Part shown: one piece after another, positions 1 through 64,000 of the stretch | Numbering within the stretch: position 1 is the stretch's first letter | How the letters are laid out: each line of letters opens with the position of its first letter | Origin: Synergistes jonesii | GTDB lineage: Bacteria > Synergistota > Synergistia > Synergistales > Synergistaceae | Reading direction: 5' to 3' | Length of the DNA stretch: 64,000 nucleotides | NCBI RefSeq assembly: GCF_000712295.1 | Contig: NZ_JMKI01000037.1 | Coordinates: 62,001 to 126,000 of the forward strand | Notes under the pieces: model-generated | Databases searched by the model: none | What the model was told of the DNA's origin: nothing | What the model saw: the letters and a program-made list of their open reading frames with translations, nothing else | Position numbers and translations under genes: made by a program

Positions 1-125
1 ATCATGCCGAAAATGAGCGATACCGCCATGATCGAAAGGAACGGATGAATCTTATACTTTGAGATCGCCACGATCATCGCCACGATGGACAGCACAAATA
101 CAACGATGAGAAGAATACCTGTCAT
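1..125 (-). CDS. GntP-family gluconate/organic-acid permease, N-terminal fragment
   Basis: This is the first 41 codons of a gene that runs off the left edge of the window. Translation from the ATG at 125 gives MTGILLIVVFVLSIVAMIVA, then a short basic turn (SKYKIHP) and a second hydrophobic stretch (FLSIMAVSLIFGM). That pattern is typical of the N-terminus of GntP-type inner-membrane symporters for gluconate or related acids. A good ribosome site (GGAGG in the mRNA) lies just upstream. It follows a CdaR-type regulator on the same strand after a 130-base gap, which fits a sugar-acid uptake locus. The family call rests only on these residues; the substrate cannot be told. Confidence 0.7.
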   Translation of the reverse strand, partial: MTGILLIVVFVLSIVAMIVAISKYKIHPFLSIMAVSLIFGM

Positions 126-255
126 TTCGTTTCGCCTCCTACATTTTTTCTACGTCAAAGCGTTTTGCAATATCAAGATAGCATGTTGAAGGAGACATAA
201 CAATATTACAGAAGACAATAATTATCGTAAATCATTGTCTTTCATAACATACAAC

Positions 256-1404
256 TTAAATAATATTCGACGAAATATCGCGATAAAAATGAATCGCGTT
301 GTAGTAGAGCGAGCTGAACTTTATCGAACGCGGGTCGTAGCCCGTAGTCTCGGCCAGCCGCCGCAGCCGGTACTGCAGCGTGTTCTTATGGATGAAGAGC
401 CGCTTCGACGCTTCGGCGACGGAGCCCTCGCACTCATAATAGAGCTCGAGCATCGATATGTAGGCGGCTATCTCCTCCGGCGAACAGTTGCGGAATATCC
501 TTCTGATATATTCGGCCTTGACGGCGTCGGGAATCTCGCCGAGAAAAATCTCCATGTTGAGACTGTCGTAAAGGCGCGGCTGCTTCGACGGGGAGCGCAG
601 ACAGGTGCACAGCGCCCTCTCCGCGCGCTCGAAAGCGGCCGCTATGTATTGATAGCCCCTGTATTCGGCGTCGATCCCTATCGCCAGCGAAACCTGGCAG
701 CGCGCCTCGACCTCGCGTTTGAGCCGCGAGGCGAAAGCAAGCATCCCTTCGTCGGGCTGCGCCGGAAGAAGCAGCGCTATACGGCTGTCAAGCTTATAAA
801 CTATGATATCCTTGCCGGCGGCGCACAGCTCCGATACGCGCCGCTCCGCCTCTTCGATAGTGACCTGCGTCCTCGTGGCGTCGTCGTTCATGAGCGGCAC
901 GGCCGAAATAAGCAGCACCCGTCGCGGCACGGTGATATCTATATGCAGGCTTCTCGCGCCCTCGGCCAGAGTCGCGAACTCGGCCGGCGACGCGTGGACC
1001 CATTCGTTAAGAAAGCGGCTGCGCGCGCGGCTTTCGATCCACATCTGCTCCGAAAGCGCGATATCGAGGATGAGGATCTCGGTCATCTTCCTGATGATCT
1101 GCCCATACTTGCGCAGCTTCTCATAAGGACCGGTGACGCCGATCACGCCCACGATCTTATCATTAAATGTGACGGGCAGGTTTATGCCCTGCTTTGCGCC
1201 GTCGAACTCTCCGTCATAGTGTACGACGAGCTCGTCGAGCCGCTCGTCGATCAGCTTCTTGGCGCCGGCATGGAAGGTGTTCATCCGCGCCGGGTCGGTA
1301 CTCGCGATGATAACGCCCTCCGAATCCATCATATTTATCTTCTCGCCGATAACGCCCTCGATCTCCTGGACGATATTCATGGCGCTCCGCTTGGGAAATT
1401 GCAT
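256..1404 (-). CDS. cdaR: CdaR-type sugar-diacid regulator (PucR-like C-terminal HTH)
   Basis: This is a transcriptional activator of the CdaR family, which senses glycerate or sugar diacids and controls their uptake and breakdown. The N-terminal ~130 residues match the diacid-recognition domain (INMMDSEGVIIAS, then KQGINLPVTF and IVGVIGVTGP). A divergent middle part follows, and the C-terminus (about residues 310-382) carries the PucR-type helix-turn-helix with RLFIHKNTLQYRLRRL. I start it at the ATG at 1404 because GGAGG sits 8 nt upstream; the frame is open to a TTG at 1428 without a ribosome site. It has 382 residues. The GntP permease fragment follows on the same strand and is the likely target. 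Family membership is clear; the effector is inferred. Confidence 0.85.
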   Translation of the reverse strand: MQFPKRSAMNIVQEIEGVIGEKINMMDSEGVIIASTDPARMNTFHAGAKKLIDERLDELVVHYDGEFDGAKQGINLPVTFNDKIVGVIGVTGPYEKLRKYGQIIRKMTEILILDIALSEQMWIESRARSRFLNEWVHASPAEFATLAEGARSLHIDITVPRRVLLISAVPLMNDDATRTQVTIEEAERRVSELCAAGKDIIVYKLDSRIALLLPAQPDEGMLAFASRLKREVEARCQVSLAIGIDAEYRGYQYIAAAFERAERALCTCLRSPSKQPRLYDSLNMEIFLGEIPDAVKAEYIRRIFRNCSPEEIAAYISMLELYYECEGSVAEASKRLFIHKNTLQYRLRRLAETTGYDPRSIKFSSLYYNAIHFYRDISSNII

Positions 1405-1510
1405 AAGCCTCACCTCCGCCGTCAACAACGATTATAACCTCTCCGCGCACGCTGCGGACTAAAAAGCATATCGGCGCAGTTATGGAAAAACAACAAAATA
1501 AAAATTTTTC

Positions 1511-1538
1511 TTGACATTATCCGTATACGCTGTAAAAC
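1511..1538 (+). promoter_or_regulatory. Promoter of the CoA-transferase operon
   Basis: A consensus -35 box TTGACA (1511-1516) is followed after 16 bases by TAAAAC (1533-1538), a weak -10. An A/T-rich tract lies immediately upstream. It points at the gene starting at 1572. On the other strand a TATAAT (1436-1431) could serve the regulator gene, but I see no -35 for it. The stretch 1405-1571 holds only this divergent promoter region. Confidence 0.5.
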
Positions 1539-1571
1539 TGGACGCAGTAATTTGAAAGGGAGCTTTAAAGA

Positions 1572-2279
1572 ATGGCGAAACCCTTTATAAAGCCCGTCGT
1601 CGCCGCGCGCGAGGCGGCGAAGTTCGTAGCGGACGGCTCTTCTCTGATGATCGGAGGTTTCAACTTCGGCGGGGCGCCTTACACGCTTATCGACGCGCTC
1701 TGCGAAAGCGGCGCGCGCGACATAGATCTGATCTGCGTCGATACGAGCTACTACGACACGAAGGTCAAGGGCCCCGTCGGCGTCGCCAGACTCGTAACCG
1801 AGGGGCGCCTGCGCTCGCTCATAGCGTCGCACATCGGGCTGAACAAAAAGACGCAGGAGCTTTACACGAGCGGCGAGCTGAAGGTCGAGCTGATACCGAT
1901 GGGGACCTTCGTCGAAAGGATCCGCGCCGGCGGCGCCGGGCTCGGCGGCGTGCTGACCCCGACCGGAGTCGACACCGTCTACGAGAAGGGGCGCGAGACG
2001 CTGGAGCTCGACGGGAAACGCTATATAATCGAGCGCGCGCTCACCGCGGAGGCGGCGTTCATACGCGCCTACAAAGCGGACGCAGCGGGAAACCTCATCT
2101 ACTACGGCACTAACAGGAACTTCAACCCGACGATGGCGACCGCGGCGAAAAAAGTCATAGCGGAGGTAGACGAGGTAGTGCCGATCGGCGAGATCGACCC
2201 GAACAGCGTAGTGACGCCGGGAATATTCATAGACGCCTTAGTGATAAAGGGGAAAAACGAATATGCTTCCAGAACTTAG
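1572..2279 (+). CDS. atoD: Acyl-CoA:acetate/acetoacetate CoA-transferase, subunit A
   Basis: This is the alpha subunit of a two-chain family I CoA-transferase, which moves CoA between short-chain acids such as acetate, butyrate or acetoacetate during amino-acid or butyrate fermentation. The sequence has the family's glycine-rich CoA-binding start (DGSSLMIGGFNFGGAP), the MGTFVERIRAGGAGLGG segment and FNPTMATAAKKVIAEVDEVV. At 235 residues it has the usual length. GGGAG precedes the ATG. The beta-subunit gene overlaps its last 17 bases, so the two are translationally coupled. The exact acid pair is not determined by sequence; butyrate-acetoacetate and acetate CoA-transferases both fit. Confidence 0.85.
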   Translation: MAKPFIKPVVAAREAAKFVADGSSLMIGGFNFGGAPYTLIDALCESGARDIDLICVDTSYYDTKVKGPVGVARLVTEGRLRSLIASHIGLNKKTQELYTSGELKVELIPMGTFVERIRAGGAGLGGVLTPTGVDTVYEKGRETLELDGKRYIIERALTAEAAFIRAYKADAAGNLIYYGTNRNFNPTMATAAKKVIAEVDEVVPIGEIDPNSVVTPGIFIDALVIKGKNEYASRT

Positions 2280-2931
2280 CGAAGATGAAGCTAAGGTACG
2301 CATCGCGAGAAAAATCGCGTCGGAGCTCAAAGACGGCGAGCTGGTGAACCTGGGGATAGGGATACCGCAGTCAGTGCCCAAGTACCTGCCGGAGGGCGTC
2401 CATTTGATACTGCAGACGGAAAACGGCGCGATAAACGCCGGGGCCACCGAGGAGAAGCGCGACCTGCGCACGATCGACGCGGGCGGCGCGCCGATAACCA
2501 TCCTGCCGGGAGGCGCGCTCGTCTCCTCCGAGCTCAGCTTCGCGATAATGCGCGGCGGGCACGTCGACGCGACAGTCTTAGGCGCCCTCGAGGTCGACGC
2601 CGAGGGCAGCCTCGCCAGCTGGATGATACCGCAAGTGCGCGTGCCTGGGATGGGCGGCGCGATGGACATAGCGACTGGCTCGAAGATGGTCTACGTCGCG
2701 ACACGCCACTTCGACAAGAGGGGCAAAAGCAAGCTGGTGCAAAAATGCACGCTGCCTTTGACCGGGCGCTGCGTCGTCGACGTCGTCGTCACGGAATACT
2801 GCGTGCTGCGCAACAGCTACGGACGCATGGTGATGACGGCGCTCGCGGAGGACGCGCCACTCCGGGAGCTGCTCGACAGGACTGAAATGAAGATATACGT
2901 CAGCTCTCAGCTGACAAAGGAAAAATTTTAG
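2263..2931 (+). CDS. atoA: Acyl-CoA:acetate/acetoacetate CoA-transferase, subunit B
   Basis: This is the catalytic beta subunit. The family I active-site glutamate is in LQTENGAINAG (about residues 49-59), the Glu that forms the enzyme-CoA thioester. Other family marks are NLGIGIPQSVPKYLPEGV near the start and MGGAMDIATGSKMVYV. It has 222 residues, standard for the subunit. Its ATG lies inside the end of the alpha-subunit gene. The 275 bases after it (2932-3206) hold no gene or terminator I can support; the next gene is convergent. Confidence 0.87.
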   Translation: MLPELSEDEAKVRIARKIASELKDGELVNLGIGIPQSVPKYLPEGVHLILQTENGAINAGATEEKRDLRTIDAGGAPITILPGGALVSSELSFAIMRGGHVDATVLGALEVDAEGSLASWMIPQVRVPGMGGAMDIATGSKMVYVATRHFDKRGKSKLVQKCTLPLTGRCVVDVVVTEYCVLRNSYGRMVMTALAEDAPLRELLDRTEMKIYVSSQLTKEKF

Positions 2932-3206
2932 CCGCCAGAGGGAATCTAACGCAGGCATCGCTAAAGCGAACGAAAACGCCGCGCGCCGCGAAGGCTTTCA
3001 GTGCAAGCACGGCTGTCTCGTCATTCATCAATTTATATACCTTTATCAGCGTTTTTCACAAGGGATCGTCTTTCATTGGCACTACAAATAACTTCCTGTC
3101 GAGTTGGTAGCCCGGTGCGTTTACCGCGCGCGCCTTCGCCGGTTATGCGTCTTAATAGATCTGCGCGCCGGCAGCTGCGCTATTTGAGGTGCAGACGCTC
3201 GCCCGG

Positions 3207-4400
3207 CTACAATAAAATAACATAGAAGAAATGCGCGCATACACCGGCCAAAAAGCCGCCGATGGTGTGGCTCAATATGGCTTTCATGGTCATCTTGCGA
3301 GAATTTATCGCCTCCATCATCGCGACGTGCGTGCTGAGATATCCGCTCCAACACATTCCCATCGCCGTAAAAACGGCAATTTCGTTCGCCCCGATCCTGC
3401 CCTCCCTGAGCAGTTGAGGAACTATACCTATAGCCGCACCAACCGCGCCGAGCGACGTCAACGGGAACGCGATGGCGGATGGATCCTGAAATCCGAGAAG
3501 CGGGTCCAGTATGATATTCAGATACCTTCCAAGAACGGGAAGCACGGCGATGCCCTCATAGGCTGCGCCGGTATAAACCCCTTCCGCGCCGGGACCGTTC
3601 GTCAGCATCATGACCACGGTACAGATCGTCGCAACTCCGGGAATCACAAGCAGAGACAGGTTGAAGCCGGTCTTAGCCCCGTCTAAAAGGGCCTCCATAA
3701 AACGCTGCAGCCCATTTCCCACGCGGATTTCACGAAAATTAAGCACGTCGAATTCTTCTTTAGACTCGTAACCCTCGGCTTTTGCACCTTCGTCTGTACC
3801 ATATTCCCTCTTGCTGAAAAACTGCATAATGCGGACGCTGACGATGCTTCCGATTACCGCGCCGAGCGTACCCGTCAACACCGCGCCCAAGTAACTCTCG
3901 CCTGTGATGGAACCCTGCGCCACCATGAAGGTACCGACGATGAGCCCCATTCCGAAAGACGTGCCGAGGTTTGTCAAAGAGACATACTGATAGCGCTTGA
4001 AATAGCGGCAAAACCCTCTGTCTGCCGCGAGAGAAAGAATTGCCGGGTTATCAGAAAGATACGTCGCCATGACGCCGATGACGGAGACGCCGGGCAAATT
4101 GTACAGCGGTTTCATCAAGGGGGACAGAATCATGTTGGCAAGCGCCAGAACGCCAAACTCTGAGAAAATAGCGCTCACCGCGCCGGCCAAAATGCATACC
4201 GCAGAGATTAAAAAACAAGTATTGATGACGAGGTCGTGCGCCGTCGCCATCATCGTACCAAACATATTCGCTACGCCCATCTTCATGCCGAACATGGCAA
4301 AGAAACTAATGATGAGTACAAACCATATAAGACCTTCCGGCCCCACGGCTTTTACAACCTTTGTCTTTTCTTCCATCTTCCTCAACTCACTTATCCTCAC
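3207..4400 (-). CDS. Gate-domain membrane transporter, CD0519/CD1768-like
   Basis: This is an integral membrane protein of about 397 residues with roughly ten hydrophobic helices, resembling the nucleoside-recognition (gate) domain permeases known from the Clostridioides difficile CD0519/CD1768 group. Helix-rich segments include LIWFVLIISFFAMFGMKMG near the start and VAMMEAINSRKMTMKAILSH near the end; repeated 'gate'-like units flank a soluble stretch at about 205-235. Substrate is unknown. The start is uncertain: GTG at 4400 gives the whole frame, while an ATG at 4376 (MEEKTKVV) is also possible; neither has a strong ribosome site. A hairpin with a T-run (4412-4462) separates it from the small membrane protein upstream, and a divergent LysR gene beyond may regulate both. 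Confidence 0.75.
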   Translation of the reverse strand: MRISELRKMEEKTKVVKAVGPEGLIWFVLIISFFAMFGMKMGVANMFGTMMATAHDLVINTCFLISAVCILAGAVSAIFSEFGVLALANMILSPLMKPLYNLPGVSVIGVMATYLSDNPAILSLAADRGFCRYFKRYQYVSLTNLGTSFGMGLIVGTFMVAQGSITGESYLGAVLTGTLGAVIGSIVSVRIMQFFSKREYGTDEGAKAEGYESKEEFDVLNFREIRVGNGLQRFMEALLDGAKTGFNLSLLVIPGVATICTVVMMLTNGPGAEGVYTGAAYEGIAVLPVLGRYLNIILDPLLGFQDPSAIAFPLTSLGAVGAAIGIVPQLLREGRIGANEIAVFTAMGMCWSGYLSTHVAMMEAINSRKMTMKAILSHTIGGFLAGVCAHFFYVILL

Positions 4401-4411
4401 AATTGCCTACG

Positions 4412-4462
4412 AAAAAGGGCTGCCGTTAAGCCCGTAATCTGCTTAGCGCAACAGCCCCTTTC
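4412..4462 (-). terminator. Terminator/attenuator between small membrane protein and permease
   Basis: Read on the minus strand, AAAGGGGCTG pairs with CAGCCCTTTTT across an imperfect inner stem (CTAAGC with GCTTA), and the right arm runs into five T residues. It lies after the 57-codon gene and just before the permease start, so it could act as an attenuator that reduces read-through into the permease. Confidence 0.55.
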
Positions 4463-4492
4463 TGAAGGGAAAGAACTGCTTTTCACGGATAG

Positions 4493-4666
4493 TCATATTT
4501 TTGCGCTGGAGAAGCCATACTGTCCTCTGCTTCCTCTGCCCTTAAACGCCTTCTTTTTTCCTCTGGCGATCCCCCAGATTCTTTCGGCGGTCACAGCGGC
4601 CGCGAAAACGAAAGAACAGATCGATACAACAAGCATCATCGCTACCAGAAACATTTCTCCGCGCAT
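4493..4666 (-). CDS. Small single-pass membrane protein
   Basis: This is a 57-residue protein starting MRGEMFLVAMMLVVSICSFV, with one long hydrophobic helix (about residues 4-25) and a basic, glycine-rich cytosolic tail (ARGKKKAFKGRGSRG). I choose the ATG at 4666 because AAGGGGGC lies about 7 nt upstream; the frame is open to 4702 without such a site. It is first in a presumed unit with the gate-domain permease, so a small accessory subunit or regulator of that transporter is plausible. I do not recognise the family. Confidence 0.55.
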   Translation of the reverse strand: MRGEMFLVAMMLVVSICSFVFAAAVTAERIWGIARGKKKAFKGRGSRGQYGFSSAKI

Positions 4667-5176
4667 CGTACTCGCCCCCTTATTTTTATTGTTGTTTTTC
4701 ACCGATCTTTTATGCCGTTAATGTTATCAAGCTTGACAAAAGAAGTAAAACGACAAAACAAAATGTCGAACATAACGTTTTATCATGTATCGCGCGCTGC
4801 ACGGCGCCCCCGAGGGCTCCTCGGCAGAAAAAACGGGCACGGCCCGTAAAGGACCGCGCCCGTCTGCGCAGGTAAAACAGCATGACCGCACTATCAAAAC
4901 AACCGACAGGACGCCGCCGATAACGCCGCAGCGCACGTCAGCCCCCCCAACTCCCAAATGCTGACCTTCGCGCACGCAAGAAGCTAAAGGCAATATGCCT
5001 CGATCTGTTCCCGCAGTTCGGCCGGTGTCGCTGCGCCGGCGTCTGCCGCAGCAATTATCGGCGGCAAAAAGGTGTTTTTTACAAAAATTCACCATATCAC
5101 AGCGCACTCAAATTTCATAATAGCTGTTATATTATACCAAACAGCACAATGAATATCTCGCAGGGGGCGATATTTT
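4667..5176. other. Intergenic region with possible gene remnant, between small membrane protein and LysR gene
   Basis: About 510 bases without a convincing intact gene. It must hold the divergent promoters for the permease unit and the LysR gene. Near 4840-4862 there is a short inverted repeat (CGGGCACGGCCCG type). On the minus strand, 4984-5087 is an open frame ending in TPAELREQIEAYCL, which looks like a protein tail but has no start codon, so it may be the remnant of a lost gene. Confidence 0.35.
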
Positions 5177-6067
5177 TTGGATATAAGAAAATATGAGGTG
5201 ATTATAAAAGCCGCCGAATGTAGAAATCTGACTAAGGCGGGAGAATTTTTCGGCTATACACAGTCGGGGGTCAGCCATATGATCAAGGTGGTCGAGGAAG
5301 AGCTCGGCTTCCGCGTGCTCAACAGAAGCAGAAGCGGCGTCTCTCTGACTCCCGAAGGGGAAAGGATAATCCCGGTGCTGCGCGAAATCGCCCGCTGGAA
5401 CGAAAACCTTGTGCAGATAGCAGCGGATATAAACGGCCTGGTATGCGGAAACCTGCGCGTCGGCGTATTCAGCAGCGTCGCAATCCATTGGCTGCCGCGT
5501 ATTCTAAGAGATTTCCAGGCGGATTACCCGCATATCAGCATAGATATCATCGAAGGAGGAAGCGAGGATATGCGCGACAAGCTGTCGAACGGCGAGATAG
5601 ACCTTGCACTGATGAGCATTCAGCCGAATTTCGGTTTTGAGGCCCAAGTGCTGAAGGTAGACTCATTTTTTGCCGTCCTGCCGCACGAACATCCTCTTGC
5701 AAAGAAAGCGCACTTCCCGCTCGAAGCGTTCAACGGTTCGGAGTTCATACTCGTCAAGCGCGGCTACGACGACGACATTTACAAGATACTCGCCGAATAC
5801 TCGCTCACGCCGAATATAAAATTCACGTCGAACAACGAGCATGCCGTCGTGTCAATGATAGAGAGCGGTCTCGGCGTCAGCATCCTGCCGGAGCTCGTCG
5901 TGCGCAGCTACCATGAAAACGTCTCCGTGCTTCCTCTTTCGCCCGAGGTCAGCAGGAAACTCGGCATCTGCGTGACGTCCTTCGACGAGCTTTCGCCGGC
6001 TTGCAGGCGCTTCTGCCGGTACGTAAGAAAGACGGTCGCGCCGGACGGTGCGATGACAGAGGATTAA
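5177..6067 (+). CDS. LysR-family transcriptional regulator
   Basis: This is a LysR-type regulator of 296 residues. The N-terminal winged helix-turn-helix is plain (AAECRNLTKAGEFFGYTQSG, then RVLNRSRSGVSLTPEG). The effector domain begins near residue 90 with GNLRVGVFSSVAIHWLPRIL and ends with the usual SGLGVSILPELVV. I use the TTG at 5177 because AGGGGGC lies 9 nt upstream and translation gives MDIRKYEVI, the normal start of the family. It is divergent from the small membrane protein and permease and is likely to control them; the inducer is unknown. Confidence 0.85.
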   Translation: MDIRKYEVIIKAAECRNLTKAGEFFGYTQSGVSHMIKVVEEELGFRVLNRSRSGVSLTPEGERIIPVLREIARWNENLVQIAADINGLVCGNLRVGVFSSVAIHWLPRILRDFQADYPHISIDIIEGGSEDMRDKLSNGEIDLALMSIQPNFGFEAQVLKVDSFFAVLPHEHPLAKKAHFPLEAFNGSEFILVKRGYDDDIYKILAEYSLTPNIKFTSNNEHAVVSMIESGLGVSILPELVVRSYHENVSVLPLSPEVSRKLGICVTSFDELSPACRRFCRYVRKTVAPDGAMTED

Positions 6068-6097
6068 CCGCGGAAACCCGCCGGCGATCCGCGCAAC

Positions 6098-6148
6098 GCG
6101 AACAAAAGCCCGCTGGCGGCCGAAGGCCGCCAGCGGGCTTTTGTTCGC
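6098..6148. terminator. Strong bidirectional terminator, 24-bp perfect stem
   Basis: Two perfect 24-base arms (6098-6121 and 6125-6148) flank a GAA loop. The arms contain AAAAG and CTTTT, so a U-rich tail is made in both directions. It separates the convergent LysR gene and the exported coiled-coil protein. Confidence 0.9.
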
Positions 6149-6158
6149 GCTTTTCCGC

Positions 6159-6929
6159 TTACTGCTTAGCGAGTTCGTCGAGCCTCTTTTGAATCGTATC
6201 CAACTCTTCGTTGATCGACGAAAGCTTCGACTCCTCTTCGGCTTTGTCTTTGCGCAGCTTCTCAAGGCGTTTGATGAGGCGGTCGGTCTCAAGCTTGTTC
6301 GCCGCGGCGCCCTGGTAGAGCTTCTGCGGGTCGTCGTCCGCCACGTCCCAGATGAAGCTTATCGACTTGCCCTCCAGCAGCGGGCTGATAGCGGGCGAGA
6401 ATTCAAGGTTCACGCTGTTCACGCCCTTAAGCAGATCCCTGCCGCTCTTCTCGTCGAAGCGCGGGAAGAAGACGAGTCCCTCTTTATTCCCCTGGAACTT
6501 GAAGTTGAAGCGTTTGTCGTAGTCGGCCGGCTTGTAGGTCTTGCCCTTTATCCTCAGCTTGACCATTATGTCGAAGGGGCCCAGGTACATCGTCGGGCCG
6601 TTGTTGACGAACTCTATATGTATGGGGATGAGCTCGTCGAGCTTCAAGCTCGACAGGAATTTGTACTTATAGTCGTCGGCCTCGCTCTGCGTCCAGAGGT
6701 TGTCCTTCGACTCCTTCTGCACGAGGGCCTCTATGAACTCCGCCGAGTAGTAGGTGGCCTTGACTTCGAGGTTGGCTCCGTCTTCGTCGACGATCTTGCG
6801 CGACTTCGTCCAGCGCAGAAGCGCCTGGTCGAAGGCGTCGGCCGACGCCGGAAGCGCCGGCGCCAGCGATATCAAAGCCGCCACCGCGGCCAGCAGGAGC
6901 GCCGCCAATTTAAATCTGTAATTTCTCAA
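6159..6929 (-). CDS. Exported protein with C-terminal coiled coil
   Basis: I do not recognise a named family. The 256-residue protein has a clear Sec signal peptide (KLAALLLAAVAALISLAPAL, cleavage likely after ALPASA), a mixed globular middle (about 32-205) with beta-type stretches such as PIHIEFVNNGPTMYLGPFDI, and a charged coiled coil (about 215-256, LEKLRKDKAEEESKLSSINE). It should be periplasmic. It lies directly downstream of, and in the same direction as, the SLH porin but behind that gene's terminator, suggesting an envelope role with separate expression. Confidence 0.65.
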   Translation of the reverse strand: MRNYRFKLAALLLAAVAALISLAPALPASADAFDQALLRWTKSRKIVDEDGANLEVKATYYSAEFIEALVQKESKDNLWTQSEADDYKYKFLSSLKLDELIPIHIEFVNNGPTMYLGPFDIMVKLRIKGKTYKPADYDKRFNFKFQGNKEGLVFFPRFDEKSGRDLLKGVNSVNLEFSPAISPLLEGKSISFIWDVADDDPQKLYQGAAANKLETDRLIKRLEKLRKDKAEEESKLSSINEELDTIQKRLDELAKQ

Positions 6930-6993
6930 GCGAATACCTCCGTCGATGTAGTTGCTGCGGATAAGTATAGAACAGAATCGAAAAGAAATAAAG

Positions 6994-7027
6994 CAAAAAA
7001 AAACAGAGACCCTTGCGGGTCTCTGTC
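6994..7027 (-). terminator. Terminator of the SLH porin gene
   Basis: On the minus strand ACAGAGACCC pairs with GGGTCTCTGT around a four-base loop, followed by a run of nine T. It lies 18 bases after the porin stop codon. Confidence 0.9.
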
Positions 7028-7044
7028 TCTGTCAACTAGCCAGA

Positions 7045-8595
7045 TTAGAAGCTGACGTTCGTGCGGAAGCGGACGACGTGGTCCTTTCCGACAGCGCCGC
7101 CAAATCCAATCAGATCTTCGTTGCCGTGGTCGACCTGGTCGTAGGCGAGCTCGAAGTAGATGGCCGGCGTGTACTGATAGCCGATGCCGAGGCCCCACTC
7201 CGTGGCGTCGTCAAGTCCGAAGGTGTCGTAGTCTACATTCGCGAAGCGGACGAAGGAGCTCCACTTGTCGTTCCACTTCTGCTCGGCCTTCACGAACCAC
7301 CACTTGGAGGTCCCGAAAGGATCCGTCCAGTTCATATTCCTGCCTACATAGTCGTACGCGCCGCCGCCGATCGAGTAGCGGTTGGTAAGGCCGAGGAAGG
7401 TGTTGTCCTGCTGCGAATATTCGATCCACAGCGAGGTGAACTTCAGGAGGTCCTGCTTGATGTCGAGGATGGCTTTCCAAGCCCTCGGGCTGTCCTCTGT
7501 AACTCCGGCCAAAGCGCCCGTGTACGTCGGGACGGCCTCGCCGAGGTCCTGCCAGTAGTAAATGCCCTTCAGCTCGACGGCCGGCGTGAACTTGTAGCCG
7601 GCATAGACGCCGTACGTCTTGACCGAAAGGTCGACGTCAAGCCCTGTCGAGTCGTCGTCGAACCAGTAGCCGGTGCCGCCGAGCGTGAACTTCTCGTTGG
7701 GCTGCCAGTTGAGGTCGAGGATGTAGCTCATGAAGCTCCCCACTGTACCGTCGCTGACGCCGATGTAGTCGTCGCCGAAGTTGTCGTTGCGGCCGACGAT
7801 CGCCGTCGCCTTGAAGGTGTTCCACTTCTTGGAGAGCATGAAGCCGTCCGTGCGGAAGTCGCCGAATATCGCGTCGTTGTCCGTGTAGAGGCCGTTCTCG
7901 TCTTCAAAGTCGACCGCAAAGCGTCCTACGCGAAGTTCGATGTCGTACGGGAGCTTCGTGTTCACGAAGAGGTGAGACCAGCGCATATTCTGCAGGTCTC
8001 CGCGTCCGCCGCGAGCAGCGGGGGCCCCGGAGGCGTCGGCGCCGGTACGGTACTGGGCGTAGAAGTAGGTGTTCTCGTCTATCGTCTTCGTGAGGAAGAG
8101 GCGGAAGCGCTCTTTTTCAAAGTCGTTCTTCAGACCGCTTTCGTTGTAGTAGTACTGACCGTCGTCGGTGTCCGTCGCGAACTTCGCGTCGAAGCGGAAG
8201 TTGCCGCGGATCTTCCATCCGCCTACGCCGTCTTCGAGGACCGCTACTCTCTTGTCGATCTGGTCGACCTTGACGCCGAGGGCGTCGAGTTCGTCTTTGA
8301 ATTCCATGACGAGCTTCTTGAGGAGCTCGAGATCCTGCTTGCTGGCCTTGTCGGCGTCTACCGATACGAGAGCGCGCGCCACGATCGACGCCATCTCATA
8401 ACGGGTAGCGGGCTGAGCGCCCTTGTAGGAGCCATCCGGATAGCCGGAGACTATTCCACGCGACGCCAGAAGTCCTACCGCGTCGTAGGCCCAGTGTCCC
8501 TGGGGTACGTCCATGAACGGGTTCGTTGCCGCGAGAGCCGGGGCCGCGAAAGCGACGACGGCTACCATTGCGAGTACTGCCATAAATTTCTTCAT
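7045..8595 (-). CDS. SLH-domain outer-membrane porin (OmpM-like)
   Basis: This is a major envelope protein of 516 residues. It has a signal peptide (MKKFMAVLAMVAVVAFAAPA, cleaved after ALA), then one SLH domain (about 25-80, with FMDVPQGHWAYDAVGLLASR), a short coiled coil (about 85-120), and a long beta-barrel with alternating aromatic strands ending in the terminal phenylalanine RFRTNVSF. In diderm bacteria with OmpM-type porins the SLH domain tethers the outer membrane to peptidoglycan or its polymers while the barrel is a channel. AAGGGGG precedes the ATG. The long leader and strong terminator suggest high expression. Confidence 0.88.
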   Translation of the reverse strand: MKKFMAVLAMVAVVAFAAPALAATNPFMDVPQGHWAYDAVGLLASRGIVSGYPDGSYKGAQPATRYEMASIVARALVSVDADKASKQDLELLKKLVMEFKDELDALGVKVDQIDKRVAVLEDGVGGWKIRGNFRFDAKFATDTDDGQYYYNESGLKNDFEKERFRLFLTKTIDENTYFYAQYRTGADASGAPAARGGRGDLQNMRWSHLFVNTKLPYDIELRVGRFAVDFEDENGLYTDNDAIFGDFRTDGFMLSKKWNTFKATAIVGRNDNFGDDYIGVSDGTVGSFMSYILDLNWQPNEKFTLGGTGYWFDDDSTGLDVDLSVKTYGVYAGYKFTPAVELKGIYYWQDLGEAVPTYTGALAGVTEDSPRAWKAILDIKQDLLKFTSLWIEYSQQDNTFLGLTNRYSIGGGAYDYVGRNMNWTDPFGTSKWWFVKAEQKWNDKWSSFVRFANVDYDTFGLDDATEWGLGIGYQYTPAIYFELAYDQVDHGNEDLIGFGGAVGKDHVVRFRTNVSF

Positions 8596-9010
8596 TAGTT
8601 GTACAACCCCCTTGGTTGTGTTTTAGATTTTGTATTGCGCGGAATCTCCGCGTCAGGGGGGTGCGGCCTTGCGTACAAGTCTCCAAGGTTTCCTTGCTTC
8701 GCCGATCCGCCCGCCTTACGCTTCGCCTCCGCCTTAAAAGTCCGCTCTCCTTTATTGGCTGGGGGTTGGTTGCACCTCTCTTTCCTGCCGTCAAGGGTCG
8801 CCGCGGAATTCCAAGCTTTGTTGGGGTCTAAATTGTCAAGCTGCAAATCCTTTCGCGGATTTAAATCCAACCCGCCTTTCTGAAATTATACAAAAATATT
8901 TTCATAAAGATATAGGTCTACAGACTCATATTTCAGGAAAATTCCGTACTGCACGGCGTTTGCGCGGCCTCGCCGCTTTCGGCGCGCTCCGGCTGCGCCT
9001 CCGCGCGCTG
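8596..9010 (-). promoter_or_regulatory. Long leader and promoter region of the SLH porin
   Basis: This 415-base stretch has no gene. On the minus strand a TATAAT box lies at 8890-8885, which would give a leader of nearly 290 bases before the porin ATG. Its -35 region is poor. A second TTGACA nearer the gene has no matching -10. The leader holds several short inverted repeats, including GGATTTAAATCC and GTTGTACAAC right before the start codon. No named riboswitch is recognised. Confidence 0.4.
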
Positions 9011-10222
9011 CTAAGCGGCTCTATTCCGCGCCGCCAGCGTCTTAGCGCCGTACCATAAGGTCACGCTCCACGGCAGGAAGGCGACGAGCTCGAGCGTAGC
9101 CTGCAATCCTATATGGTCCGCCAAAACGCCTACCGGCGTCACAAAGAGATTCGCCAGCCCCCACGATACGCCGTTGGTAAGGGAGCTTGCGAGGCTGCGC
9201 GACTCGGGGCAGCGCCTCTGCGCCATCGCGAGCGTGACCGGCGTGCTCGCCTGCAGGAAGGCATAGCCCGCCATCAGCGATGCCGTGGAGAGCATTCCGT
9301 AATCGCGCACACCGAATATCAGAAATATCGGCGCTATCGCTATAGCGCCGAAGACTACCTTTTTTTCGCCGACGCCGTCGGCGAGCCTCCCGCCGGCGAT
9401 CCCCGCCAGCGCCGCGGTGAGCGTGACCGCGAAGAGGACGGCGCCGCCCATCGCGATGGAGCTGCCGCGCTGCACGAAGAGCGTCGGCGTGAAGACCTTT
9501 ATCGCCTGGAAGACGGCGTCGCGGACGCTCGTTATCGCCACTATCCAGCCCACCCTGGAGAGCAGGAAGCGCAGGTAATGCGCGAAGGAGCCCGCGCCTT
9601 TCCCCTCCTTCTCCTCCGCGCCGCCCGTGGGTATCTCCCCCATATTGCGCAGCAGGAAAAAGCATACCAGCAGCGCGGCCGGGATCATTATAAGAGGAAA
9701 GCCCCTCCTGCCGAACATCGAGATCATGAATACGACGTACAGCGGCCCTATCGCGCTTCCGACGGTGCCGGAAGCCTGGAAGAGCGACAGGAAGAAGGCG
9801 AGCCTCTTTTTGTCCGCGGCCGCGCCGCAGCCGCCGGTCCCCTGCGGATGGAAGAGCGAGGTGCCGGTGCTCATGAGGCCGATGCAGAGGAGCGCCGCGC
9901 CGAAGCTCGGCGAGAGAGAAAGCAGCGACGCGCCGGTAATGGAGAGCAGCGGGCCGAACGCGGCGAGCCACGGCCGCTTCAGCCCGTCAGCGATATAGCC
10001 GGCAATCGGCTGCAGCAATATATTCATCGTGCCGAAGAGGGCGCTCAGTATGCCGGCCTGGCTCATCGTGAGAGAAATCGACTGCGCGAGCATCGGGATG
10101 ATCGTCGGCAGCGCCGTGGAGTGCATATCGTTGAATCCGTGGAGAAAGATGACTCCGTAGAGGGCGCGTTTGTTTTGTTTTTCCGGCGCCCGCCCCCTGC
10201 GCGCCGCGGCATACTCTTCCAT
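9011..10222 (-). CDS. MFS transporter, fosmidomycin-resistance-like
   Basis: This is a 403-residue, twelve-helix major facilitator protein. The opening (VIFLHGFNDMHSTALPTIIP) and the segment GTGTSLFHPQGTGGCGAAAD-like around residue 115-135 resemble the Fsr fosmidomycin-resistance group, whose members are drug or small-molecule exporters. I start at the ATG at 10222 because GGGGGA lies 5-7 nt upstream; the longer frame to 10282 would run into the divergent rsmD. The substrate is unknown. Confidence 0.8.
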   Translation of the reverse strand: MEEYAAARRGRAPEKQNKRALYGVIFLHGFNDMHSTALPTIIPMLAQSISLTMSQAGILSALFGTMNILLQPIAGYIADGLKRPWLAAFGPLLSITGASLLSLSPSFGAALLCIGLMSTGTSLFHPQGTGGCGAAADKKRLAFFLSLFQASGTVGSAIGPLYVVFMISMFGRRGFPLIMIPAALLVCFFLLRNMGEIPTGGAEEKEGKGAGSFAHYLRFLLSRVGWIVAITSVRDAVFQAIKVFTPTLFVQRGSSIAMGGAVLFAVTLTAALAGIAGGRLADGVGEKKVVFGAIAIAPIFLIFGVRDYGMLSTASLMAGYAFLQASTPVTLAMAQRRCPESRSLASSLTNGVSWGLANLFVTPVGVLADHIGLQATLELVAFLPWSVTLWYGAKTLAARNRAA

Positions 10223-10299
10223 AAAAATCCCCCGCATCTCTGTACAGCAAATCTTTTCGCTATTATACTCTTTACGTGACATTCGAGGCGGTGAAAAAA

Positions 10300-10902
10300 G
10301 TGAAAGAAATGCGTCCTACCATGGGCGTCGTGAAATCGGCCCTTTTCAACATACTGGGGAACATAAACGGCAGGAGCTTCCTCGACCTTTTTTCAGGCAG
10401 CGGGCAGATCGCGCTGGAAGCCCACAGGAGGGGCGCCGCCCCCGTCGTCTGCGTCGAAGCCGAGCGCTCGCGGCACGCCGAAATAGCAAAAAGGGCTCCG
10501 CGCCGGCTGACGTGCCTGCGCATGGACGCGCGCCGCGCCGTATCACGCTTCGCAAAAAGGGGAGAAAGCTTCGATATAATATTCGCCGACCCTCCCTACA
10601 AGCTCGGCTGGGGAAAAGAATTCCCCCGGCTCATCGCGGAGAATATAGGGATTTTGGCCGCTGGCGGCGTTATAATTTTCGAACACGCGGAGGAGGAAGA
10701 GGCCGCGGATATAGCGCCCGGATGGGCGCGCGAAGAGAGAAGGTACGGAGGCGCGGTCCTTACACTCTACAGGAGGGAAGAAAATGATCAGAGCGGTATA
10801 CCCGGGCTCGTTCGACCCGATAACGAACGGGCACATATATATATCGGAACGCGCGGCGGCGCTCTTCGACGAGCTGATCGTCGCGGTCCTCGTGAACCCT
10901 GA
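10300..10902 (+). CDS. rsmD: 16S rRNA (guanine966-N2)-methyltransferase RsmD-like
   Basis: This enzyme methylates G966 of 16S rRNA using S-adenosylmethionine. Visible motifs are MRPTMGVVKSALFNIL, the SAM loop FLDLFSGSGQIALEAHRRGA and the catalytic DPPY (FDIIFADPPY). I start at the GTG at 10300, 6 nt after AGGCGGTG; a GTG at 10276 is possible. Two oddities: it lacks the usual N-terminal dozen residues (RxISGxxKGRxL), and its frame continues 119 bases into coaD, adding about 38 residues after the normal end near LTLYRRE. The pairing rsmD-coaD is common in bacteria. Confidence 0.85.
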   Translation: MKEMRPTMGVVKSALFNILGNINGRSFLDLFSGSGQIALEAHRRGAAPVVCVEAERSRHAEIAKRAPRRLTCLRMDARRAVSRFAKRGESFDIIFADPPYKLGWGKEFPRLIAENIGILAAGGVIIFEHAEEEEAADIAPGWAREERRYGGAVLTLYRREENDQSGIPGLVRPDNERAHIYIGTRGGALRRADRRGPREP

Positions 10903-11272
10903 AAAGCAGTCCACCTTCAGCGAGGAGGAGAGGCAGATCATGGCGCGCGAAGCGCTCGTGCATCTGCCGAACGTCAGCGTAAAATATTTCAACGGGCTTC
11001 TCGTCGACTTCATGCGCCAGCAGCAGAGCAGGATAATAATCCGCGGCCTGCGCGCGCTGTCGGATTTCGAATACGAATTCCAGCTCGCGCAGATGAACAG
11101 ACAGCTCGCTCCGGAGATAGAGACGTTCTTCATCGCGACCGACGCGAGGTATTCGTATCTGTCGAGCCGCGCGATAAAGGCCGCCTTCCAGTTCGGCGGC
11201 GCGGTGCGCGAAATGGTGCCCCCCGGCGTTTACAGAAGGCTCAGGGAAAGGATACCGCCGAACAACCTGTAG
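10784..11272 (+). CDS. coaD: Phosphopantetheine adenylyltransferase
   Basis: This enzyme makes dephospho-CoA from 4'-phosphopantetheine and ATP, the fourth step of coenzyme A synthesis. The 162-residue protein has the nucleotidyltransferase signature GSFDPITNGHI near the start, RGLRALSDFEYE at about 88-99, and the C-terminal YSYLSSRAIKAAFQFGG. AGGAGGG precedes the ATG. It overlaps the end of rsmD by 119 bases in another frame and is followed by a hairpin. Confidence 0.95.
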   Translation: MIRAVYPGSFDPITNGHIYISERAAALFDELIVAVLVNPEKQSTFSEEERQIMAREALVHLPNVSVKYFNGLLVDFMRQQQSRIIIRGLRALSDFEYEFQLAQMNRQLAPEIETFFIATDARYSYLSSRAIKAAFQFGGAVREMVPPGVYRRLRERIPPNNL

Positions 11273-11288
11273 GTTTTTTACGGGACGG

Positions 11289-11323
11289 CGCCCGCGCGCC
11301 CTCTTCGGGGCGGCGGGCGTTTT
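11289..11323 (+). terminator. Probable terminator after coaD
   Basis: CGCCCGC (11289-11295) pairs with GCGGGCG (11313-11319), with more G-C pairing inside, followed by TTTT. It lies between convergent coaD and tmcAL. Confidence 0.6.
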
Positions 11324-11344
11324 GCGTGCGCCGCTCGTTCGGCT

Positions 11345-12556
11345 TCAGCAGATTATTATTTTCCTCTTATGCTCGACGCCGAAGCTGCCGTTGGGGATCG
11401 TCCCCTCCCACAGCTCGCAGGCCAGCAGCTCGCGGCGCGCTACTTCGGCTGCGTATCGCGACACCCGAGCGGCCTGCCCGTAAGTCGTGACTATGGGGAG
11501 CCGCGACGTTTTTTTCATCTCCGCCAGCAGCGCGCGCCCCGCGGAATTCATCGCGAGCGGGCGTATATACGGCGGGCCGAGGCGCTGCGCCGCCCTGTTC
11601 GTCCAGTGGCCGAGCGCCAGCAGCGCGTGGAGCGCGGCGCGGCGCACCCTGCCGGCCGGATAGCGCTTCGATACGCAGGCGTCCGTCCACTCTTCAAAAG
11701 TCTTCGCCTCCCGCGCCGCAGCGATCATCCTGTGCTCGGCGCCCTCGGAAATTTCCGCGCAGCGCGCGAGCTCCTCCGGCTCCAAGCGAATCAGCAGCGC
11801 GCGCAGGACGCTCCAATAACGCCCGTGCGCCGCGCAGGCGCGCCCTTCTTCCATCGCTTCCGTCAAAATCCTGCGCGAAGGGGGTGGCAGCTGGGCGAAA
11901 GCCGACTCCTTTTCGCCGCGCGCGAGGGCCGCGCGTATCGCGGCGGAGCTGGCGACGCCTCCCAGCTCCCCGCTGTTGTAGGCGCCCCCTTCCCTTTTCA
12001 GCGGCAGGACGCGCAGAGGATATTTTTTTTCCTTTATCCTCATCATATAGCCGAGCGCGAGGATGTTGTTGCTGCCGGCCAGCAGCGCGCCGGCGCCGGG
12101 CAGAAGCCCGTCGGCCGCTCTGGCGCGCGCCTCGACGAAAGAGAGGCCGCTTGCGAGATGTTTTTTCAACAACGGCTTGAAAGGCTCCGGCTCATTTAGT
12201 AGAATATCGATAATATTGTCCGTGAGGCGCTCCGGATTCTCCGCGCCGAAAGATATATGAGTCACGACTCCGGCGGCCGCGAGTGTGTCGACGGCGGCTT
12301 TGGAGAACACTCCGGCGTTGTGTGCGGAGAATACCGCCGGCAGCTCGAGCACGAGGTCGCAGCCGCAGGCGAGCGCCATTTTCGCCCTCGTCCATTTGTC
12401 GAGCAGCGCGGGCTCGCCGCGCTGGACGAAGTCGGAGGAGAGCACGGCGACGACGGCGCGCGCGCCGCACAGCTCCCTCGCCCTCGCGATGTGGCCTGCG
12501 TGTCCGACGTGGAGCGGATTATATTCGGCAGTAATCCCGGCGACGGGAGAAGTCAT
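11345..12556 (-). CDS. tmcAL: tRNA(Met) cytidine acetate ligase
   Basis: TmcAL (formerly YlbM, a predicted nucleotidyltransferase) acetylates the wobble cytidine of elongator tRNA-Met with acetate and ATP. The 403-residue protein begins with AGITAEYNPLHVGHAGHI, which holds the HxGH nucleotidyltransferase motif, followed by VLSSDFVQRGEPALLDKW and the SNNILALGY segment. AGGAGG lies about 9 nt before the ATG. It is divergent from acetate kinase, a gene of acetate metabolism. Confidence 0.9.
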   Translation of the reverse strand: MTSPVAGITAEYNPLHVGHAGHIARARELCGARAVVAVLSSDFVQRGEPALLDKWTRAKMALACGCDLVLELPAVFSAHNAGVFSKAAVDTLAAAGVVTHISFGAENPERLTDNIIDILLNEPEPFKPLLKKHLASGLSFVEARARAADGLLPGAGALLAGSNNILALGYMMRIKEKKYPLRVLPLKREGGAYNSGELGGVASSAAIRAALARGEKESAFAQLPPPSRRILTEAMEEGRACAAHGRYWSVLRALLIRLEPEELARCAEISEGAEHRMIAAAREAKTFEEWTDACVSKRYPAGRVRRAALHALLALGHWTNRAAQRLGPPYIRPLAMNSAGRALLAEMKKTSRLPIVTTYGQAARVSRYAAEVARRELLACELWEGTIPNGSFGVEHKRKIIIC

Positions 12557-12631
12557 AAAAACGCCCTCCTTTGACGTCCATAGGATACCACAAAGGAGCG
12601 GCGCAAAATTAAGGGAGGCAATCCTGTTCCA

Positions 12632-13831
12632 ATGAAGATTCTCGTTCTCAACTGCGGAAGCTCGTCACTGAAGTATCAGCTGATCGAAATGGACGGCGAA
12701 AAGGTAATGGCGAAGGGGCTCGTCGAGCGCATAGGCATCGAGGGCTCGCGCATCAAGCACACGAAGACCGGCATGGACGCCGTAACGCGCGAAGCCCCCT
12801 TCCCGACGCATACCGCGGCCATCAAGTACGTCCTCGACATCTTAGTCGACCCCGAATACGGCGTTCTGAAGGACCTCGACGAGCTTTACGCGACCGGCCA
12901 CCGCATAGTCCACGGCGGCGAGAAGTTCACAAAATCCGTCCTCGTCACACCCGACGTGCTGAAAGGCATCGAAGAGGTCATCCCCCTCGCGCCGCTCCAC
13001 AACCCCGCGAACCTGCAGGGGCTCAAGGCCGTCATGGAAGTCCTTCCCGGCAAGCCGAACGTCGTCGTCTTCGACACGGCCTTTCATCAGACGATGCCTC
13101 CGAAGGCCTACATATACGGCATCCCCTACGAACATTACGAGAAAAACCGCGTCCGCCGCTACGGCTTCCACGGGACGAGCCACGGGTACGTCGCGCGGCG
13201 CGCGGCGGAGATACTCGGCAGGGATATAAAGGACCTCAAGATAGTCACCTGCCACCTCGGCAACGGCAGCTCGATCACGGCGGTAAAAGACGGGATGTCC
13301 GTAGGCACGAGCTTCGGCTACGGCACCGCCGAGGGGGTGCTGATGGGCACGCGCTGCGGCGACATAGACCCGTCCGTGATGATTTATCTGATGGAACAGC
13401 TGGGCACGCCGCAGAAGGTAAGCGACGAGGTCCACAAAAAGGGCGGCCTTTTAGGCGTCTCCGGCATATCGAGCGACCTTCGCGACGTCGAGGAGGCGGC
13501 TGAGAAGGGCTGTGAACGCGCGCGGCTGGCATGGGATATACTTGTCGACGGCGTCAAGAAATATATCGCGGGCTTCGCGGCCAAGATGGGAGGAGTCGAC
13601 GTCGTCGTATTCACAGCCGGCATCGGCGAAAACGGCATCACTTTCCGCAAAGCGGTATGCGATAATATGGAATTCATGGGCGTCAAGATCGACGCCAAGA
13701 AAAACGACTGCCGCGGAAAAGAAACTATCATCAGCGCGCCGGATTCAAAGGTGACGGTGATGGTGGTCCCGACGGACGAAGAGATGGTCATCGCGCGCGA
13801 CACGCTGAAGTGCGCGTCGGAAGCGAAGTAA
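12632..13831 (+). CDS. ackA: Acetate kinase
   Basis: This enzyme interconverts acetyl-phosphate + ADP and acetate + ATP. In a glycine-reducing fermenter it harvests the acetyl-phosphate made by the Grd complex. The 399-residue sequence shows the two family signatures: VLNCGSSSLKYQL at the start and YGFHGTSHGYVARRAAE near residue 175, plus HLGNGSSITAVKDG. GGGAGG precedes the ATG. No pta gene is adjacent; a DUF177 gene follows by 14 bases. Confidence 0.97.
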   Translation: MKILVLNCGSSSLKYQLIEMDGEKVMAKGLVERIGIEGSRIKHTKTGMDAVTREAPFPTHTAAIKYVLDILVDPEYGVLKDLDELYATGHRIVHGGEKFTKSVLVTPDVLKGIEEVIPLAPLHNPANLQGLKAVMEVLPGKPNVVVFDTAFHQTMPPKAYIYGIPYEHYEKNRVRRYGFHGTSHGYVARRAAEILGRDIKDLKIVTCHLGNGSSITAVKDGMSVGTSFGYGTAEGVLMGTRCGDIDPSVMIYLMEQLGTPQKVSDEVHKKGGLLGVSGISSDLRDVEEAAEKGCERARLAWDILVDGVKKYIAGFAAKMGGVDVVVFTAGIGENGITFRKAVCDNMEFMGVKIDAKKNDCRGKETIISAPDSKVTVMVVPTDEEMVIARDTLKCASEAK

Positions 13832-13845
13832 GAAACGGGAGCAAT

Positions 13846-14448
13846 ATGAAGGAATATCTGGAAGAAGCGCCGCAGAGCTGGAGCGAACGCCTCGTGCTCT
13901 CGGCGGTGCCCAAAGACGGGACTCTTTACAGCGACGGCTTCGCCTTAAGCGCCGGCCTGCCGGTCAGCTACTGGGGACAGCTCTACACGCTTCTTTCGGA
14001 TATGGAGGTCGAGCTCCGCGCATACCGCTCCGAGGGGCGCGTCATCCTTACCGTCGCGACGGAGGCGGAAGTGAGCGCGCCATGCGCGCGCTGCCTGGAA
14101 CCGGCGCGGGAAAAGATTCGCGGAGAGCTCAGATACGTCCTCTCGCTGCGCCGCGGCGAGGAGCGCGCCGTCGGGGAGCCTGAGAGCGACGGCGACGAAG
14201 AGATAATAGCCCTCGATTCGTGGGAGGACGAGATAGACCTCGCCCCGATGATATGGGAAGCGCTGATAACCTCTCTGCCCTGCGGACTGCTCTGCCGCCC
14301 GGACTGCCGCGGCCTCTGCCCGCAGTGCGGCGCCAATCTGAACGAGGCTCCCTGCGGCTGTAAAAAAGACGCCGGCGACCCGCGCTTCGACGTTTTAAAA
14401 AATTTTATGCGGGGAAAGGGAAATGATACTGCTAAAAATCAAAAATAG
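13846..14448 (+). CDS. yceD: DUF177 (YceD-type) protein
   Basis: This is the DUF177/YceD family protein, usually found next to rpmF as here; in other bacteria it is linked to 23S rRNA accumulation and in plants to chloroplast 23S maturation. The 200-residue protein has the typical CARCLEPAREKI and, at the C-terminus, LCRPDCRGLCPQCGANLNEA followed by CGC, a probable zinc site. I start at the ATG at 13846 (GGGAG 6 nt upstream); the open frame begins inside ackA. Confidence 0.88.
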   Translation: MKEYLEEAPQSWSERLVLSAVPKDGTLYSDGFALSAGLPVSYWGQLYTLLSDMEVELRAYRSEGRVILTVATEAEVSAPCARCLEPAREKIRGELRYVLSLRRGEERAVGEPESDGDEEIIALDSWEDEIDLAPMIWEALITSLPCGLLCRPDCRGLCPQCGANLNEAPCGCKKDAGDPRFDVLKNFMRGKGNDTAKNQK

Positions 14449-14539
14449 TGATAGAATTGACCAGTTGGATATATTCCGGCTGACCGTCACCGCCGGTCAT
14501 CATACAACGCCAGGCTTCATTTAAGGAGGGACATGCAAG

Positions 14540-14740
14540 ATGGCAACACCGAAGAGAAGGGTATCCCACGCGCGCACGCACAACCGCAAGGCCCACTGGC
14601 TCGCCGGCCTCAGCGCGCCGGAGCTCACGATCTGCAAGCACTGCGGCGAAACTATCCAGACGTACCGCGCCTGCCCGGCATGCGGCTACTACAGAGGCCG
14701 CCAGGTGCTCAAGATCGCGGAGGAAAAGACGAAGGATTAG
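14540..14740 (+). CDS. rpmF: 50S ribosomal protein L32
   Basis: The 66-residue protein starts MATPKRRVSHARTHNRKAHW, the classic bL32 start, and carries a zinc ribbon (CKHC at 37-40 and CPAC at 50-53). AGGAGG precedes the ATG. The yceD-rpmF-fapR/plsX order is the common bacterial link between ribosome and lipid genes. A terminator follows at once. Confidence 0.96.
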   Translation: MATPKRRVSHARTHNRKAHWLAGLSAPELTICKHCGETIQTYRACPACGYYRGRQVLKIAEEKTKD

Positions 14741-14768
14741 CTATCTTTCCGTATAACGGAGGAAAAAT

Positions 14769-14794
14769 CAGGACGGCGCCGCCGTCCTTTTTTA
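14769..14794 (+). terminator. Terminator after rpmF
   Basis: GGACGGC and GCCGTCC (14771-14777 and 14781-14787) flank a GCC loop, followed by seven or more T. It separates rpmF from the fapR-plsX operon. Confidence 0.9.
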
Positions 14795-14877
14795 TTATTT
14801 TTTCGCTTACACGCTTAATAATTGGAAATTATCATATTTAACAGCCTCCAAAAGCTTCGGAAAACGAAATTTTACTA

Positions 14878-14906
14878 TTGACAATGAAAGGCGATTATAA
14901 TATCTT
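14878..14906 (+). promoter_or_regulatory. Promoter of the fapR-plsX-fab operon
   Basis: TTGACA at 14878-14883 is followed by TATAAT at 14896-14901 (spacer only 12) and TATCTT at 14901-14906 (spacer 17). The second is more likely to pair with this -35. An ATAATT/AATTAT inverted repeat lies upstream at 14818-14832. I cannot identify a FapR operator with confidence. Confidence 0.5.
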
Positions 14907-14955
14907 ATTCCTTGGTGTTATGACCAGCTCTTAAATGCGGCGAAAGGATCGTGCG

Positions 14956-15546
14956 ATGCGCTCGGAAGGCAGAAAAAAAAGGCACAAACAGCTCGTGAAG
15001 CTCATTGAGACAAACCCGCTCCTGACCGACGAGGAGATATCTTCGGCCCTCGGCGTGAGTTTGAGCACGGTGCGTCTCGACAGGGGGCTGCTCGCCATCC
15101 CCGAGCTGCGCGAGCGCACGCGCCTGATGGCCGAGCACGCGACGAGCCGCCTCAAGTCGCTGCGCGCCGAAGAAGTAGTCGGCGAACTTATAGGGCTGGA
15201 GCCAAACAACTGGGCGCTCTCAACGCTCATGCCGACGCCCGATATGGCCTTCCGCACGACGGAGCTCGTCGGCGACTACTACATTTACGCGCAGGCCGCG
15301 TCTTTAGCCATCGCGACGATCGACGCCGAAATGGTCGTAGTAGAGGCGGCGCGCCTCAAATTCTGCGGCCCCTCTTACCTCGGAGAGAAAATCATAGCAC
15401 GATCAAAAGCAGGAACTCACAAAGACAATAGATATGTCGTAAGCGTCCATTCGCGCATAGGAGAGAGAGAAATATTCGTCGGCCGCTTCGTGGTGGCCGC
15501 CGTCGACGCTTACGGCAGCGAGAAAGTGGAGGACGGAACATGCTGA
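14956..15546 (+). CDS. fapR: Fatty-acid synthesis repressor FapR
   Basis: FapR represses lipid-synthesis genes and is released by malonyl-CoA. The 196-residue protein has a DeoR-like N-terminal helix-turn-helix (LLTDEEISSALGVSLSTVRL, about residues 23-42) and a C-terminal hot-dog fold that binds the effector (about 80-190, with VVVEAARLKFCGPSYLGEKI). I start at the ATG at 14956, with AAAGGA upstream; an ATG at 14935 has no ribosome site. It heads the operon and abuts plsX with a 7-base overlap, as in Firmicutes. Confidence 0.9.
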   Translation: MRSEGRKKRHKQLVKLIETNPLLTDEEISSALGVSLSTVRLDRGLLAIPELRERTRLMAEHATSRLKSLRAEEVVGELIGLEPNNWALSTLMPTPDMAFRTTELVGDYYIYAQAASLAIATIDAEMVVVEAARLKFCGPSYLGEKIIARSKAGTHKDNRYVVSVHSRIGEREIFVGRFVVAAVDAYGSEKVEDGTC

Positions 15547-16553
15547 TAGCACTTGACGCGATGGGCGGGGACCATGCTCCGGAGGAGCCGTGCAAAGGCG
15601 CGATTCTTGCATGCAGGGAAAAACCGCATCTTTCGATCGCCCTCATCGGCGACAGCGAAAAAATAAGACCTTTTGTCGAAAAGGCGGAGAAAAGCGTACG
15701 CTCGCGTCTGGAGATAGTCCACACGACAGAAGTCATAACGGGCAGCGATTCTCCGTCGCTCTCCATAAGGAGGAAGAAGGGATCGAGCCTTGTGCTGGGC
15801 TTTGAGATGGTGCGCTCGAAAGAAGCCGACGGCATCGTCTCCTCCGGCAATACGGGCGCGATAGCGGCGGGGGCCGTGCTGCTGCTCGGAAGGATACCCG
15901 GCATCGACAGGCCGGCGCTCGGCGCGCTGCTCCCCGTCGTCAACCGCAAGACGATACTGATGGACGTGGGCGGCACGGTGCACTGCAAGCCGATAAACCT
16001 GATGCAGTTCGCGCAGATGGGAACGATTTACATGAAGCTTTTCATCGGCGTGGAAAATCCGTCGGTCCGCCTGCTCTGCAACGGAGAGGAGGCGACGAAG
16101 GGCGACGAGACGATCGCGGCGGCGCGCGAAATGATAGAGAAAAGCTCGATGAACTATCAGGGCTACGCCGAGGGCAAGGACATACCGGCCGGCATCTCGG
16201 ACGTCGTCATATGCGACGGCTTCACCGGCAACGTGCTGATAAAGTTCGCCGAAGGAGTCGGCGAGCTGCTGAACAGCCAGTTCAGAGAAGAGTACACGCA
16301 TCATCTGCTTCCAAAGGTAGGGCTCTTCTTCATGTGGCCGGCGATGAAGCGCGTGATGGGGCGCTTCGACTGGGAAAAGTACGGCGGCGCGCCGGTGCTC
16401 GGCGTAAACGGCAGCGTCGTCAAGGTGCACGGACGTTCGCGCGCGAACGCGATATCGCACGCGATAACGGGAGCGGCGAATTTCATCGAACGCAGCGGCG
16501 TCGATAGAATAAGAGAGGCAATAGAATCGGGTATAGAAAATGGCAATAATTAA
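15540..16553 (+). CDS. plsX: Phosphate acyltransferase PlsX
   Basis: PlsX makes acyl-phosphate from acyl-ACP for phospholipid synthesis. The 337-residue sequence starts MLIALDAMGGDHAPEEPCKG, contains SSGNTGAIAAGAVLLLGRIP and ICDGFTGNVLIKFAEGVGEL, and ends normally. One variation is LMDVGGTVHCKP where most PlsX have a DVGANV(D/E) segment. It overlaps fapR and fabH, so the genes are translationally coupled. Confidence 0.95.
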   Translation: MLIALDAMGGDHAPEEPCKGAILACREKPHLSIALIGDSEKIRPFVEKAEKSVRSRLEIVHTTEVITGSDSPSLSIRRKKGSSLVLGFEMVRSKEADGIVSSGNTGAIAAGAVLLLGRIPGIDRPALGALLPVVNRKTILMDVGGTVHCKPINLMQFAQMGTIYMKLFIGVENPSVRLLCNGEEATKGDETIAAAREMIEKSSMNYQGYAEGKDIPAGISDVVICDGFTGNVLIKFAEGVGELLNSQFREEYTHHLLPKVGLFFMWPAMKRVMGRFDWEKYGGAPVLGVNGSVVKVHGRSRANAISHAITGAANFIERSGVDRIREAIESGIENGNN

Positions 16554-17502
16554 AGGCATACCGGTCAGGATAGCCGGAACGGGGAAATATATCCCGGAAA
16601 AAGTGATGACGAACGCGGATTTTGAAAAAATAATGGAAACGAGCGACGAATGGATCAGAGAGCGCACGGGCATAAAGGAACGCCACTTCGCCGCTGAGGG
16701 CGAAAACTGCTGCGACCTGGCCGCGAAGGCGGCGCTCGCGGCGCTCGACGACGCCGGGATGGCGCCCGGGGAGATAGACGCCGTGATAGTGTCTACGAAT
16801 TCGCCGGAGACGCTCTGCCCCTGCTCGGCGGCGACGGTGCAGGGGACGATCGGCGCGGCCAAAGCCGGCGCCTTCGACGTGATATCCGGCTGCACGGGGA
16901 GCCTCACGGCGATGCTCTCGGCGATATCCTGCATTTCCTGCGGAGTCTGGGAGAACGCGCTCGTGATAGGCGCGGAGCGTTTTGAAAGCGTCATCGACTG
17001 GACGGATCGGAGCAGCGCGATTTTGTTCGGAGACGGCGCCGGCGCGTGCGTGCTTTCGCGCTCCGCAGCCGGAGGCGGCAGATTCATCTCCGGCAAGATC
17101 GCGGCCGACGGAGCGAAGCGCGACCTGATAACAATAGGCGGCGGCGGGAATCCGGCGAAACTCAGGATGAAGGGGCAGGAGGTCTTCAGATTCGTGAACG
17201 CGGCGCTTCCTCCTTTCATAAAAAATTTCTGCAAAGAGTCGGGGACGGACCCCCGCGATATAGATTTCTGGGTGCTGCATCAGGCGAACATACGGATAAC
17301 CGAATCCCTCTTCAGACGCCTCGGCGTCCCGCAGGGGCGCACCTTCGCCAACCTTGAAAAGTACGGCAATACGTCCGCCGCTTCGCTTATGATAAATCTT
17401 GACGAAGCGATGAAGGCCGGGCGCATAAAAGCCGGAGAAAAGATTGCCTTCGCCGCGTTCGGAGCGGGCATGACGCTCGGCGCCCTGCTCTACTCGGCAT
17501 AA
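16540..17502 (+). CDS. fabH: Beta-ketoacyl-ACP synthase III
   Basis: FabH starts fatty-acid synthesis by condensing acetyl-CoA with malonyl-ACP. The 320-residue protein carries the catalytic cysteine in ISGCTGSLTAML, the histidine in LHQANIRI and the asparagine in YGNTSAASLM. It overlaps plsX by 14 bases. Confidence 0.96.
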   Translation: MAIIKGIPVRIAGTGKYIPEKVMTNADFEKIMETSDEWIRERTGIKERHFAAEGENCCDLAAKAALAALDDAGMAPGEIDAVIVSTNSPETLCPCSAATVQGTIGAAKAGAFDVISGCTGSLTAMLSAISCISCGVWENALVIGAERFESVIDWTDRSSAILFGDGAGACVLSRSAAGGGRFISGKIAADGAKRDLITIGGGGNPAKLRMKGQEVFRFVNAALPPFIKNFCKESGTDPRDIDFWVLHQANIRITESLFRRLGVPQGRTFANLEKYGNTSAASLMINLDEAMKAGRIKAGEKIAFAAFGAGMTLGALLYSA

Positions 17503-17511
17503 GGGGAGATA

Positions 17512-18468
17512 ATGTACAAAATGTTCGAGAACAACGCGGTAACTAAACTTCTTAAGACGAAATATCCGATCATCCAGGGGGGCATGGCGTGGGTCGCCGA
17601 CGCGGACTTAGCCGCGGCCGTGAGCAACGGCGGCGGGCTCGGCGTAATCGCGGCCGCGAATATGCCTCCGGAGCTTCTGGAGCGTCAGATAGAAAAAATA
17701 AAGACTCTCACCGACAAGCCCTTCGGAGTGAATATAATGCTCATGTCCTCCACCGCGCGGGAGGCGGCGGAGATAGCGGCGAAGCACCGCGTCCCCGTCG
17801 TCACCACTGGGGCCGGGCAGCCGGGCAAGGTCATCGAGAAGCTCAAGCCCCTCGGCACGACGATAATACCCGTCGTCGCCTCCGTCGCCCTCGCGCGCCG
17901 CGTCGAAGCGCAGGGGGCCGACGCGGTGGTGGCCGAGGGCATGGAGGCCGGCGGGCACATCGGCGAGATCACGACGATGAATCTCGTGCCGCAGGTCGCC
18001 GACGCGGTGAAGATACCAGTGATAGCCGCCGGCGGCATAGCCGACGGACGCGGGATGGCGGCCGCTTTCGCGCTGGGAGCGAGCGGCGTACAGATCGGCA
18101 CACGCTTCGTCTGCGCCTCCGAGTGCAACGCGCACGAAAATTACAAGAAAAAAATAATCGCGGCGAACGACCGCGCGACGGCCGTCACGGGCCAGTCGCT
18201 CGGGCATCCGGTGCGCGCTCTGAAAAATAAATTCATCAAGCAGTTCGAAGAGCTTGAGAAAAACGGCGCCTCACCGGAGGAGATAGAAGCGTTCGGCGCC
18301 GGCAAGCTCCGCCTCGCTGTCGTCGACGGGGATTCCGAGATGGGCTCCTTCATGGCGGGACAGTCGGCGGGGCTCGTCAAGGCGGTGGAGCCGGCGGCCG
18401 AAATAATAGGAGGGATCGTCTCCCAGATGGAAAAAATAATCACTGAAGCCCGGAGGTATACGGAATGA
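17512..18468 (+). CDS. fabK: Enoyl-ACP reductase II (FMN-dependent)
   Basis: FabK does the last step of each elongation cycle with NAD(P)H and FMN; FabK enzymes are known to be triclosan-resistant. The 318-residue protein has the nitronate-monooxygenase-like TIM barrel: PIIQGGMAWVADADLAAAVS at the start, the catalytic histidine in GMEAGGHIGE, and the FMN phosphate-binding AAGGIADGRGMAAAFALGAS. GGGGAG precedes the ATG. No fabI is present in the cluster. It overlaps fabD by 4 bases. Confidence 0.93.
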   Translation: MYKMFENNAVTKLLKTKYPIIQGGMAWVADADLAAAVSNGGGLGVIAAANMPPELLERQIEKIKTLTDKPFGVNIMLMSSTAREAAEIAAKHRVPVVTTGAGQPGKVIEKLKPLGTTIIPVVASVALARRVEAQGADAVVAEGMEAGGHIGEITTMNLVPQVADAVKIPVIAAGGIADGRGMAAAFALGASGVQIGTRFVCASECNAHENYKKKIIAANDRATAVTGQSLGHPVRALKNKFIKQFEELEKNGASPEEIEAFGAGKLRLAVVDGDSEMGSFMAGQSAGLVKAVEPAAEIIGGIVSQMEKIITEARRYTE

Positions 18469-19421
18469 AATACGCAATGATATTTCCCGGCCAGGGTGCG
18501 CAGCATCCGGGAATGGGGCGGGACTTTTACGAACGCTGGGACGTCTCGAAAAAGGTATTCGAGGAGGCGGACGAAGCGCTCGGCTTCTCGCTGAGCGGCG
18601 TGATCTTCGGCGGAACGCCGGAGGAGCTCGCGCGAACCGAGATAACTCAGCCGGCGATCCTCACGGTGAGCGTCGCGGCTTACCGCGCCTTCGCGCAGGA
18701 GCTCGGCCGCGAACCGGAGCCGCTCTGCATGGGAGGGCACAGCCTCGGCGAATATACGGCGCTCGTCGCGGCGGGAGCCCTTTCGCTCGCCGACGGCGTG
18801 CGGCTCGTCCATAAGCGCGGGCGGCTGATGCAGAGCGCGGTCCCGATCGGCGTCGGCGCGATGGCGGCGATAATCGGCCTCGAGCTTCCGGAGGTCGAGG
18901 CGGTGTGCAAAGAGGCCTCCCAGGGCGAGGTCTGCCAGGCCGCCAACATCAACTCGCCGAAGCAGATAGTCATCTCCGGGCACGCGGGAGCGGTCTCGCG
19001 CGCCGAAGAGATCATAGGGCAGAGATTTGCCGCGAGGGTCGTCCCTCTGCTCGTAAGCGCCCCCTTCCACTGCGAATTGATGCGCGGCGTGGCGGACGAA
19101 TTGCAGGAAGAATTCGCAAAGGTCGAGTGGCGCGCGCCGAAGTTCCCGATAATAGCGAACTTCAGCGCAAAAGCGGTACGCACGGCCTCCGAGGCCCGAG
19201 CCGCGCTCTTCAGCCAGACCTTTTCGCCCGTCATGTGGTCGCAGTCGGTGCTTGAGATGGAGCGCTCGGGTGTCGAGGATTACTTCGAGCTCGGCCCAGG
19301 CAGCGTCCTCTCGGGGCTCATAAGAAAAATATGCCGTGGCAGGCATCCCTATCCCGTATCGAACGCCGACGAGCTCGCCGCGGCGTTGGAATATCTGAGG
19401 GGCGCGGAAGATGGAAGATAA
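18465..19421 (+). CDS. fabD: Malonyl-CoA:ACP transacylase
   Basis: FabD loads malonyl onto ACP. The 318-residue sequence has FPGQGAQHPGMG at the N-terminus, the nucleophile serine in GHSLGEYTAL (about residue 92) and the catalytic histidine in SAPFHCELM. It overlaps fabK and fabG by a few bases. Confidence 0.96.
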   Translation: MKYAMIFPGQGAQHPGMGRDFYERWDVSKKVFEEADEALGFSLSGVIFGGTPEELARTEITQPAILTVSVAAYRAFAQELGREPEPLCMGGHSLGEYTALVAAGALSLADGVRLVHKRGRLMQSAVPIGVGAMAAIIGLELPEVEAVCKEASQGEVCQAANINSPKQIVISGHAGAVSRAEEIIGQRFAARVVPLLVSAPFHCELMRGVADELQEEFAKVEWRAPKFPIIANFSAKAVRTASEARAALFSQTFSPVMWSQSVLEMERSGVEDYFELGPGSVLSGLIRKICRGRHPYPVSNADELAAALEYLRGAEDGR

Positions 19422-20148
19422 GGTCGCGCTCGTGACGGGGGCGGGGCGCGGGATAGGGCGCGCGATAGCCCTCGAGCTCGCGTCGAAGGACTGCGCCGTC
19501 GCGCTGAACTACGCGCACTCGGCGGAAGCAGCAAACGAAGCAGCGGCGGAGATAATAAAAAGCGGCGGGCGTGCCGCGGCGTTTAAGGCGGACGTCTCGA
19601 ACGCCGCAGAGGTAAAGGAGATGTTCTCGGCCGCGGCCGCCAGCCTCGGCTCCGTTAACATACTCGTCTGCAACGCCGGAATAACGAAGGACGCCCTTCT
19701 GATGCGCATGAAGGAGGAGGAGTGGGACGGCGTGCTCGCGACCAATCTCAAGTCGCTCTTCATCTGCGCGAAGGAGGCCGTGCGCCCGATGCTGAAGGGG
19801 CGCTGGGGAAGAATCATCGCGATATCCTCGGTGAACGCGCTGCGCGGCAGCGCCGGGCAGTGCAACTACGCGGCGGCGAAGGCCGGGATGCTCGGCTTTG
19901 TAAAGAGCCTCGCGCGCGAGGTGGCCGCCAAGGGAATCACCGTGAACGCGATAGCGCCGGGCTTCATCGACACTGATATGACCGCCTCCCTCTCCCCGGA
20001 GCTGCGTGCAAAATTCATCGAGGCGATACCGGCGGCGCGCATCGGAACGCCGCAGGACGTCGCTAAGGCCGCGGCCTTTCTCGCCTCGGAGGACGCGTCT
20101 TATATACAGGGGCAGGTCATAGCGGTTGACGGCGGCATAACTATGTAG
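19411..20148 (+). CDS. fabG: 3-oxoacyl-ACP reductase
   Basis: FabG is the NADPH-dependent ketoacyl reductase of fatty-acid elongation. This 245-residue short-chain dehydrogenase shows TGAGRGIGRAIA (cofactor loop), CNAGITKDALLMRM and the Ser-Tyr-Lys site (ISSVNALRG, then YAAAK). Its start overlaps fabD by 11 bases. Confidence 0.96.
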   Translation: MEDKVALVTGAGRGIGRAIALELASKDCAVALNYAHSAEAANEAAAEIIKSGGRAAAFKADVSNAAEVKEMFSAAAASLGSVNILVCNAGITKDALLMRMKEEEWDGVLATNLKSLFICAKEAVRPMLKGRWGRIIAISSVNALRGSAGQCNYAAAKAGMLGFVKSLAREVAAKGITVNAIAPGFIDTDMTASLSPELRAKFIEAIPAARIGTPQDVAKAAAFLASEDASYIQGQVIAVDGGITM

Positions 20149-20233
20149 TAAAAGTATAAAGATGGTAAAGTCTGCGGGCTTTAAGCATAAACGAAAAACC
20201 GAAAAAGCAAACTCGTAAAGGAGAGAAACAGCA

Positions 20234-20485
20234 ATGAAAATGGAAGAAGTTCAGAAAAAACTCAAGGAGATCCTCGTAGACCGTCTCAACGCCGAAGAGG
20301 ATCAGATCAAGCCCGAGGCCTCGTTCGTGGAAGACCTCGGAGCCGACTCCCTCGACATAGTCGAGCTCATCATGGGCATCGAAGAAGAGTTCGACATCGA
20401 GATCCCGGACGAAGACGCCGAAAAGCTCACGACGGTGGGCGAGGCTATGCAGTACGTGAAGACGAAGCTGGGAATCGAAGATTAA
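20234..20485 (+). CDS. acpP: Acyl carrier protein
   Basis: The 83-residue acidic protein carries the phosphopantetheine attachment serine in [15 protein letters not shown]. CoaD upstream makes a precursor of its cofactor. GGAGAG precedes the ATG, and a terminator follows. Confidence 0.97.
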
Positions 20486-20493
20486 AAACCCTT

Positions 20494-20533
20494 CAGGTCT
20501 GCTCCGCCGCGTGCGGGGCGGACCTGATGTTTT
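20494..20533 (+). terminator. Terminator after acpP
   Basis: CAGGTC (20494-20499) pairs with GACCTG (20521-20526), with inner G-C pairs, followed by a T-run after ATG. The 170 bases to fabF hold no gene; fabF is therefore expressed by read-through or its own promoter, which I cannot place. Confidence 0.75.
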
Positions 20534-20706
20534 AAGATGCGCCGGCCACCGCCTGCGACTTAGGGAATCGCGGACGCGGCGCACTCTTCTGTTTGACTAC
20601 GGCTGCTGTTCATTATAACAAAAAACGTTTGTTTCAAAAGTGAAGCTTTTAAATATTTCTGCGGTATAAGCAGGCAAATCTATAAATCGAGGAGGCACGA
20701 CAACCG

Positions 20707-21954
20707 GTGAACGCAAGGAGAGTAGTAATCACAGGCTGCGGGGCCGTTACGCCTATAGGGATTGGAAAAGAAGCATTCTGGAGCGCGCTTGAGCGCGGAA
20801 AGAACGGCGTCGGGCTGATAGAATCCTTCGACACGTCGAAGCATCCCGTAAAGATAGCCGCCGAAGTGAAAGATTTCAATCCGGAGGCGTGGTTCGACAA
20901 GAAGGAAGCGCGCCGCACCGACCGCGTGATACAGTTCGCGGCGGCGAGCACCGACCTGGCGATAGAGGATTCGGGGCTCGACCTTGAAAATTTTGACAAA
21001 AACATGCTCGGCGTCTACATAGGCACGGGCGAGGGCGGCATACATACGCTCGAAGACAACCTGCACATCCTGAGCGAAAAGGGGCCGAGCCGCGTCAGCC
21101 CCTTCCTCGTCCCGATGATGATAGTCAACATGCCGGCCGCCTACGTGGCTATACGCATCGGCGCGAAGGGGCCGAACATGGCGGTCGTCACCGCCTGCGC
21201 GAGCTCGATAAACAGCATGGGCGAGGCCTGCTGCTGCATATCGCGCGGCGACGCCGACGTCATACTCGCGGGCGGTTCGGAAGCGGCGGTCTCCCCTCTC
21301 GCCTCCGCCGGCTTCGCGGCGCTCAAGGCGCTTTCGACGAGAAATGACGATCCCGAGCACGCTTCACGCCCCTTCGACGCGGAGCGCGACGGCTTCGTGA
21401 TCGGCGAGGGCGCGGCGATCTTCGTATTCGAAGAATATTCGCACGCCAAAGCGCGCGGAGCCCACATATACGCCGAGGTGACGGGCTACGGCCTCTCCTG
21501 CGACGCGCACCACGTCACCGCACCCGACGCGGACGGGGACGGGGCCTACCGCGCGATGGAGATGGCCGTAAGAAAGGCCGGCTGGCACGCCGACGAAATA
21601 GACCTCATCAACGCGCACGGCACCTCCACGCCGCTCAACGACAAGATGGAGACGGCGGCGATAAAACGCCTGCTGGGCGAAGAGCTGTCGAAAAAAACTC
21701 TCGTGCATTCTACGAAGTCGATGATAGGGCACGTGCTCGGAGCGGCCGGAGCCGTCGAGACCGCGGCGACGCTGCTCGCGCTGGAGCGCGGCATAGTCCA
21801 CCCGACGATAAATTACCGGACCCCGGACCCGGAGTGCATGCTCAACATAGTCGCCAACAAACCGCTACGCGCGAACGTCCGCCGCGCGCTGATCAACAAC
21901 TTCGGCTTCGGCGGGCACAACGGCGTGCTCGCGATAGAGGCCTGCCGCGACTGA
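20707..21954 (+). CDS. fabF: Beta-ketoacyl-ACP synthase II
   Basis: FabF elongates acyl-ACP with malonyl-ACP. The 415-residue protein starts at GTG (GGAGG lies 11 nt upstream) with RRVVITGCGAVTPIGIGKEA, has the catalytic cysteine in VTACASSINSMGEA, and histidines in NAHGTSTPLND and TKSMIGHVLGAAGA. It is followed directly by rnc. Confidence 0.96.
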   Translation: MNARRVVITGCGAVTPIGIGKEAFWSALERGKNGVGLIESFDTSKHPVKIAAEVKDFNPEAWFDKKEARRTDRVIQFAAASTDLAIEDSGLDLENFDKNMLGVYIGTGEGGIHTLEDNLHILSEKGPSRVSPFLVPMMIVNMPAAYVAIRIGAKGPNMAVVTACASSINSMGEACCCISRGDADVILAGGSEAAVSPLASAGFAALKALSTRNDDPEHASRPFDAERDGFVIGEGAAIFVFEEYSHAKARGAHIYAEVTGYGLSCDAHHVTAPDADGDGAYRAMEMAVRKAGWHADEIDLINAHGTSTPLNDKMETAAIKRLLGEELSKKTLVHSTKSMIGHVLGAAGAVETAATLLALERGIVHPTINYRTPDPECMLNIVANKPLRANVRRALINNFGFGGHNGVLAIEACRD

Positions 21955-21955
21955 G

Positions 21956-22669
21956 ATGAAAACCGGCGCTGAGCGCGAGGAGCTCCTTCTGTCGCTGCAG
22001 CGGAAGCTCGGCTATCGCTTCTCCAGCCGCGCGCTGCTCGAAGAGGCGCTGACCCACTCGTCGTACGCCAACGAGAATTCCGTTCCCTTCAATGAACGCC
22101 TCGAATTCCTGGGAGACGCGGTGCTCGAACTCGCCGCGTCGGAAAAGCTTTTCTCGGCTTACCCGGGCTGCGACGAAGGGCGGCTCACTTCGCTGCGCGC
22201 GCGCATCGTCTGCAAGGAGAGCCTCAGCGCGTGGGCGGCGGAGGTCGGGCTGAAAAATCTCATCCGGCTCGGCAACAATTTCAAAAAAAGCGAAGCGAAC
22301 GATTCCATCGCGGCGGACTGCGCGGAAGCGCTCTTCGGCGCGGTCTTCGCCGACGGGGGCTACTCGCGGGCCTCCGCGGTCGTCGAGAAATTCCTCGCTA
22401 CGAAGCCGGAGACAAGCGACCCTACGATAACGAAAAACCCCAAGTCGGAGCTTCAGGAATACACGCAGGCGCACGCGATGGGCGTGCCCCGCTACGAAAC
22501 GGTCGGACACGCCGGCCCGGAGCACGCGCCGAGCTTCAAGGTGCGCCTGACGATACAGGACAGGCTCTTCGCCGAAGAGTGGGGACGTTCGACTAAGGAG
22601 GCGGAGTTCGCCGCGGCCGCCGAGGCGCTCGGAAAGCTGCGCGGCCGCCGAGGCGCGCCGAAGGAGTGA
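21956..22669 (+). CDS. rnc: Ribonuclease III
   Basis: RNase III cuts double-stranded RNA, including rRNA precursors. The 237-residue protein has the nuclease signature NERLEFLGDAVLEL (about 46-59) and a C-terminal dsRNA-binding domain (about 160-230, PKSELQEYTQ to KEAEFAAAAEALGKL). It starts one base after the fabF stop; fabF-rnc is a common order. Confidence 0.95.
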   Translation: MKTGAEREELLLSLQRKLGYRFSSRALLEEALTHSSYANENSVPFNERLEFLGDAVLELAASEKLFSAYPGCDEGRLTSLRARIVCKESLSAWAAEVGLKNLIRLGNNFKKSEANDSIAADCAEALFGAVFADGGYSRASAVVEKFLATKPETSDPTITKNPKSELQEYTQAHAMGVPRYETVGHAGPEHAPSFKVRLTIQDRLFAEEWGRSTKEAEFAAAAEALGKLRGRRGAPKE

Positions 22670-23229
22670 GGGCGCACGGGAAGAGACGCGGCTTCGCCCT
22701 TGTAACGGCGGCGCTCTTTTCCGGCGTGATGATATTCGCGTCGACCCTCGCTCTGCGCGAGGCGAGGAGCCTCTTCGACGAAAAGCTCGAAGAGGCTCGG
22801 CGCCTGCGCGCAGAAAACGCCGCAGCGCAAGCCGCGGCGCTGGTGGGGAGTTGGCTGAGGGGCGAGCTCGGCGCAAATGCTGGTGAACTTTTTTCGCCTT
22901 CCGCGCCTCCCAAACAGGAACCACTCATCACCCTTCCCCAAAATTTCTTCTCGGAGCTGGAAAAAATCTATCCCGACTACGATTTCAGCTGCGTCACCGC
23001 GGACCTCTACTACGCGCCGTCATTTTCCGCTTCGGCGGCGGCGCTGGGGCTGCCGTTCGTGCCGCCGCGCCGGCGCGAAGACGGGAGCGTAGTCAGATAC
23101 TTCCTGCAGAAGACCTCGGCGTCTGGCAAAGAAGAGGAGCGCTCCCTCTTTTCGATAACCAGGATATTCGGCTGCTCGATGAACGCAGAGGGCGAGATCG
23201 TCTGCGTGACGGAGAACGAAACGTACTGA
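22666..23229 (+). CDS. Pilin/PilX-like exported protein
   Basis: This is a 187-residue protein starting at a GTG that overlaps the rnc stop (GTGA). After a basic start (RAHGKRRG) comes a long hydrophobic helix (FALVTAALFSGVMIFASTLA) preceded by glycine, as in prepilin-type or PilX-type minor pilin proteins, and then an amphipathic Ala/Arg/Glu-rich helix. The C-terminal part is globular with two cysteines (FSCVTAD and FGCSMN) that could form a disulfide. I infer a type IV pilus-related or membrane-anchored role; the family is not certain. Confidence 0.5.
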   Translation: MRAHGKRRGFALVTAALFSGVMIFASTLALREARSLFDEKLEEARRLRAENAAAQAAALVGSWLRGELGANAGELFSPSAPPKQEPLITLPQNFFSELEKIYPDYDFSCVTADLYYAPSFSASAAALGLPFVPPRRREDGSVVRYFLQKTSASGKEEERSLFSITRIFGCSMNAEGEIVCVTENETY

Positions 23230-23272
23230 TTTCCTGTGCCGGGGTGGGGCGCCGGGCTTTTGCGCCTGCGTT

Positions 23273-23301
23273 TTGACATGACCGGCGTAATAAGCTATAA
23301 T
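23273..23301 (+). promoter_or_regulatory. Consensus sigma-70 promoter of tRNA-Ser
   Basis: TTGACA (23273-23278), a 17-base spacer and TATAAT (23296-23301) form a perfect consensus promoter 34 bases before the mature tRNA. Confidence 0.9.
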
Positions 23302-23334
23302 CTGCTCCGTCGGTGATACGACGGAACGGTGCGC

Positions 23335-23426
23335 GGAGAGGTGTCTGAGCGGTCGAAGGAGCTCGCCTGGAAAGTGAGTGAGGGGGTCAAACTCCTCCAT
23401 GGGTTCAAATCCCATCCTCTCCGCCA
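23335..23426 (+). tRNA. tRNA-Ser(GGA)
   Basis: A 92-base class II tRNA with acceptor arms GGAGAGG/CCTCTCC, discriminator G and an encoded CCA (23424-23426). The anticodon loop CTGGAAA gives anticodon GGA, and a long variable arm (GAGGGGGTCAAACTCCTC type) marks serine. The T arm has GGGTTCAAATCCC. Confidence 0.96.
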
Positions 23427-23444
23427 TTTTTTTGGCGTCAGCTT

Positions 23445-23478
23445 GTTCAGGGAGTTTTGGCTTCCTGAACGTTATTTT
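23445..23478 (+). terminator. Possible terminator between tRNA-Ser and SRP RNA
   Basis: GTTCAGGGAG and CTTCCTGAAC (23445-23454 and 23461-23470) pair with one G-U around TTTTGG, followed by GTTATTTTG. The T-run is interrupted, so it may be weak, allowing co-transcription or processing. Confidence 0.5.
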
Positions 23479-23485
23479 GCCGGCA

Positions 23486-23611
23486 TGCCCTTTACGGGCT
23501 GCCCAGTCCCATGCGGCGCAAGCCCGTGAACCTCGTCAGGTCCGGAAGGAAGCAGCGATAAGCGGAATCTTGCGGGTGCCATGGGGCCGCTGGGCCGCCC
23601 GTAAAGGGCAT
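23486..23611 (+). ncRNA. ffs: Signal recognition particle RNA (4.5S-type, small)
   Basis: The conserved SRP domain IV loop is present: GTCAGGTCCGGAAGGAAGCA, with GTGAACC before it and GCGATAAGCGG after it. Outer arms GCCCTTTACGGGC and GCCCGTAAAGGGC pair fully and close a hairpin of about 120 bases; a TTTTT run right after serves as terminator. It binds Ffh to target membrane proteins co-translationally. Confidence 0.95.
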
Positions 23612-23678
23612 TTTTGCGGGCACGCTTTGGGCGCAATGATTTTTTGCGGTGAAAAAATAAAAGTGAAGAGGTGAAAGG

Positions 23679-24179
23679 ATGGGCGACAGGCCGGAGGGTT
23701 TCCTTCCGATGAAAACGGCGCTGAACTGCGGCGATAAAGCGATACTGTCGCCCGTCTACCTCTTCGGCGCGAATGTCATGCTGCGCGGGATTTTCTTCGG
23801 CTTGAAACTCACGCCGGTGACGGTCGCGGTCGACGCGGCAAGCGGCAGGGCTTCCCTGCTCGAAAAGGCGCCGGAGATTCTGCCGCTGCTTGAGCTTCCC
23901 CCTGAATGCAGAAGGCTCGAAGCCAAGCTGAGCAGGGCGGTCGCTGAGGCCTTAGCGGAGGAGGCCGCGGTGCCCGACAACGCGCGCGGCTGGCGGCGCG
24001 GCATCACGTCGGCGAAGATACTTTTCCGCCCCGGCGACTGCGGCTTCGTCTGGCGCGTATATATACTCCGCGGGAACTCCCTGATCGACGGCTTCAGCGG
24101 CGAGGCTGCCGACGCGTCAGGCGTCGTCGACCTTCTCCTTGGGCAGCGTCAGAACGAAGCAGGCACCGCCGAGTTCTGA
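23679..24179 (+). CDS. Hypothetical protein
   Basis: This 166-residue protein is not recognised. It begins MGDRPEGFLPMKTALNCGDK, with AGGTGAAAGG just before the ATG, and has alternating beta-like hydrophobic stretches (NVMLRGIFFGLKLTPVTVAV) and a leucine/glutamate-rich helix in the middle. There is no signal peptide or membrane helix. Its last 63 bases overlap the 3' end of the convergent phoR gene. Codon use looks like that of its neighbours, so I take it as real. Confidence 0.55.
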   Translation: MGDRPEGFLPMKTALNCGDKAILSPVYLFGANVMLRGIFFGLKLTPVTVAVDAASGRASLLEKAPEILPLLELPPECRRLEAKLSRAVAEALAEEAAVPDNARGWRRGITSAKILFRPGDCGFVWRVYILRGNSLIDGFSGEAADASGVVDLLLGQRQNEAGTAEF

Positions 24180-25895
24180 TTTCTCCACTGTAAGCGTTCC
24201 ACCGTGCCTTTCCGCGACGCGGCGTGCTATCGACAGGCCTAGGCCGTAGCCGCCGCATTTTTTGTCTTTCCTCGCGCGGTGGCTGTCTCCACGCCTGAAG
24301 CGTTCGAAGATTACTTCTTTTTCGTTGTCCGCGATTCCCGGGCCGTTGTCGTCGACTGTTATGCGCCACTTGTCGCCCGCATCCCCTATACGCACCCTTA
24401 TTTCAGCCTTTTCGGCCGCTGCGGCCTGGCTGTATTTCAAAGCGTTCTCCATCAGATTGGAGAGGGCGCGGCGCAAGTCTTGGCGCACGCCCTTAGCGAA
24501 CGCGCCCTCCTTCGGCGCATCTATCGTTACTTCCGTCTCCTTCTGCCGCGGCAGTTCGAGAAGCTCATCCCTCACCTCCGAGAACAGCGCGGAGAGTTCG
24601 ACCTCATCAATGCCGACGCGCAGCGGCTCGGCTTCGAGCCGCGAAAGCAGCAGCAGGTCGTCGACCAGCGAGCTTATCCGCTCCTGCTGGCTTATCACGC
24701 TCTTTATCGTCGCGGCGTCCTCGGCGTTTTCCGCCTTTTCCATCAGAGGCGACGACGCGAGCAGTTCAAGTCCGGCACGGATTATCGCCAGCGGAGTCTG
24801 GAATTCGTGTCCCGCGTCCACGAGGAATTCGCGGCGGGCCTCTTCAAGACGCGCGCTCTCCGTCATATCTTGGAGCATCACCAGCCTTCCGCGCGGAAGT
24901 GACAGCGTCGTCGCCTCCACGCTCAGCGGATACCCCTCTTTCAATATCGAAAGGCGCCTGCTTGCGTCCGGCCCGCCGAACATGTCGCAGACATCGGGCT
25001 GTTGCAGCACGGCTTCGGCCTGGTCGCCCTCTTTCGGTGTCTCTTTTACCCCACAGATGCGCTCAGCCTCGCCGTTTATATAGCGGATCTTTTTCTCCGC
25101 GTCGATCAGTATCACGCCTATGGGCAGGGCCCCGACGAGCTGGGAGAGCTCTTCCTTCCGCTGGCGCGTCTCTTCGCCCTTCTCCTTAAGGCTTTCCCGC
25201 ATAGAGTTCAGCGAACGCGCGAGCGCGCTCAGCTCCTCGCAGTCGTTGACGGGGAATTTTACGTCCTCGCCGATCGCTATCATTTTAGCGGAGCGAGAGA
25301 GCCTGTCTAAAGGCTCCATGATCACGCGCAGCAACCAGCAGGTTGCGCCCCACACCAGCAGCAACGCCAGCAGGAAATATTTCGCAAAGGGACGGACGAC
25401 CTTCCTTACGAGCCCCGATAGCTTGTCGAAGGGATAGGAGAGGCGAACGACGCAGGCGCCGCCCGCTCCGGGCATAAGCATCCTCTTCGCAGCGTATATC
25501 TGCCACGCCTTCTGGGTCACGCTGTAGCGCGTCTCAGACGCCTCGCCCTCCGTAAAGGCCGCTATTATCTCGCCGCGCATGTAGTGGTTCTCCATCTTCG
25601 CGGCGTCGGCCTTAGTATCGAGCAGCACGCGCCCGCCGGCGTCCACAGCAGTTAGGCGCCCGTCGGGATAAAGCTCCGTCCACCGTTCGGCCGCTTCGCG
25701 CAGTGCAGCTTCGCCGCCCTTCTCGACCTCTTTGGCGATAAGGTTTATATTGCGCGACAACATGGCGTTCGTCTCCGCGACGCGGTCGGAGCGCTCCGTG
25801 CCGTAAACGATGCACCACGCAGCCAGAGCCGTCGCGCAGACCGCGGCGCTCATCAGTATCGCTATTTTCTTCCTCAGCGACAGCGTCCGCCTCAT
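24117..25895 (-). CDS. phoR: PhoR-type sensor histidine kinase
   Basis: This is the phosphate-regulon sensor kinase, 592 residues. It has a transmembrane helix (about 10-32), an extracytoplasmic domain (about 33-165), a second helix (FLLALLLVWGATCWLLRVIM), HAMP, PAS (about 250-345), HisKA and HATPase domains. The phosphorylated histidine is in DAGHEFQTPLAIIRAGLELL; Phe-Gln replaces the usual Leu-Arg after HE. ATP-site motifs LSNLMENALKYS, VDDNGPGI and CGGYGLGLSIARRV are intact. It overlaps phoB by 4 bases and closes the pst-pho operon. Confidence 0.92.
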   Translation of the reverse strand: MRRTLSLRKKIAILMSAAVCATALAAWCIVYGTERSDRVAETNAMLSRNINLIAKEVEKGGEAALREAAERWTELYPDGRLTAVDAGGRVLLDTKADAAKMENHYMRGEIIAAFTEGEASETRYSVTQKAWQIYAAKRMLMPGAGGACVVRLSYPFDKLSGLVRKVVRPFAKYFLLALLLVWGATCWLLRVIMEPLDRLSRSAKMIAIGEDVKFPVNDCEELSALARSLNSMRESLKEKGEETRQRKEELSQLVGALPIGVILIDAEKKIRYINGEAERICGVKETPKEGDQAEAVLQQPDVCDMFGGPDASRRLSILKEGYPLSVEATTLSLPRGRLVMLQDMTESARLEEARREFLVDAGHEFQTPLAIIRAGLELLASSPLMEKAENAEDAATIKSVISQQERISSLVDDLLLLSRLEAEPLRVGIDEVELSALFSEVRDELLELPRQKETEVTIDAPKEGAFAKGVRQDLRRALSNLMENALKYSQAAAAEKAEIRVRIGDAGDKWRITVDDNGPGIADNEKEVIFERFRRGDSHRARKDKKCGGYGLGLSIARRVAERHGGTLTVEKSELGGACFVLTLPKEKVDDA

Positions 25896-26593
25896 CGCTC
25901 CCCCTCCTCCCAGACGAGGCGGCTGCCGCGTCCGCGCAGCGTCTGCACTGAGAGCTTCGGAGTTTTCCCGTCGTCGAGCTTTTTACGCAGGCGTGAAAGA
26001 TGCACGTCGACGGTGCGCGTGTCGCAGCTGGAGACGCCCCAGATTCTGCGGAGCAGCTCTTCGCGGGAGACGATATGCCCGATGCGTCCGGCGAGCAGCT
26101 CGAGTATCGAATATTCCGTGGGGCTCAAGTCGAGCGCGGCGCCGCGAAAGCGTACTTCCTTTTCCTCTGTATCTATTTTCAATTCCCCGTCCTCTATCGT
26201 CCGCGCGCTTTCGCCCTTTCCGCTGGCGCGGCGCAGCAGCGCGCGCACGCGGGCGATCAGTTCTTCCAGCGGGAAGGGTTTTCTCATGTAGTCGTCGGCA
26301 CCGAGGTCCAACCCCTGAACGGCGTCCTCCGGCGACGAGCGCGCCGTAAGCATCAGTATCGGGATGTCCTTAAGCCCGGCGTCCCCCTTGGCGCGGCGGC
26401 AGACCTCCCAGCCGTCCATCATCGGCAGCATCAGGTCGAGTATAACAAGATCTGGGCGCTCGTCGCAGATCATGGAGAGCGCCGCGTCGCCGTCGTAGGC
26501 GGAAAGGGTCTTATAGCCGCGCTGCCGAAGCGCGCGGCAGACGAACTCGACAAGGCTCTCCTCGTCGTCGACGACGAGTATCCTCTCATCCAT
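25892..26593 (-). CDS. phoB: PhoB-type response regulator
   Basis: This is an OmpR/PhoB-family regulator, 233 residues. The receiver domain has acidic VVDDEESLVEF, the phospho-acceptor in DLVILDLMLPMMDGWE, and KPF at the switch lysine. The winged-helix DNA-binding domain is at about 135-230 (DLSPTEYSILELLAGRIGHI, VDVHLSRLRKKL). It probably binds the GTAACG repeats upstream of pstS. It overlaps phoU by 8 bases. Confidence 0.92.
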   Translation of the reverse strand: MDERILVVDDEESLVEFVCRALRQRGYKTLSAYDGDAALSMICDERPDLVILDLMLPMMDGWEVCRRAKGDAGLKDIPILMLTARSSPEDAVQGLDLGADDYMRKPFPLEELIARVRALLRRASGKGESARTIEDGELKIDTEEKEVRFRGAALDLSPTEYSILELLAGRIGHIVSREELLRRIWGVSSCDTRTVDVHLSRLRKKLDDGKTPKLSVQTLRGRGSRLVWEEGER

Positions 26594-27284
26594 CTACGCT
26601 TCCCTCTTTTCTGCGGTACGCGCCGGCCTTCACGGTACGCCCGCTGTACATGTAATAGACGCGCTCAGCGACGTTGGTCGCGTGGTCGCCGGCCCGTTCG
26701 AGCGTCCGCGAGATGCCCATAATGCTGAAGGAGCGCTCAATCCTCTCCGGCTTCTCCATTATCATAAGAAGAAGCTCGCGCGTTATCTGCCTGTCGAGGT
26801 CGTCGACTTCGTCGTCCATCGGGAAGACGCGCAAAGCCGCTTCCGGATCCCTCGCGTCCATCGCCCTCATCGAAATCCCCAACATCTCTTTTATTACCCA
26901 CACCATCCGCGGGATGTCTATCAGCGGCTTCAGCAGCGGGACGTCCGGGGCCGACAGGAAGGCCTTAGCTATATTTTCACCGTAATCCCCTATCCTTTCA
27001 AGGTCTACGGCGATATGCATCATACTGACGACGGCGCGCAGATCCTCCCCGAGGGGCTGGTAGCGCGCCGCGAACTCCAGGCAGCGGGCGTCTATCTTTT
27101 CTTCGAGCGCGTCAGTGAGGTCGCCGTCGCTGATAACTTTTTTCGCGGCGTCGGCGTCGCGCTTCTTCAGAGCGTAGACCGCACGTTCCAGAGACTCCGA
27201 CGCCAGCGCGCTCATGCGGTAGACATCCGCCTTTATCTCCGAAAGCTCTTTATCTATTCTTTTTCTTGCGTTTACAGCGTCCAT
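26586..27284 (-). CDS. phoU: Phosphate-signalling protein PhoU
   Basis: PhoU links PstB and PhoR and damps phosphate signalling. The 232-residue protein is all-helical with two repeats; metal-binding ExxxD-type motifs appear as DLERIGDYGENIAKA and RTLERAGDHATNVAER. I start at the ATG at 27284, with GGAGGATGG upstream; the frame is open to 27344. Confidence 0.93.
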   Translation of the reverse strand: MDAVNARKRIDKELSEIKADVYRMSALASESLERAVYALKKRDADAAKKVISDGDLTDALEEKIDARCLEFAARYQPLGEDLRAVVSMMHIAVDLERIGDYGENIAKAFLSAPDVPLLKPLIDIPRMVWVIKEMLGISMRAMDARDPEAALRVFPMDDEVDDLDRQITRELLLMIMEKPERIERSFSIMGISRTLERAGDHATNVAERVYYMYSGRTVKAGAYRRKEGSVDG

Positions 27285-27298
27285 TTCCCATCCTCCGC

Positions 27299-28093
27299 TT
27301 AGCCGAATCTGCCGGCGATGTAATCTTCGGTGCGCCCGTCGCACGGCGAGGTGAACATTTTCGTGGTCCCGCCGTATTCCACGAGCTCGCCTAGCAGGAA
27401 GAAAGCCGTGCAGTCGGATATGCGCGCGGCCTGCTGCATGTTGTGCGTCACGATGACGACCGTGTAATCCCTTTTCAGCTCGCGAATGAGCTCCTCTATG
27501 CGCGCGGTCGACATGGGATCGAGCGCCGACGTCGGCTCATCCATCAAAAGCACTTCAGGCTGGGTAGCGATGGCACGCGCTATACAGAGGCGTTGCTGCT
27601 GTCCGCCGGAAAGCCCCGTCCCGGGGCTCCTAAGCTTGTCGCACACCTCATCCCAAAGCGCCGCGCCGCGCAGGCTCTTTTCGACGATCCCGTCGAGTCG
27701 TTCCCTATCCTTCACCCCATTCAGCCGCGGCCCGTACGCGACGTTGTCGTAGACGGACATCGGAAATGGGTTCGGCTTCTGAAAAACCATGCCCACCCTT
27801 CGCCGCAGCGCTATCACGTCGAATTCGCGCGACAATATATTTTCGCCGTCTATCTCAATTATACCGCTGATCTTTACCGATGGTATAAAGTCGTTCATCC
27901 TGTTCAGGCAGCGCAGATAGGTGCTCTTGCCGCAGCCCGACGGGCCGATGAACGCGGTGACGTTTTTCTCCGCCATGTCGAAGCTGATATCTTTGAGCGC
28001 AGGCCTGTCGCCGTAGCTGAGGTTGAGCCCACGCGTCGATATCTTGACCGGGGCTACGGCGGCTTCGCATGTTTTTTCCGAGAATTCTTCCAT
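27299..28093 (-). CDS. pstB: Phosphate ABC transporter ATPase PstB
   Basis: This is the ATPase of the high-affinity phosphate importer, 264 residues. It has Walker [20 protein letters not shown], signature [16 protein letters not shown] and Walker [14 protein letters not shown], and ends with the PstB-typical [18 protein letters not shown]. It starts three bases after the pstA stop. Confidence 0.96.
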
Positions 28094-28096
28094 CTG

Positions 28097-28960
28097 CTAT
28101 CTGCCGCTCCTTTCCAAGAGCTTCGCCCGCGCGGCCGCGGCCACTGCGCAGCTGCCGAGGACGAGAGCCATGAGCACGACTATCGCGCCGTACTCTATCG
28201 GCTCCGCCGCCTCGCGGTTCGTCGCCGAGGTAGCGAGCACGTAAATGTGATAGGGAAGCGCCATCACCTGAGAGAAGAGTCCCTTAGCGGCTTCCGGTGC
28301 GAAGAAGGCGGCGCCGGTGAACATTATCGGCGCGGTTTCCCCGGCAGCGCGGCCGACCGCGAGTATCGCGCCGGTGATGATCGTAGGCGCCGCGCTCGGC
28401 AGCACTATCTTGAAAATAGTCTGGCACTTCGTCGCGCCAAGGGCGTACGACGCGTCGCGGTAATCCTGCGGCACCGCGAGGAAGGCCTGCTCCGACGCGG
28501 TGACTATCAAGGGCAGCGAAAGGCACGCAAGGGTCAACGACGCCGACAGCAGACAAGAGCCGAAGCCCATGAATACGACGAAGAGCGAGAGGCCAAAGAG
28601 GCCGAAGATCACAGAGGGCACCCCGGCAAGCGAGCGTATCGCGACCCTCATCAGAGAGAGCGCGCGCGAATCCCCGGCGTACTCGGCGAAGTAAAGCCCT
28701 GTCGTCACGCCTATCGGCAGCGCGATGCCAGTCGAAAGAAGCACGAGCTGCACCGTCCCGACTAAGGGCGTGAAAACTCCGCCGGACATCATCCCGTCGC
28801 GCGGCGGCTCGCTGAGGAATTCCCACGACAGCGCGCCGGCCCCCTTTTTTATAATGAAGAAGGCGACTGCCGCGGTGGCCGCCGCCAGGGCGAACGCGAC
28901 GCAGAAAAGAAAGATATTCGCCGCGCGGTCACCGCATCTGCGCATAAAAGTCCTATTCAT
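28097..28960 (-). CDS. pstA: Phosphate ABC transporter permease PstA
   Basis: This is the second membrane subunit of the phosphate importer, 287 residues with six helices. The EAA-like loop is DYRDASYALGATKCQTIFKI. I take the ATG at 28960 (MNRTFMRRCG), which overlaps the pstC stop in an ATGA; the open frame runs to 29671 only because of out-of-frame GC-rich sequence over pstC. Confidence 0.94.
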   Translation of the reverse strand: MNRTFMRRCGDRAANIFLFCVAFALAAATAAVAFFIIKKGAGALSWEFLSEPPRDGMMSGGVFTPLVGTVQLVLLSTGIALPIGVTTGLYFAEYAGDSRALSLMRVAIRSLAGVPSVIFGLFGLSLFVVFMGFGSCLLSASLTLACLSLPLIVTASEQAFLAVPQDYRDASYALGATKCQTIFKIVLPSAAPTIITGAILAVGRAAGETAPIMFTGAAFFAPEAAKGLFSQVMALPYHIYVLATSATNREAAEPIEYGAIVVLMALVLGSCAVAAAARAKLLERSGR

Positions 28961-29805
28961 TTCACCATTCCTTTTCTCTCCAGACGCATCGACACGATAT
29001 TCAGCGCGAGGGTCATCAGCAGAAGAAGGAGCCCCGCGAAGAAGAGCGCATGGTAGTGCGCGCTTCCGAACGGCGTCTCGCCCATCTCCGCCGCGATCGT
29101 CGAAGTGAGAGGCCGCACTGGGTCGGTCAGAAGCGAGGGCAGCACCGCCGCGCCGCCCGCCGCCATAAGCACCACCATCGTCTCGCCCAGCGCGCGCATC
29201 ACGCCCAGCAGCACCGCCGCGCTTATCCCGCGCGCCGCGGCAGGGAAAACGACCTTCAGAACCGTCTCCGTCCTCGTGGCGCCGAGCGCATAGGAAGCGT
29301 CGCGCAGATCCCGTGGCACCGACGCGAGCGCTTCGTCGGTCAGCGACGCGACCTGCGGGATCATCAAAAATCCGAGCATCAGTGAAGCGTTCAGCAGATT
29401 CAGCCCGCTCGCGGCGCCGAGCGACTCCTGCATCCACGGGGCCACCACGGTCATCCCGATGAAGCCCAACACTATCGACGGCAGGAAGCTCAGCAGCTCG
29501 AGCATAAGCTTGAAGAAATCCCTCGCCCGGCGCGGCGCAGCCTCCGAAGTAAAAACTCCGAGCGCGAGCGCGGCGGGGACGGCGAGCAGGCATGAGAGCA
29601 GCGTAACGGAAAGGGTCCCGGCTATAAGGGCCGCCATGCCAAAGGCAGGCGGCTCCTCCGTGGGGTACCATTCGGTCGAAAAAAGTATCTGTTCAAGAGG
29701 CGCCTCGCGCAGCACCGGCAGGCCGTTCGCGGCTAAGAAGATGAGGATGAACGCCATTATCAGTATACCGGCCGAGGCTGCGGCGAAGACCACGCGCCTC
29801 ATCAC
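28957..29805 (-). CDS. pstC: Phosphate ABC transporter permease PstC
   Basis: This is the first membrane subunit of the phosphate importer. It has six helices, with the conserved loop DLRDASYALGATRTETVLKV. The start is uncertain. The frame is open to an ATG at 29928 inside pstS, but a perfect hairpin lies at 29822-29846, so I place the start after it, at the GTG-ATG pair 29805/29802 (GGAAG 7 nt upstream), giving MRRVVFAAASAGILIMAF. Confidence 0.88.
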   Translation of the reverse strand: MMRRVVFAAASAGILIMAFILIFLAANGLPVLREAPLEQILFSTEWYPTEEPPAFGMAALIAGTLSVTLLSCLLAVPAALALGVFTSEAAPRRARDFFKLMLELLSFLPSIVLGFIGMTVVAPWMQESLGAASGLNLLNASLMLGFLMIPQVASLTDEALASVPRDLRDASYALGATRTETVLKVVFPAAARGISAAVLLGVMRALGETMVVLMAAGGAAVLPSLLTDPVRPLTSTIAAEMGETPFGSAHYHALFFAGLLLLLMTLALNIVSMRLERKGMVK

Positions 29806-29821
29806 CCTGTCGCTTCCGCCG

Positions 29822-29846
29822 CCGAAGGGGCTTGGCGCCCCTTCGG
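29822..29846 (-). repeat. Stem-loop between pstS and pstC
   Basis: CCGAAGGGGC and GCCCCTTCGG form a perfect 10-bp stem with a 5-base loop and no T-run. Similar hairpins after substrate-binding-protein genes are known to stabilise the upstream mRNA, which would keep PstS more abundant than the permease. That role is inferred. Confidence 0.6.
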
Positions 29847-29887
29847 CCTGCACGGCGCCCGTCTTAGTAGGCGTCAGGATGGGGCAC

Positions 29888-30724
29888 CTACTTTCCGAGC
29901 TCACGCAGTGAAACAAATCCTGAAGCATTTACTATCCGTTGCCCCTCGTCGCTTTGCATGAAGAGCAGAAAGTCCAGTACGTCGTCCTGCGGCCAGCCGT
30001 TCGTGAACATGTAAAGGAAGCGCGAGAGCGGGTATTTCCCGCTGCGGGCGCCAGCAGACGTCGCCGCAGCGCCGTCGACCGCCAGCCCCTTGACGCTCTT
30101 GTTGACGTAGCCCATGCCCTCGTAGCCTATCGCGTTTTTATTCTCGCTGACGGAGGCCAGCATAGCGCCGCTTGAAGAGGCGATCTGCGCCTTCGGCGTC
30201 ACGCGCGTTTTGTCCCCCCGGTCCATCACCATTTCTTGCCACGTGCCGTATGTGCCGGAGCTCGTGTCGCGGCCGACCACGACGATCGGCGCGTCCTTTC
30301 CCCCGACTTCCTTCCAGTTCGTTATGCCGCCGGAGTAAATATTTTTGAGCTGCGCAAGCGTCAGCCCCTTCACCGGGTTGTCCTTATGTACTATCGGCAC
30401 TATGCAGTCGAGCGCGACCGCGAAGGGCACCGGATAAACTTTTTTCGCTAGACAGTTTTGAACCTCCGAGTCTTTGATGAAACGCGAGGCGTTCGCTATC
30501 TGCGCGCTGCCTTCGGCGAGGGATTTAAAGCCGTTACCCGTGCCTGTGCCGGAGACGGAGAACTTTGCTCCAGAGTGCTGCTTCATATACCGCTCGACCG
30601 CCGCCTGCCCGAATGGGAGCACCGTCGTCGAGCCGTCCATCACTACCTGTCCCGCCGACGCAATCGAGGCCACAGATATCGCCGCGGCCGCCATCGCGGC
30701 CATTGCCATTTTCTTCATTTCCAT
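29888..30724 (-). CDS. pstS: Phosphate-binding protein PstS
   Basis: This is the periplasmic phosphate receptor, 278 residues. It has a signal peptide (MKKMAMAAMAAAAISVASIA, cleaved near ASA). Phosphate-contacting segments are DGSTTVLPFGQA, GTGTGNGFKSL and RDTSSGTYGTW. I start at the ATG at 30724, 7 nt after AGGAGG. It has no lipobox cysteine, so it is likely soluble. It leads pstSCAB-phoU-phoB-phoR. Confidence 0.95.
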   Translation of the reverse strand: MEMKKMAMAAMAAAAISVASIASAGQVVMDGSTTVLPFGQAAVERYMKQHSGAKFSVSGTGTGNGFKSLAEGSAQIANASRFIKDSEVQNCLAKKVYPVPFAVALDCIVPIVHKDNPVKGLTLAQLKNIYSGGITNWKEVGGKDAPIVVVGRDTSSGTYGTWQEMVMDRGDKTRVTPKAQIASSSGAMLASVSENKNAIGYEGMGYVNKSVKGLAVDGAAATSAGARSGKYPLSRFLYMFTNGWPQDDVLDFLLFMQSDEGQRIVNASGFVSLRELGK

Positions 30725-30755
30725 TTCTATTCCTCCTAATTTCATCTTGCTTAGG

Positions 30756-30812
30756 AGTATAGACGTTTATCGTTACGGCTGTGTTCAGCGGACGTAACGG
30801 TAACGTAACAGC
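30756..30812 (-). promoter_or_regulatory. Promoter and Pho-box-like repeats upstream of pstS
   Basis: On the minus strand a TATACT -10 box lies at 30761-30756 without a good -35, as expected for an activator-dependent promoter. Upstream, repeated GTTAC units occur (plus strand GTAACG at 30795-30800 and 30801-30806, then TAACAG), and one inverted copy CGTTACG lies at 30771-30777. I infer a PhoB site; the repeat differs from the E. coli consensus. Confidence 0.55.
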
Positions 30813-30823
30813 GCGGCGGCTCG

Positions 30824-30862
30824 AAAAAGGAGCAGCCCGGCGAGCTTGCCGGACTGCTCCTC
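30824..30862 (-). terminator. Terminator of the grd operon
   Basis: On the minus strand AGGAGCAG pairs with CTGCTCCT, with CCGGC/GCCGG inside, and ends in five T. It lies 59 bases after the grdD stop. Confidence 0.85.
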
Positions 30863-30920
30863 TTAGGGGCGTAAGCGCCGCTCCATTTTCGGGCGGTGCG
30901 CCCCCAGATTTTAGCGTGAA

Positions 30921-32084
30921 TCAGAGGTAACTCGCCGCCTTTAAGACTTCTTTGACCTTTTCTTCGTTCCTCTTGGCGAACTTGATGACGGGGCCGGTGC
31001 AGCCCATCGAAGATTCGGCGTAGACGTCGGCCTTCCAGAGCGCCTTGACGGCGTTTTCTATCTCGAGGACGTCGATGCCGTGAATCTCTTCGTCCGTCGG
31101 CTCTGAAGGCGGGGCCTTCACATCTTCTTCGGCCGCGGCCTGCTTAGGCTGCATCGCCTCAATCAGCTCGTCGAGCCCCGCCGCCCTGGCCGCTTGGAGC
31201 TCCTTCGCCACTATCGCGGGGAGTCCGCTCTTCGCGGCGCGGGCGTTCAGCGAAAGGGCGCCCGCGACGACTGGGGCGCCGGAGGCGCGCGAGATGATGG
31301 ATATGACCCTGTTCCACCCCTCGCCGGCCGACGGGCCGTAGCCCCAGCCCATCGCCTCGTAGTCGCCGCCCGTAGTCCACGCGCCGAAGAGCTTCATCAA
31401 CACGTTGCCGGTAAGCGTGTCCGCGACGCAGACGTCACCGGCCCCTGCCAGGAGGTCATTGCCGCGGAATATCGCGCCGCCGCCCTTTCTGATGCTGTCG
31501 GCGAAGCTGATCTCATAGCCGCTTTCCTTCAGCTTCTGCAGCGCTCGCAGCACCGTCTGCGCTCCGTCGAGGTTCAGCACTCCGACCTTCGGATCGGTGA
31601 CCCCGGCCGATTTCGCAACGGCGATCCCGTAGATCGCGTTGCGAAGCATGGCCTCGGTCCTGAGCGGGGACGCCGTGCCCGTGGAGGAGGCCACGAAGCA
31701 AGGCTTGCCCCTGCCCGGCGTGAAGATTTTCCCTATAGTCGTAACGCCGACGGGGAAGGGGTAGTGGAGGGCTACCGCCCCCTCTATCACGCCGTCGCTC
31801 AACGCTTTTTCCATCGCGGCCGATACCGCGTGTTCGTCGGGCTCCGTCTCTATCCAGTTCAGATCTTCGAAGCCGGCGAGCCGCGGGCCGATACAGAATA
31901 CCTTGACCGTCGGATCGTCCTGCATCGCAAGTCGCGCGCCGCGGCAGAGCTCTTCCGCTCCCAGCTCGCTGCCGTAAGCCATGAGGCCGACCTTCGTCTT
32001 TCTGCCGCCGCCCTCTTTGGCTTCCTCTATTATCTCGCCGAGTATCTCGCCTATCAGCGCTTTTACAGTTTTATTGTCCGCCAT
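30921..32084 (-). CDS. grdD: Glycine/sarcosine/betaine reductase component C, subunit alpha
   Basis: GrdD is one of two chains of protein C, which releases acetyl-phosphate from the carboxymethyl-selenoether made by proteins A and B. The 387-residue protein has a PlsX-like phosphotransacetylase fold (KVGLMAYGSELGAEELCRGA; FVASSTGTASPLRTEAML; VCVADTLTGNVLMKLFGAWT) and a C-terminal cysteine site YAESSMGCTGPVIKF. It lies 7 bases after grdC. Confidence 0.95.
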   Translation of the reverse strand: MADNKTVKALIGEILGEIIEEAKEGGGRKTKVGLMAYGSELGAEELCRGARLAMQDDPTVKVFCIGPRLAGFEDLNWIETEPDEHAVSAAMEKALSDGVIEGAVALHYPFPVGVTTIGKIFTPGRGKPCFVASSTGTASPLRTEAMLRNAIYGIAVAKSAGVTDPKVGVLNLDGAQTVLRALQKLKESGYEISFADSIRKGGGAIFRGNDLLAGAGDVCVADTLTGNVLMKLFGAWTTGGDYEAMGWGYGPSAGEGWNRVISIISRASGAPVVAGALSLNARAAKSGLPAIVAKELQAARAAGLDELIEAMQPKQAAAEEDVKAPPSEPTDEEIHGIDVLEIENAVKALWKADVYAESSMGCTGPVIKFAKRNEEKVKEVLKAASYL

Positions 32085-32091
32085 TGCCGCT

Positions 32092-33627
32092 TCACCTGCT
32101 TTTGAGGCCGGCCGCGAGTTCTCCGAGGCTCTCGAGTATCATCGCGCGGATCTCTTCCCTGCCGACGGCTGCCTCTTCCTTTTTGGGCTGCGGCTTCTCG
32201 ATGAGGAAGGAGGCGCCGTCCGCCAAGTTCGTCAGGCGCCCGAGAAAGAGGCTCCCCTTGCCTATTATCATCGCGCGCGTCATTTTGCCGGCGTTTATCG
32301 CGTCGGCCGCGTGTCCGATGAAGGGGACTCCCGAAGGGATGTGCCCCTGTGTGTGCACGAAGCCCGTCATGCCGTGCTCCTTTGTGAAATTGACCATATC
32401 GGCCTTCTCTATGGCTTTCTTCATAACGGCGAGAGCCGCTATCATCTTGAAGTTCGCCGTCGGCACATCGCCTGCTCCGGCCGGAAGCGTGATCTCCGGG
32501 TTGTGGAGCTCCGGAGAGAATTTATCCACGTCTGCAAAGGTGAGTCCGACCTTTTTTAAAGGGTCGTAGGTGAGCACAGTCGTCACCGTCTGCGGCGACG
32601 CGCCGGCGCCCACGGTGTGCTTGCCGATCGCGTCAAGGCGAATCACCGGTAACGCGCCGTCCTCCGGCACGACGAGGACGCCGAAGGAGCCGATGCAGTT
32701 CTCAAGCGCCGGAAGTTCCTTTTTGACGTGGTCGCGCGCGTTCATATAAAGCTTGGGGATGGCGCCGCCCGCCACGACCGCGACGTTTTTGTGCGCGCCG
32801 GCCGCGACCATCGAGGCGGCCGCGATTATCGCGTTGACGGGGCCGGCGCAGAAGCCGCGCACGTCGCAGCCCGACGCGTTGGCGCAGCCGGCGATCTCCG
32901 CGATGGCTTTGGCGAAGTTGCCGCCGCCGCGCTGGTTCATGTCGCCCGCCGCCTCTTCCGAGCACTCGACCACGAAGTCGACGTCCTCGGGCTTCATGCC
33001 GGCGTTTTTGATAAGGTGCAGCAGCGAGAGCACCGCGCTGGCCTTGTTCGCGATGTTGACGAGCAGCTCGTAGGCCGTGAGGTTGGGGTCGACCTCGTGG
33101 CCGCGCCTCGCGCAGCCTATGACCCTGTCGTCGACGTAAAGCGGAAGTGCCGCCGCCGTTTTGATCTCGTCTTCTATGTCGGCCGCCTCGTGCCCCGCTT
33201 CAAGGCGTGCTATGATGTCGTCGCGCATCAGCGGATGCTTCGCAAGCTTTTCCCTAATCGACGCGGCGAAGCCCTTTTCCAGCCAGATGAGGTCGAAGAC
33301 GTCGCATATATCCATGAAGGCGATCGTCTCGTCCTCCGGCATGATCTCGCCGTATCTGCCGTAGCGCCGCTCCTGCGGCTCAAGGTTTTTGTACCAGGGC
33401 TTTTCGCGCTTTTCAAAGTCTTCGATCTCCATCGCGCCGATGTACGTCTGGTTCGGAGCGTAGCTGGCCGCCTCATGGTAGTTCTGCTGGAATTTCGGGA
33501 GATCCCTCAGGAATTCAGAATCGGGATGCGTCAACCTTTCGACGTAGGGCGTGTTGCCGTACCAGAGGGCGAGCTCCGGTGTATGGTTCAATGAATAGGC
33601 TGCCGCTTTGACCGCTGCGTTTGGCAT
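32092..33627 (-). CDS. grdC: Glycine/sarcosine/betaine reductase component C, subunit beta
   Basis: GrdC is the larger chain of protein C, 511 residues, related to ketoacyl synthases (FabH-like). Clear segments are FVVECSEEAAGDMNQRGGGN, CANASGCDVRGFCAGPVNAI and AVVAGGAIPKLYMNARDHVK. AGGAGG precedes the ATG. It is separated from grdB by about 210 bases that include a terminator-like hairpin, so protein C may be made at a different level from protein B. Confidence 0.95.
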   Translation of the reverse strand: MPNAAVKAAAYSLNHTPELALWYGNTPYVERLTHPDSEFLRDLPKFQQNYHEAASYAPNQTYIGAMEIEDFEKREKPWYKNLEPQERRYGRYGEIMPEDETIAFMDICDVFDLIWLEKGFAASIREKLAKHPLMRDDIIARLEAGHEAADIEDEIKTAAALPLYVDDRVIGCARRGHEVDPNLTAYELLVNIANKASAVLSLLHLIKNAGMKPEDVDFVVECSEEAAGDMNQRGGGNFAKAIAEIAGCANASGCDVRGFCAGPVNAIIAAASMVAAGAHKNVAVVAGGAIPKLYMNARDHVKKELPALENCIGSFGVLVVPEDGALPVIRLDAIGKHTVGAGASPQTVTTVLTYDPLKKVGLTFADVDKFSPELHNPEITLPAGAGDVPTANFKMIAALAVMKKAIEKADMVNFTKEHGMTGFVHTQGHIPSGVPFIGHAADAINAGKMTRAMIIGKGSLFLGRLTNLADGASFLIEKPQPKKEEAAVGREEIRAMILESLGELAAGLKSR

Positions 33628-33806
33628 TTCAAATTCCTCCTGTAAATTTTGTAGTCGCCTGTATTTTCGAGCCCTTTCGGGCTTTGTTTTCCTTTTGACA
33701 TTTTTCCAGATTGTTTTAAGATTATAATTTTAGCAAAGCCTTAGGTCTTTGTGCAAGCGAATAAGAGTGAATGTTTTTTATCTTTATGCACTGTGCCGCA
33801 ATATAA

Positions 33807-33833
33807 AAAAGGGCGGTTTTGCCGCCCTTTTTC
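33807..33833 (-). terminator. Terminator-like hairpin between grdB and grdC
   Basis: AAAAAGGGCGG and GCCGCCCTTTTT flank a TTTT loop just after the grdB stop, with T-runs in both directions. In the remaining bases to grdC I see a TATAAT near 33720-33726 on the minus strand but no good -35, so the grdCD promoter is unresolved. Confidence 0.75.
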
Positions 33834-33836
33834 CGT

Positions 33837-35144
33837 TTAAAATACAGTCTGTTCGCTGATCGGCGTCTGAAGGGCCTTTATCGCCTTTTCGAGTATCGCG
33901 CGCCTTATCTTTTTTTCCTCCTCCGGCGTCTTGGCCGGGTCTCCCAGAGGATAGGGTATCGCGACAGCCGGGACGATGCGGTTCGCACCCACGGTCTGCG
34001 AGATCGGGACTATCGTGCAGATATGCACGACGGGGATTCCGTAAGATTCGATAGCCTTTACCATCGTTGCGCCGCAACGAGTGCAGGTTCCTCAGGTGGA
34101 GGTGAGTATCACGGCGTCGACTCCGTCTTCCTTCAGCTTCGCGCCGATTGCCGTGCCGAATTTCTTCGCGTTGGCGATCGAGGTGCCGTTGCCGACAGTC
34201 GTCGAGAAGCTCCCGTAGAGCTTCTTGAATACGCCCTCTTTTTCCATTTCGCGCATCACGTCTACCGGCAGGACGCGGTTCGGGTCCGCATTCGCGTAGG
34301 TCGGGTCGTAGCCGCCGTGCGCCGTAGCGTAATGCTCGGGATCGGCGCTCATTACGCCTTCTATGCCGTAGGTGCCGAATTTCATCGCGCTCGACGCCTC
34401 GATGTGGTCGGGGTTGCCCTTCGGCACTATGCCGCCCGACGTCACGAGCGCGATCGTCGCGTTCTTCATATCCTGGACGGGAGCGCCCGGCGCCACGCGG
34501 TCGAAGCTCGGCATCGGATACTCCGTTTCAAACGCCTCGCCCTTCAATTTTTTCACGAGCATTTCCACGGCGCGCTCGGCTCCGCAGCTCTCGCGGAAGA
34601 AGTTCACGCGGACGCCGCGCGGCATGTAGCCGCCCTCCTCCGGCGAGCCGGGGTCGCCCTTCGTCTCGATCAGCCTGAGGACGAGCTTCGCCATCGCCGG
34701 GACCGCCGTTTTGATGCCGCGGGCGTTGTCCGCGGTCGGGACGATGAAGACGGCTTTCCTGAACATATCGGCGCCGGGGTTTTCCTCGTACATGCCCGAT
34801 ACGGCGGGAATGCCGAGCTTCTTCTGCACGGCGTCGGCCACCCCGCCGGCCGCCGTGCCGTAGCGTCCGGCGTTGAACGCCGGGCCCGTGACGACAGCGT
34901 CGGGCTCGAAGGAGGCGATGAGTTTCAATATTTCGTCCGTCGCCCGCTCGATATTCTCCGCGTAATATGTGTCACCGCAGATGACCGTGCCGACTATCTC
35001 GGCCTTCTCTCCGAACTCCCTGCTGAAAGCCAGCCCCGGGCCTACGGCGCCTTTGCGCGCTTCGGGCTCGACGTCGGCCTTTTCTTCGCCGCCGATGCCT
35101 GCGAAGAACTGGTTTATGTAGTGTACGATTCTCTTCTTTGTCAT
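33837..35144 (-). CDS. grdB: Glycine reductase component B, selenoprotein GrdB
   Basis: GrdB is the selenium-containing chain of substrate-specific protein B, which binds the glycine Schiff base and passes the carboxymethyl group to protein A. The reading frame crosses an in-frame TGA (34094-34092) that must be read as selenocysteine at residue 351: LTST-Sec-GTCTRCGATM is the conserved GrdB site. The product is 435 residues. The C-terminal part continues with GIPVVHICTIVPISQTVGAN. I start at the ATG at 35144 (MTKKRIVHYINQFFAGIGGE). Standard gene calls split it in two. Confidence 0.95.
34064..34094 (-). promoter_or_regulatory. Selenocysteine UGA and SECIS-like hairpin in grdB
   Basis: On the mRNA strand the UGA is followed after 11 bases by a perfect 7-bp stem TCGTTGC/GCAACGA (34080-34074 and 34070-34064) with a GGC loop. 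Position and size fit a bacterial SECIS element bound by SelB. Confidence 0.75.
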
Positions 35145-35158
35145 GGTCTTCAGCCCTC

Positions 35159-36454
35159 CTACCAGGTCTTTGCGCTCAGCGTGCAGAAGCCGAGCTCGCA
35201 CGTCGCGCCCGTGACAGCCTGCAGCTCGACTTCGATCGAGCCGTCCGCCTTCAGCGAGCCGTCGAAGCCGCCGGCGATGACGTCGGTGTAATCGGGAAAG
35301 CCGATCAGCTTTTCCATCGGAGGCAGCACGACTATCATGTTCGCGTTGCCCGCCGTAACGACCGCGTCCGCTTCCTTCGCGGCGTCCGCGAGCGACTGGC
35401 TCGCGCCGTCGCGCCCCGCGTATTCGTCCGTTATCAGCGCCGTTTTGATGCCGGCCTGCTCCGCCTTGCGGCAGTTCATGATAAGGTCGGCGTCTGGGTT
35501 GCCGAAGCCTTCCTCGCTGATGACCACGCCGTCGACGCCGAGCATCGACGCGAGCTTCACCGCGTAGGAGGAGCTCCTCTGCTTGTCGGCGAGCGTGACG
35601 TTTTCATTCGTGATTATCACGCCGACGAAGTTGATGTCCTTGCCGTGGCGCGCATACAGGCTGCGGATGACGGGATTGTTCTGATGCACGTAGCTGCTGT
35701 TTTTGTCGCAGGCCGAGACGCAGTTGCCTGAAACGATGGCGCCGTCCATCGTCTCGTTGGGATGGATCAGCGAGGGGATGATTCTCTTTGCGTCGACGCC
35801 GTAGACGTAGGTGTCGTGAAGCAGCCCCTGCGTCTGAAGCATGTAAATGTACGCGACCTTCGGAAGCTCCGGATAGGCCTTCATCGCTTCGGCGAACGGC
35901 GGCAGCTCGAAGCTCTGCGTCTCCACTGCGGGCGCGCCCGCCTCCCAGACGGCCTTCGCCACGTACAGCGCGGCCCGGAAGCCGGCCATGCGGCAGGCCT
36001 TTTCATACTCGTGCGCTTCGAGCCCTTCGACAGGTTCGAATACCAGCACGGCGTTCATCGTCTTTGAGAAGGGAGTGTACTTGGCGCCCTCTCCTCCCAT
36101 GTCGACTATGCCCTCCTGGAAGCCGACGATGCGTCCGCATGTCACTACCGCGGCTCCGTCGAGCACGAAGGTCTTTCCGCTGCCGACGGTCTCGACCCCG
36201 CTCACCATTCCGGGAAATACCTGCCCCGGCCCTTCCGTTTTGTAGCGCGGTTCGATGACGTCCTTCACGGGGCAGATGCGGACGCTCTCGCCCGGACGGG
36301 CGAGCTCCGCGCCGAGCGTTTTGAAATGAGCGCCGTCCGCCGCCGCGGCAAGGAACTCCTCCCTGCATATCTGAAGCGTGCCGTCCGCGAGCAGCGCCGT
36401 TTTTGCGCCCCACGCTATGTCTTTGACTTTTGCCTTCTGCAGTTCAAGTTTCAT
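35159..36454 (-). CDS. grdE: Glycine reductase component B precursor GrdE
   Basis: GrdE is the proprotein of the other protein B subunits; known homologues are cleaved at a cysteine to give a pyruvoyl group that binds the amine substrate. The 431-residue protein has the cleavage region AIVSGNCVSACDKNSSYV near residues 240-257. Start MKLELQKAKVKDIAWGAKTA is standard. Glycine is the likely substrate, since the operon is controlled by a glycine riboswitch; sarcosine- and betaine-specific homologues (GrdG, GrdI) are related. Confidence 0.93.
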   Translation of the reverse strand: MKLELQKAKVKDIAWGAKTALLADGTLQICREEFLAAAADGAHFKTLGAELARPGESVRICPVKDVIEPRYKTEGPGQVFPGMVSGVETVGSGKTFVLDGAAVVTCGRIVGFQEGIVDMGGEGAKYTPFSKTMNAVLVFEPVEGLEAHEYEKACRMAGFRAALYVAKAVWEAGAPAVETQSFELPPFAEAMKAYPELPKVAYIYMLQTQGLLHDTYVYGVDAKRIIPSLIHPNETMDGAIVSGNCVSACDKNSSYVHQNNPVIRSLYARHGKDINFVGVIITNENVTLADKQRSSSYAVKLASMLGVDGVVISEEGFGNPDADLIMNCRKAEQAGIKTALITDEYAGRDGASQSLADAAKEADAVVTAGNANMIVVLPPMEKLIGFPDYTDVIAGGFDGSLKADGSIEVELQAVTGATCELGFCTLSAKTW

Positions 36455-36473
36455 GATGATCCTCCTTTATCGA

Positions 36474-36932
36474 TTATTGAGAACTTGCGCTTTTGTCCCC
36501 GCTCTCCGCCGCGCCGGGACGATTCCCAGGGGGCGAGAGGACCGAATACTGATGAAAGGTCTCTTCCAGCAGAACGAAATCGAGATAGCGGAAATCGCTG
36601 TCGATCTGTTCCGGAAGCTCGCCGGGCCTTACCAGCTTCGGGGAGCTCTTGAATACGCAGATCGCGTTCTCGATGAGGCTGAGGGATTCCACGTCGAGGG
36701 AGGCGCCTTCCGCCGCGTCGTTCCTCAGGATCAGGGAGCGGTACGGCTGCTGGTTCGGCTTGAAATTTCCGTAAAGCGGATTTGCCAGCAGCTTCCAGCC
36801 GAGATGAATCAGGTCCCGTCCCTCGTAAAGCACGTCGAGCGCGCTGCCGTCAAGGTACTCGAGCGAGCGCACACAGCCGTTCAGATTCGGATTGTTTGAA
36901 ACGCACAGATAAGAAAATAGGGACGAACTCAT
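36474..36932 (-). CDS. grdX: GrdX family protein
   Basis: GrdX is a small protein of unknown function at the start of many grd operons. The 152-residue sequence begins MSSSLFSYLCVSNNPNLNGC and includes SLEYLDGSALDVLYEGRDLI and HLGWKLLANPLYGNFKPNQQ, which are typical of the family. I start at the ATG at 36932; the open frame upstream to 37097 is the riboswitch. AGAAGG lies about 10 nt before the ATG. Confidence 0.85.
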   Translation of the reverse strand: MSSSLFSYLCVSNNPNLNGCVRSLEYLDGSALDVLYEGRDLIHLGWKLLANPLYGNFKPNQQPYRSLILRNDAAEGASLDVESLSLIENAICVFKSSPKLVRPGELPEQIDSDFRYLDFVLLEETFHQYSVLSPPGNRPGAAESGDKSASSQ

Positions 36933-36983
36933 TGGACATCGCCTTCTTTCGGCTAATATCCTCTGTTTTCGTCCCCATCGTTT

Positions 36984-37097
36984 ATGACGTGTCCAGAGCA
37001 CTGTCGAGCGCCAATCCTTATGCCTGAGAGTTTCAACCGCGCGGTCTTGCCCCTTCGGCGCCCGCGCCTTTGCGCGGGTCTCTCTTGCCGCCGTCAT
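36984..37097 (-). ncRNA. Glycine riboswitch (single aptamer)
   Basis: The mRNA strand carries the gcvT-motif core: GGCAAGAGAGACC, CCGAAGGGGCAAG, ACTCTCAGGCATAAGGA and CTCTGGA in order. P1 is formed by ATGACG and CGTCAT (37097-37092 and 36989-36984). I see only one aptamer. It lies between the promoter and grdX, so glycine should control the glycine reductase operon. Regulation is probably at translation, as no terminator follows. Confidence 0.93.
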
Positions 37098-37108
37098 CCA
37101 GTGCCCTT

Positions 37109-37136
37109 AGTATACCAAAGGTGATTTTTATGTCAA
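37109..37136 (-). promoter_or_regulatory. Promoter of the grd operon
   Basis: On the minus strand TTGACA (37136-37131), a 16-base spacer and TATACT (37114-37109) place the transcript start about 5 bases before the riboswitch. Confidence 0.85.
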
Positions 37137-37199
37137 TCGAATTTAATCAGCCTGCGAATAAAAATTTCCTAGATCACAACATTTTTATAATACAGCATA

Positions 37200-37238
37200 A
37201 AAAAAGCGCCCCTTTTATAAAAAAGGGGTGCTTTTTTT
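37200..37238. terminator. Terminator of the NSS transporter gene
   Basis: AAAGCGCCCCTTTT pairs with AAAAGGGGTGCTTT with one wobble, with A- and T-runs on both sides. It separates the transporter from the grd promoter and can work in either direction. Confidence 0.85.
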
Positions 37239-37264
37239 ATCTTAAAGCACAAACAAGCTTTGAT

Positions 37265-38608
37265 TTACCATTTAAGCCCGTTGACGAATATGAGCGCCAC
37301 GCTGATCGGCACCACTATGCGGCAGACCCAAAGCCACGCCGTGTAGAGGGGAAAATCGCGCGTCCCGTTGTTCGTGACTTCTTCCTTCGCGCCCTTCGTC
37401 CAGAGCCAGCCGACAAAGAAAGATGTCAGGATGCCGCAGACGGGCATGACGGCGTTGTTCGTGATGAAGTCCATAGCGTCGAGGAAGTCCTTGCCGCAGA
37501 TCTGCGGGAAGTGCCCGCCGACCGAAAGGGCGGAGGGGATTCCAAGAATCGTCACCGCAAGCCCCATTATGAGCGACGACTTGAGGCGCGGCCAGCCGAT
37601 TTCGTCGATAGCGAAGGTGACGACGACTTCAAAGAGCGAGAAAGCCGAGGTGATGGCGGCTATGAAGAGAAGCGCGAAGAAGGCGAAGGAGAAGAACGCG
37701 CCCATCGGCATCTTTGAGAATACTATCGGCAGAGTCACGAAGGTAAGCCCCGGGCCCGCGCCGGCGTCGACGCCGAAGGCGAATACCGCCGGGAAGATGA
37801 TGAGCCCGGCCATGACGGCGACCGCGGTGTCAAGGAGCACTATCGTGCCCGTGACCTTCGGCATGTACTCCTCCTTGCCGAGATAGCTTCCGTAGGTGAT
37901 TATTATGCCCATCGCCAGGGAGAGCGAATAGAAGCCCTGGCCGACCGCTGAGAGGACGCCCTCCCCGGAAAGCTTGGACAAGTCCGGCAGCAGGTAGAAC
38001 TCAAGCCCTTCCAGCGCGCCGGGGAGAGTCACCGCGCGCACGATAAGCAGGATGAGTATCAAAAAGAGCGCGGGCATGAGGACCTTGCAGCTCTTTTCGA
38101 TGCCGGCGCTGATTCCACGGCAGACGACGGCGACGACCATCGCCATGACAGCTGCATGATAAGCTATCGCCTGCACGGGATCGGATACGAACGCGCCGAA
38201 GGCGTCAGCCGCCTTGCCGGCCGCCGCGGCGTCCATCAGCCCGCCGAACGATTTGAACATGTACGCGAGCGTCCACCCGGCTATGACGGCATAATACGAA
38301 AGAATGACAAAGCCGCAGAAAAAGCCCATCCAGCCCACTATCGGCCACGCGCCTCCGCCGAGCTTCCTGAAGGCGCCTACCGAGTCAAGCTTCGCCCTGC
38401 GCCCCAGCGCGAATTCCGCAAGCATGAGCGAGGAACCTATTACCGTTACGATAATAAGGTAAACAAGGACGAAGGCCCCCCCGCCGTACTTGCCCGTGAT
38501 ATACGGGAAGCGCCAAATGTTTCCCAGACCGACGGCGGAGCCGGCGGCCGCCATTATAAAGCCGAATTTGCTGCCCCACTGTTCTCTGTTTCCGTTGTTG
38601 CCTGCCAC
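37265..38608 (-). CDS. Sodium:neurotransmitter symporter family amino-acid transporter
   Basis: This is a twelve-helix NSS/SNF (LeuT-type) sodium-dependent transporter of 447 residues. The LeuT sodium/substrate segment in TM1 is MAAAGSAVGLGNIWRFPYIT. Other family marks are GGGAFVLVYLI and YGSYLGKEEYMPK. I start at the GTG at 38608, 8 nt after GAGAGGAG; a GTG at 38617 is too close to that site. Its place upstream of the grd genes suggests glycine or another amino acid as substrate, but it has no riboswitch of its own. Confidence 0.9.
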   Translation of the reverse strand: MAGNNGNREQWGSKFGFIMAAAGSAVGLGNIWRFPYITGKYGGGAFVLVYLIIVTVIGSSLMLAEFALGRRAKLDSVGAFRKLGGGAWPIVGWMGFFCGFVILSYYAVIAGWTLAYMFKSFGGLMDAAAAGKAADAFGAFVSDPVQAIAYHAAVMAMVVAVVCRGISAGIEKSCKVLMPALFLILILLIVRAVTLPGALEGLEFYLLPDLSKLSGEGVLSAVGQGFYSLSLAMGIIITYGSYLGKEEYMPKVTGTIVLLDTAVAVMAGLIIFPAVFAFGVDAGAGPGLTFVTLPIVFSKMPMGAFFSFAFFALLFIAAITSAFSLFEVVVTFAIDEIGWPRLKSSLIMGLAVTILGIPSALSVGGHFPQICGKDFLDAMDFITNNAVMPVCGILTSFFVGWLWTKGAKEEVTNNGTRDFPLYTAWLWVCRIVVPISVALIFVNGLKW

Positions 38609-38828
38609 AAAGTCCACTCCTCTCAGATTTTGCCTACATTTGAACTTGAAATATAAGCCGTTTCATTTCAGCGCCGCCTTTATAACACAAAAGGCTCGGC
38701 CGAACAAATGTCAGATAAATTTATTTTATATCTTTATTTTATGGTTTAGCGATAACTTATACCTGTTCCCAACGAAACGTGTTTTGTTTTTTATTGCTAA
38801 AAACGCTTTTATCCGTTCCAAAAGCGAC

Positions 38829-38867
38829 AATAAACCGCGCGCATGATTCAAATGCGCGCGGTTTATT
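38829..38867. terminator. Hairpin after the ymdB-like gene
   Basis: Two perfect 16-base arms (38829-38844 and 38852-38867, AATAAACCGCGCGCAT type) flank a 7-base loop just beyond the stop codon at 38866. It probably terminates the rny-ymdB transcript. The rest of 38609-38828 holds the transporter's 5' region; no clear promoter. Confidence 0.75.
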
Positions 38868-39651
38868 AATGATTTTTTATAACGCTTCTGTTTACACGCT
38901 TGATGTTCAGCGAACGGCCCGTTTCCGAATCTATTTCCACCACCGCTCCCTGAAATCTCACGTCTTCTTCGCAGACCTCGAATTTGCACGGAGTGCCCAG
39001 CAGGAACTTAGGCAGCACGGAATCGGCCGTCATCCCTATGACGCCGGCGTGGCCGCCGGTCATTCCCGCGTCGGACAAAAAGGCCGTGCCCCCCCTAAGT
39101 ATTTCTTCGTCCGCAGTCTGCACGTGGGTATGGGTCCCTATCACCGCCGACGCCCTGCCGTCGAGATAGAGGGCGAGCGCGCGCTTTTCTGATGTAGCTT
39201 CGGCGTGTATGTCGACAAAGACCGCCGGCACGGGACACTCTGAGATTATTTTATCCGCAGTCCTGAAGGGGCAGTCGAGCGGAGGCATGAAGGTACGCCC
39301 CTGAAGACAGAGGACCGCCAGCTTCTCTCCGTTTTTCTCATAAACGGCATGTCCGCGGCCGCACGTTCCTGCGGGATGATTGGCGGGGCGCAGCAACCGT
39401 TTCTCGGAATCGAGCAGAGGGACGAAATCTTTTTTGTCCCAAACGTGGTTGCCGTTCGTCAGGATATCGATTCCCGCACCGAAAAGCTCGTTCATGACCT
39501 TTTCGGTCAGGCCGAAGCCCCCGGCGCTGTTTTCGCCGTTCGCTATAACAAAATCGAAGCCGCCATATTCGTCGCGCAGCTTCGGTATCTCCGACGCCGC
39601 TGCGGCGCGTCCCGGCCTCCCCATGATGTCGCCTATAAAAAGCACGCGCAT
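38866..39651 (-). CDS. ymdB: YmdB-type metallophosphoesterase (TIGR00282)
   Basis: This is a cyclic-nucleotide-type phosphodiesterase of the YmdB family, which in Bacillus affects RNase Y activity and multicellular behaviour. The 261-residue protein has the metal site motifs FIGDIMGRPGR, IANGENSAGGFG, NGNHVWD, DIHAEATSEK and GTHTHVQT. I start at MRVLFIGD (ATG at 39651), 16 bases after the rny stop. It is paired with rny as in many bacteria. Confidence 0.92.
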   Translation of the reverse strand: MRVLFIGDIMGRPGRAAAASEIPKLRDEYGGFDFVIANGENSAGGFGLTEKVMNELFGAGIDILTNGNHVWDKKDFVPLLDSEKRLLRPANHPAGTCGRGHAVYEKNGEKLAVLCLQGRTFMPPLDCPFRTADKIISECPVPAVFVDIHAEATSEKRALALYLDGRASAVIGTHTHVQTADEEILRGGTAFLSDAGMTGGHAGVIGMTADSVLPKFLLGTPCKFEVCEEDVRFQGAVVEIDSETGRSLNIKRVNRSVIKNH

Positions 39652-39667
39652 CTTACGGCTCAAGCGC

Positions 39668-41209
39668 CTATTTGGCGTACTCGACCGCACGGGTCTCTTT
39701 TATAAGCGTGACCTTTATCTGCCCGGGGTAGCGCAGCTCTTCTTCTATCTTACGCGCGATATCGTAGGCAAGCTTCTGCATCTCGCCTTCGTCCGCGACT
39801 TCCGGCGCGACCGCCACGCGCACTTCGCGCCCCGCCTGTATCGCGTACGCCTTGCTCACGCCGGAGAAGGCCTTCGCGACCTCTTCGAGCTTTTCGAGGC
39901 GTTTCACGTAGGCGTCGAGGCTCTCGCGGCGGGCTCCCGGACGCGACGCGCTGACCGCGTCGGCCGCGGCCACCAGCAGCGCGTAGATCGTCTGAGGCTC
40001 TTCGTCTTCGTGATGCGACGCGATAGCGTTCACTATGTCGGGCGCTTCGCCGTAGCGCTTGGCGAAGTCCGCGCCGATCTTCGCGTGCGGGCCCTCTATC
40101 TGGTGATCCACGGCCTTGCCTATATCGTGCAGCAGGCCGGCTCTTCTCGCCTTGAGTTCGTCGAGCCCGAGCTCGGCGGCCATGACGCCGGCGAGATGCG
40201 CGACTTCAAGGCTGTGCGTAAGGGCGTTCTGCCCATAGCTCGTGCGGTAACGAAGCTGTCCGATGAGCTTCGACAGCTCTCCGTGCATGTTTTTTATGCC
40301 GGTTTCGAGCAGCGCCTCCTCGGCGGTTTCAATAATTTGCACTTGTACATCCTTCTCGGCGCGTTCTATTATCTCTTCTATGCGAGCAGGATGGATTCTC
40401 CCGTCGACGACGAGCCTCTCAAGAGAAAGGCGCGCGACCTCGCGGCGTACAGGGTCAAAGCTGCTGAGGGTCACCGCCTCGGGCGTGTCGTCTACTATAA
40501 GGTCCACTCCGGTGAGCGTTTCAAAGGCTCTGATGTTGCGCCCTTCGCGGCCGATAATGCGCCCCTTCATTTCCTCCGACGGCAGCGTCACCACGCTGAC
40601 GACCGCGTCGGACGCGTAATCGACGCTACAGCGCTGGATGGCGGTAGCGAGTATGTCCTGCGCCTTGCGGTCGGCGTCGCGCTTAGCGCGCTCCTCGAGC
40701 TCCTTCAAGCGAAGCCCTATCAAATGATTGGCCTCCGCCTCCACCTCCGAGAGGAGCTGCGTGCGCGCTTCGTCGCGCGTGAGCTGGGCGATCTGTTCAA
40801 GTTTCTCGATGAGTTCCTGTTCCTGCGTGGAAAGTCTGTCAAGCTTTTCCTGAACCTGTTCGTTGCGGTTTTTCAAATCTTCTTCCTTGCGGCTTATGTT
40901 CTCGATCTTTCTGTCGAGGTTTTCCTCCTTCTGCTCCAGTCTGCGCTCGGAACGCTGCAGCTCTGCACGGCGGTCCTTCGTGTCGCGGTCGAGCTCCTGC
41001 CTCAGGCGTATCACTTCTTCCTTTCCCTCGGCGAGGATATCGCGCTTCGCGTTCTCGGCTTTTTTCGTCGCATCCCGGATGATCCGCTCGGATTCTGAAA
41101 GAGCGCCGCGTATTTTTTTCTCTTCGCTCTTCTTGTGATATGTGTAGCCTCCAAAGGACCCCGCTGCGAGCCCGGAGATCACACACAGCACTGCCACTGT
41201 GAATTCCAT
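39668..41209 (-). CDS. rny: Ribonuclease Y
   Basis: RNase Y is a membrane-anchored endoribonuclease that starts mRNA decay. The 513-residue protein has an N-terminal membrane helix ([20 protein letters not shown]), a long charged coiled coil (about 27-170), a KH domain with [15 protein letters not shown], and an HD domain with [24 protein letters not shown] precedes the ATG. Confidence 0.96.
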
Positions 41210-41291
41210 AATTTTCCTTTCACCTCATTATTCATTTGTCATGGTTCGCAAAGTGTCAGACGTAAAATCGAATTTAATGGTCAAGCAATGA

Positions 41292-41320
41292 ATTTTATGC
41301 CAACATGCCTTATTTTACAA
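41292..41320 (-). promoter_or_regulatory. Promoter of rny-ymdB
   Basis: On the minus strand TTGTAA (41320-41315), a 17-base spacer and TAAAAT (41297-41292) predict a leader of about 75 bases before rny. Confidence 0.6.
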
Positions 41321-41372
41321 AAAAAACGGCGATTTCACAAGGGGTATAATTAAATCGGAGACGCGCGGAAGT

Positions 41373-41663
41373 TCAGCCGAAGTTCCGCTGTCCTCCGCCG
41401 CCAACGTCGCTCGGCCCGCCGGTGATCTCGGCCTTCTCGCGCGGCACGACGAATCTACGGCTGATATTCTCCAGCAGCGTTTCGCCGCCGGCCTCGTACC
41501 ATCTCGCGAGAGCGGCGCCCTCGCCTCCGTAAACAAGCTCTTCAAAATCTTCCGGCCACGCCGTGCGCTTCTCTTCGTTCAGGACGTCGAGCCTTACAAA
41601 GCCGCTTGAGATTTCTATCGCGGCGCTCTCCGAGCCGCCGCTTTTTATCCTCACGATTCTCAT
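41373..41663 (-). CDS. Small protein, possibly a free FAH N-terminal-like domain
   Basis: This is a 96-residue protein starting MRIVRIKSGGSESAAIEISS with GGAGGAG about 8 nt upstream. The layout (short beta strands, then AWPEDFEELVYGGEGAALAR and FVVPREKAEI) resembles the N-terminal domain of fumarylacetoacetate hydrolase-family proteins, but no catalytic FAH domain follows. It could be a free domain, a truncated gene or unrelated. It lies downstream of the ROK kinase gene. Confidence 0.45.
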   Translation of the reverse strand: MRIVRIKSGGSESAAIEISSGFVRLDVLNEEKRTAWPEDFEELVYGGEGAALARWYEAGGETLLENISRRFVVPREKAEITGGPSDVGGGGQRNFG

Positions 41664-41743
41664 TTCGTCTTCTCCTCCGTAGCGCAAATATTTTTGCGGG
41701 CGCGCTTACGGCGATGATTTTTTTACGGCCGGCTCCGCCTCGC

Positions 41744-42658
41744 TCACATCCCGCCGTCCAGCGCCGCCGCGCCCATCACCGCCGCGCTGCTTCCGAGCTC
41801 GGAGAGCAGCAGTCTAAATACGGCGCGCATAGGCGAGGGCAGGTACTTCGTCGCGCGGCCGCGCAGCTCGTCCGCCATCCCCTCCGCGCGGCTCATCCCG
41901 CCGTTGAGTATGACGGCTTCGGGGTCGAGCGCCGCGCAGATGGAGGCTATGCCGCGCGCGAGGGCGTCGAGAGAGGCCTCGATAAGCGCCCGCGCGTCGC
42001 CGTTTTTTTCGCGCATGCCCCATAAGACGCGGAAATCCCCCGGCAGCCCGCGCTCCAGCGCGCGTCTTTCGACCCAGTCGGCCGACGCCGCCTCCTCAAG
42101 GTGCCCGGCGCCGCCGCAGAAACAGCCGCGAAATCCTTCGCCGCACAGAGCCATATGGCCGCATTCGCCGGCCATGCCGTGCGCGCCGCGGATCAGCCTG
42201 CCGTTCGCCGCAAGCCCTGCGCCTATCCCGCTGCCGAGCGTGAGCACAGCGAAGTCGTCCATCCCTCTGGCCGCCCCGCAGATATGTTCGCCGACCGCCG
42301 CGCAGTTCGCGTCGTTTTCCAGCCTCACCTCGGCAGAGATCCCGCGGGCGCGCATGTCCCGCGCGATCAGCGTGCCGACGCGGGCGCCTTCGCAGCCCTT
42401 GAAGTTCGTCAGCTTCAGCACCGCGAGACGGTCTTTGCTCACGAAGCCTGGCACTCCTATGCCGATGAAACATTCGTCGCCGCGCGAAACCCACATCAGC
42501 GCGAGCTCCTCGACCGCGCGGAGCACCGAGAGGGGATCCCTTTCGCTCGGCGTCCTGACCGTCACTGGGGAGACGAGGCGCGGCGCCCCTCCGCTGAAAT
42601 CGACTTCTCCGCCGCTTATCGTATGCCCGCCGAGGTCGATGCCGATTCTCTTGATCAA
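41744..42658 (-). CDS. ROK-family sugar kinase
   Basis: This is a ROK-family kinase of 304 residues, likely phosphorylating a hexose or amino sugar. It begins IKRIGIDLGGHTISGGEVDF, has the catalytic aspartate in ENDANCAAVGEH, the glycine loop LTLGSGIGAGLAANG, and the ROK zinc motif GECGHM followed by CGEGFRGCFCGGAGHLE. Its start overlaps the D-aminopeptidase stop (ATGA). The pairing suggests cell-wall or amino-sugar salvage, which is an inference. Confidence 0.88.
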   Translation of the reverse strand: MIKRIGIDLGGHTISGGEVDFSGGAPRLVSPVTVRTPSERDPLSVLRAVEELALMWVSRGDECFIGIGVPGFVSKDRLAVLKLTNFKGCEGARVGTLIARDMRARGISAEVRLENDANCAAVGEHICGAARGMDDFAVLTLGSGIGAGLAANGRLIRGAHGMAGECGHMALCGEGFRGCFCGGAGHLEEAASADWVERRALERGLPGDFRVLWGMREKNGDARALIEASLDALARGIASICAALDPEAVILNGGMSRAEGMADELRGRATKYLPSPMRAVFRLLLSELGSSAAVMGAAALDGGM

Positions 42659-43491
42659 AACGCGCCCTTCTGCGCAGAAGCGCTTGCGATCACCGAATAG
42701 AGGACGCGGCGGAGTTCGAGCGCGTCCTCCGTCTCAAAGCGCAGAGCGCGCGGCGCGATCCTCACGGCGCCCGGGACGAGCGACGCGGCGTCGGCCTGCA
42801 TCGTGTTTGCGAGCCCCACGTCGAGGACGTAGGGCGCTTCCATCGTAAAGGGGGAAAATTCGCCGGCTTTCAGTTTTTCGGCGGCGCGCTTCACGCCAGC
42901 GTAGATTTTTTCGCAACTTTCTTCCGGCGGCAGACAGAGGGCCGCCGCGTGGGCGAGCCCCTCCTTCACGGGAATCGTCTCCACATTCTCGCCTAAGAGG
43001 CTGCCGGCCTCGATGCAGAGCGCGCAGTCGCCGCTCACCGCTATGACCGGGACGTCCTGGACCCCGGCCAACAGCGCGTTGAAGCCGGCTTCGCCCATTT
43101 TTCTGCCGTTCACCGAGAGAGAGTAGATCGTCTGCTTGTCGTAGCTGTGGTCGAGCACGGCCTTTTCCGTTCCGGCCATCGCGTGATAGCCGAGGAAGAC
43201 CGCGCCGCCGCAGCCGCCGACCTCCTCCATCATGCCGAGAAGCTTCGGCGAGCCGGAGACGAGGCGCACGCCGCGCCCCAAACGCGATATGTCTACGTTG
43301 GTCATCGAGCCGTGCGCGTCGTTCACTATCACGCGCTCCGCTCCGCCGTCGAAGGCTCCTTTGACGGCGGCGTCGAGGTCGTGCAGCTGCATCACGCGCC
43401 CGAAAGAATACTCCTGACCGCCGGGGTCGGCCTGCGCGGCCGACACGACGCCGGTGCAGCCCTCCATATCGGAGCTGATGTATATTTTCAT
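42655..43491 (-). CDS. dppA: D-aminopeptidase DppA-like (peptidase family M55)
   Basis: This is a zinc-dependent D-aminopeptidase; relatives cut D-Ala-D-Ala and D-Ala-Gly-Gly. The 278-residue protein has the M55 metal-site motifs ISSDMEGCTGV (residues 6-16), IVNDAHGSMTNVD and FLGYHAMAGT. AGGAGG precedes the ATG by 10 bases. It is translationally coupled to the ROK kinase. Free D-amino acids would suit an amino-acid fermenter. Confidence 0.9.
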   Translation of the reverse strand: MKIYISSDMEGCTGVVSAAQADPGGQEYSFGRVMQLHDLDAAVKGAFDGGAERVIVNDAHGSMTNVDISRLGRGVRLVSGSPKLLGMMEEVGGCGGAVFLGYHAMAGTEKAVLDHSYDKQTIYSLSVNGRKMGEAGFNALLAGVQDVPVIAVSGDCALCIEAGSLLGENVETIPVKEGLAHAAALCLPPEESCEKIYAGVKRAAEKLKAGEFSPFTMEAPYVLDVGLANTMQADAASLVPGAVRIAPRALRFETEDALELRRVLYSVIASASAQKGAF

Positions 43492-43543
43492 TATAAAGAG
43501 GCCTCCTTGGCGGCGCGCGGGAAATCAAAGCCCGCGTCCGGCG

Positions 43544-44638
43544 CTAAACGTTGAATCTGATTTCTATCATATCCCCGTCCTTGACGACGTATTCTTTCCC
43601 TTCGAGACGCAGAGTCCCCGTTTTGCGGCATTCGTCAAGGGAATAATTGTTTCTCATGTAGTCGTCGAACGCTACTACCTGAGCGCGTATGAAGCCGCGC
43701 GCAAGGTCCGAATGTATCGTCCCGGCCGCGTCAACGGCGCTTTCTCCCTTATGCAGCGTCCACGCGCGCACTTCGTCGGGGCCGCAGGTGAAAAAGCTGA
43801 CGAGCCCGAGCAGGCGGTAGGCCTCTTCTATCAGGCGTTCGCGCCCCGGCTCCGTGATATTCAGCCCTTCAGTGAATTCGGCGGCTTCCTCGGGGGCGAG
43901 CTCCATTATGTCCATTTCCAAGCTGCCGTAGAGCTTGCAGAGCTTCACGCCGCGCTCGTCGGCGCGCTTTTTCAGCCCGTCCCACTGCGGGATCTTCTCC
44001 TCCTCGTTCTGGCTTTCGTCGAGGTTGAGCAGGACGATCTGCGGCTTCGACGTGACGAAGGCGAAGCCGCGCAGCTGCCGCCGTTCTTCGGACTTCAGAT
44101 CTATGGCCGAGAGCGGTTTTTCCTCCATCAGACAGTCGTAGCACTTCTCAAGCAGATTTTTTTCTTTATCTTCGTCGGACGTTAGCTTCTTCTTCGCGCG
44201 CAGCTTCGAGAGGCGGTTTTCGATCACCGCGAGGTCGCGGAAGATAAGCTCGTCGTCGACGATGTCCCAGTCGCGCAGCGGGTCTATAGAGCCCTCCGGG
44301 TGTTCGACGGAGGGATTGGCGAAACAGCGTATCACCTGAATCAGCGCGTCGGCGTCCGCGACGAAGGACAAAAAGGCGTTGCCGAGCCCCTCTCCCTTCC
44401 CCGCGCCGCGCGACAGCCCGGCCAGGTCGACGAATTCCACCTGCGCCGGCGTCTCCTTGCGCGGCTTGTGTATCCGCACAAGCTCGTCGAAACGTTTGTC
44501 CGGCACGGAGACGACGGCCCTGTTGGGGTCGGTCTTGCCTCCGGCGTAGGGCTTCACCTCCGCGCCCGCCCTCGTGATCACGTTATAAACCGTAGATTTT
44601 CCGCTGAGCGGCAGTCCCACTATCCCGCAATGCAGCAT
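43544..44638 (-). CDS. ychF: Ribosome-binding ATPase YchF
   Basis: YchF is an Obg-like P-loop ATPase that binds ribosomes. The 364-residue protein has CGIVGLPLSGKSTVYNVITR (P-loop), VEFVDLAGLSRGAGKGEGLG (switch) and a C-terminal TGS domain. Leucine in GLPLSGKS follows the atypical YchF pattern. I start at the ATG at 44638 because GGAG is 8 nt upstream; a GTG at 44647 is also open. Confidence 0.94.
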   Translation of the reverse strand: MLHCGIVGLPLSGKSTVYNVITRAGAEVKPYAGGKTDPNRAVVSVPDKRFDELVRIHKPRKETPAQVEFVDLAGLSRGAGKGEGLGNAFLSFVADADALIQVIRCFANPSVEHPEGSIDPLRDWDIVDDELIFRDLAVIENRLSKLRAKKKLTSDEDKEKNLLEKCYDCLMEEKPLSAIDLKSEERRQLRGFAFVTSKPQIVLLNLDESQNEEEKIPQWDGLKKRADERGVKLCKLYGSLEMDIMELAPEEAAEFTEGLNITEPGRERLIEEAYRLLGLVSFFTCGPDEVRAWTLHKGESAVDAAGTIHSDLARGFIRAQVVAFDDYMRNNYSLDECRKTGTLRLEGKEYVVKDGDMIEIRFNV

Positions 44639-44701
44639 CGCTATCACTCCAATTTATGCGCCTATCGCAATTTCGCTTATTTACGCCGCGGCGCGCCGCC
44701 G

Positions 44702-44854
44702 CTATTCGACGTCCTTCATGCTCCGGTAGCCGTTCTCCTTTATAACTATCAGGCCGTCTCTTATCTTTTCGCCGATATCCTCGACAGATTCGCGGATATC
44801 GGCCGGGATGCCGCTCTTCGCTTCCACCGCCCAAACCAAGACGTCTATGCGCAT
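44702..44854 (-). CDS. Unannotated 50-residue protein
   Basis: This short open frame starts at the ATG at 44854 with GAGG about 10 nt upstream. The product begins MRIDVLVWAVEAKSGIPADI and ends with YRSMKDVE; it would be an acidic, mostly helical cytosolic protein. It lies 63 bases before ychF on the same strand. Codon choice matches neighbouring genes (third positions mostly G/C). I do not recognise it. Confidence 0.5.
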   Translation of the reverse strand: MRIDVLVWAVEAKSGIPADIRESVEDIGEKIRDGLIVIKENGYRSMKDVE

Positions 44855-45012
44855 ATACTCGATTCCTCGGCGGATACATCGCCGAAGCCGTCGGGAAGCG
44901 TCTCATCCGCGCCATTTCAATTATACATTAAAAGCACCGCCGGGGCGCAGTCCGCACAGATCAAAACAGATTTAGGCAAAACAGATCGGCTCAAAACATT
45001 GACAAAGTTGTC

Positions 45013-45225
45013 GGCAGGTGGTAGTTTAGTTTTGATATGCAATGTAGCATCTTAATAAAGACATATCCGCGGAGTTAGGGAATCCGGTGAGAAGCCGGAA
45101 CGGCCCCTGCCACCGTAATCGGCAAGCGGAGAGCGCGTAGATCGCTTCCGCAGACCGAGCCGCATCCAGCCACTGTCGAAAGATGGGAAGGCGCGGCTTG
45201 AAGGCCGAGAGTCGGGAAACCTGCC
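45013..45225 (+). ncRNA. Cobalamin (adenosylcobalamin) riboswitch
   Basis: The classic core is present: TTAGGGAATCCGGTGAGAAG, CCCCTGCCACCGTAATCGGC, the B12 box GCCACTG (45169-45175), and GGGAAGGCG. The closing P1 helix pairs GGCAGGT (45013-45019) with ACCTGCC (45219-45225). It controls the large surface protein downstream, presumably turning it off when cobalamin is plentiful. I see no clear promoter before it. Confidence 0.96.
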
Positions 45226-45290
45226 GCCGGATGTTTTGGCTTCAAATGCGCAGAGGGCGCACCGCGGCCGACCGACGGATATATATTTTT

Positions 45291-45326
45291 CGCGGGAGGA
45301 GGCGTCAGAGCCCCTCCCGCGTATTT
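45291..45326 (+). terminator. Terminator in the cobalamin riboswitch expression platform
   Basis: CGCGGGAGG (45291-45299) pairs with CCTCCCGCG (45313-45321), followed by TATTTT; outer ATATA/TATAT pairing can extend the stem. It lies between the aptamer and the start codon, fitting transcription attenuation. Confidence 0.8.
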
Positions 45327-45405
45327 TATATCCGGATCCAGGGCGGAGCCTTTTGCGCTTCTCCGCCGCGGACAATTTAAATCTCACATACAAGGAGGAC
45401 GAGAA

Positions 45406-48400
45406 ATGTGTAAACGATTTTATCTTCTCACGCTCGTGCTGGCGCTGTCCGCCGCGCTCCCGGCCTGCGCCGCGCAGAAGGCGGCCTGGATCGAAAGCGC
45501 GGACACGGCCTGGTACGAGAACGACAGGGAGGCGTCGGAATACGCGATAGACACCCCCGAGGAGCTCGCCGGGCTCTCTGTGCTGGTCGGCAGCGGCGAC
45601 GCGGAGGGAGCGAAGGTCAACTTCAACGGAAAGACGATACGCCTGGCTAAGGATATAGACCTCTCCGGCCGGACGTGGACTTCTATAGGATGCGGGTACG
45701 GCAGCTTCCAGGGGGTATTCGACGGGCGCGGGCACACGATAGAAGGGCTCGGCACCGTAACGCCCTTCGACGAACAGGGCTGGTCAAACGGTTACGGCCT
45801 CTTCGGATGGGTAAGCGGCCGGCAGGCCGTCGTAAAAAACATCAACCTTAGGGGCGTCGTCGCCGCCTCCGGCGATAAATGCTCTTCGCTTGGGGCTGTT
45901 GTCGGCGGCATCGATCAAAACGCAGCGGTCGAAAACTGCGTATTTTCCGGCGCGCTCAAAGGCTTCAGCGGCGCCGCGATCGGCGGCATCGTCGGTTATA
46001 ATTACGGTGGCAGCGTCCGCAGCTGCTCCGTGAGCGCCGACATCGCAACCGGCGCGACAAACGCGGAGGAAGCAAAAAAAACAAGAATCGGCGGCATCGC
46101 CGGCAGCTACGAATGTTACGAGGTCGGCCCATCCATTGAAAATTCCGTCTTTACAGGTTCCATCAGATACACGGACGGCTCCGCTTCGATGAGGGTCGGC
46201 GGCATTGCAGGCGAGAATTCTTCGGAACGCTGTATCATCCAGAACTGCGCCGTCTCCGCCGACATCGACGTATCGGGCGGCACATCGCCCTTCGGCTACG
46301 ACCAGTGGATAAACTGCGCCGGCGGCGCAGCCGGCTACAACGGCGGAACTATCAATAACGTAGCGGTGACAGGCTCGGTGAAGCTGCACGCCGACGACGC
46401 GCAGAACGACGTGGCGGCGGGGGGGCTTGCCGGAGTAAACGTCTCAGGACAGAACATCCGCATAGAAAACAGCTCGCTCAGCTGCACAGTCTCGGTTTCA
46501 AGCCCGAACGCAGAAAAAACCTGGGCGGGCGCGATAGCGGGTTACAACTACGTATCCTCGTGGTCTCCCCATCAGAACCGCGGCATGATAATCAACAACC
46601 GCTGGGTCAAAAAGAAGGGAGTGCCGAAAGCAGCGGCCGGAAATTATAATGAAATAAGCGCCGACATAAGAGAAGTCTGCATCATAAGCAACGACGCGGT
46701 GGCGTCGGATTCAAAGCTGCCCGCAGCCGCCGTGCTCACCGTGCCGCTCGTCAGCCTCACGGAAAACAAATCCCTCACGCTTGCGGCAACGGTGTACCCC
46801 GTGACGGCCTGCAACAAAGACGAAGTCACGTTCCTGTGGAGCGTGAAGGACGGCTCGATACTTTCCCTTTCGGCGGACGGCGCTTCCGCGTGTATAAAGG
46901 GGCTCAAAGCCGGCTTCACGCAGGCGAGCCTCACCTGCGGCGGCCTGCTCGGCGGCGAAAACAGCTATACTCCCGCCACCGGAGCTGCGGTATGCCGCGT
47001 CAACCTCGACGGTCTCAAACTCTCGCCCGAGGCGATATCGCTCGACGCATCCGGCAAAAGCGCGGACATCACGGCGGAGATAGCGCCGGATGCCGACATC
47101 CCGTCGTATCCGGTGCTCAAATGGACGTACGAAGTGGTCTCCGGCGACGGCGCAGCGGCAGACGACATCATCCTCTCCTTTGGCGGGACAAGCCTCGCGG
47201 CCAGCGTAACGCTGAAGAACCACGTCCCCGGCGCCGTCTACCGCATCACTGCAGAGGCGGTAGACGATTCCTCGCTCAAAGACTCGATCCTGCTTACCGC
47301 CGCGCCCTCTGCGCCCTCCGGCGGCTCCTCCGGCGGCTGCAACTCGGGCTTTGCGGCTGTAGCGCTGCTTCTGCCCTGCGCGCTGGCGCTGGCGGGAAAG
47401 ACAAAAAGGAAGAGGGCGGCTATGAAAAAGCCCCGTGCGGGCAAAGCCCTCCTCGTGCTGACAGCGCTGCTTCTTACGCTTTCGGCGGCTAAGGCTCCGG
47501 CGGCCGATTTCTGGAAGGCGGATACGGGCTGGTACGACGGCCCCGCCGCCGCCAAAGGCACCGCCGACGACCCCTACAGGATATCGGACGCGGAGGCGCT
47601 CGCGGGGCTCGCGGCGCTCGTCAACGCCGGCTCCGACGACTTCAAAGAAAAATACATAACGCTGACGGTGGACGTCGATCTTGCGAAAAAAGAGTGGATC
47701 CCCATAGGCTGGATGGTCGCCTACGGCAACCTCCGCGGCTTCGCCGGACACTTTGACGGCGGCGGGCACCGGATAACGGGTATGCTCATCTCCACCGGCG
47801 AGTATATGCCGAAGGGGGCCGACGGCAATATGGACCCCAACGGCCAGCGCAGCCACTGTACCGGGCTCTTCGGACACCTGCTGCCGACGGGCACGATACA
47901 GAACCTCTACTTAGAGGGCTCCGTCACCAATAAAGTCGACTCCGGCGCCGCCGGCCTCGTCAGCTGGACCGACGGGCAGGTGAGCAACTGCGTCGTCAGC
48001 TGCGACGTCGACGCCTCCGGCGAGGGGCGCTCGTATGCCGGGCAGGTAGCCTCTCTGGTAGGCGGCGGGCTCGTGCGCAACTGCGTCACATACGGGACGG
48101 TAAAATCGACCGTAGGAGCAGCCTACTCGGGCGGCATAGCGGGCTTCGGCTACTGGTACAGGGGCAATGTGGAAAACTGCGTCTCCATGTGCTCCTCTAT
48201 CACCAGCACGATGGACGCCGGCGGGATCTGGGGCGGCTTCAACTCCACGACGAAATACTGCGTCTCCGCCGCCGACTATGTAGAGGGCGACGTCAAATAC
48301 ACCGGCGGCATAGTCGGCGCCTTCGGATTCGGCTACACGGAATGCTACTGGCTCAAGGTAAAAGAGGGGCAGCCGGATGGCGGCAATCCGTCGATGGGCT

Positions 48401-49740
48401 ACGCCGAGCAGGGTAAAATAACAGACCCGGCGCTCCTGCCGGCGGCCGCCGTCGTCCTGGACACGGAAGGCTTCAAGACGTTAAAGACGGGCGAGAGCCG
48501 CGAGATAGAGGCGAAGGTCTATCCGCCGACCGCGGACGCCTCGGCGCTGCGCTACAGATGGACGCTCCCGGAGGGCCTTACGCTGCTCTCAGGCGCCGGC
48601 ACCTCAAAGATAACGGTCCGCGCCGATAAAGAGGGCTTCTATCCGGTAAGCGCGGCGGTCACCGGCCTGCTGGGCGTCGGCGCGGAGAGCGCGGACATCG
48701 CCCTTACGCCGGGAGGCATACTGAAAGTCGCCTCCAAAAAGGTCGCCGTTGAAAAAATAATGATCGGCGGCAGCGCCGAGGCCATGAGAGAGGGCGAAAG
48801 CCGCACCTTTACTGCCGCCTGCACCCCCTCGGACGCCGAGGGCGATATAAAGTGGACGATAGCCGCGGCGGGCGGCGGCGCTCAGGACTCAGACGTACAC
48901 CTCACGGAAAACGCCGGCGGCAGCGCGACGGTGACGCTGCGCCGCGCCGGCGGAACGTCAGGCGAATACAAGCTCACCGCGACCGACGAGGAGAGCGGCG
49001 TCTCGGCGTCGGTCACCCTCACCACTTCCGTAATAGAGGGAGAGGAGATATGGAGCATCCTGCCGATCGGCGACGTGATAACGGCCGACGTCGAGGCGGT
49101 AAAGGCGAACGGCATCAACTCATCGCAGCTCGACGACGTCGCAAAGAGCCTCGGCGCTTCGATGGGCTCCTTCAAGGTCAACGAGAGGGGCGTCGTCTAC
49201 CTGGAAGACGCCGTCTTGCAGCGGGCGATCGTGGACGCCGTCTCCGACGACAGCGTCGCGCTCGACCGCGCGGTATCGCTGCCGCTCTTCAGGGCGCAAC
49301 TTTCGACTGCCGGCGCTACGGCGGCTACGGCCTTCATAATAAGCGGCGACAGGCTGCTCGCCGATACGCCGCAGGAGGTCAGGCTCGTGAAGACGCGCCC
49401 CGACGGAACGGGAACGTTCTTCGCCTATGCAGCCGCCTCGGCAGACTACAAAGACGGACACTTCACGCTCCAGCGTATGGACGACGGCGTGATGGCGGCT
49501 GAAGAGGCCATAGAGGCGGACAAGAGCTACAAGCTCGTCGTCTACGTAAAGGACGGAGGGGATTACGACGTCGATTCCACGGAACGCTCCGTAGTAGACC
49601 CGCTGGCGGTCGTAAAGACGTCTAAGAAGTCCTCCGGCGGCTCGGGAGGCTGCAGCGCGGGATTCGGCGCGCTCGCGTTGCTGCCCGTCGCTTTCGCCGC
49701 CCTGCTGAGAAGGCGCGGCCGCAACGGCCGCCGTCAATAG
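45406..49740 (+). CDS. Tandem Synerg-CTERM surface protein (two proteins in one frame)
   Basis: One 1444-codon frame under the cobalamin riboswitch. Part 1 (residues 1-672) has a signal peptide (RFYLLTLVLALSAALPACAA), a GLUG-type beta-solenoid region (GGIVGYNYGGSV, GGIAGENSSERC), Ig-like domains, and a Synerg-CTERM-like tail: SGGSSGGC with Cys645, a hydrophobic helix and KTKRKR. Part 2 (673-1444) begins at once with an in-frame ATG (47422) and a second signal peptide (GKALLVLTALLLTLSAAKAP), repeats the same architecture, and ends in a second tail (SSGGSGGC with Cys1416, then LLRRRGRNGRR). GAGGG lies before the internal ATG, so part 2 may also be made alone. AAGGAGG precedes the first ATG. Ligand or partner unknown; the riboswitch hints at a link to corrinoid uptake. 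Confidence 0.85.
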   Translation: MCKRFYLLTLVLALSAALPACAAQKAAWIESADTAWYENDREASEYAIDTPEELAGLSVLVGSGDAEGAKVNFNGKTIRLAKDIDLSGRTWTSIGCGYGSFQGVFDGRGHTIEGLGTVTPFDEQGWSNGYGLFGWVSGRQAVVKNINLRGVVAASGDKCSSLGAVVGGIDQNAAVENCVFSGALKGFSGAAIGGIVGYNYGGSVRSCSVSADIATGATNAEEAKKTRIGGIAGSYECYEVGPSIENSVFTGSIRYTDGSASMRVGGIAGENSSERCIIQNCAVSADIDVSGGTSPFGYDQWINCAGGAAGYNGGTINNVAVTGSVKLHADDAQNDVAAGGLAGVNVSGQNIRIENSSLSCTVSVSSPNAEKTWAGAIAGYNYVSSWSPHQNRGMIINNRWVKKKGVPKAAAGNYNEISADIREVCIISNDAVASDSKLPAAAVLTVPLVSLTENKSLTLAATVYPVTACNKDEVTFLWSVKDGSILSLSADGASACIKGLKAGFTQASLTCGGLLGGENSYTPATGAAVCRVNLDGLKLSPEAISLDASGKSADITAEIAPDADIPSYPVLKWTYEVVSGDGAAADDIILSFGGTSLAASVTLKNHVPGAVYRITAEAVDDSSLKDSILLTAAPSAPSGGSSGGCNSGFAAVALLLPCALALAGKTKRKRAAMKKPRAGKALLVLTALLLTLSAAKAPAADFWKADTGWYDGPAAAKGTADDPYRISDAEALAGLAALVNAGSDDFKEKYITLTVDVDLAKKEWIPIGWMVAYGNLRGFAGHFDGGGHRITGMLISTGEYMPKGADGNMDPNGQRSHCTGLFGHLLPTGTIQNLYLEGSVTNKVDSGAAGLVSWTDGQVSNCVVSCDVDASGEGRSYAGQVASLVGGGLVRNCVTYGTVKSTVGAAYSGGIAGFGYWYRGNVENCVSMCSSITSTMDAGGIWGGFNSTTKYCVSAADYVEGDVKYTGGIVGAFGFGYTECYWLKVKEGQPDGGNPSMGYAEQGKITDPALLPAAAVVLDTEGFKTLKTGESREIEAKVYPPTADASALRYRWTLPEGLTLLSGAGTSKITVRADKEGFYPVSAAVTGLLGVGAESADIALTPGGILKVASKKVAVEKIMIGGSAEAMREGESRTFTAACTPSDAEGDIKWTIAAAGGGAQDSDVHLTENAGGSATVTLRRAGGTSGEYKLTATDEESGVSASVTLTTSVIEGEEIWSILPIGDVITADVEAVKANGINSSQLDDVAKSLGASMGSFKVNERGVVYLEDAVLQRAIVDAVSDDSVALDRAVSLPLFRAQLSTAGATAATAFIISGDRLLADTPQEVRLVKTRPDGTGTFFAYAAASADYKDGHFTLQRMDDGVMAAEEAIEADKSYKLVVYVKDGGDYDVDSTERSVVDPLAVVKTSKKSSGGSGGCSAGFGALALLPVAFAALLRRRGRNGRRQ

Positions 49741-49782
49741 AGCCGCCTCCGCACGCGCGAAGGCAAAGATTTTACTCTGCGA

Positions 49783-49815
49783 GAAGGGGCCGGTTTTTTC
49801 CGGCCTCTTCTTATA
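49783..49815 (+). terminator. Terminator after the tandem surface protein
   Basis: GAAGGGGCCGG pairs with CCGGCCTCTTC with one wobble around a T-rich loop, followed by TTAT. The following bases to 50149 hold no supported gene; an AT-rich TATATAAT at about 50108-50115 may be the dgkA -10 box. Confidence 0.6.
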
Positions 49816-50149
49816 TCATCCGCGCGAAAAACCACAGTTTGGGCCGCGCGCGATGAGACAGCTAAGAAAGACATGAATCCGCCATCTTTCACCGCCTCTA
49901 TTATCGAAAAGATCATTGGCTTCGGCTTCTTTCTGTAAGCTGTAGAAGAGCCGGCCTGCGGACATACGGGCGGGCCCGCACAAAGCGCCGGCGTCGGAAG
50001 CGGCCGGCGACGCGCTTTTATGGCGCCGTCTCGGCACAATACGGAGAAATTTCCGCGCACGCAGCGCGGCGCCTTTCACGCGAAAGCCGGCGCAAAGGAG
50101 CGCCTTGTTATATAATTGGTCCATATGAACCGGCTGGGTGGAGTGCGTC

Positions 50150-50506
50150 GTGAAAGAGTGGAAAAATAAGGGGCTTTTCGCAAAGACTTTTTATTCTTTA
50201 AACGGGCTCAGGAGCGCGTTCGTCAATGAAAAGGCCGTGCGCCAGGAGGCTTTCGGCACAGCGGCCGCGACGCTGCTCGCGATAGCCATGCGGCGCGGCT
50301 GCGGCAGCGTCTTTCTCGTATTTCTCGCGTCGCTCTTCCCGATGGCGATAGAATTGATAAACACGGCGGTCGAAGAGTTCGTCGACGCGCACTTCGGCCC
50401 CGCCTACCGCGAGGAAGTGCGCGCGATAAAGGATACTCTTTCGGCCGCCGTCCTGCTTGCGCTTATTATAGGCTACGGCGTCTGCCTGAAAATCATTTTC
50501 TTTTAG
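50150..50506 (+). CDS. dgkA: Diacylglycerol kinase, DgkA type
   Basis: This small membrane enzyme recycles diacylglycerol to phosphatidate. The 118-residue protein has the active-site run MAIELINTAVEEFVD and IKDTLSAAVLLALII, with three membrane helices. I start at the GTG at 50150, 6 nt after GGTGGAG; the frame is open to 50138. Its end overlaps the convergent S55 peptidase gene by 14 bases. Confidence 0.92.
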   Translation: MKEWKNKGLFAKTFYSLNGLRSAFVNEKAVRQEAFGTAAATLLAIAMRRGCGSVFLVFLASLFPMAIELINTAVEEFVDAHFGPAYREEVRAIKDTLSAAVLLALIIGYGVCLKIIFF

Positions 50507-52793
50507 CTCCGCGCCCGAGCCCCGAGAAGCTCAGGCTTTCCCCTTCTCCGTCACCTTCGTCGCCGTCTCCGCCGTCCTCTCCGCCCTCATCCTCCTCATC
50601 TTCGGGCGGCGCGTATTCCTCCTCTTCCTCTTCCCCACCGCCCATCAGCTGGGCCAGCTTGCTCTGCAGCATGTCCGACGCCGAGCCGCCCTTCACTTTA
50701 ATAAAGGTGCGCAGCACTCCCTCGACGTAGTAATTGGTATCCGCGACAACCATTTCGCGGTTTTTTATTCTTTCGGCGTTTATTTCGCTGACGAAGCGCT
50801 CCTCCATCATGTCGGCCGGCGTGAAGGAGTCCTTCCCCTTTTTCTTGTTTTCTTTCTTGTCGCGCCCGGCCTCCGGCTTTTTGTTTTCCGAGTCCTCCTC
50901 TTTTACCGCAGAGCTTTCGGAAAGTTTTTCCTTATCTTTGTCGGTCGATTTATACGGCTTCTTTTTCTCCGGCGAATCTTTTTCGGGGCCGCCTATCTCG
51001 ACGATTATCTGGTTGTTCGTCTCCTTCGCCGAAAGTTCCGTCACGAATTCTTTAAAGGTCGTAATCGCGCGTATGCCGGTTATAAGCGGCTCTTCCTCCG
51101 GCTCCTCTATGCCTCCGCCGCGCGCAGTAACTTCGCAGAAGGAGACGGCGTTCTCCGGAATCCTGAGCTCGAATGTCTTTTTGACGGGAGCCTTGCGCCA
51201 CGGGCGGAAGGTCACGACGGCCTTTACCTTGTCGCCGGGAGAATATTCTTCTTTTTCATCCTCTATTTTGATCTTGTCGATGTAGACGACGCGCGGCGTT
51301 TTCGTCATTTCGACGTCCACGGTGACGCCGTAGGGGTTTATCTCCCTGAAGGGGTTTCGCGAGATGACCTTGCCGAGGGACTCTATCTCCTTCTGCATCG
51401 CCTTCACCGCGTCCTTCGGCGAATAGAAGATGTTGCGCCGCGTCCAGGAGGGCTTCATGTTGCCGCCTGAGACCGTATACGCTACGAGCGCAGTGCCGGC
51501 GCCCTTTCTTGCCCACAGGTCGTCGACGAGGCCGAGTATGCCGGCCGAGCCTATCTCGGGGCCGATGAAGGGGTCGGCGACGGTCTGAAAACGTTTCGTC
51601 TCTTTTTTTCTTTCGTCGACGTCGTGGAAGTTGACGGTATAGCTCGAAGCGGCGGCAAGCTGCCCTAAGCGCCCGCCTATCGCTTCCGGCCTGTCCTGCG
51701 TCACGACGCCGGCTATCTTTCCGAGATAGCCGAGCTTGAACGAGCTTTCAATGCTGGGGACGGTCCTCAGGATGCTGGCCTGCGTCATCGCGTAAGAGAC
51801 GCCCCCCCTGTTGAACATCGGATGCGCGAAGGCGATGAAGCGCCCGTCCTTAGATACGGCCGTGAGCGTGCCTACGCCGCCGACCACGACGTCGCCCCAC
51901 GCTATCGCGGCGCCTACCGCGGCGCCCGGCTCCGGCCGCCACCGCAGGTCTACCGGAGAGGAGCCAGCCGACTCGGAACCGAGCGGAATTATCGAAACGC
52001 CGAGCTTCTTGCCGAGGCGCGCCGCGTAGCGCGCGCTGACGCCGTCCGACGCCAGGGTCATCTTTTCCCGCGGGGCCCCGCTCCCGGAAGCTTCTTCGTC
52101 GAAATCTATCTTAACGTCGCCAGAAAGTATTTCTTTATCCTCCGACAGGGCGTCTCCCGATATAGTTTTATCTCCGGAGAGCGCGACGTCGCCGGAAGCC
52201 GTTTTACCGCCCGGCGCCGCCTTATCGCCGGACGCGGCTTTGTCCGCGGAGATGATTTTATCTGCCGACGCGGCTCCGCAGCCCGGCGCCCTGTCGTCGG
52301 ACGCCGCGTCGCTTTCCGCGTCTTTTTTGTCCGCTTCGTCGGGAGGAAGCGGCGGCACGTCGAACCACGGCAGCTTCTGCCGCCATTCCATCGCTTTAAG
52401 CATCTCTTCGACGGGGGTCACGAGCCCCATGCTGCTGTCGGCGAAGGACCAGCTGTAGCCGATCGCGCCGATGAGCCTGCCGTCGACGTATACCGGCGAG
52501 CCGCTCATGCCGGCCGCGATTCCGCCGTTTTCACGGATATATTTGTCGAGGACTTCTACCATTATAAGATTGCGCGGCTTAGACTTGCTGGGGACGACGC
52601 CGACGATTTTAACCTTGAACGGCGTTATCTTTGTGCCCTGAAGAACGGTCTTCGCGTATCCGAGCATCCCCGGGCGGATCTGTGAAAGCGGCATCACCGG
52701 CTCCTTCGGCACGAAGCGCTCCTCCGCGCGTGCGCCGGAGGCGAGCAGCGCGGCCATCGCAAGCGCTGAAAGTATTTTTGCGGCTTTTTTCAT
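50493..52793 (-). CDS. Exported S55 (SpoIVB-type) serine peptidase with repeat insert
   Basis: This is a secreted protease-like protein of 766 residues. It has a signal peptide (AKILSALAMAALLASGARA), the SpoIVB S55 domain with the catalytic serine in GGIAAGMSGSPVYVDGRLIG, and IAFAHPMFNRGGVSYAMT. Two insertions are unusual: a low-complexity repeat of SGDK/SADK type units (about 165-245) and a lysine/glutamate-rich stretch near 600-650; the tail is very acidic (EEEEEEY onwards). Start ATG at 52793 has GGAGAG upstream. The gene lies 16 bases after prfB. Target unknown; not a spore former by any sign here. Confidence 0.85.
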   Translation of the reverse strand: MKKAAKILSALAMAALLASGARAEERFVPKEPVMPLSQIRPGMLGYAKTVLQGTKITPFKVKIVGVVPSKSKPRNLIMVEVLDKYIRENGGIAAGMSGSPVYVDGRLIGAIGYSWSFADSSMGLVTPVEEMLKAMEWRQKLPWFDVPPLPPDEADKKDAESDAASDDRAPGCGAASADKIISADKAASGDKAAPGGKTASGDVALSGDKTISGDALSEDKEILSGDVKIDFDEEASGSGAPREKMTLASDGVSARYAARLGKKLGVSIIPLGSESAGSSPVDLRWRPEPGAAVGAAIAWGDVVVGGVGTLTAVSKDGRFIAFAHPMFNRGGVSYAMTQASILRTVPSIESSFKLGYLGKIAGVVTQDRPEAIGGRLGQLAAASSYTVNFHDVDERKKETKRFQTVADPFIGPEIGSAGILGLVDDLWARKGAGTALVAYTVSGGNMKPSWTRRNIFYSPKDAVKAMQKEIESLGKVISRNPFREINPYGVTVDVEMTKTPRVVYIDKIKIEDEKEEYSPGDKVKAVVTFRPWRKAPVKKTFELRIPENAVSFCEVTARGGGIEEPEEEPLITGIRAITTFKEFVTELSAKETNNQIIVEIGGPEKDSPEKKKPYKSTDKDKEKLSESSAVKEEDSENKKPEAGRDKKENKKKGKDSFTPADMMEERFVSEINAERIKNREMVVADTNYYVEGVLRTFIKVKGGSASDMLQSKLAQLMGGGEEEEEEYAPPEDEEDEGGEDGGDGDEGDGEGESLSFSGLGRGAKRK

Positions 52794-52809
52794 TTTACTC
52801 TCCAAGGTT

Positions 52810-53914
52810 TTATTTTTCATTTTTCAAGAATCTGAGATAGGCCATTATCAGCTCGTCGATCCCCCCGTCGAGCACGGCCTGCACGTTTCCTATTTCGCAG
52901 CCGGAGCGGTGGTCCTTCACCAACTGAAAGGGCTGCAGCGTGTACGAGCGGATCTGGCTGCCCCACGCGATAGAGCGCTTCTCTCCCTGTATGCTTTCGA
53001 GCTGCTCGTGACGCTCGCGCAGCGAACGCTCGAAGAGCTTTGAGCGCAGCACCTGCATCGCCGTAGCGCGGTTCATGTGCTGCGAGCGCTCCGTCTGGCA
53101 GCTCACGACTATGCCCGTCGGCAGGTGCGTGATGCGCACCGCGCTGTCCGTCATGTTGACGTACTGGCCGCCGGCTCCGCTCGAACGGAAGGTGTCCATT
53201 TTCAGATCTTCCGGACGGATTTCTATCTCTACGCCGTCGGGCAGCACGGGCATCACCTCTACCGACGCGAAGCTCGTGTGCCGGCGCTTGGCCGAATCGA
53301 AAGGCGAAATGCGCACCAAGCGGTGGACGCCCTGCTCTCCCTTCAGGTAGCCGTAAGCGTAATTTCCCTTCACCGAAACTGTGACGCTTTTTATCCCGCC
53401 CTCCTGGTCGGGCAGCTCGTCTATCAGCTTGACGCCGTAGCCGCGGCTTTCGGCCCAGCGCATGTACATCCTGTACAGCATCTGCGCCCAGCTCTGCGAA
53501 TCGAGGCCGCCGGCTCCCGCGTGGACCATCACTATCGCGTCGCCCGCGTCGTACTCTCCGTCGAGCAGTATCACTGTCTGATAATCCTCTATCGCCTTCT
53601 CAAGCTTTTCGGCGCGCGAATAAAATTCTTCCTCCAGCTCGGCGTCCTCTCCGTCGGCGAGCATTTCGGCTATCGCTTCGACCTCCTCGAACTCGCCCTT
53701 CATCTCGTTGGCCTTGTCGACGCGCGACTGCACGCACGATATTTCGCGCGTGACGGACTGGGCGTCGGGGGAGCTCCAGAAGCCCTCTTTTTCCACAGAT
53801 TTATTGAGTTCTCTTAATTTGTTTTCGGCTCCGGGCAGGTCAAAGACTTTCACGCAGCTCATCGAACGATGAACGCAGGTTCGTCATGACGGTTGAAATA
53901 GGCAGCACGACCAT
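52810..53914 (-). CDS. prfB: Peptide chain release factor 2, with programmed +1 frameshift
   Basis: RF2 reads UGA and UAA stops. The first 24 codons start at the ATG at 53914 (GGAGGGG 8 nt upstream) and end CTT TGA C (53845-53839); a +1 shift over T53842 joins GAC into the main frame, giving 367 residues. The GGQ loop is in SSGAGGQYVNMTDSAV. The CTT-TGA-C site is the classic autoregulatory shift, but the usual internal AGGGGG just before it is missing. Coding parts are 53914-53843 and 53841-52810. Confidence 0.95.
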
Positions 53915-54013
53915 CGATAACCCCTCCAAAAAATACGATTAGGTTTTTATTATAACCGCAAACCAATAAATGCGTATATAATGAAAGAGGAAATGTATTG
54001 AGGGGGGCGGCGT

Positions 54014-55036
54014 ATGGCAAAAGCCAGCGAAGAGACAACGAGCCGCGCGAGGATTCTTGAAGCGCTCATCGCGGAGCGCGGCGGAATCGTCCCCGGCGCG
54101 CGGCTCGCACAGCGGCTCTCGGTCTCGAGGCAGGCGCTCGCAAAAAATATTTCGGCGCTCAAGGCCGAAGGCCTGCCGATCGAATCTCTTCCTCGGAGGG
54201 GCTACAGGCTGCCCGGCGTGGACGACGTGACTGCGCTAGCTCCGACGCTGATCGAATATTTTCTGAAGGACAACCCGATATTCAATAAATGCATATGCTT
54301 CGACGAGATCGACTCTACGCAGCGCGCGATAAAAAAGCTGGCGCGCGAAGGGCGCGAAGCTGGGATCGTCGTGCTCGCCGAGGCGCAGACCGACGGGCGC
54401 GGCCGCATGGGCAGAAGCTGGCAGAGCGTCGGCGGCAGGAATCTGACCTTCTCCGTGCTGCTGCGACCGGCGCTGCTTCCCGGCGAGGTGCAGCTTCTCA
54501 ACCTCGCCGCCGGGCTCGCGCTGAAAAACGCGTTGCGCGAAGAGTGCGGCGTCGCGGCCGAGCTCAAATGGCCGAACGACGTGCTATGCCGTGGCAGAAA
54601 GCTCTGCGGAATCTTAAGCGAGTCCGCCGGCGAAGCAGAGCGGATATATTACGCGGTCACCGGCATAGGCGTCAACGTGAACATGGAGCCCGGGGAGATT
54701 CCCCAGGAGCTGCGCGGTAGCGCGACGTCGCTGCTGATCGAAAGCGGAAAAAGCTGGCCGCGCTGGAGGATACTCACGGCTTTCCTCGGCCGCTTCGCCG
54801 CGCTGCTCGAACTTCTTTCTTCCGGCGGCGGCGCCGAGGCGCTGCTTGAGCTCTACCGCGCCGGCTGCGACACGCTCGGGAGGGAGATAAAGGTCATCTG
54901 CGACGACGGGAGCGTGACCGGCACGGCTTCGGGCGTCACCGCCCAGGGCGCGATAATCGTAAAGACGCGCGAAGGCGAAAAAACATTTGCCGCGGCGGAT
55001 GTCGTTCATCTGCGCGCGGCCGGGGAGGCGAAGTAG
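54014..55036 (+). CDS. birA: Bifunctional biotin ligase/repressor BirA
   Basis: BirA attaches biotin to carboxylases and can repress biotin genes. The 340-residue protein has an N-terminal winged helix (ARLAQRLSVSRQALAKNISA), the biotinyl-AMP site GRGRMGRSWQS, and KWPNDVLC. The divergent region before it (53915-54013) has a TATAAT at 53977-53982 but no clear -35. selD starts directly after the stop codon. Confidence 0.94.
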   Translation: MAKASEETTSRARILEALIAERGGIVPGARLAQRLSVSRQALAKNISALKAEGLPIESLPRRGYRLPGVDDVTALAPTLIEYFLKDNPIFNKCICFDEIDSTQRAIKKLAREGREAGIVVLAEAQTDGRGRMGRSWQSVGGRNLTFSVLLRPALLPGEVQLLNLAAGLALKNALREECGVAAELKWPNDVLCRGRKLCGILSESAGEAERIYYAVTGIGVNVNMEPGEIPQELRGSATSLLIESGKSWPRWRILTAFLGRFAALLELLSSGGGAEALLELYRAGCDTLGREIKVICDDGSVTGTASGVTAQGAIIVKTREGEKTFAAADVVHLRAAGEAK

Positions 55037-56068
55037 ATGAGGCTGACGGAACGCGCCAAAACAAGCGGCTGAGCGGCGAAGATCGCTCCGGCGGAGCTTG
55101 ACGAAATTTTAAAGGGACTTCCGGTCCTCCATTCAGAGGAACTGCTCGCTTCGTGGACGCACGGAGAGGACGCGGCGCTATGGAAGATAACGGAAGAAAG
55201 GATCGGAATCCTCACGACGGACTTCATAACGCCCGTCGTCGACGATCCGCGCAGATACGGCGAGATAGCGGCGGCGAATTCACTCTCCGACATCTACGCG
55301 ATGGGAGGGCGCCCGCTTATCGCGCTGAACATCGTCTGCTTCCCCACCTCCTGCGAGCCGATCGAGGTACTGCGTCAAATCCTCGACGGCGGCGCGCGCA
55401 AGGTGATCGAGGCGCAGGCGGTGCTCGCAGGCGGGCACAGCGTGCAGGACGAAGAACCGAAATACGGGCTCGCCGTCTTCGGCGAGGTGGAAAAAAGCGA
55501 AATGTGGACGGTCGGCGCGGCCAAGGCCGGCGACGTCCTGCTTCTCACAAAACCGGTAGGCACGGGCATAGCCGTCACCGCGATAAAGGCCGGCCTCTTC
55601 GCGCCGGAACACGTCGCTGCGGCCGAGAGCTCTATGGCTAAGCTAAACGCGGTGCCGCCGCTGCTGCCCGCGGAGCTGCGCCGCGCCGTGAGCGCCGCGA
55701 CGGACCTGACGGGCTTCGGCCTCGCGTCGCATGCGCTCGACTTGGCGCCGGACGGGGTATCGCTGGAAATCGACTGCTCAAAGATTCCCCTTCTTCCGGG
55801 AATCTCCGAGATGGCCGACATGGGGCTCATCCCGGCCGGCTCGTACGAAAACAAAAATTATGTCGGCGGCAGGGTGACGAACAGCTCGAAGATCGGCAGA
55901 TTCGCAGAGGATATCGCGTTCGACCCTCAGACCTCGGGCGGCCTGCTGGTAGCGGCGCCGCAGGACGCGGCGGAGGAGATCGTCAGGATAGTTAAAAATT
56001 CCGGCTTCCCCGACGCCGCGATAATAGGAAAATTTACCGAAGGGCGCGGCGGGCTTACGCTGAAATAG
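55037..56068 (+). CDS. selD: Selenide, water dikinase SelD with selenocysteine
   Basis: SelD makes selenophosphate, the selenium donor for selenocysteine. The frame starts at the ATG at 55037 (GGAGG 9 nt upstream) and crosses an in-frame TGA (55070-55072) at codon 12, in TSG-Sec-AAKI, the active-site position that is Cys or Sec in SelD. The 343-residue protein goes on with GILTTDFITPVVDDP and AMGGRPLIALNIVCFP. It supplies GrdB's selenium. Standard gene calls would start it late, near 55301. Confidence 0.94.
55070..55097 (+). promoter_or_regulatory. Selenocysteine UGA and SECIS-like hairpin in selD
   Basis: The UGA is followed after 12 bases by GCTCC/GGAGC (55085-55089 and 55093-55097) closing a GGC loop. 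Loop and distance match the grdB element. Confidence 0.6.
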
Positions 56069-56093
56069 CCGTAAAGAGAATAATCAATAATCG

Positions 56094-56131
56094 AAAAAAT
56101 CGGACGTCCGGGGCCGGACGTCCGATTTTTT
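56094..56131. terminator. Bidirectional terminator between selD and the lpt gene
   Basis: Perfect 18-base arms (56094-56111 and 56114-56131, AAAAAATCGGACGTCCGG) with A- and T-runs on both sides end both convergent transcripts. Confidence 0.92.
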
Positions 56132-56151
56132 ATTCACACCGTACCGCGCCG

Positions 56152-57279
56152 CTATCCGAGCCTGTTGGCCCTCGAACACAGCAGCAGCGAGATCGCGAGA
56201 AAGACCAAATTCGCCACCCAGGCGGCCATAGCCGGGGGCAGCGAGCCGTTCTCGCCGAGCGCCTTGCTGAAGGACATGATGACGTAATAGACGAAAATGA
56301 TTATCACGCTGAAGCCGAAGCCGACGCCTGAGCTTGCGCGCTGCGGGCGGCTTCCGAGAGCAGCGCCGAGTATCGCGAAGATCAGGCAGGCCCACGGGAC
56401 CGCGAGACGCAGATGGAAAGCCATCCAAAGCTCTCCCGGGCTCTCGCCGAGCCTCTCCTTCAGCCGGATGAGCGAGAGGAGCTCCTTTATGCCCATTTCG
56501 TCCGGCTCCCTGTTCACGTTCTCGATATCCTCGGACCTGAGGTTGAGGCGCAGCGCCTGTCTGTCGAATTTGAAGAGGAGCCCCACTTCTTTCGTCTTTT
56601 TGCTTATCTCGTAGACGGCGCCGTTTATCAGCCACCAGCTGCCATCCTCCCACTTGCCGTCCAGCGAGGTGATGATTCTCGCAAGACGCCCCTGGTCGAA
56701 TTCCTCGACCGTGACATCTTTCATGTCTTTCGTGTCGTTGTCCATCCTGTCTATGTAGATGACGCGCTTCACGACGCCGTCGCCCTCTTCTTTGATGAAT
56801 ATTTTCTGAGTGAAGAGGGGGGCGGACTCCCGCAGCACTTCATATTTCATGACGTTGGCCGCCGCCCTTTCGCTCAGCGGCACGACGCTTTCGTTTATTA
56901 TGAAGGCTACTATCGATATAAAGAACGCCGCGACCGTTACTGGACGGACGATGCGCTGGAAGGATAGCCCGGCGGATTTCAGCGCGACGATCTCCGAGTT
57001 CGCGGAAAGTTTCCCGAAACCGAGCAGCGAAGCCAGAAGGCAGCTCATCGGAATCGTGAAGACGACGAGCCGCGGCATGTAGTAGACGAAGAGCCTTATC
57101 ACGATGCCGACGGAGACGCCCTTCTGGATAATGAGGTCGGCCATCTGAAAGAGAAGGCCGCCCGCGACAAGTATCGTGGTGAAGGCGACGAGGCCGAAAA
57201 AGAACGGCGATTTCAGTTCGCCGAGAATATAGCGGTCCAGCACTCTGACCTTTAATGAGAAAACGTCATTTATCTTCAT
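56152..57279 (-). CDS. LptF/LptG family LPS export permease
   Basis: This is an inner-membrane permease of the LPS transport ABC complex, 375 residues: VLDRYILGELKSPFFFGLVA at the start, helices about 20-120, a periplasmic domain (about 130-290) and three C-terminal helices (SVIIIFVYYVIMSFSKALGE). Only one such gene is here, so LptF versus LptG is open. I start at the ATG at 57279, with GGGGA upstream. It overlaps kdsC by 14 bases. Confidence 0.88.
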   Translation of the reverse strand: MKINDVFSLKVRVLDRYILGELKSPFFFGLVAFTTILVAGGLLFQMADLIIQKGVSVGIVIRLFVYYMPRLVVFTIPMSCLLASLLGFGKLSANSEIVALKSAGLSFQRIVRPVTVAAFFISIVAFIINESVVPLSERAAANVMKYEVLRESAPLFTQKIFIKEEGDGVVKRVIYIDRMDNDTKDMKDVTVEEFDQGRLARIITSLDGKWEDGSWWLINGAVYEISKKTKEVGLLFKFDRQALRLNLRSEDIENVNREPDEMGIKELLSLIRLKERLGESPGELWMAFHLRLAVPWACLIFAILGAALGSRPQRASSGVGFGFSVIIIFVYYVIMSFSKALGENGSLPPAMAAWVANLVFLAISLLLCSRANRLG

Positions 57280-57751
57280 GTTCTTCCCCGTCATTCATCT
57301 TCAGTATATACTCCGCGCTCTCGCGGATCGCCCCGCGCCCCCCAGGCGCCTTTGCGACGAAATCGGCGGCCGCCCTGACGGAAGGATGCGCGTCGCCCAC
57401 CGCTATGCCGAGCCCGGCCCATTTTACGCATTCTACATCGGGCGTGTCGTCGCCGGCGTACGCGGCTTCGTCCCTTGAGATATTCCAGCCGCCGCAGAGC
57501 TCGGAAAGCTCCTTCAGCTTATCGCTCGCTCCGTTGATGCAGCAGGATATTTTCAGATTGTCGGCCCTCTGCTGCGTGGGCGCCGAATAGCGCCCGCTGA
57601 TGAAGACGACCTTCACCCCGCTTTTCAGCAGCATCGCTATCCCCTGTCCGTCCCTGACGTCGAAGCGCTTCAGCTCGCCGCCGCGGCCGTCCATATAGAT
57701 TCCGCCGTCCGTCAGCGTGCCGTCGACGTCCATAGCGAAGAGCTTAATCAA
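57266..57751 (-). CDS. kdsC: KDO 8-phosphate phosphatase KdsC
   Basis: KdsC makes KDO for LPS. The 161-residue HAD phosphatase has the catalytic AMDVDGTLTDGGIYMD, the SGR motif FISGRYS and the AGDDTPDVECV metal site. It starts at TTG (57751), overlapping the lpxA stop. Confidence 0.92.
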   Translation of the reverse strand: MIKLFAMDVDGTLTDGGIYMDGRGGELKRFDVRDGQGIAMLLKSGVKVVFISGRYSAPTQQRADNLKISCCINGASDKLKELSELCGGWNISRDEAAYAGDDTPDVECVKWAGLGIAVGDAHPSVRAAADFVAKAPGGRGAIRESAEYILKMNDGEEHEDK

Positions 57752-58565
57752 CTTTTTCTTCGCTCCCGTGCGTCCAGTCCTGCGTCATGCGCGGAGTGAG
57801 GCCGCGCTTGCTCGCTTCGGCGAAGTCAAGTATCATCTTCGCCTCCGCGTCTTCCGGATAGAGCTCGCCGATCCTCGCAAGCCCTTCTCTGTTCGTCAAT
57901 CCCGAATTATAGATGATTCTGTACATTTCGCGAATCTTGGAGCGGGTCTTCATATCGAAACCCCTGCGCTTCAACCCGACCCTGTTGATGTCGTAGACGC
58001 GGAGCGGGATCCCCGCCGCCAGAGCATAGGGCGGCACGTCCTGCGTCACGCGCGACATTCCGCCGATCATGCAGTACGAGCCGACGCGCGTGAATTGGTG
58101 GAAGCCGCTCATACCGCCTATCACGACATAATCCCCGATCCAGACGTGCCCCGAAAGTCCGGTTTTGTTCGCGATCGTACATTCGCGCCCGACGGTGACG
58201 TTATGCGCAAAGTGCACGCCCTCCATTATAAGGCAGCCGTCGCCCACCGTCGTCGCTCCGCCCTCGCCGACCGCGCGGTTGATGGTCACGAATTCGCGGC
58301 ACACGACGCCTTTCCCGATCTTCACGCGGGTCTCTTCGCCGCGGAAGCTGAGGTCCTGGGGCACCCCCCCTATCACCGCGTGCTCATATATCGTGCAGTT
58401 TTCTCCGAGCTCGGTATATTCGCAGACGCTCGCGAAGGGGCGCAGTACCGTGCCGTCGCCTATCTTCGTCTTCGCGTCCACTATGCAGTAGGCGCCGATC
58501 GTAACGTCCTCCCCGAGCTCCGCGCCCTTTTCAACTATCGCAGTCGGGTGTATTTGAACGCTCAT
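57744..58565 (-). CDS. lpxA: UDP-GlcNAc acyltransferase LpxA
   Basis: LpxA starts lipid A synthesis. The 273-residue protein is a left-handed beta-helix of hexapeptide repeats (IHPTAIVEKGAELGEDVTIG) with the catalytic histidine region LIMEGVHFAHNVTVGRECTI and a C-terminal helical domain. It starts 4 bases after the fabZ stop. Confidence 0.96.
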   Translation of the reverse strand: MSVQIHPTAIVEKGAELGEDVTIGAYCIVDAKTKIGDGTVLRPFASVCEYTELGENCTIYEHAVIGGVPQDLSFRGEETRVKIGKGVVCREFVTINRAVGEGGATTVGDGCLIMEGVHFAHNVTVGRECTIANKTGLSGHVWIGDYVVIGGMSGFHQFTRVGSYCMIGGMSRVTQDVPPYALAAGIPLRVYDINRVGLKRRGFDMKTRSKIREMYRIIYNSGLTNREGLARIGELYPEDAEAKMILDFAEASKRGLTPRMTQDWTHGSEEKVD

Positions 58566-58569
58566 GATG

Positions 58570-59043
58570 TCACTGCGCCTTCGCAGTCAATGTGAGATCC
58601 GGCGCGATCATAAAGCCCATCTCGGCCTCCGCTACCGTTTCACCGTCCACCTTAGCCACGAACTCAAATTTTCCGACGTTGCCGTGGCGCCTCTTGAGGC
58701 GCGCCGTAGTGCGCAGGCAGTCGCCGGGTCTGACCGGCTTGCGGAATTTCGCGTGGTCGACGGAGGTCAGATAGACGAGCTTTCTCTCTTTTCCGGAAAA
58801 CTCCGGCTGCACCTTCAGAAGTATCGCGCCGACCTGTCCCATGGCTTCGAGTATCAGCACTCCCGGCATGATGGGCTCGTCGGGGAAATGTCCCTGGAAA
58901 AAGGGCTCGTTGTAGGTGACGTTTTTGTAGCCCGTAACTTCCTTGATTTCGTCGGTGTCCACGATCTCTTCTATTCTGTCGACAAGCAGAAAGGGGTAGC
59001 GGTGCGGCAAAAGATCCAGCAGCTGACTGATCTCTACTCTCAT
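58570..59043 (-). CDS. fabZ: 3-hydroxyacyl-ACP dehydratase FabZ
   Basis: FabZ dehydrates hydroxyacyl-ACP and competes with LpxA/LpxC supply. The 157-residue hot-dog protein has the catalytic His and Glu in FFQGHFPDEPIMPGVLILEA. GAGGAGG precedes the ATG. Confidence 0.96.
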   Translation of the reverse strand: MRVEISQLLDLLPHRYPFLLVDRIEEIVDTDEIKEVTGYKNVTYNEPFFQGHFPDEPIMPGVLILEAMGQVGAILLKVQPEFSGKERKLVYLTSVDHAKFRKPVRPGDCLRTTARLKRRHGNVGKFEFVAKVDGETVAEAEMGFMIAPDLTLTAKAQ

Positions 59044-59075
59044 TGTTTTTCGTTTTCCTCCTCGTTATACTGCCT

Positions 59076-59906
59076 TCAATTATTATTCTGTCTGAAGAGC
59101 GTCCGCAGACGCCTCATAAGCTTCCCGTGGATGCTGTGCCCCGCGGCTACAGCGATATAATGCCCCGTCGGAACGCCTCCGACAAGAGCCATATCTCCGA
59201 GCAAGTCTATCACCTTATGGGTAACGCATTCAAGCGGGAAGCGCAATTCCTGGCCGCCGACGAGTCCCTTTTCATCGAAGAGCAGGGCGTTGCCGAGCGT
59301 TCCACCCTTCGCCAGGCCGTTTTTCTTCAGGAAATCGAGCTCGTACGTCAGCCCGAACGTGCGCGCCTTTGAAATTATATTATAAAATAGCTCCGGCGTA
59401 ACGTCATATTTTACCAACTGAGTGCCTATAGGAGTGCCGGGATAGTCTATAACGTAAGTCACCGAGAGCTTTTCAGAAGGAGCGGCTGTCAGGGAGCGGC
59501 TGCCGCCGTTTTCCTCGACGACCACAGGATAGGAAATCGAGCGGCGCGGTGCGGCTTTACCAGTTTCGCATGTGCCGCACTCCTTTATAGCTTCCGCAAA
59601 GGGAAACGCGCTGCCGTCCATTATGGGAACTTCCGTGCCTTCAAGCTCGATTTCGACGGCGTCCAGCCCCATTCCGGCGATCGCGGCGAGAAGGTGCTCC
59701 GCGGTCCGCACGGTCAAGCCGTTAGGAAGCGAAAAGGCCGTCAGGCGGCTCTCTTCTTCGACTACGGCCTCCGCGGCGGAAGAGAGCCCGTCCCTGCCGC
59801 GGAAATAAATGCCGGCGCGCTCGCATGGGCGCAGCCGAAGAGATGAACTTTCGCCCGAGTGAAGCCCCGTGCCGGATATTTTTATCTCGCCCTTAAGCGT
59901 CAGCAT
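59076..59906 (-). CDS. lpxC: UDP-3-O-acyl-GlcNAc deacetylase LpxC
   Basis: LpxC is the committed zinc enzyme of lipid A synthesis, 276 residues. Zinc ligands are in AEHLLAAIAGMGLDAVEIEL and FPLECVTHKVIDLLGD; the general histidine is in GHYIAVAAGHSIHGKLM. Its start overlaps the lpxD end by 14 bases. Confidence 0.95.
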   Translation of the reverse strand: MLTLKGEIKISGTGLHSGESSSLRLRPCERAGIYFRGRDGLSSAAEAVVEEESRLTAFSLPNGLTVRTAEHLLAAIAGMGLDAVEIELEGTEVPIMDGSAFPFAEAIKECGTCETGKAAPRRSISYPVVVEENGGSRSLTAAPSEKLSVTYVIDYPGTPIGTQLVKYDVTPELFYNIISKARTFGLTYELDFLKKNGLAKGGTLGNALLFDEKGLVGGQELRFPLECVTHKVIDLLGDMALVGGVPTGHYIAVAAGHSIHGKLMRRLRTLFRQNNN

Positions 59907-60936
59907 CTTTTTCGTTCTCGATCTTTTCTATTTTTTTCGCAAGCTCGCGCAGCTGACGAGAAAGCTCCGGCAGACGGCGGACGGCCGCCTGCTGGCGCAG
60001 CTCCAGCTTGTGATTTTGCGCAGGGAAGCCGGAGACGGTCGAGCCGGCCGGGACGTCGCACACGACGCCTCCGCGTCCGCCGACGGTGCAGCCGTCGCCT
60101 ATCGTCGAGTGATTCGAAGCGCCTGACTGAGCCGCCATTATGACGCCTTTGCCGATCTTTGTACTGCCGGCGATGCCGGACTGGGCGACGATGATCGTAT
60201 AGGCGCCTATCTCGCAATTGTGCCCTATCTTCACCTGGCTGTCGATTTTCGTCATGGCGCCGACGTGGGTCTCGCCGAAGGTCGCACGGTCTATCGAAGT
60301 GCAGGCCCCGACTTCGACGCCGTCGTCGAGGCGCACCGTTCCGATCTGCGGAATCTTTACCATGCCGGCCTTGGGGTCCGGCACGAAGCCGAAGCCCTCG
60401 CAGCCTATCACCGCGTTCGAATGGAGCACACAGCCTTTGCCTATCTTCGAGCGGCGATAGACGACGACGCCCGGCTCTATGACGCAGCCCGCGCCGATCT
60501 CCGCCTCTTCACAGATGACCGCGTTCTCCATTATCACGCTATTTTCTCCGATTTTAGCGCCGGACCTTATCACCGCCCCCGCGGCTATCGAAACGTTTTC
60601 CGCTATTTCCGCGTCCGGCGCAACGACGGCCCTACCGGAAACGCCGGAGGAGGCGGCCGGCTCGTCGCCAAGAAAGGCGAGCAGCGCGATAAGGGCGACG
60701 CGCGGTTCATCTGTTTCGACACCGCTCTCCCCTTCTTTGATCCACCCTTTTTTCGTCAGAAGAAGCGTCCCGTCGCGAACGGAAGATATATACTTTTTCT
60801 CCCAAAGCGGCGCTATGCTTCCGGGTTCCGCCTTTTCCGGCGGCAGCACCGAGCTTACCTGAATCTCAGGGTCGCCCTTGACGCTGCCGCCAACAAGCTT
60901 CGCTATCTCTGCGAGCGATATTTTTTTTGCCGTCAT
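59893..60936 (-). CDS. lpxD: UDP-3-O-acyl-glucosamine N-acyltransferase LpxD
   Basis: LpxD adds the second acyl chain of lipid A. It has an N-terminal uridine-binding domain and hexapeptide repeats, with the catalytic histidine in KIDSQVKIGHNCEIG, and ends in a helix with a charged coil. Start: GGGA fits the ATG at 60936 (MTAKKISLAEIAKLVGGSVK) better than that at 60945. Confidence 0.95.
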   Translation of the reverse strand: MTAKKISLAEIAKLVGGSVKGDPEIQVSSVLPPEKAEPGSIAPLWEKKYISSVRDGTLLLTKKGWIKEGESGVETDEPRVALIALLAFLGDEPAASSGVSGRAVVAPDAEIAENVSIAAGAVIRSGAKIGENSVIMENAVICEEAEIGAGCVIEPGVVVYRRSKIGKGCVLHSNAVIGCEGFGFVPDPKAGMVKIPQIGTVRLDDGVEVGACTSIDRATFGETHVGAMTKIDSQVKIGHNCEIGAYTIIVAQSGIAGSTKIGKGVIMAAQSGASNHSTIGDGCTVGGRGGVVCDVPAGSTVSGFPAQNHKLELRQQAAVRRLPELSRQLRELAKKIEKIENEKDADA

Positions 60937-60958
60937 CTTCTTCATTCCCTTTGCAAAA

Positions 60959-62230
60959 CTACAGATTGCCGAGCATCTTCAAACTCCAGCGGTCATCCTC
61001 GCGCGCGTCGTATTCGACTTCAAAGGAAATATTTTCCGTCGCGCGCCATCCGAGGGCGCCGTTGAAGTCTCCCTCCTCGCTGACCCTCAGCCAGAAATAG
61101 GGCTTGTGGAGCTGCGGATCCATCGTGAGCCTCGCCCACCACATATCATCCTTCGTATCCCATTCGCCGCCGAGCCAGAAATCCGAGACAGGGCGAAAGC
61201 GAAGTCCGAATCTATAAGAAAAATTCCACTCCTGCAGGCCGAGTATCGCCTCAGCGTAAGCCTCCATAGGAACGTCGGGATGCAGCTCGACTTTGCGTCC
61301 TAAGTGAAGCCCGAGCTCCGCGGAACGGTCCGACGTGCCGGCGTAAATCGCCGCCCACGCCGCTATAGTGTACAAGCGGCTCTCGACGCGCACGTTCAGC
61401 TGCGATATCTGAGAGGGGGAAAAGGAGGCTTTCGCGCTGGAGGCGGAACGCCTCGTTATGCTCTGATCGTTTATATAATCTTCAGCCCAAAGGTTTATCT
61501 CGCGGGTGTGCTTCGCGGTCCACGCGACTGGAAGCCCGATAAGGGGGGCAGACTCTCCCATCAGCCTGTTGCGCAGCTCGCCGTGCAGCACGGAGGGAAG
61601 AGAATTGGAAACGGGCGCGGGGTTTACCGCAAGGACCATAGGCATCTTAGGCGCGAAGGAAACGGACATTTCGCGCGCGCCGCCCTTCGCCGTCATCAGA
61701 AGAGAGGGCGCCCAGCCCGGAAGGGCCTCTTCGGTGATTTTTTCTATTTCTCCCTGAAGGGCTTTATCCGACCACGCTATCGATTCGAGAGGGACGCCGG
61801 CAAGCATCGCTTCGATCTGCGGCTTCAGCGGCGATACGTCGTCTTCAAACCACTCGAGAGCCGGAGAGCCAATCTGGGGCACCTTGACGTCGACGCTCCA
61901 AGGCTGCTCTTCCCGCGCTGAAAAATTGACGCCGATCACATCTTTTCCCAGCGCCTCCGCGCTTATTTCATAACCGGCGAAGATGCGCTGCGCGACGGTC
62001 TTCATTATCTCAGCCTGGTAGGGAAGGGACTGGCCGCGCGGCATGCCTTCGTGTACGGCGTCAAGGCTCTGCTTCGCAAGTGAAGCCTGCCATGCCGGCA
62101 GGCCTTTGATCTCGACGGAGGCGAACGCGTCGGAGCGGAAGAAAACAACAATCGTTGCGGCAATCAGCACTGCCGCAACGATTTGAAAATATTTTGCGTT
62201 TTTTCTTTTAGAAGAGCTCTCCGAAGCCAA
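60959..62230 (-). CDS. Unknown membrane-anchored, beta-rich envelope protein
   Basis: I do not recognise the family. After a short basic start there is one membrane helix or uncleaved signal (YFQIVAAVLIAATIVVFF), then about 385 exported residues. The last part has alternating aromatic strands (NFSYRFGLRFRPVSDFWLGG, DDMWWARLTM, PYFWLRV), as in outer-membrane or periplasmic beta proteins. The gene sits between bamA and lpxD, where skp/ompH usually is. Start uncertain: TTG at 62230 (GGCAGG upstream) or ATG at 62260, both overlapping bamA. Confidence 0.65.
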   Translation of the reverse strand: MASESSSKRKNAKYFQIVAAVLIAATIVVFFRSDAFASVEIKGLPAWQASLAKQSLDAVHEGMPRGQSLPYQAEIMKTVAQRIFAGYEISAEALGKDVIGVNFSAREEQPWSVDVKVPQIGSPALEWFEDDVSPLKPQIEAMLAGVPLESIAWSDKALQGEIEKITEEALPGWAPSLLMTAKGGAREMSVSFAPKMPMVLAVNPAPVSNSLPSVLHGELRNRLMGESAPLIGLPVAWTAKHTREINLWAEDYINDQSITRRSASSAKASFSPSQISQLNVRVESRLYTIAAWAAIYAGTSDRSAELGLHLGRKVELHPDVPMEAYAEAILGLQEWNFSYRFGLRFRPVSDFWLGGEWDTKDDMWWARLTMDPQLHKPYFWLRVSEEGDFNGALGWRATENISFEVEYDAREDDRWSLKMLGNL

Positions 62231-64000
62231 AATGGAACCTGCCTTCGTCTCCGTCCGCATAGTCGAGGCGCAGATTTCCCAGAGGCGTATTCAAGCGGAT
62301 GCCAATTCCCGGCGCGGAACCCCAGCCGTCGTCGCCGTAGATTACGTCCTCACCGTTGCGGATCTTGCCGGAATCCCAGGCGCGTCCTATATCGTAGAAT
62401 ACGACGAACGAGAACATCTTCTGCATCGGTATGCGGAGTTCGAAGTTGCCGAGCACCATGTTGCGGCCGCGGTAATAGTCGTCGTCATAGCCGCGCAGCG
62501 TCGTGTCTCCGCCGACCGTGTACATTTCATCGTAAGGCACGTCGCCGGTCGAAGAGCCGGCGATCACACGGGCGGCGAGGGTAACCGGCTTATCGCCGTA
62601 GCCGTCGAGCAGATTCGTTTCGAATAGGCCTTTGAGGAAGTTGCCGACCGGGAAGTAGAACTTCGTTTCCAGCCAGTATTTCATATAGCTGTAGTCTTCC
62701 TCGTTGACGGTAGCCTTGCCGAACTGGAAGCTAAGGCTCTCGACGTCGCCGCGCGTATAGGGCGCGTATTCGTCGATGTTGAAGCGGCGGAAGGAAAGCG
62801 TCGCCGAATAGTAATCGCCTTCGGCGAGCTCTTCTTCGCGGATCCTCCGCAGCTCCTCGGCGCGGGCGCTTTCATCCGGATAGTCCTCGACGAAGCCGTC
62901 CCTTTCCCTCATATTGTCGTTCTTCGTGTTATGCCAGTCGAGCAGCACGTACCAGTTATACTTCGATTCGTCCCTGAACTTTTTGCCGAAGCCGAGGAAA
63001 GCTCCGTACTTGTCGCGGTCGTATTCCAGGTACTGCTTATCGTTCTGGTAATAATATATGTCGTCCCAGGCGCGCTTATAGCCGCCGAACTTCCAGGCCA
63101 TCACCTTTCCGCTCATGTAGGGCTGTTCGAGCGAGAGCCAGTACTCCTCGCGGTCGCCGAGCTCGAAGCCGACGCTAAGCTTCAGCCCGCGCCCGGATAT
63201 ATTGTAGTTCTCATAGCTCATGCCGCCGCCGAAGCCGCTCTGCGTGCCGTAGGAAACGTTGAAGCCAAGCTTGCCGGTGCGCGCCTCTTCGACGGTGAGA
63301 ACGACTATGACCTCGTCCTGATTCTCTCCAGGCTCGAAGTTGACGTTGACGTCGTTGAAATAGCCGATGCCCTGCAGGCGGTTCAGCGTAAGGCGCAGCT
63401 TATTGGCGTTGAAAAGTTCTCCGGGTTTTATTTTCAGATAGCGTTCGATGATGTGTTTCTTCGTGATCCTGTTGCCCTGTATGATTATGTCGGAAACCTT
63501 CGGCTCTATGATCTCGACGGTTATAACGTCTCCGTCGATCTTAACGTCCTTGACGTTCGCCATAACATAGCCGTCCGACTGATATTTTTCCTTTATCCTT
63601 TGAAGGTCGTTGCGGAAAAACGTCCTGTTGAATATCATTCCGGGCTGCGTGAATATGGCGCTTTTCAGCTTGTCCTCGTCGTATACGGTGTTGCCGATGA
63701 ATTTGATCTCTCCGACCTTCGGGTTTTCCTGAACTACGAACGTGACCTTGACGCCGTCGCCTTCATCGGTCACTTTGTAATCCGCCGAGCTGAAAAATCC
63801 GAGTTCGAATATCGCGTCCGCATCCTTGCGGAGCTTTTCTTCGTCGACATGCTCGCCCACCTTAGAGGTGACGACGCTCATGATATGCTCGGCCGCCACT
63901 TCCTCGTTGCCCTTAAGTTCGACGCTCTCTATGACGGGCCCCGTCAGCTTTTCCATTTCCGGAGGCTCCGGCTGTTCGGGCTTCGCCGCGGAGCTCTGCT
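62208..64000 (-). CDS. bamA: Outer-membrane assembly factor BamA, C-terminal part
   Basis: BamA inserts barrel proteins in the outer membrane. The gene continues past the right edge; 597 codons are visible, with a proline-rich linker (PEQPEPPEMEK), three POTRA domains (about 1-245 of the visible part) and the 16-strand barrel ending GRFHFGFGELF. The barrel motif GGDTTLRGYDDDYYRGRN holds the conserved (V)RG(F/Y) loop 6. The signal peptide is outside the window. Confidence 0.95.
   Translation of the reverse strand, partial: QSSAAKPEQPEPPEMEKLTGPVIESVELKGNEEVAAEHIMSVVTSKVGEHVDEEKLRKDADAIFELGFFSSADYKVTDEGDGVKVTFVVQENPKVGEIKFIGNTVYDEDKLKSAIFTQPGMIFNRTFFRNDLQRIKEKYQSDGYVMANVKDVKIDGDVITVEIIEPKVSDIIIQGNRITKKHIIERYLKIKPGELFNANKLRLTLNRLQGIGYFNDVNVNFEPGENQDEVIVVLTVEEARTGKLGFNVSYGTQSGFGGGMSYENYNISGRGLKLSVGFELGDREEYWLSLEQPYMSGKVMAWKFGGYKRAWDDIYYYQNDKQYLEYDRDKYGAFLGFGKKFRDESKYNWYVLLDWHNTKNDNMRERDGFVEDYPDESARAEELRRIREEELAEGDYYSATLSFRRFNIDEYAPYTRGDVESLSFQFGKATVNEEDYSYMKYWLETKFYFPVGNFLKGLFETNLLDGYGDKPVTLAARVIAGSSTGDVPYDEMYTVGGDTTLRGYDDDYYRGRNMVLGNFELRIPMQKMFSFVVFYDIGRAWDSGKIRNGEDVIYGDDGWGSAPGIGIRLNTPLGNLRLDYADGDEGRFHFGFGELF

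Follow-up and report, generated by a model that had tools for sequence, protein, structure and literature searches.

Loci controlled by cobalamin riboswitches in Bacteroides couple the TonB receptor BtuB to the cobamide-binding surface lipoproteins BtuG, BtuH, BtuJ and BtuK (available text of PMC10404256, PMC12751083, PMC13398666 and PMC6143338), and BtuG is a surface β-propeller (available text of the first three). Cobalamin riboswitches are OFF switches as a rule (excerpted text of PMC11477304). With regard to anchoring, the proteins handled by MYXO-CTERM/myxosortase sorting bear a tail that combines a cysteine, a run of hydrophobic residues and a basic terminus (available text of PMC11980579). 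The string 'Synergist' is absent from the available text of the four Bacteroides papers and 'Synerg' from that of PMC11980579, and the accessible part of PMC6593275 has nothing on GLUG or Synerg-CTERM proteins. In the literature searched, outside of which most subscription papers fall, there is no report of a link of GLUG or Synerg-CTERM proteins to cobalamin, and the term 'Synerg-CTERM' appears nowhere.

Comparison of these systems with a locus in a 64,000-nucleotide stretch of Synergistes jonesii DNA (the window) and with its counterparts in the Synergistota reveals a shared plan, in that a cobalamin riboswitch, a TonB receptor and extra exported proteins lie together in the Synergistota receptor operons, as in the Bacteroides BtuB-BtuG loci. 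However, LLFT, the second surface protein of the Synergistota receptor operons, falls below the DUF5074/BtuG cut-off and lacks a cysteine after its signal peptide; the Synergistota tails are of the Synerg-CTERM type as against N-terminal lipids; and no GLUG protein figures among the components named in the available text of PMC10404256, PMC12751083 and PMC13398666. The Synergistota module keeps the plan but differs in its protein families and its anchor; it would therefore work like the Bacteroides loci, and the tests applied give it no place in the BtuG family. The 'new system' suggested by the first-pass annotation also lies close in plan to the BtuB/BtuG/BtuH/BtuJ loci. The window riboswitch resembles other RF00174 members in being a full-length match over the gathering score with a terminator-like platform, but differs in presumably controlling a lone GLUG surface-type protein. 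Similarly, the window tail shares the composition of MYXO-CTERM, but comes from another phylum, where the corresponding tail model is TIGR04564. If our reading is correct, the Bacteroides principle of placing a TonB receptor and capture proteins of the surface under B12 control extends to another phylum, where both the protein families and the anchor differ, and two unstudied families, the GLUG pair and the LLFT propeller, become candidate corrinoid binders.

The riboswitch and the GLUG protein of the window

The aptamer occupies positions 45002-45242 of the plus strand and matches the Rfam model RF00174 from end to end (model 1-189 of 189) at 74.8 bits (gathering score, 31.5 bits; E=1.3e-16), bearing out the cobalamin riboswitch of the first-pass annotation. 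Reading of the sequence 5' of the aptamer reveals a promoter-like TTGACA, separated by 17 nt from TAGTTT (44999-45027, plus strand), and the identical string also precedes the switch of a receptor operon on contig C31 of the same genome. Downstream lies a probable intrinsic terminator (about 45291-45331, plus strand), which could constitute the expression platform: a 31-nt hairpin of -25.7 kcal/mol is followed by the U-rich tract UAUUUUAUA, and the stretch is equalled by just 1 of 100 dinucleotide shuffles. The aptamer's own terminator, likewise claimed earlier, is upheld as a probable one. A consensus scan for promoters and terminators on the plus strand returned no match, missing both the promoter-like string and the hairpin. 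A hairpin is present 41-76 nt 3' of the aptamer in all 12 module switches examined; 11 of these hairpins are stronger than 99 or more of 100 dinucleotide shuffles and the remaining one, from genome G125, is stronger than 92.

A ribosome-binding site (AAGGAGG, 45392-45398, plus strand, by sequence reading) precedes the ATG at 45406, which begins a single open frame of 1444 codons (45406-49740, plus strand). This being the next frame after the switch, the earlier statement that the switch leads straight to a large exported protein holds, with export predicted from the sequence. The whole protein matches the GLUG motif in Pfam (PF07581) with 38.1 bits against a cut-off of 20.5, and PKD_6 is also matched. 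GLUG motifs are widespread and occur in proteins with other functions. The protein stands alone behind its switch, with no receptor in its operon.

Examination of the frame shows that it contains two complete units, each running from a signal peptide to a tail, a feature absent from the first-pass annotation. The first, GLUGN (residues 1-672; 45406-47421, plus strand), has a signal peptide, GLUG repeats and a Cys-hydrophobic-basic tail; the second, GLUGC (47422-49740, plus strand), opens with Met 673 (nt 47422) and a signal peptide of its own, and continues through GLUG repeats and an Ig/PKD-like part to a further tail. The two units are mutually related, sharing 28% identity across a pair of aligned stretches (E=2e-10). 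A structure model of GLUGC, built from two sequences, had a mean pLDDT of 36 and was set aside as uninformative. Against the curated cut-off of 22.5 bits of the Synerg-CTERM model TIGR04564, the internal tail scores 18.9 bits (47326-47376, plus strand; G000:C37:109326-109376), the terminal tail 21.6 bits, just under the cut-off (49639-49716, plus strand; G000:C37:111639-111716), and the whole protein 18.0 bits. The same model assigns 42.6 and 29.5 bits to the tails of a 68%-identical relative in genome G134. The window tail resembles the Synerg-CTERM family, with the window copy itself below the cut-off. The C-terminal tail described by the first-pass annotation is present, but 'sortase-like' is a loose term for what is a Cys-hydrophobic-basic type.

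Receptor operons and recurrence of the GLUG proteins

The source genome encodes 8 cobalamin riboswitches, and the genes behind them were named by means of reference proteins and family models. Four of the switches head genes for methylmalonyl-CoA mutase, the cobaltochelatase CbiK, an aconitase-like hydratase and a BtuFCD-like transporter, the last named by eye from its sequence. The other 4 of the 8 lead to Synerg-CTERM-type proteins, namely those in the window and on contigs C53, C38 and C31, and these four regions together account for 10 of the 18 matches (E<=1) to the Synerg-CTERM model in the genome. On C53 the riboswitch is followed by GLUGN, GLUGC, a BtuB-like receptor and LLFT, in that order, and this GLUG pair is the closest paralogue of the window protein (42% identity). 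The C38 region encodes a receptor and LLFT, and that on C31 a receptor, LLFT and further exported proteins.

The receptors of these related operons contain both plug and barrel domains and find BtuB as their top PDB matches. Their top NCBIfam model is TIGR01779 (TonB-B12), with 160.8 and 163.4 bits, far below the equivalog cut-off of 599.7. LLFT belongs to no known family and was detected in 41 of the 185 genomes of the phylum (E<=1e-15). In genomes with a full switch list, to which three sub-cut-off switches were added, 22 of 34 listed LLFT matches (of 67 listed overall) follow a switch at a distance of no more than 10 kb. A 17-row LLFT profile matches Kelch propellers (E=6.7e-7), suggesting that LLFT is probably a Kelch-like β-propeller, as BtuG is. 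In a fold comparison with an LLFT model of mean pLDDT 43, BtuG chains are in the tied top rows (Z 13.2-13.5, rmsd 4.3-4.6, 269-287 residues), along with unrelated propellers, namely amine dehydrogenases and NirN/NirF; Foldseek with the same model recovers mostly propellers with low TM-scores. Given the poor model and these low scores, the tentative fold assignment is based on the profile match, and the model serves as a pointer. Placement of LLFT in the DUF5074/BtuG family was rejected on account of scores under the cut-off: only 1 of 13 proteins matches PF16819, with 12.2 bits against 27.2, and none of 60 genomes of relatives has a PF16819 match over the cut-off. Moreover, the alignment has no cysteine at the start of mature LLFT, the signal peptide ending in an A-x-A-type site as against the BtuG lipobox. 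As a separate observation, G125 encodes an 836-aa protein in which LLFT is fused to a GLUGC-like part, between a receptor and BtuF/BtuC-like genes (L091:7252-9762).

A search of the 185 genomes with the window protein recovered GLUG relatives at E<=1e-20 in 17, the source genome included, most of them weak, making for a patchy distribution; neither of the two other genomes of the genus had one at this threshold. Riboswitches were listed for the source genome and the other 16 genomes with a match. Among the 32 GLUG matches overall, 14 of the 18 with at least 105 bits have a cobalamin riboswitch upstream on the same strand, no more than 15 kb away, as against 2 of the 14 below 105 bits, a line that was set post hoc with the scores already seen. 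Of the four strong exceptions, two belong to a G034 contig whose end lies a short way upstream of them, and the other two are deeper in the G037 cluster (16 and 22 kb). The G134 relative has a switch directly 5' of it, 239 nt distant, and its cluster has three switches, which respectively head LLFT and a receptor; GLUGN and GLUGC; and GLUGN, GLUGC and LLFT. The GLUG genes share a same-strand run with a receptor on C53 and in G135, G167 and G037, and adjoin a receptor in G134. The G037 run (L126; G037:C1:1326617-1354698, a genome taken as Fretibacterium fastidiosum) is headed by a single switch, has assembly gaps inside it, and presents a receptor with several LLFT and GLUG genes in alternation.

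Among the Synerg-CTERM matches listed for G134, G135 and G037 (75 of 89), genomes selected for holding GLUG relatives, 14 of 75 are found at most 10 kb downstream from a switch; shifting the positions of these listed matches gives a mean of 0.92, and none of 5000 shifts reaches 14. A separate survey covered 60 hand-picked switches from other genomes, those with GLUG matches being left out and some being sister species or short contigs. A TonB receptor is present at 18 of the 60 switches, with LLFT at 6 and without it at 12; all 6 LLFT switches thus have a receptor, and a GLUG relative is found at 0 of the 60 in this GLUG-excluded set. No Rfam match occurs at the weak GLUG loci L096, L097 and L098 or at the Lachnospiraceae GLUG loci L127 and L128, indicating that linkage to a switch is not a general feature of GLUG proteins. 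The first-pass annotation had asked whether Synerg-CTERM/GLUG proteins recur behind cobalamin riboswitches, and they do: behind 4 of 8 switches in the genome and in several genera, with BtuB-like receptors.

In a tree of 44 switches, comprising those inside the fetched stretches, and with a bootstrap that had not settled, the majority of the switches that head receptor/LLFT/GLUG operons cluster in a single 15-row group of modest support (82/81), which stands apart from the mutase, hydratase and transporter switches. The GLUG switch of G143 and the receptor switch of G037 are not part of this group. The window switch and that of the C31 receptor operon form a pair with support of 100/98 (92.5% identity over 227 nt).

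Proposed function of the GLUG proteins

The first-pass annotation had offered corrinoid capture or surface adhesion as the function of the window protein. As the link recurs within the genome and in several genera, along with BtuB-like receptors, we favor corrinoid capture, adhesion being less likely. We accordingly propose, with somewhat better than even confidence, that the window protein is a B12-repressed accessory surface protein of corrinoid capture, filling a BtuG/BtuH-like role by means of other families; the company of receptors, the likely propeller and the near-identity of the window switch with that of a receptor operon make this the likeliest candidate function. Weighing against it are the occurrence of GLUG motifs in proteins of varied function, the isolation of the window gene, the scarcity of GLUG relatives and the low score of the receptor under TIGR01779. 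Given the terminator between the aptamer and the gene, the simplest reading is that the GLUG protein is made at low B12. With B12 plentiful, the aptamer would bind cobalamin and transcription would end at the hairpin, as presumed for an OFF switch; with B12 scarce, the RNA would be completed and the two-unit GLUG protein produced. It could then be exported via its signal peptide and held at the envelope, presumably on the surface, by the Cys-hydrophobic-basic tail. There it might hold corrinoids or hand them on to the BtuB-like TonB receptors that are encoded elsewhere in the genome under the same switch class.

The GLUG proteins could instead be adhesins, made at low B12, that bring the cell to corrinoid sources such as producer cells, host mucus or particles, with no contact with the corrinoids themselves. 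GLUG repeats, Ig/PKD-like parts and a tail would suit an adhesin, the window gene is without a receptor, and the matches of GLUGC to PDB profiles are confined to one chain of a beta-1,3-glucanase, a major capsid protein and an IgA1 protease, the last weakly matched. However, the placement of GLUG genes in the same-strand run of a receptor, or adjoining one, is more in keeping with a component of the uptake machinery than with an adhesin, and we regard adhesion as unlikely. It is also conceivable, albeit with a low probability, that the window switch is a recent duplicate whose control has little or no function, and that the gene is a decaying dispersed copy which has lost a stop codon. The near-identity of this switch with that of the C31 receptor operon, the isolation of the gene, and the joining in one frame of two units that are separate genes in G134, G135, G167 and C53 are consistent with such duplication and decay, but the G134 relative likewise has a switch directly in front of it, and the window retains an intact aptamer, hairpin and ribosome-binding site along with an uninterrupted frame of 1444 codons.

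The fused frame itself raises a question of form that is compatible with any of these readings. GLUGN and GLUGC are separate genes on C53 in the same genome and in G134, G135 and G167, a TAG stop lies between the two units in the G134 relative, and the fused form is seen in the window copy alone; the fusion may be genuine, or may reflect a lost stop or a base error. Were the frame to encode a processed double protein, the inner tail would be cut or anchored and each message would yield two surface proteins. Both the inner tail and the inner signal peptide are recognizable in the window copy, but this copy is the sole fused one, and a misassembly or wrong base at the junction, or a restart at ATG 47422, 3' of a purine-rich stretch, accounts for the fusion equally; hence, we consider such processing doubtful. 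Returning to corrinoid capture, a bolder version, which we put forward as a tentative possibility, is that GLUG proteins with Cys-type tails are a new Synergistota class of surface corrinoid-binding proteins that, with a BtuG-like propeller from a different family, feed BtuB-like receptors, and that the window pair left a receptor operon, copied the receptor's riboswitch and came to be made as one double protein.

Other riboswitch-linked genes

Several further associations emerged from the switch lists. Methylmalonyl-CoA mutase, itself B12-dependent, lies behind a cobalamin riboswitch in the source genome (L009:4887-7411), the reverse of the usual logic, and does so likewise in G134, G135, G164 and G167 and at 8 of the 60 surveyed switches. 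In the source genome (L011:4412-7214; G000:C31:204411), G134 and G135, a cobalamin riboswitch is found 5' of the aconitase-like hydratase (PRK11413 model), followed by a gene that by eye resembles isocitrate dehydrogenase, perhaps forming a bypass at low B12; the hydratase switches of these three genomes constitute their own group in the switch tree. The 2.3 Mb genome of G143 (genus g10) has 15 cobalamin riboswitches. Elsewhere in the window, a glycine riboswitch (37002-37097) and a SECIS_4 element (34054-34091) both lie on the minus strand, and perhaps belong to a glycine reductase selenoprotein operon.

Follow-up and report, generated by a model that had tools for sequence, protein, structure and literature searches.

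The fused reading frame and its two halves

The stretch of DNA analysed here (the window) comprises 64,000 nucleotides of a Synergistes jonesii genome that is represented by 2.74 Mb in 60 contigs. It contains a single open reading frame that accommodates two complete exported proteins, referred to below as A and B, and the features of this frame are collected in Table 1. The original prediction that two complete Synerg-CTERM-type proteins are joined in one frame agrees with what we find, namely the open frame itself, the GGC motifs at Cys645 and Cys1416, Met673, and the membrane segments. The hydropathy profile of the 1444 residues has only four membrane-like segments (4-24, 644-666, 678-699 and 1415-1435), which are, in that order, signal peptide 1, the inner tail, signal peptide 2 and the end tail. 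One open frame for two complete proteins is also what a processed polyprotein would have. The first signal peptide is preceded by a strong Shine-Dalgarno site, AAGGAGG, with an anti-SD energy of -11.4 kcal/mol. The pair is solitary and is located between a YchF gene and genes for diacylglycerol kinase and an S55 peptidase.

Table 1. Features of the fused reading frame (positions in the window)
Feature	Position	Strand	Basis
Fused open reading frame, 1444 aa, ATG start, TAG stop	45406..49740	+	
Signal peptide 1 (MCKRFYLLTLVLALSAALPACAA), residues 1-23	45406..45474	+	hydropathy; cleavage site by inspection
Protein A, residues 1-672: GLUG-motif beta-solenoid and Ig-like region	45406..47421	+	Pfam Glug 53.4 bits; beta-strand pattern in model
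Inner Synerg-CTERM-like tail: GGC (Cys645), helix 648-664, basic end KTKRKR	47332..47421	+	profile score, inspection, hydropathy
Loop 665-680 from inner tail to signal peptide 2; 9 Lys/Arg, 0 Asp/Glu; predicted cytoplasmic	47398..47445	+	
Shine-Dalgarno-like stretch AAAAAGGAAGAGGGCGGCT preceding inner ATG (GAGGG, spacing 5 nt)	47403..47421	+	anti-SD energy
Inner ATG (Met673), gene B start in relatives	47422..47424	+	
Signal peptide 2 (MKKPRAGKALLVLTALLLTLSAAKAPAA), residues 673-700	47422..47505	+	hydropathy/inspection; aligns with ortholog's gene B start
Protein B, 772 aa: A-like region with PKD-like domain, and extra C-terminal region	47422..49740	+	
Terminal Synerg-CTERM tail (Cys1416)	49645..49737	+	TIGR04564 21.6 bits (genome search), 19.0 bits (hmmscan); cut-off 22.5

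Both tails consist of a Gly-rich Cys motif, a hydrophobic helix and a basic end, and only the second is located at the C-terminus of the frame. Neither reaches the TIGR04564 cut-off of 22.5 bits (15.1 bits for the inner and 19.0 bits for the terminal tail with hmmscan), and the terminal tail of an ortholog 68% identical to the fused frame scores 42.6 bits, above the cut-off. N-terminal signal peptides are recognized by hydropathy and inspection only, at residues 1-23 and 673-700; the hydrophobic core of the second is normal, and its end is of the Ala-x-Ala type.

Protein A carries GLUG motifs and protein B a PKD-like domain (Pfam), and the two are homologous over most of their length (BLASTP 2e-10; profile-profile E = 2.6e-45 across 497 columns). 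The structure prediction for A, which is of low confidence and usable only for approximately residues 30-290, has beta-solenoid-like strands, and the model of B is poor (mean pLDDT 36). The best PDB match to the N-terminal part of A is a Gram-positive IgA1 protease at a borderline E = 1e-3, and a region of Gram-positive IgA1 proteases is the nearest solved relative by sequence and fold, again at borderline significance. These are ordinary surface-protein modules, and enzyme activity is not implied. Both halves are under purifying selection, and neither looks decayed because dN/dS relative to the orthologous pair in another genome (G014) is near 0.25 in both (~0.25 and ~0.24, NG86).

Relatives and ancestry of the pair

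Relatives were searched at the family level in 53 genomes. The closest relative of the whole frame (G014:C1:468953-473263) is 68% identical over residues 2-1440 and is interrupted by a single TAG, which makes it two genes; this ortholog is distant, with dS ~1. A second, more distant A-B pair in the window's own genome, on contig C53, is likewise split by TAG, as is one pair in G015, and further pairs in G014, G015 and G047 consist of two genes that overlap out of frame. Every other A-B pair has a stop between the genes. Relatives therefore include separate adjacent genes in the same order and frame, as expected for simple fusion by stop loss.

In a tree of seven pairs all A sequences form one clade and all B sequences the other (100/100), and the branching order is congruent between the two. 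Because the clades are separate and their branching orders match, A and B are ancient paralogues and the pair is an old linked unit, in which the missing stop is the only new difference. Chance is excluded for the two genes because the pair recurs in relatives, and the fusion in the window genome is derived because the orthologs are separate genes, a comparison that the original prediction had proposed. The original prediction also described the frame as a tandem duplication with the stop removed; loss of the stop is indeed new, but the duplication is old, and a recent tandem duplication is ruled out by the age of the two clades.

Other A-B pairs (loci L039, L040, L041 and L042) have as neighbours a gene for a TonB-dependent receptor, which Pfam confirms in L040, and a Synerg-CTERM protein that belongs to no Pfam family (ADLLFTRQDNSYANTALG...).

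The junction and the inner start

The sequence across the join of A and B is KTKRKRAAMKKPR. At the nucleotide level the junction reads GGA AAG ACA AAA AGG AAG AGG GCG GCT ATG in the window, GGA TAG AGG GGA AGG GAT AAA GCC ATG in G014, AAA TAG GAG GAA AGC AAG ATG on contig C53 and GGA TAG GAG GTG CGA AAG ATG in G015. In the last two the TAG stop lies inside the Shine-Dalgarno site of gene B (TAGGAGG). A stop codon embedded in the Shine-Dalgarno site of the next gene is a documented arrangement (PMC2784483), which these two unfused pairs share and from which the window differs in that the stop was lost and the ribosome site kept. The simplest route would be a T-to-A change that converts TAG AGG to AAG AGG, although the divergence is too great to fix the exact event. 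Conserved programmed read-through of TAG in the relatives is unsupported, since the TAGGAGG overlap explains the in-frame TAG and three pairs overlap out of frame with TAA.

A different account of the missing stop is a sequencing or assembly error, in which case A and B would in truth be two ordinary genes separated by a stop. Within the 9-codon linker there are four single substitutions that would each create a stop, and with one base fewer upstream A would end at the +1-frame TGA at 47423-47425; this TGA overlaps the inner ATG as ATGA, an overlap that is common between adjacent genes. A stop is present in all other A-B pairs, and an ortholog at dS ~1 leaves room for a single error. However, the statistics of the window's genome fit the draft of S. 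jonesii 78-1 (2,747,397 bp, 61 contigs), for which Sanger reads at 8.7x and Illumina reads at 54x were combined (PMC4153494), a coverage that makes an error of this kind improbable. In addition, the linker has no homopolymer longer than a run of five A, the basic tail KTKRKR reaches the linker in the expected frame, and another genus has a second stopless junction. Weighing these points, we regard an error as improbable.

The inner ATG has an anti-SD energy of -6.3 kcal/mol, the same as the median over 37 gene starts of the window; 13% of all ATGs reach this value. Gene B thus keeps an ATG and a usable Shine-Dalgarno site, so it may also start independently. One could go further and suppose that the fusion is real but that B arises mainly from internal initiation at Met673, with polyprotein processing playing a minor part; the ribosome site is of typical strength and signal peptide 2 is conserved with the ortholog in position and character. 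Nevertheless, ribosomes elongating from A cross the inner site and should lower initiation there, and the three separate B genes tested have stronger sites (-8.2 to -11.5 kcal/mol), which leaves predominant internal initiation with about the same small probability that we assign to an error.

The presumed processing enzyme and the fate of the chain

The original prediction recommended a search for the processing enzyme, and a gene for the presumed enzyme is present. The genome has one CPBP-family protease, which matches the Synerg-CTERM system glutamic-type intramembrane protease MrtS (NF040589) with 239.7 bits at a cut-off of 130, and the genome therefore contains the partner protease of the Synerg-CTERM system in single copy. 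Of the 53 genomes, 36 have MrtS above the cut-off, with one copy in each, and these include G014, G015 and G027. No rhomboid protease (PF01694) was matched in the whole genome, with all 14 of 14 control genomes positive, which rules out rhombosortase, of the GlyGly-CTERM system, as the processing enzyme. The mrtS gene (L043, G000:C53, 786-1812, + strand) lies directly behind a gene for a Fur-family regulator, a hint that the sorting of surface proteins may respond to metals.

Cutting does not require the tail to be strictly terminal, because MrtX, a related myxosortase, also cleaves a tail that has a FLAG tag behind it (PMC11980579). By analogy, a whole exported protein behind a cuttable tail may also be acceptable to the protease. 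In the literature searched, no paper describes cleavage of a CTERM tail with a whole exported protein behind it, and none mentions Synerg-CTERM. If the tail were not cut, the product would be a single 1444-residue surface protein with an internal membrane hairpin. The low score of the inner tail with TIGR04564 is compatible with such an uncut chain, but the inner Cys, helix and basic end are all retained, MrtS is present, and signal peptide 2 is normal in its core and in its Ala-x-Ala-type end; we consider this outcome very improbable, more so than either alternative discussed above.

The explanation that we favour, and hold to be reasonably probable, is that an ancestral two-gene A-B unit lost its stop and is now translated through, the chain being cut by signal peptidase and MrtS while some B starts internally, with little effect on fitness. 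In the ancestor A would have been followed by B in the same frame, the two being paralogous surface proteins that are exported and sorted by their C-termini. The stop of A would have lain either within the Shine-Dalgarno site of B or beside it, and this stop would have been lost in the present lineage. Ribosomes would read through to produce one chain, whose inner tail would pair with signal peptide 2 as a membrane hairpin around a positively charged cytoplasmic loop. Signal peptidase would cut behind signal peptide 2, and a cut by MrtS at the inner Cys tail would set A and B free just as when they are separate genes; some B would probably also be initiated at Met673. The fusion would then be nearly neutral, yielding the same two products with tighter coupling.

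Processing, internal start or both should give two proteins because the hairpin signals, MrtS and the start of B are all retained, and polyprotein processing is likely. The single frame and the presence of MrtS are consistent with the polyprotein that had been proposed, but an obligate polyprotein is unsupported, as B keeps its ATG and a Shine-Dalgarno-like site. Equal amounts of the two proteins, which had also been proposed, do not follow if read-through and an independent start of B both operate. We view the window pair as a real-looking but modest oddity, apparently a derived in-frame fusion of old paralogous sorted surface proteins.

Comparison with known systems

In Clostridioides difficile one precursor, SlpA, is cut into two surface proteins, as proposed here, and differs in that it is cut by the cysteine protease Cwp84 and has one signal peptide, with neither an inner membrane tail nor an inner signal peptide. 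In the Bradyrhizobium cytochrome b/c1 polyprotein (fbcH) an inner signal sequence cut by signal peptidase splits one product; it has no sorting tail, and the fused partners are not paralogues. The Synerg-CTERM/MrtS system (TIGR04564, NF040589) is matched by the signal peptide, Gly-rich Cys motif, helix, basic end and single MrtS of the present case, which departs from it in that one of the tails is internal to the frame, with a second complete exported protein behind it. The MYXO-CTERM/MrtX system (PMC11980579) has a tripartite Cys tail, a CPBP-family glutamic protease and tolerance of FLAG after the tail, but belongs to another phylum, uses another member of the enzyme family, and its native substrates have terminal tails.

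If the fusion is real, it amounts to a natural test of two points, namely whether a C-terminal sorting tail still functions away from the terminus and whether MrtS can cleave within a long chain. It would also illustrate an easy route to bacterial polyproteins, in which one base change fuses two genes when the stop lies within the ribosome site of the next gene in the same frame, and it would suggest that membrane signals at the join can undo a gene fusion at the protein level.

Other stopless and near-stopless junctions

A junction profile applied to the 53 family genomes and 188 genomes of the phylum Synergistota identified at least two stopless junctions, that of the window and one in G027; because the profile's own rows included both junctions and no more than 31 candidates per genome were scored across the phylum, two is a lower bound. 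The G027 case (locus L090, G027:C48, 1411-7524, + strand) was met while scanning regions picked for long frames, and is a Synerg-CTERM fusion of ~2040 residues with two peptidase-like halves, of which the second matches PF00246 Peptidase_M14 and the first is related to single genes in several genomes. Its inner tail GGCDAGFGALILLISAGAAIYARKRGG directly joins the signal peptide AIALLLALLLAIAVPGMALA with no ATG, GTG or TTG in between, and AGGAGG at the join is followed by ATT. This genome is a draft of ~170 contigs, and an error at its junction is possible. A broader proposition is that Synergistota make genuine surface polyproteins, in which an inner tail and a second signal peptide constitute a self-contained hairpin that is cut twice and has been used more than once (in the window and in the M14 peptidase-like pair of G027), forcing coupled output; we judge this unlikely, though less so than any of the three alternatives weighed above.

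The locus L073 (G047:C2) was considered as a further fusion and rejected, as it consists of two in-frame genes split by one stop. These tandem Synerg-CTERM genes (1612-4005 and 4006-6531, - strand) are in the same frame, a single stop and two codons apart, and the pair is one base change short of fusion.
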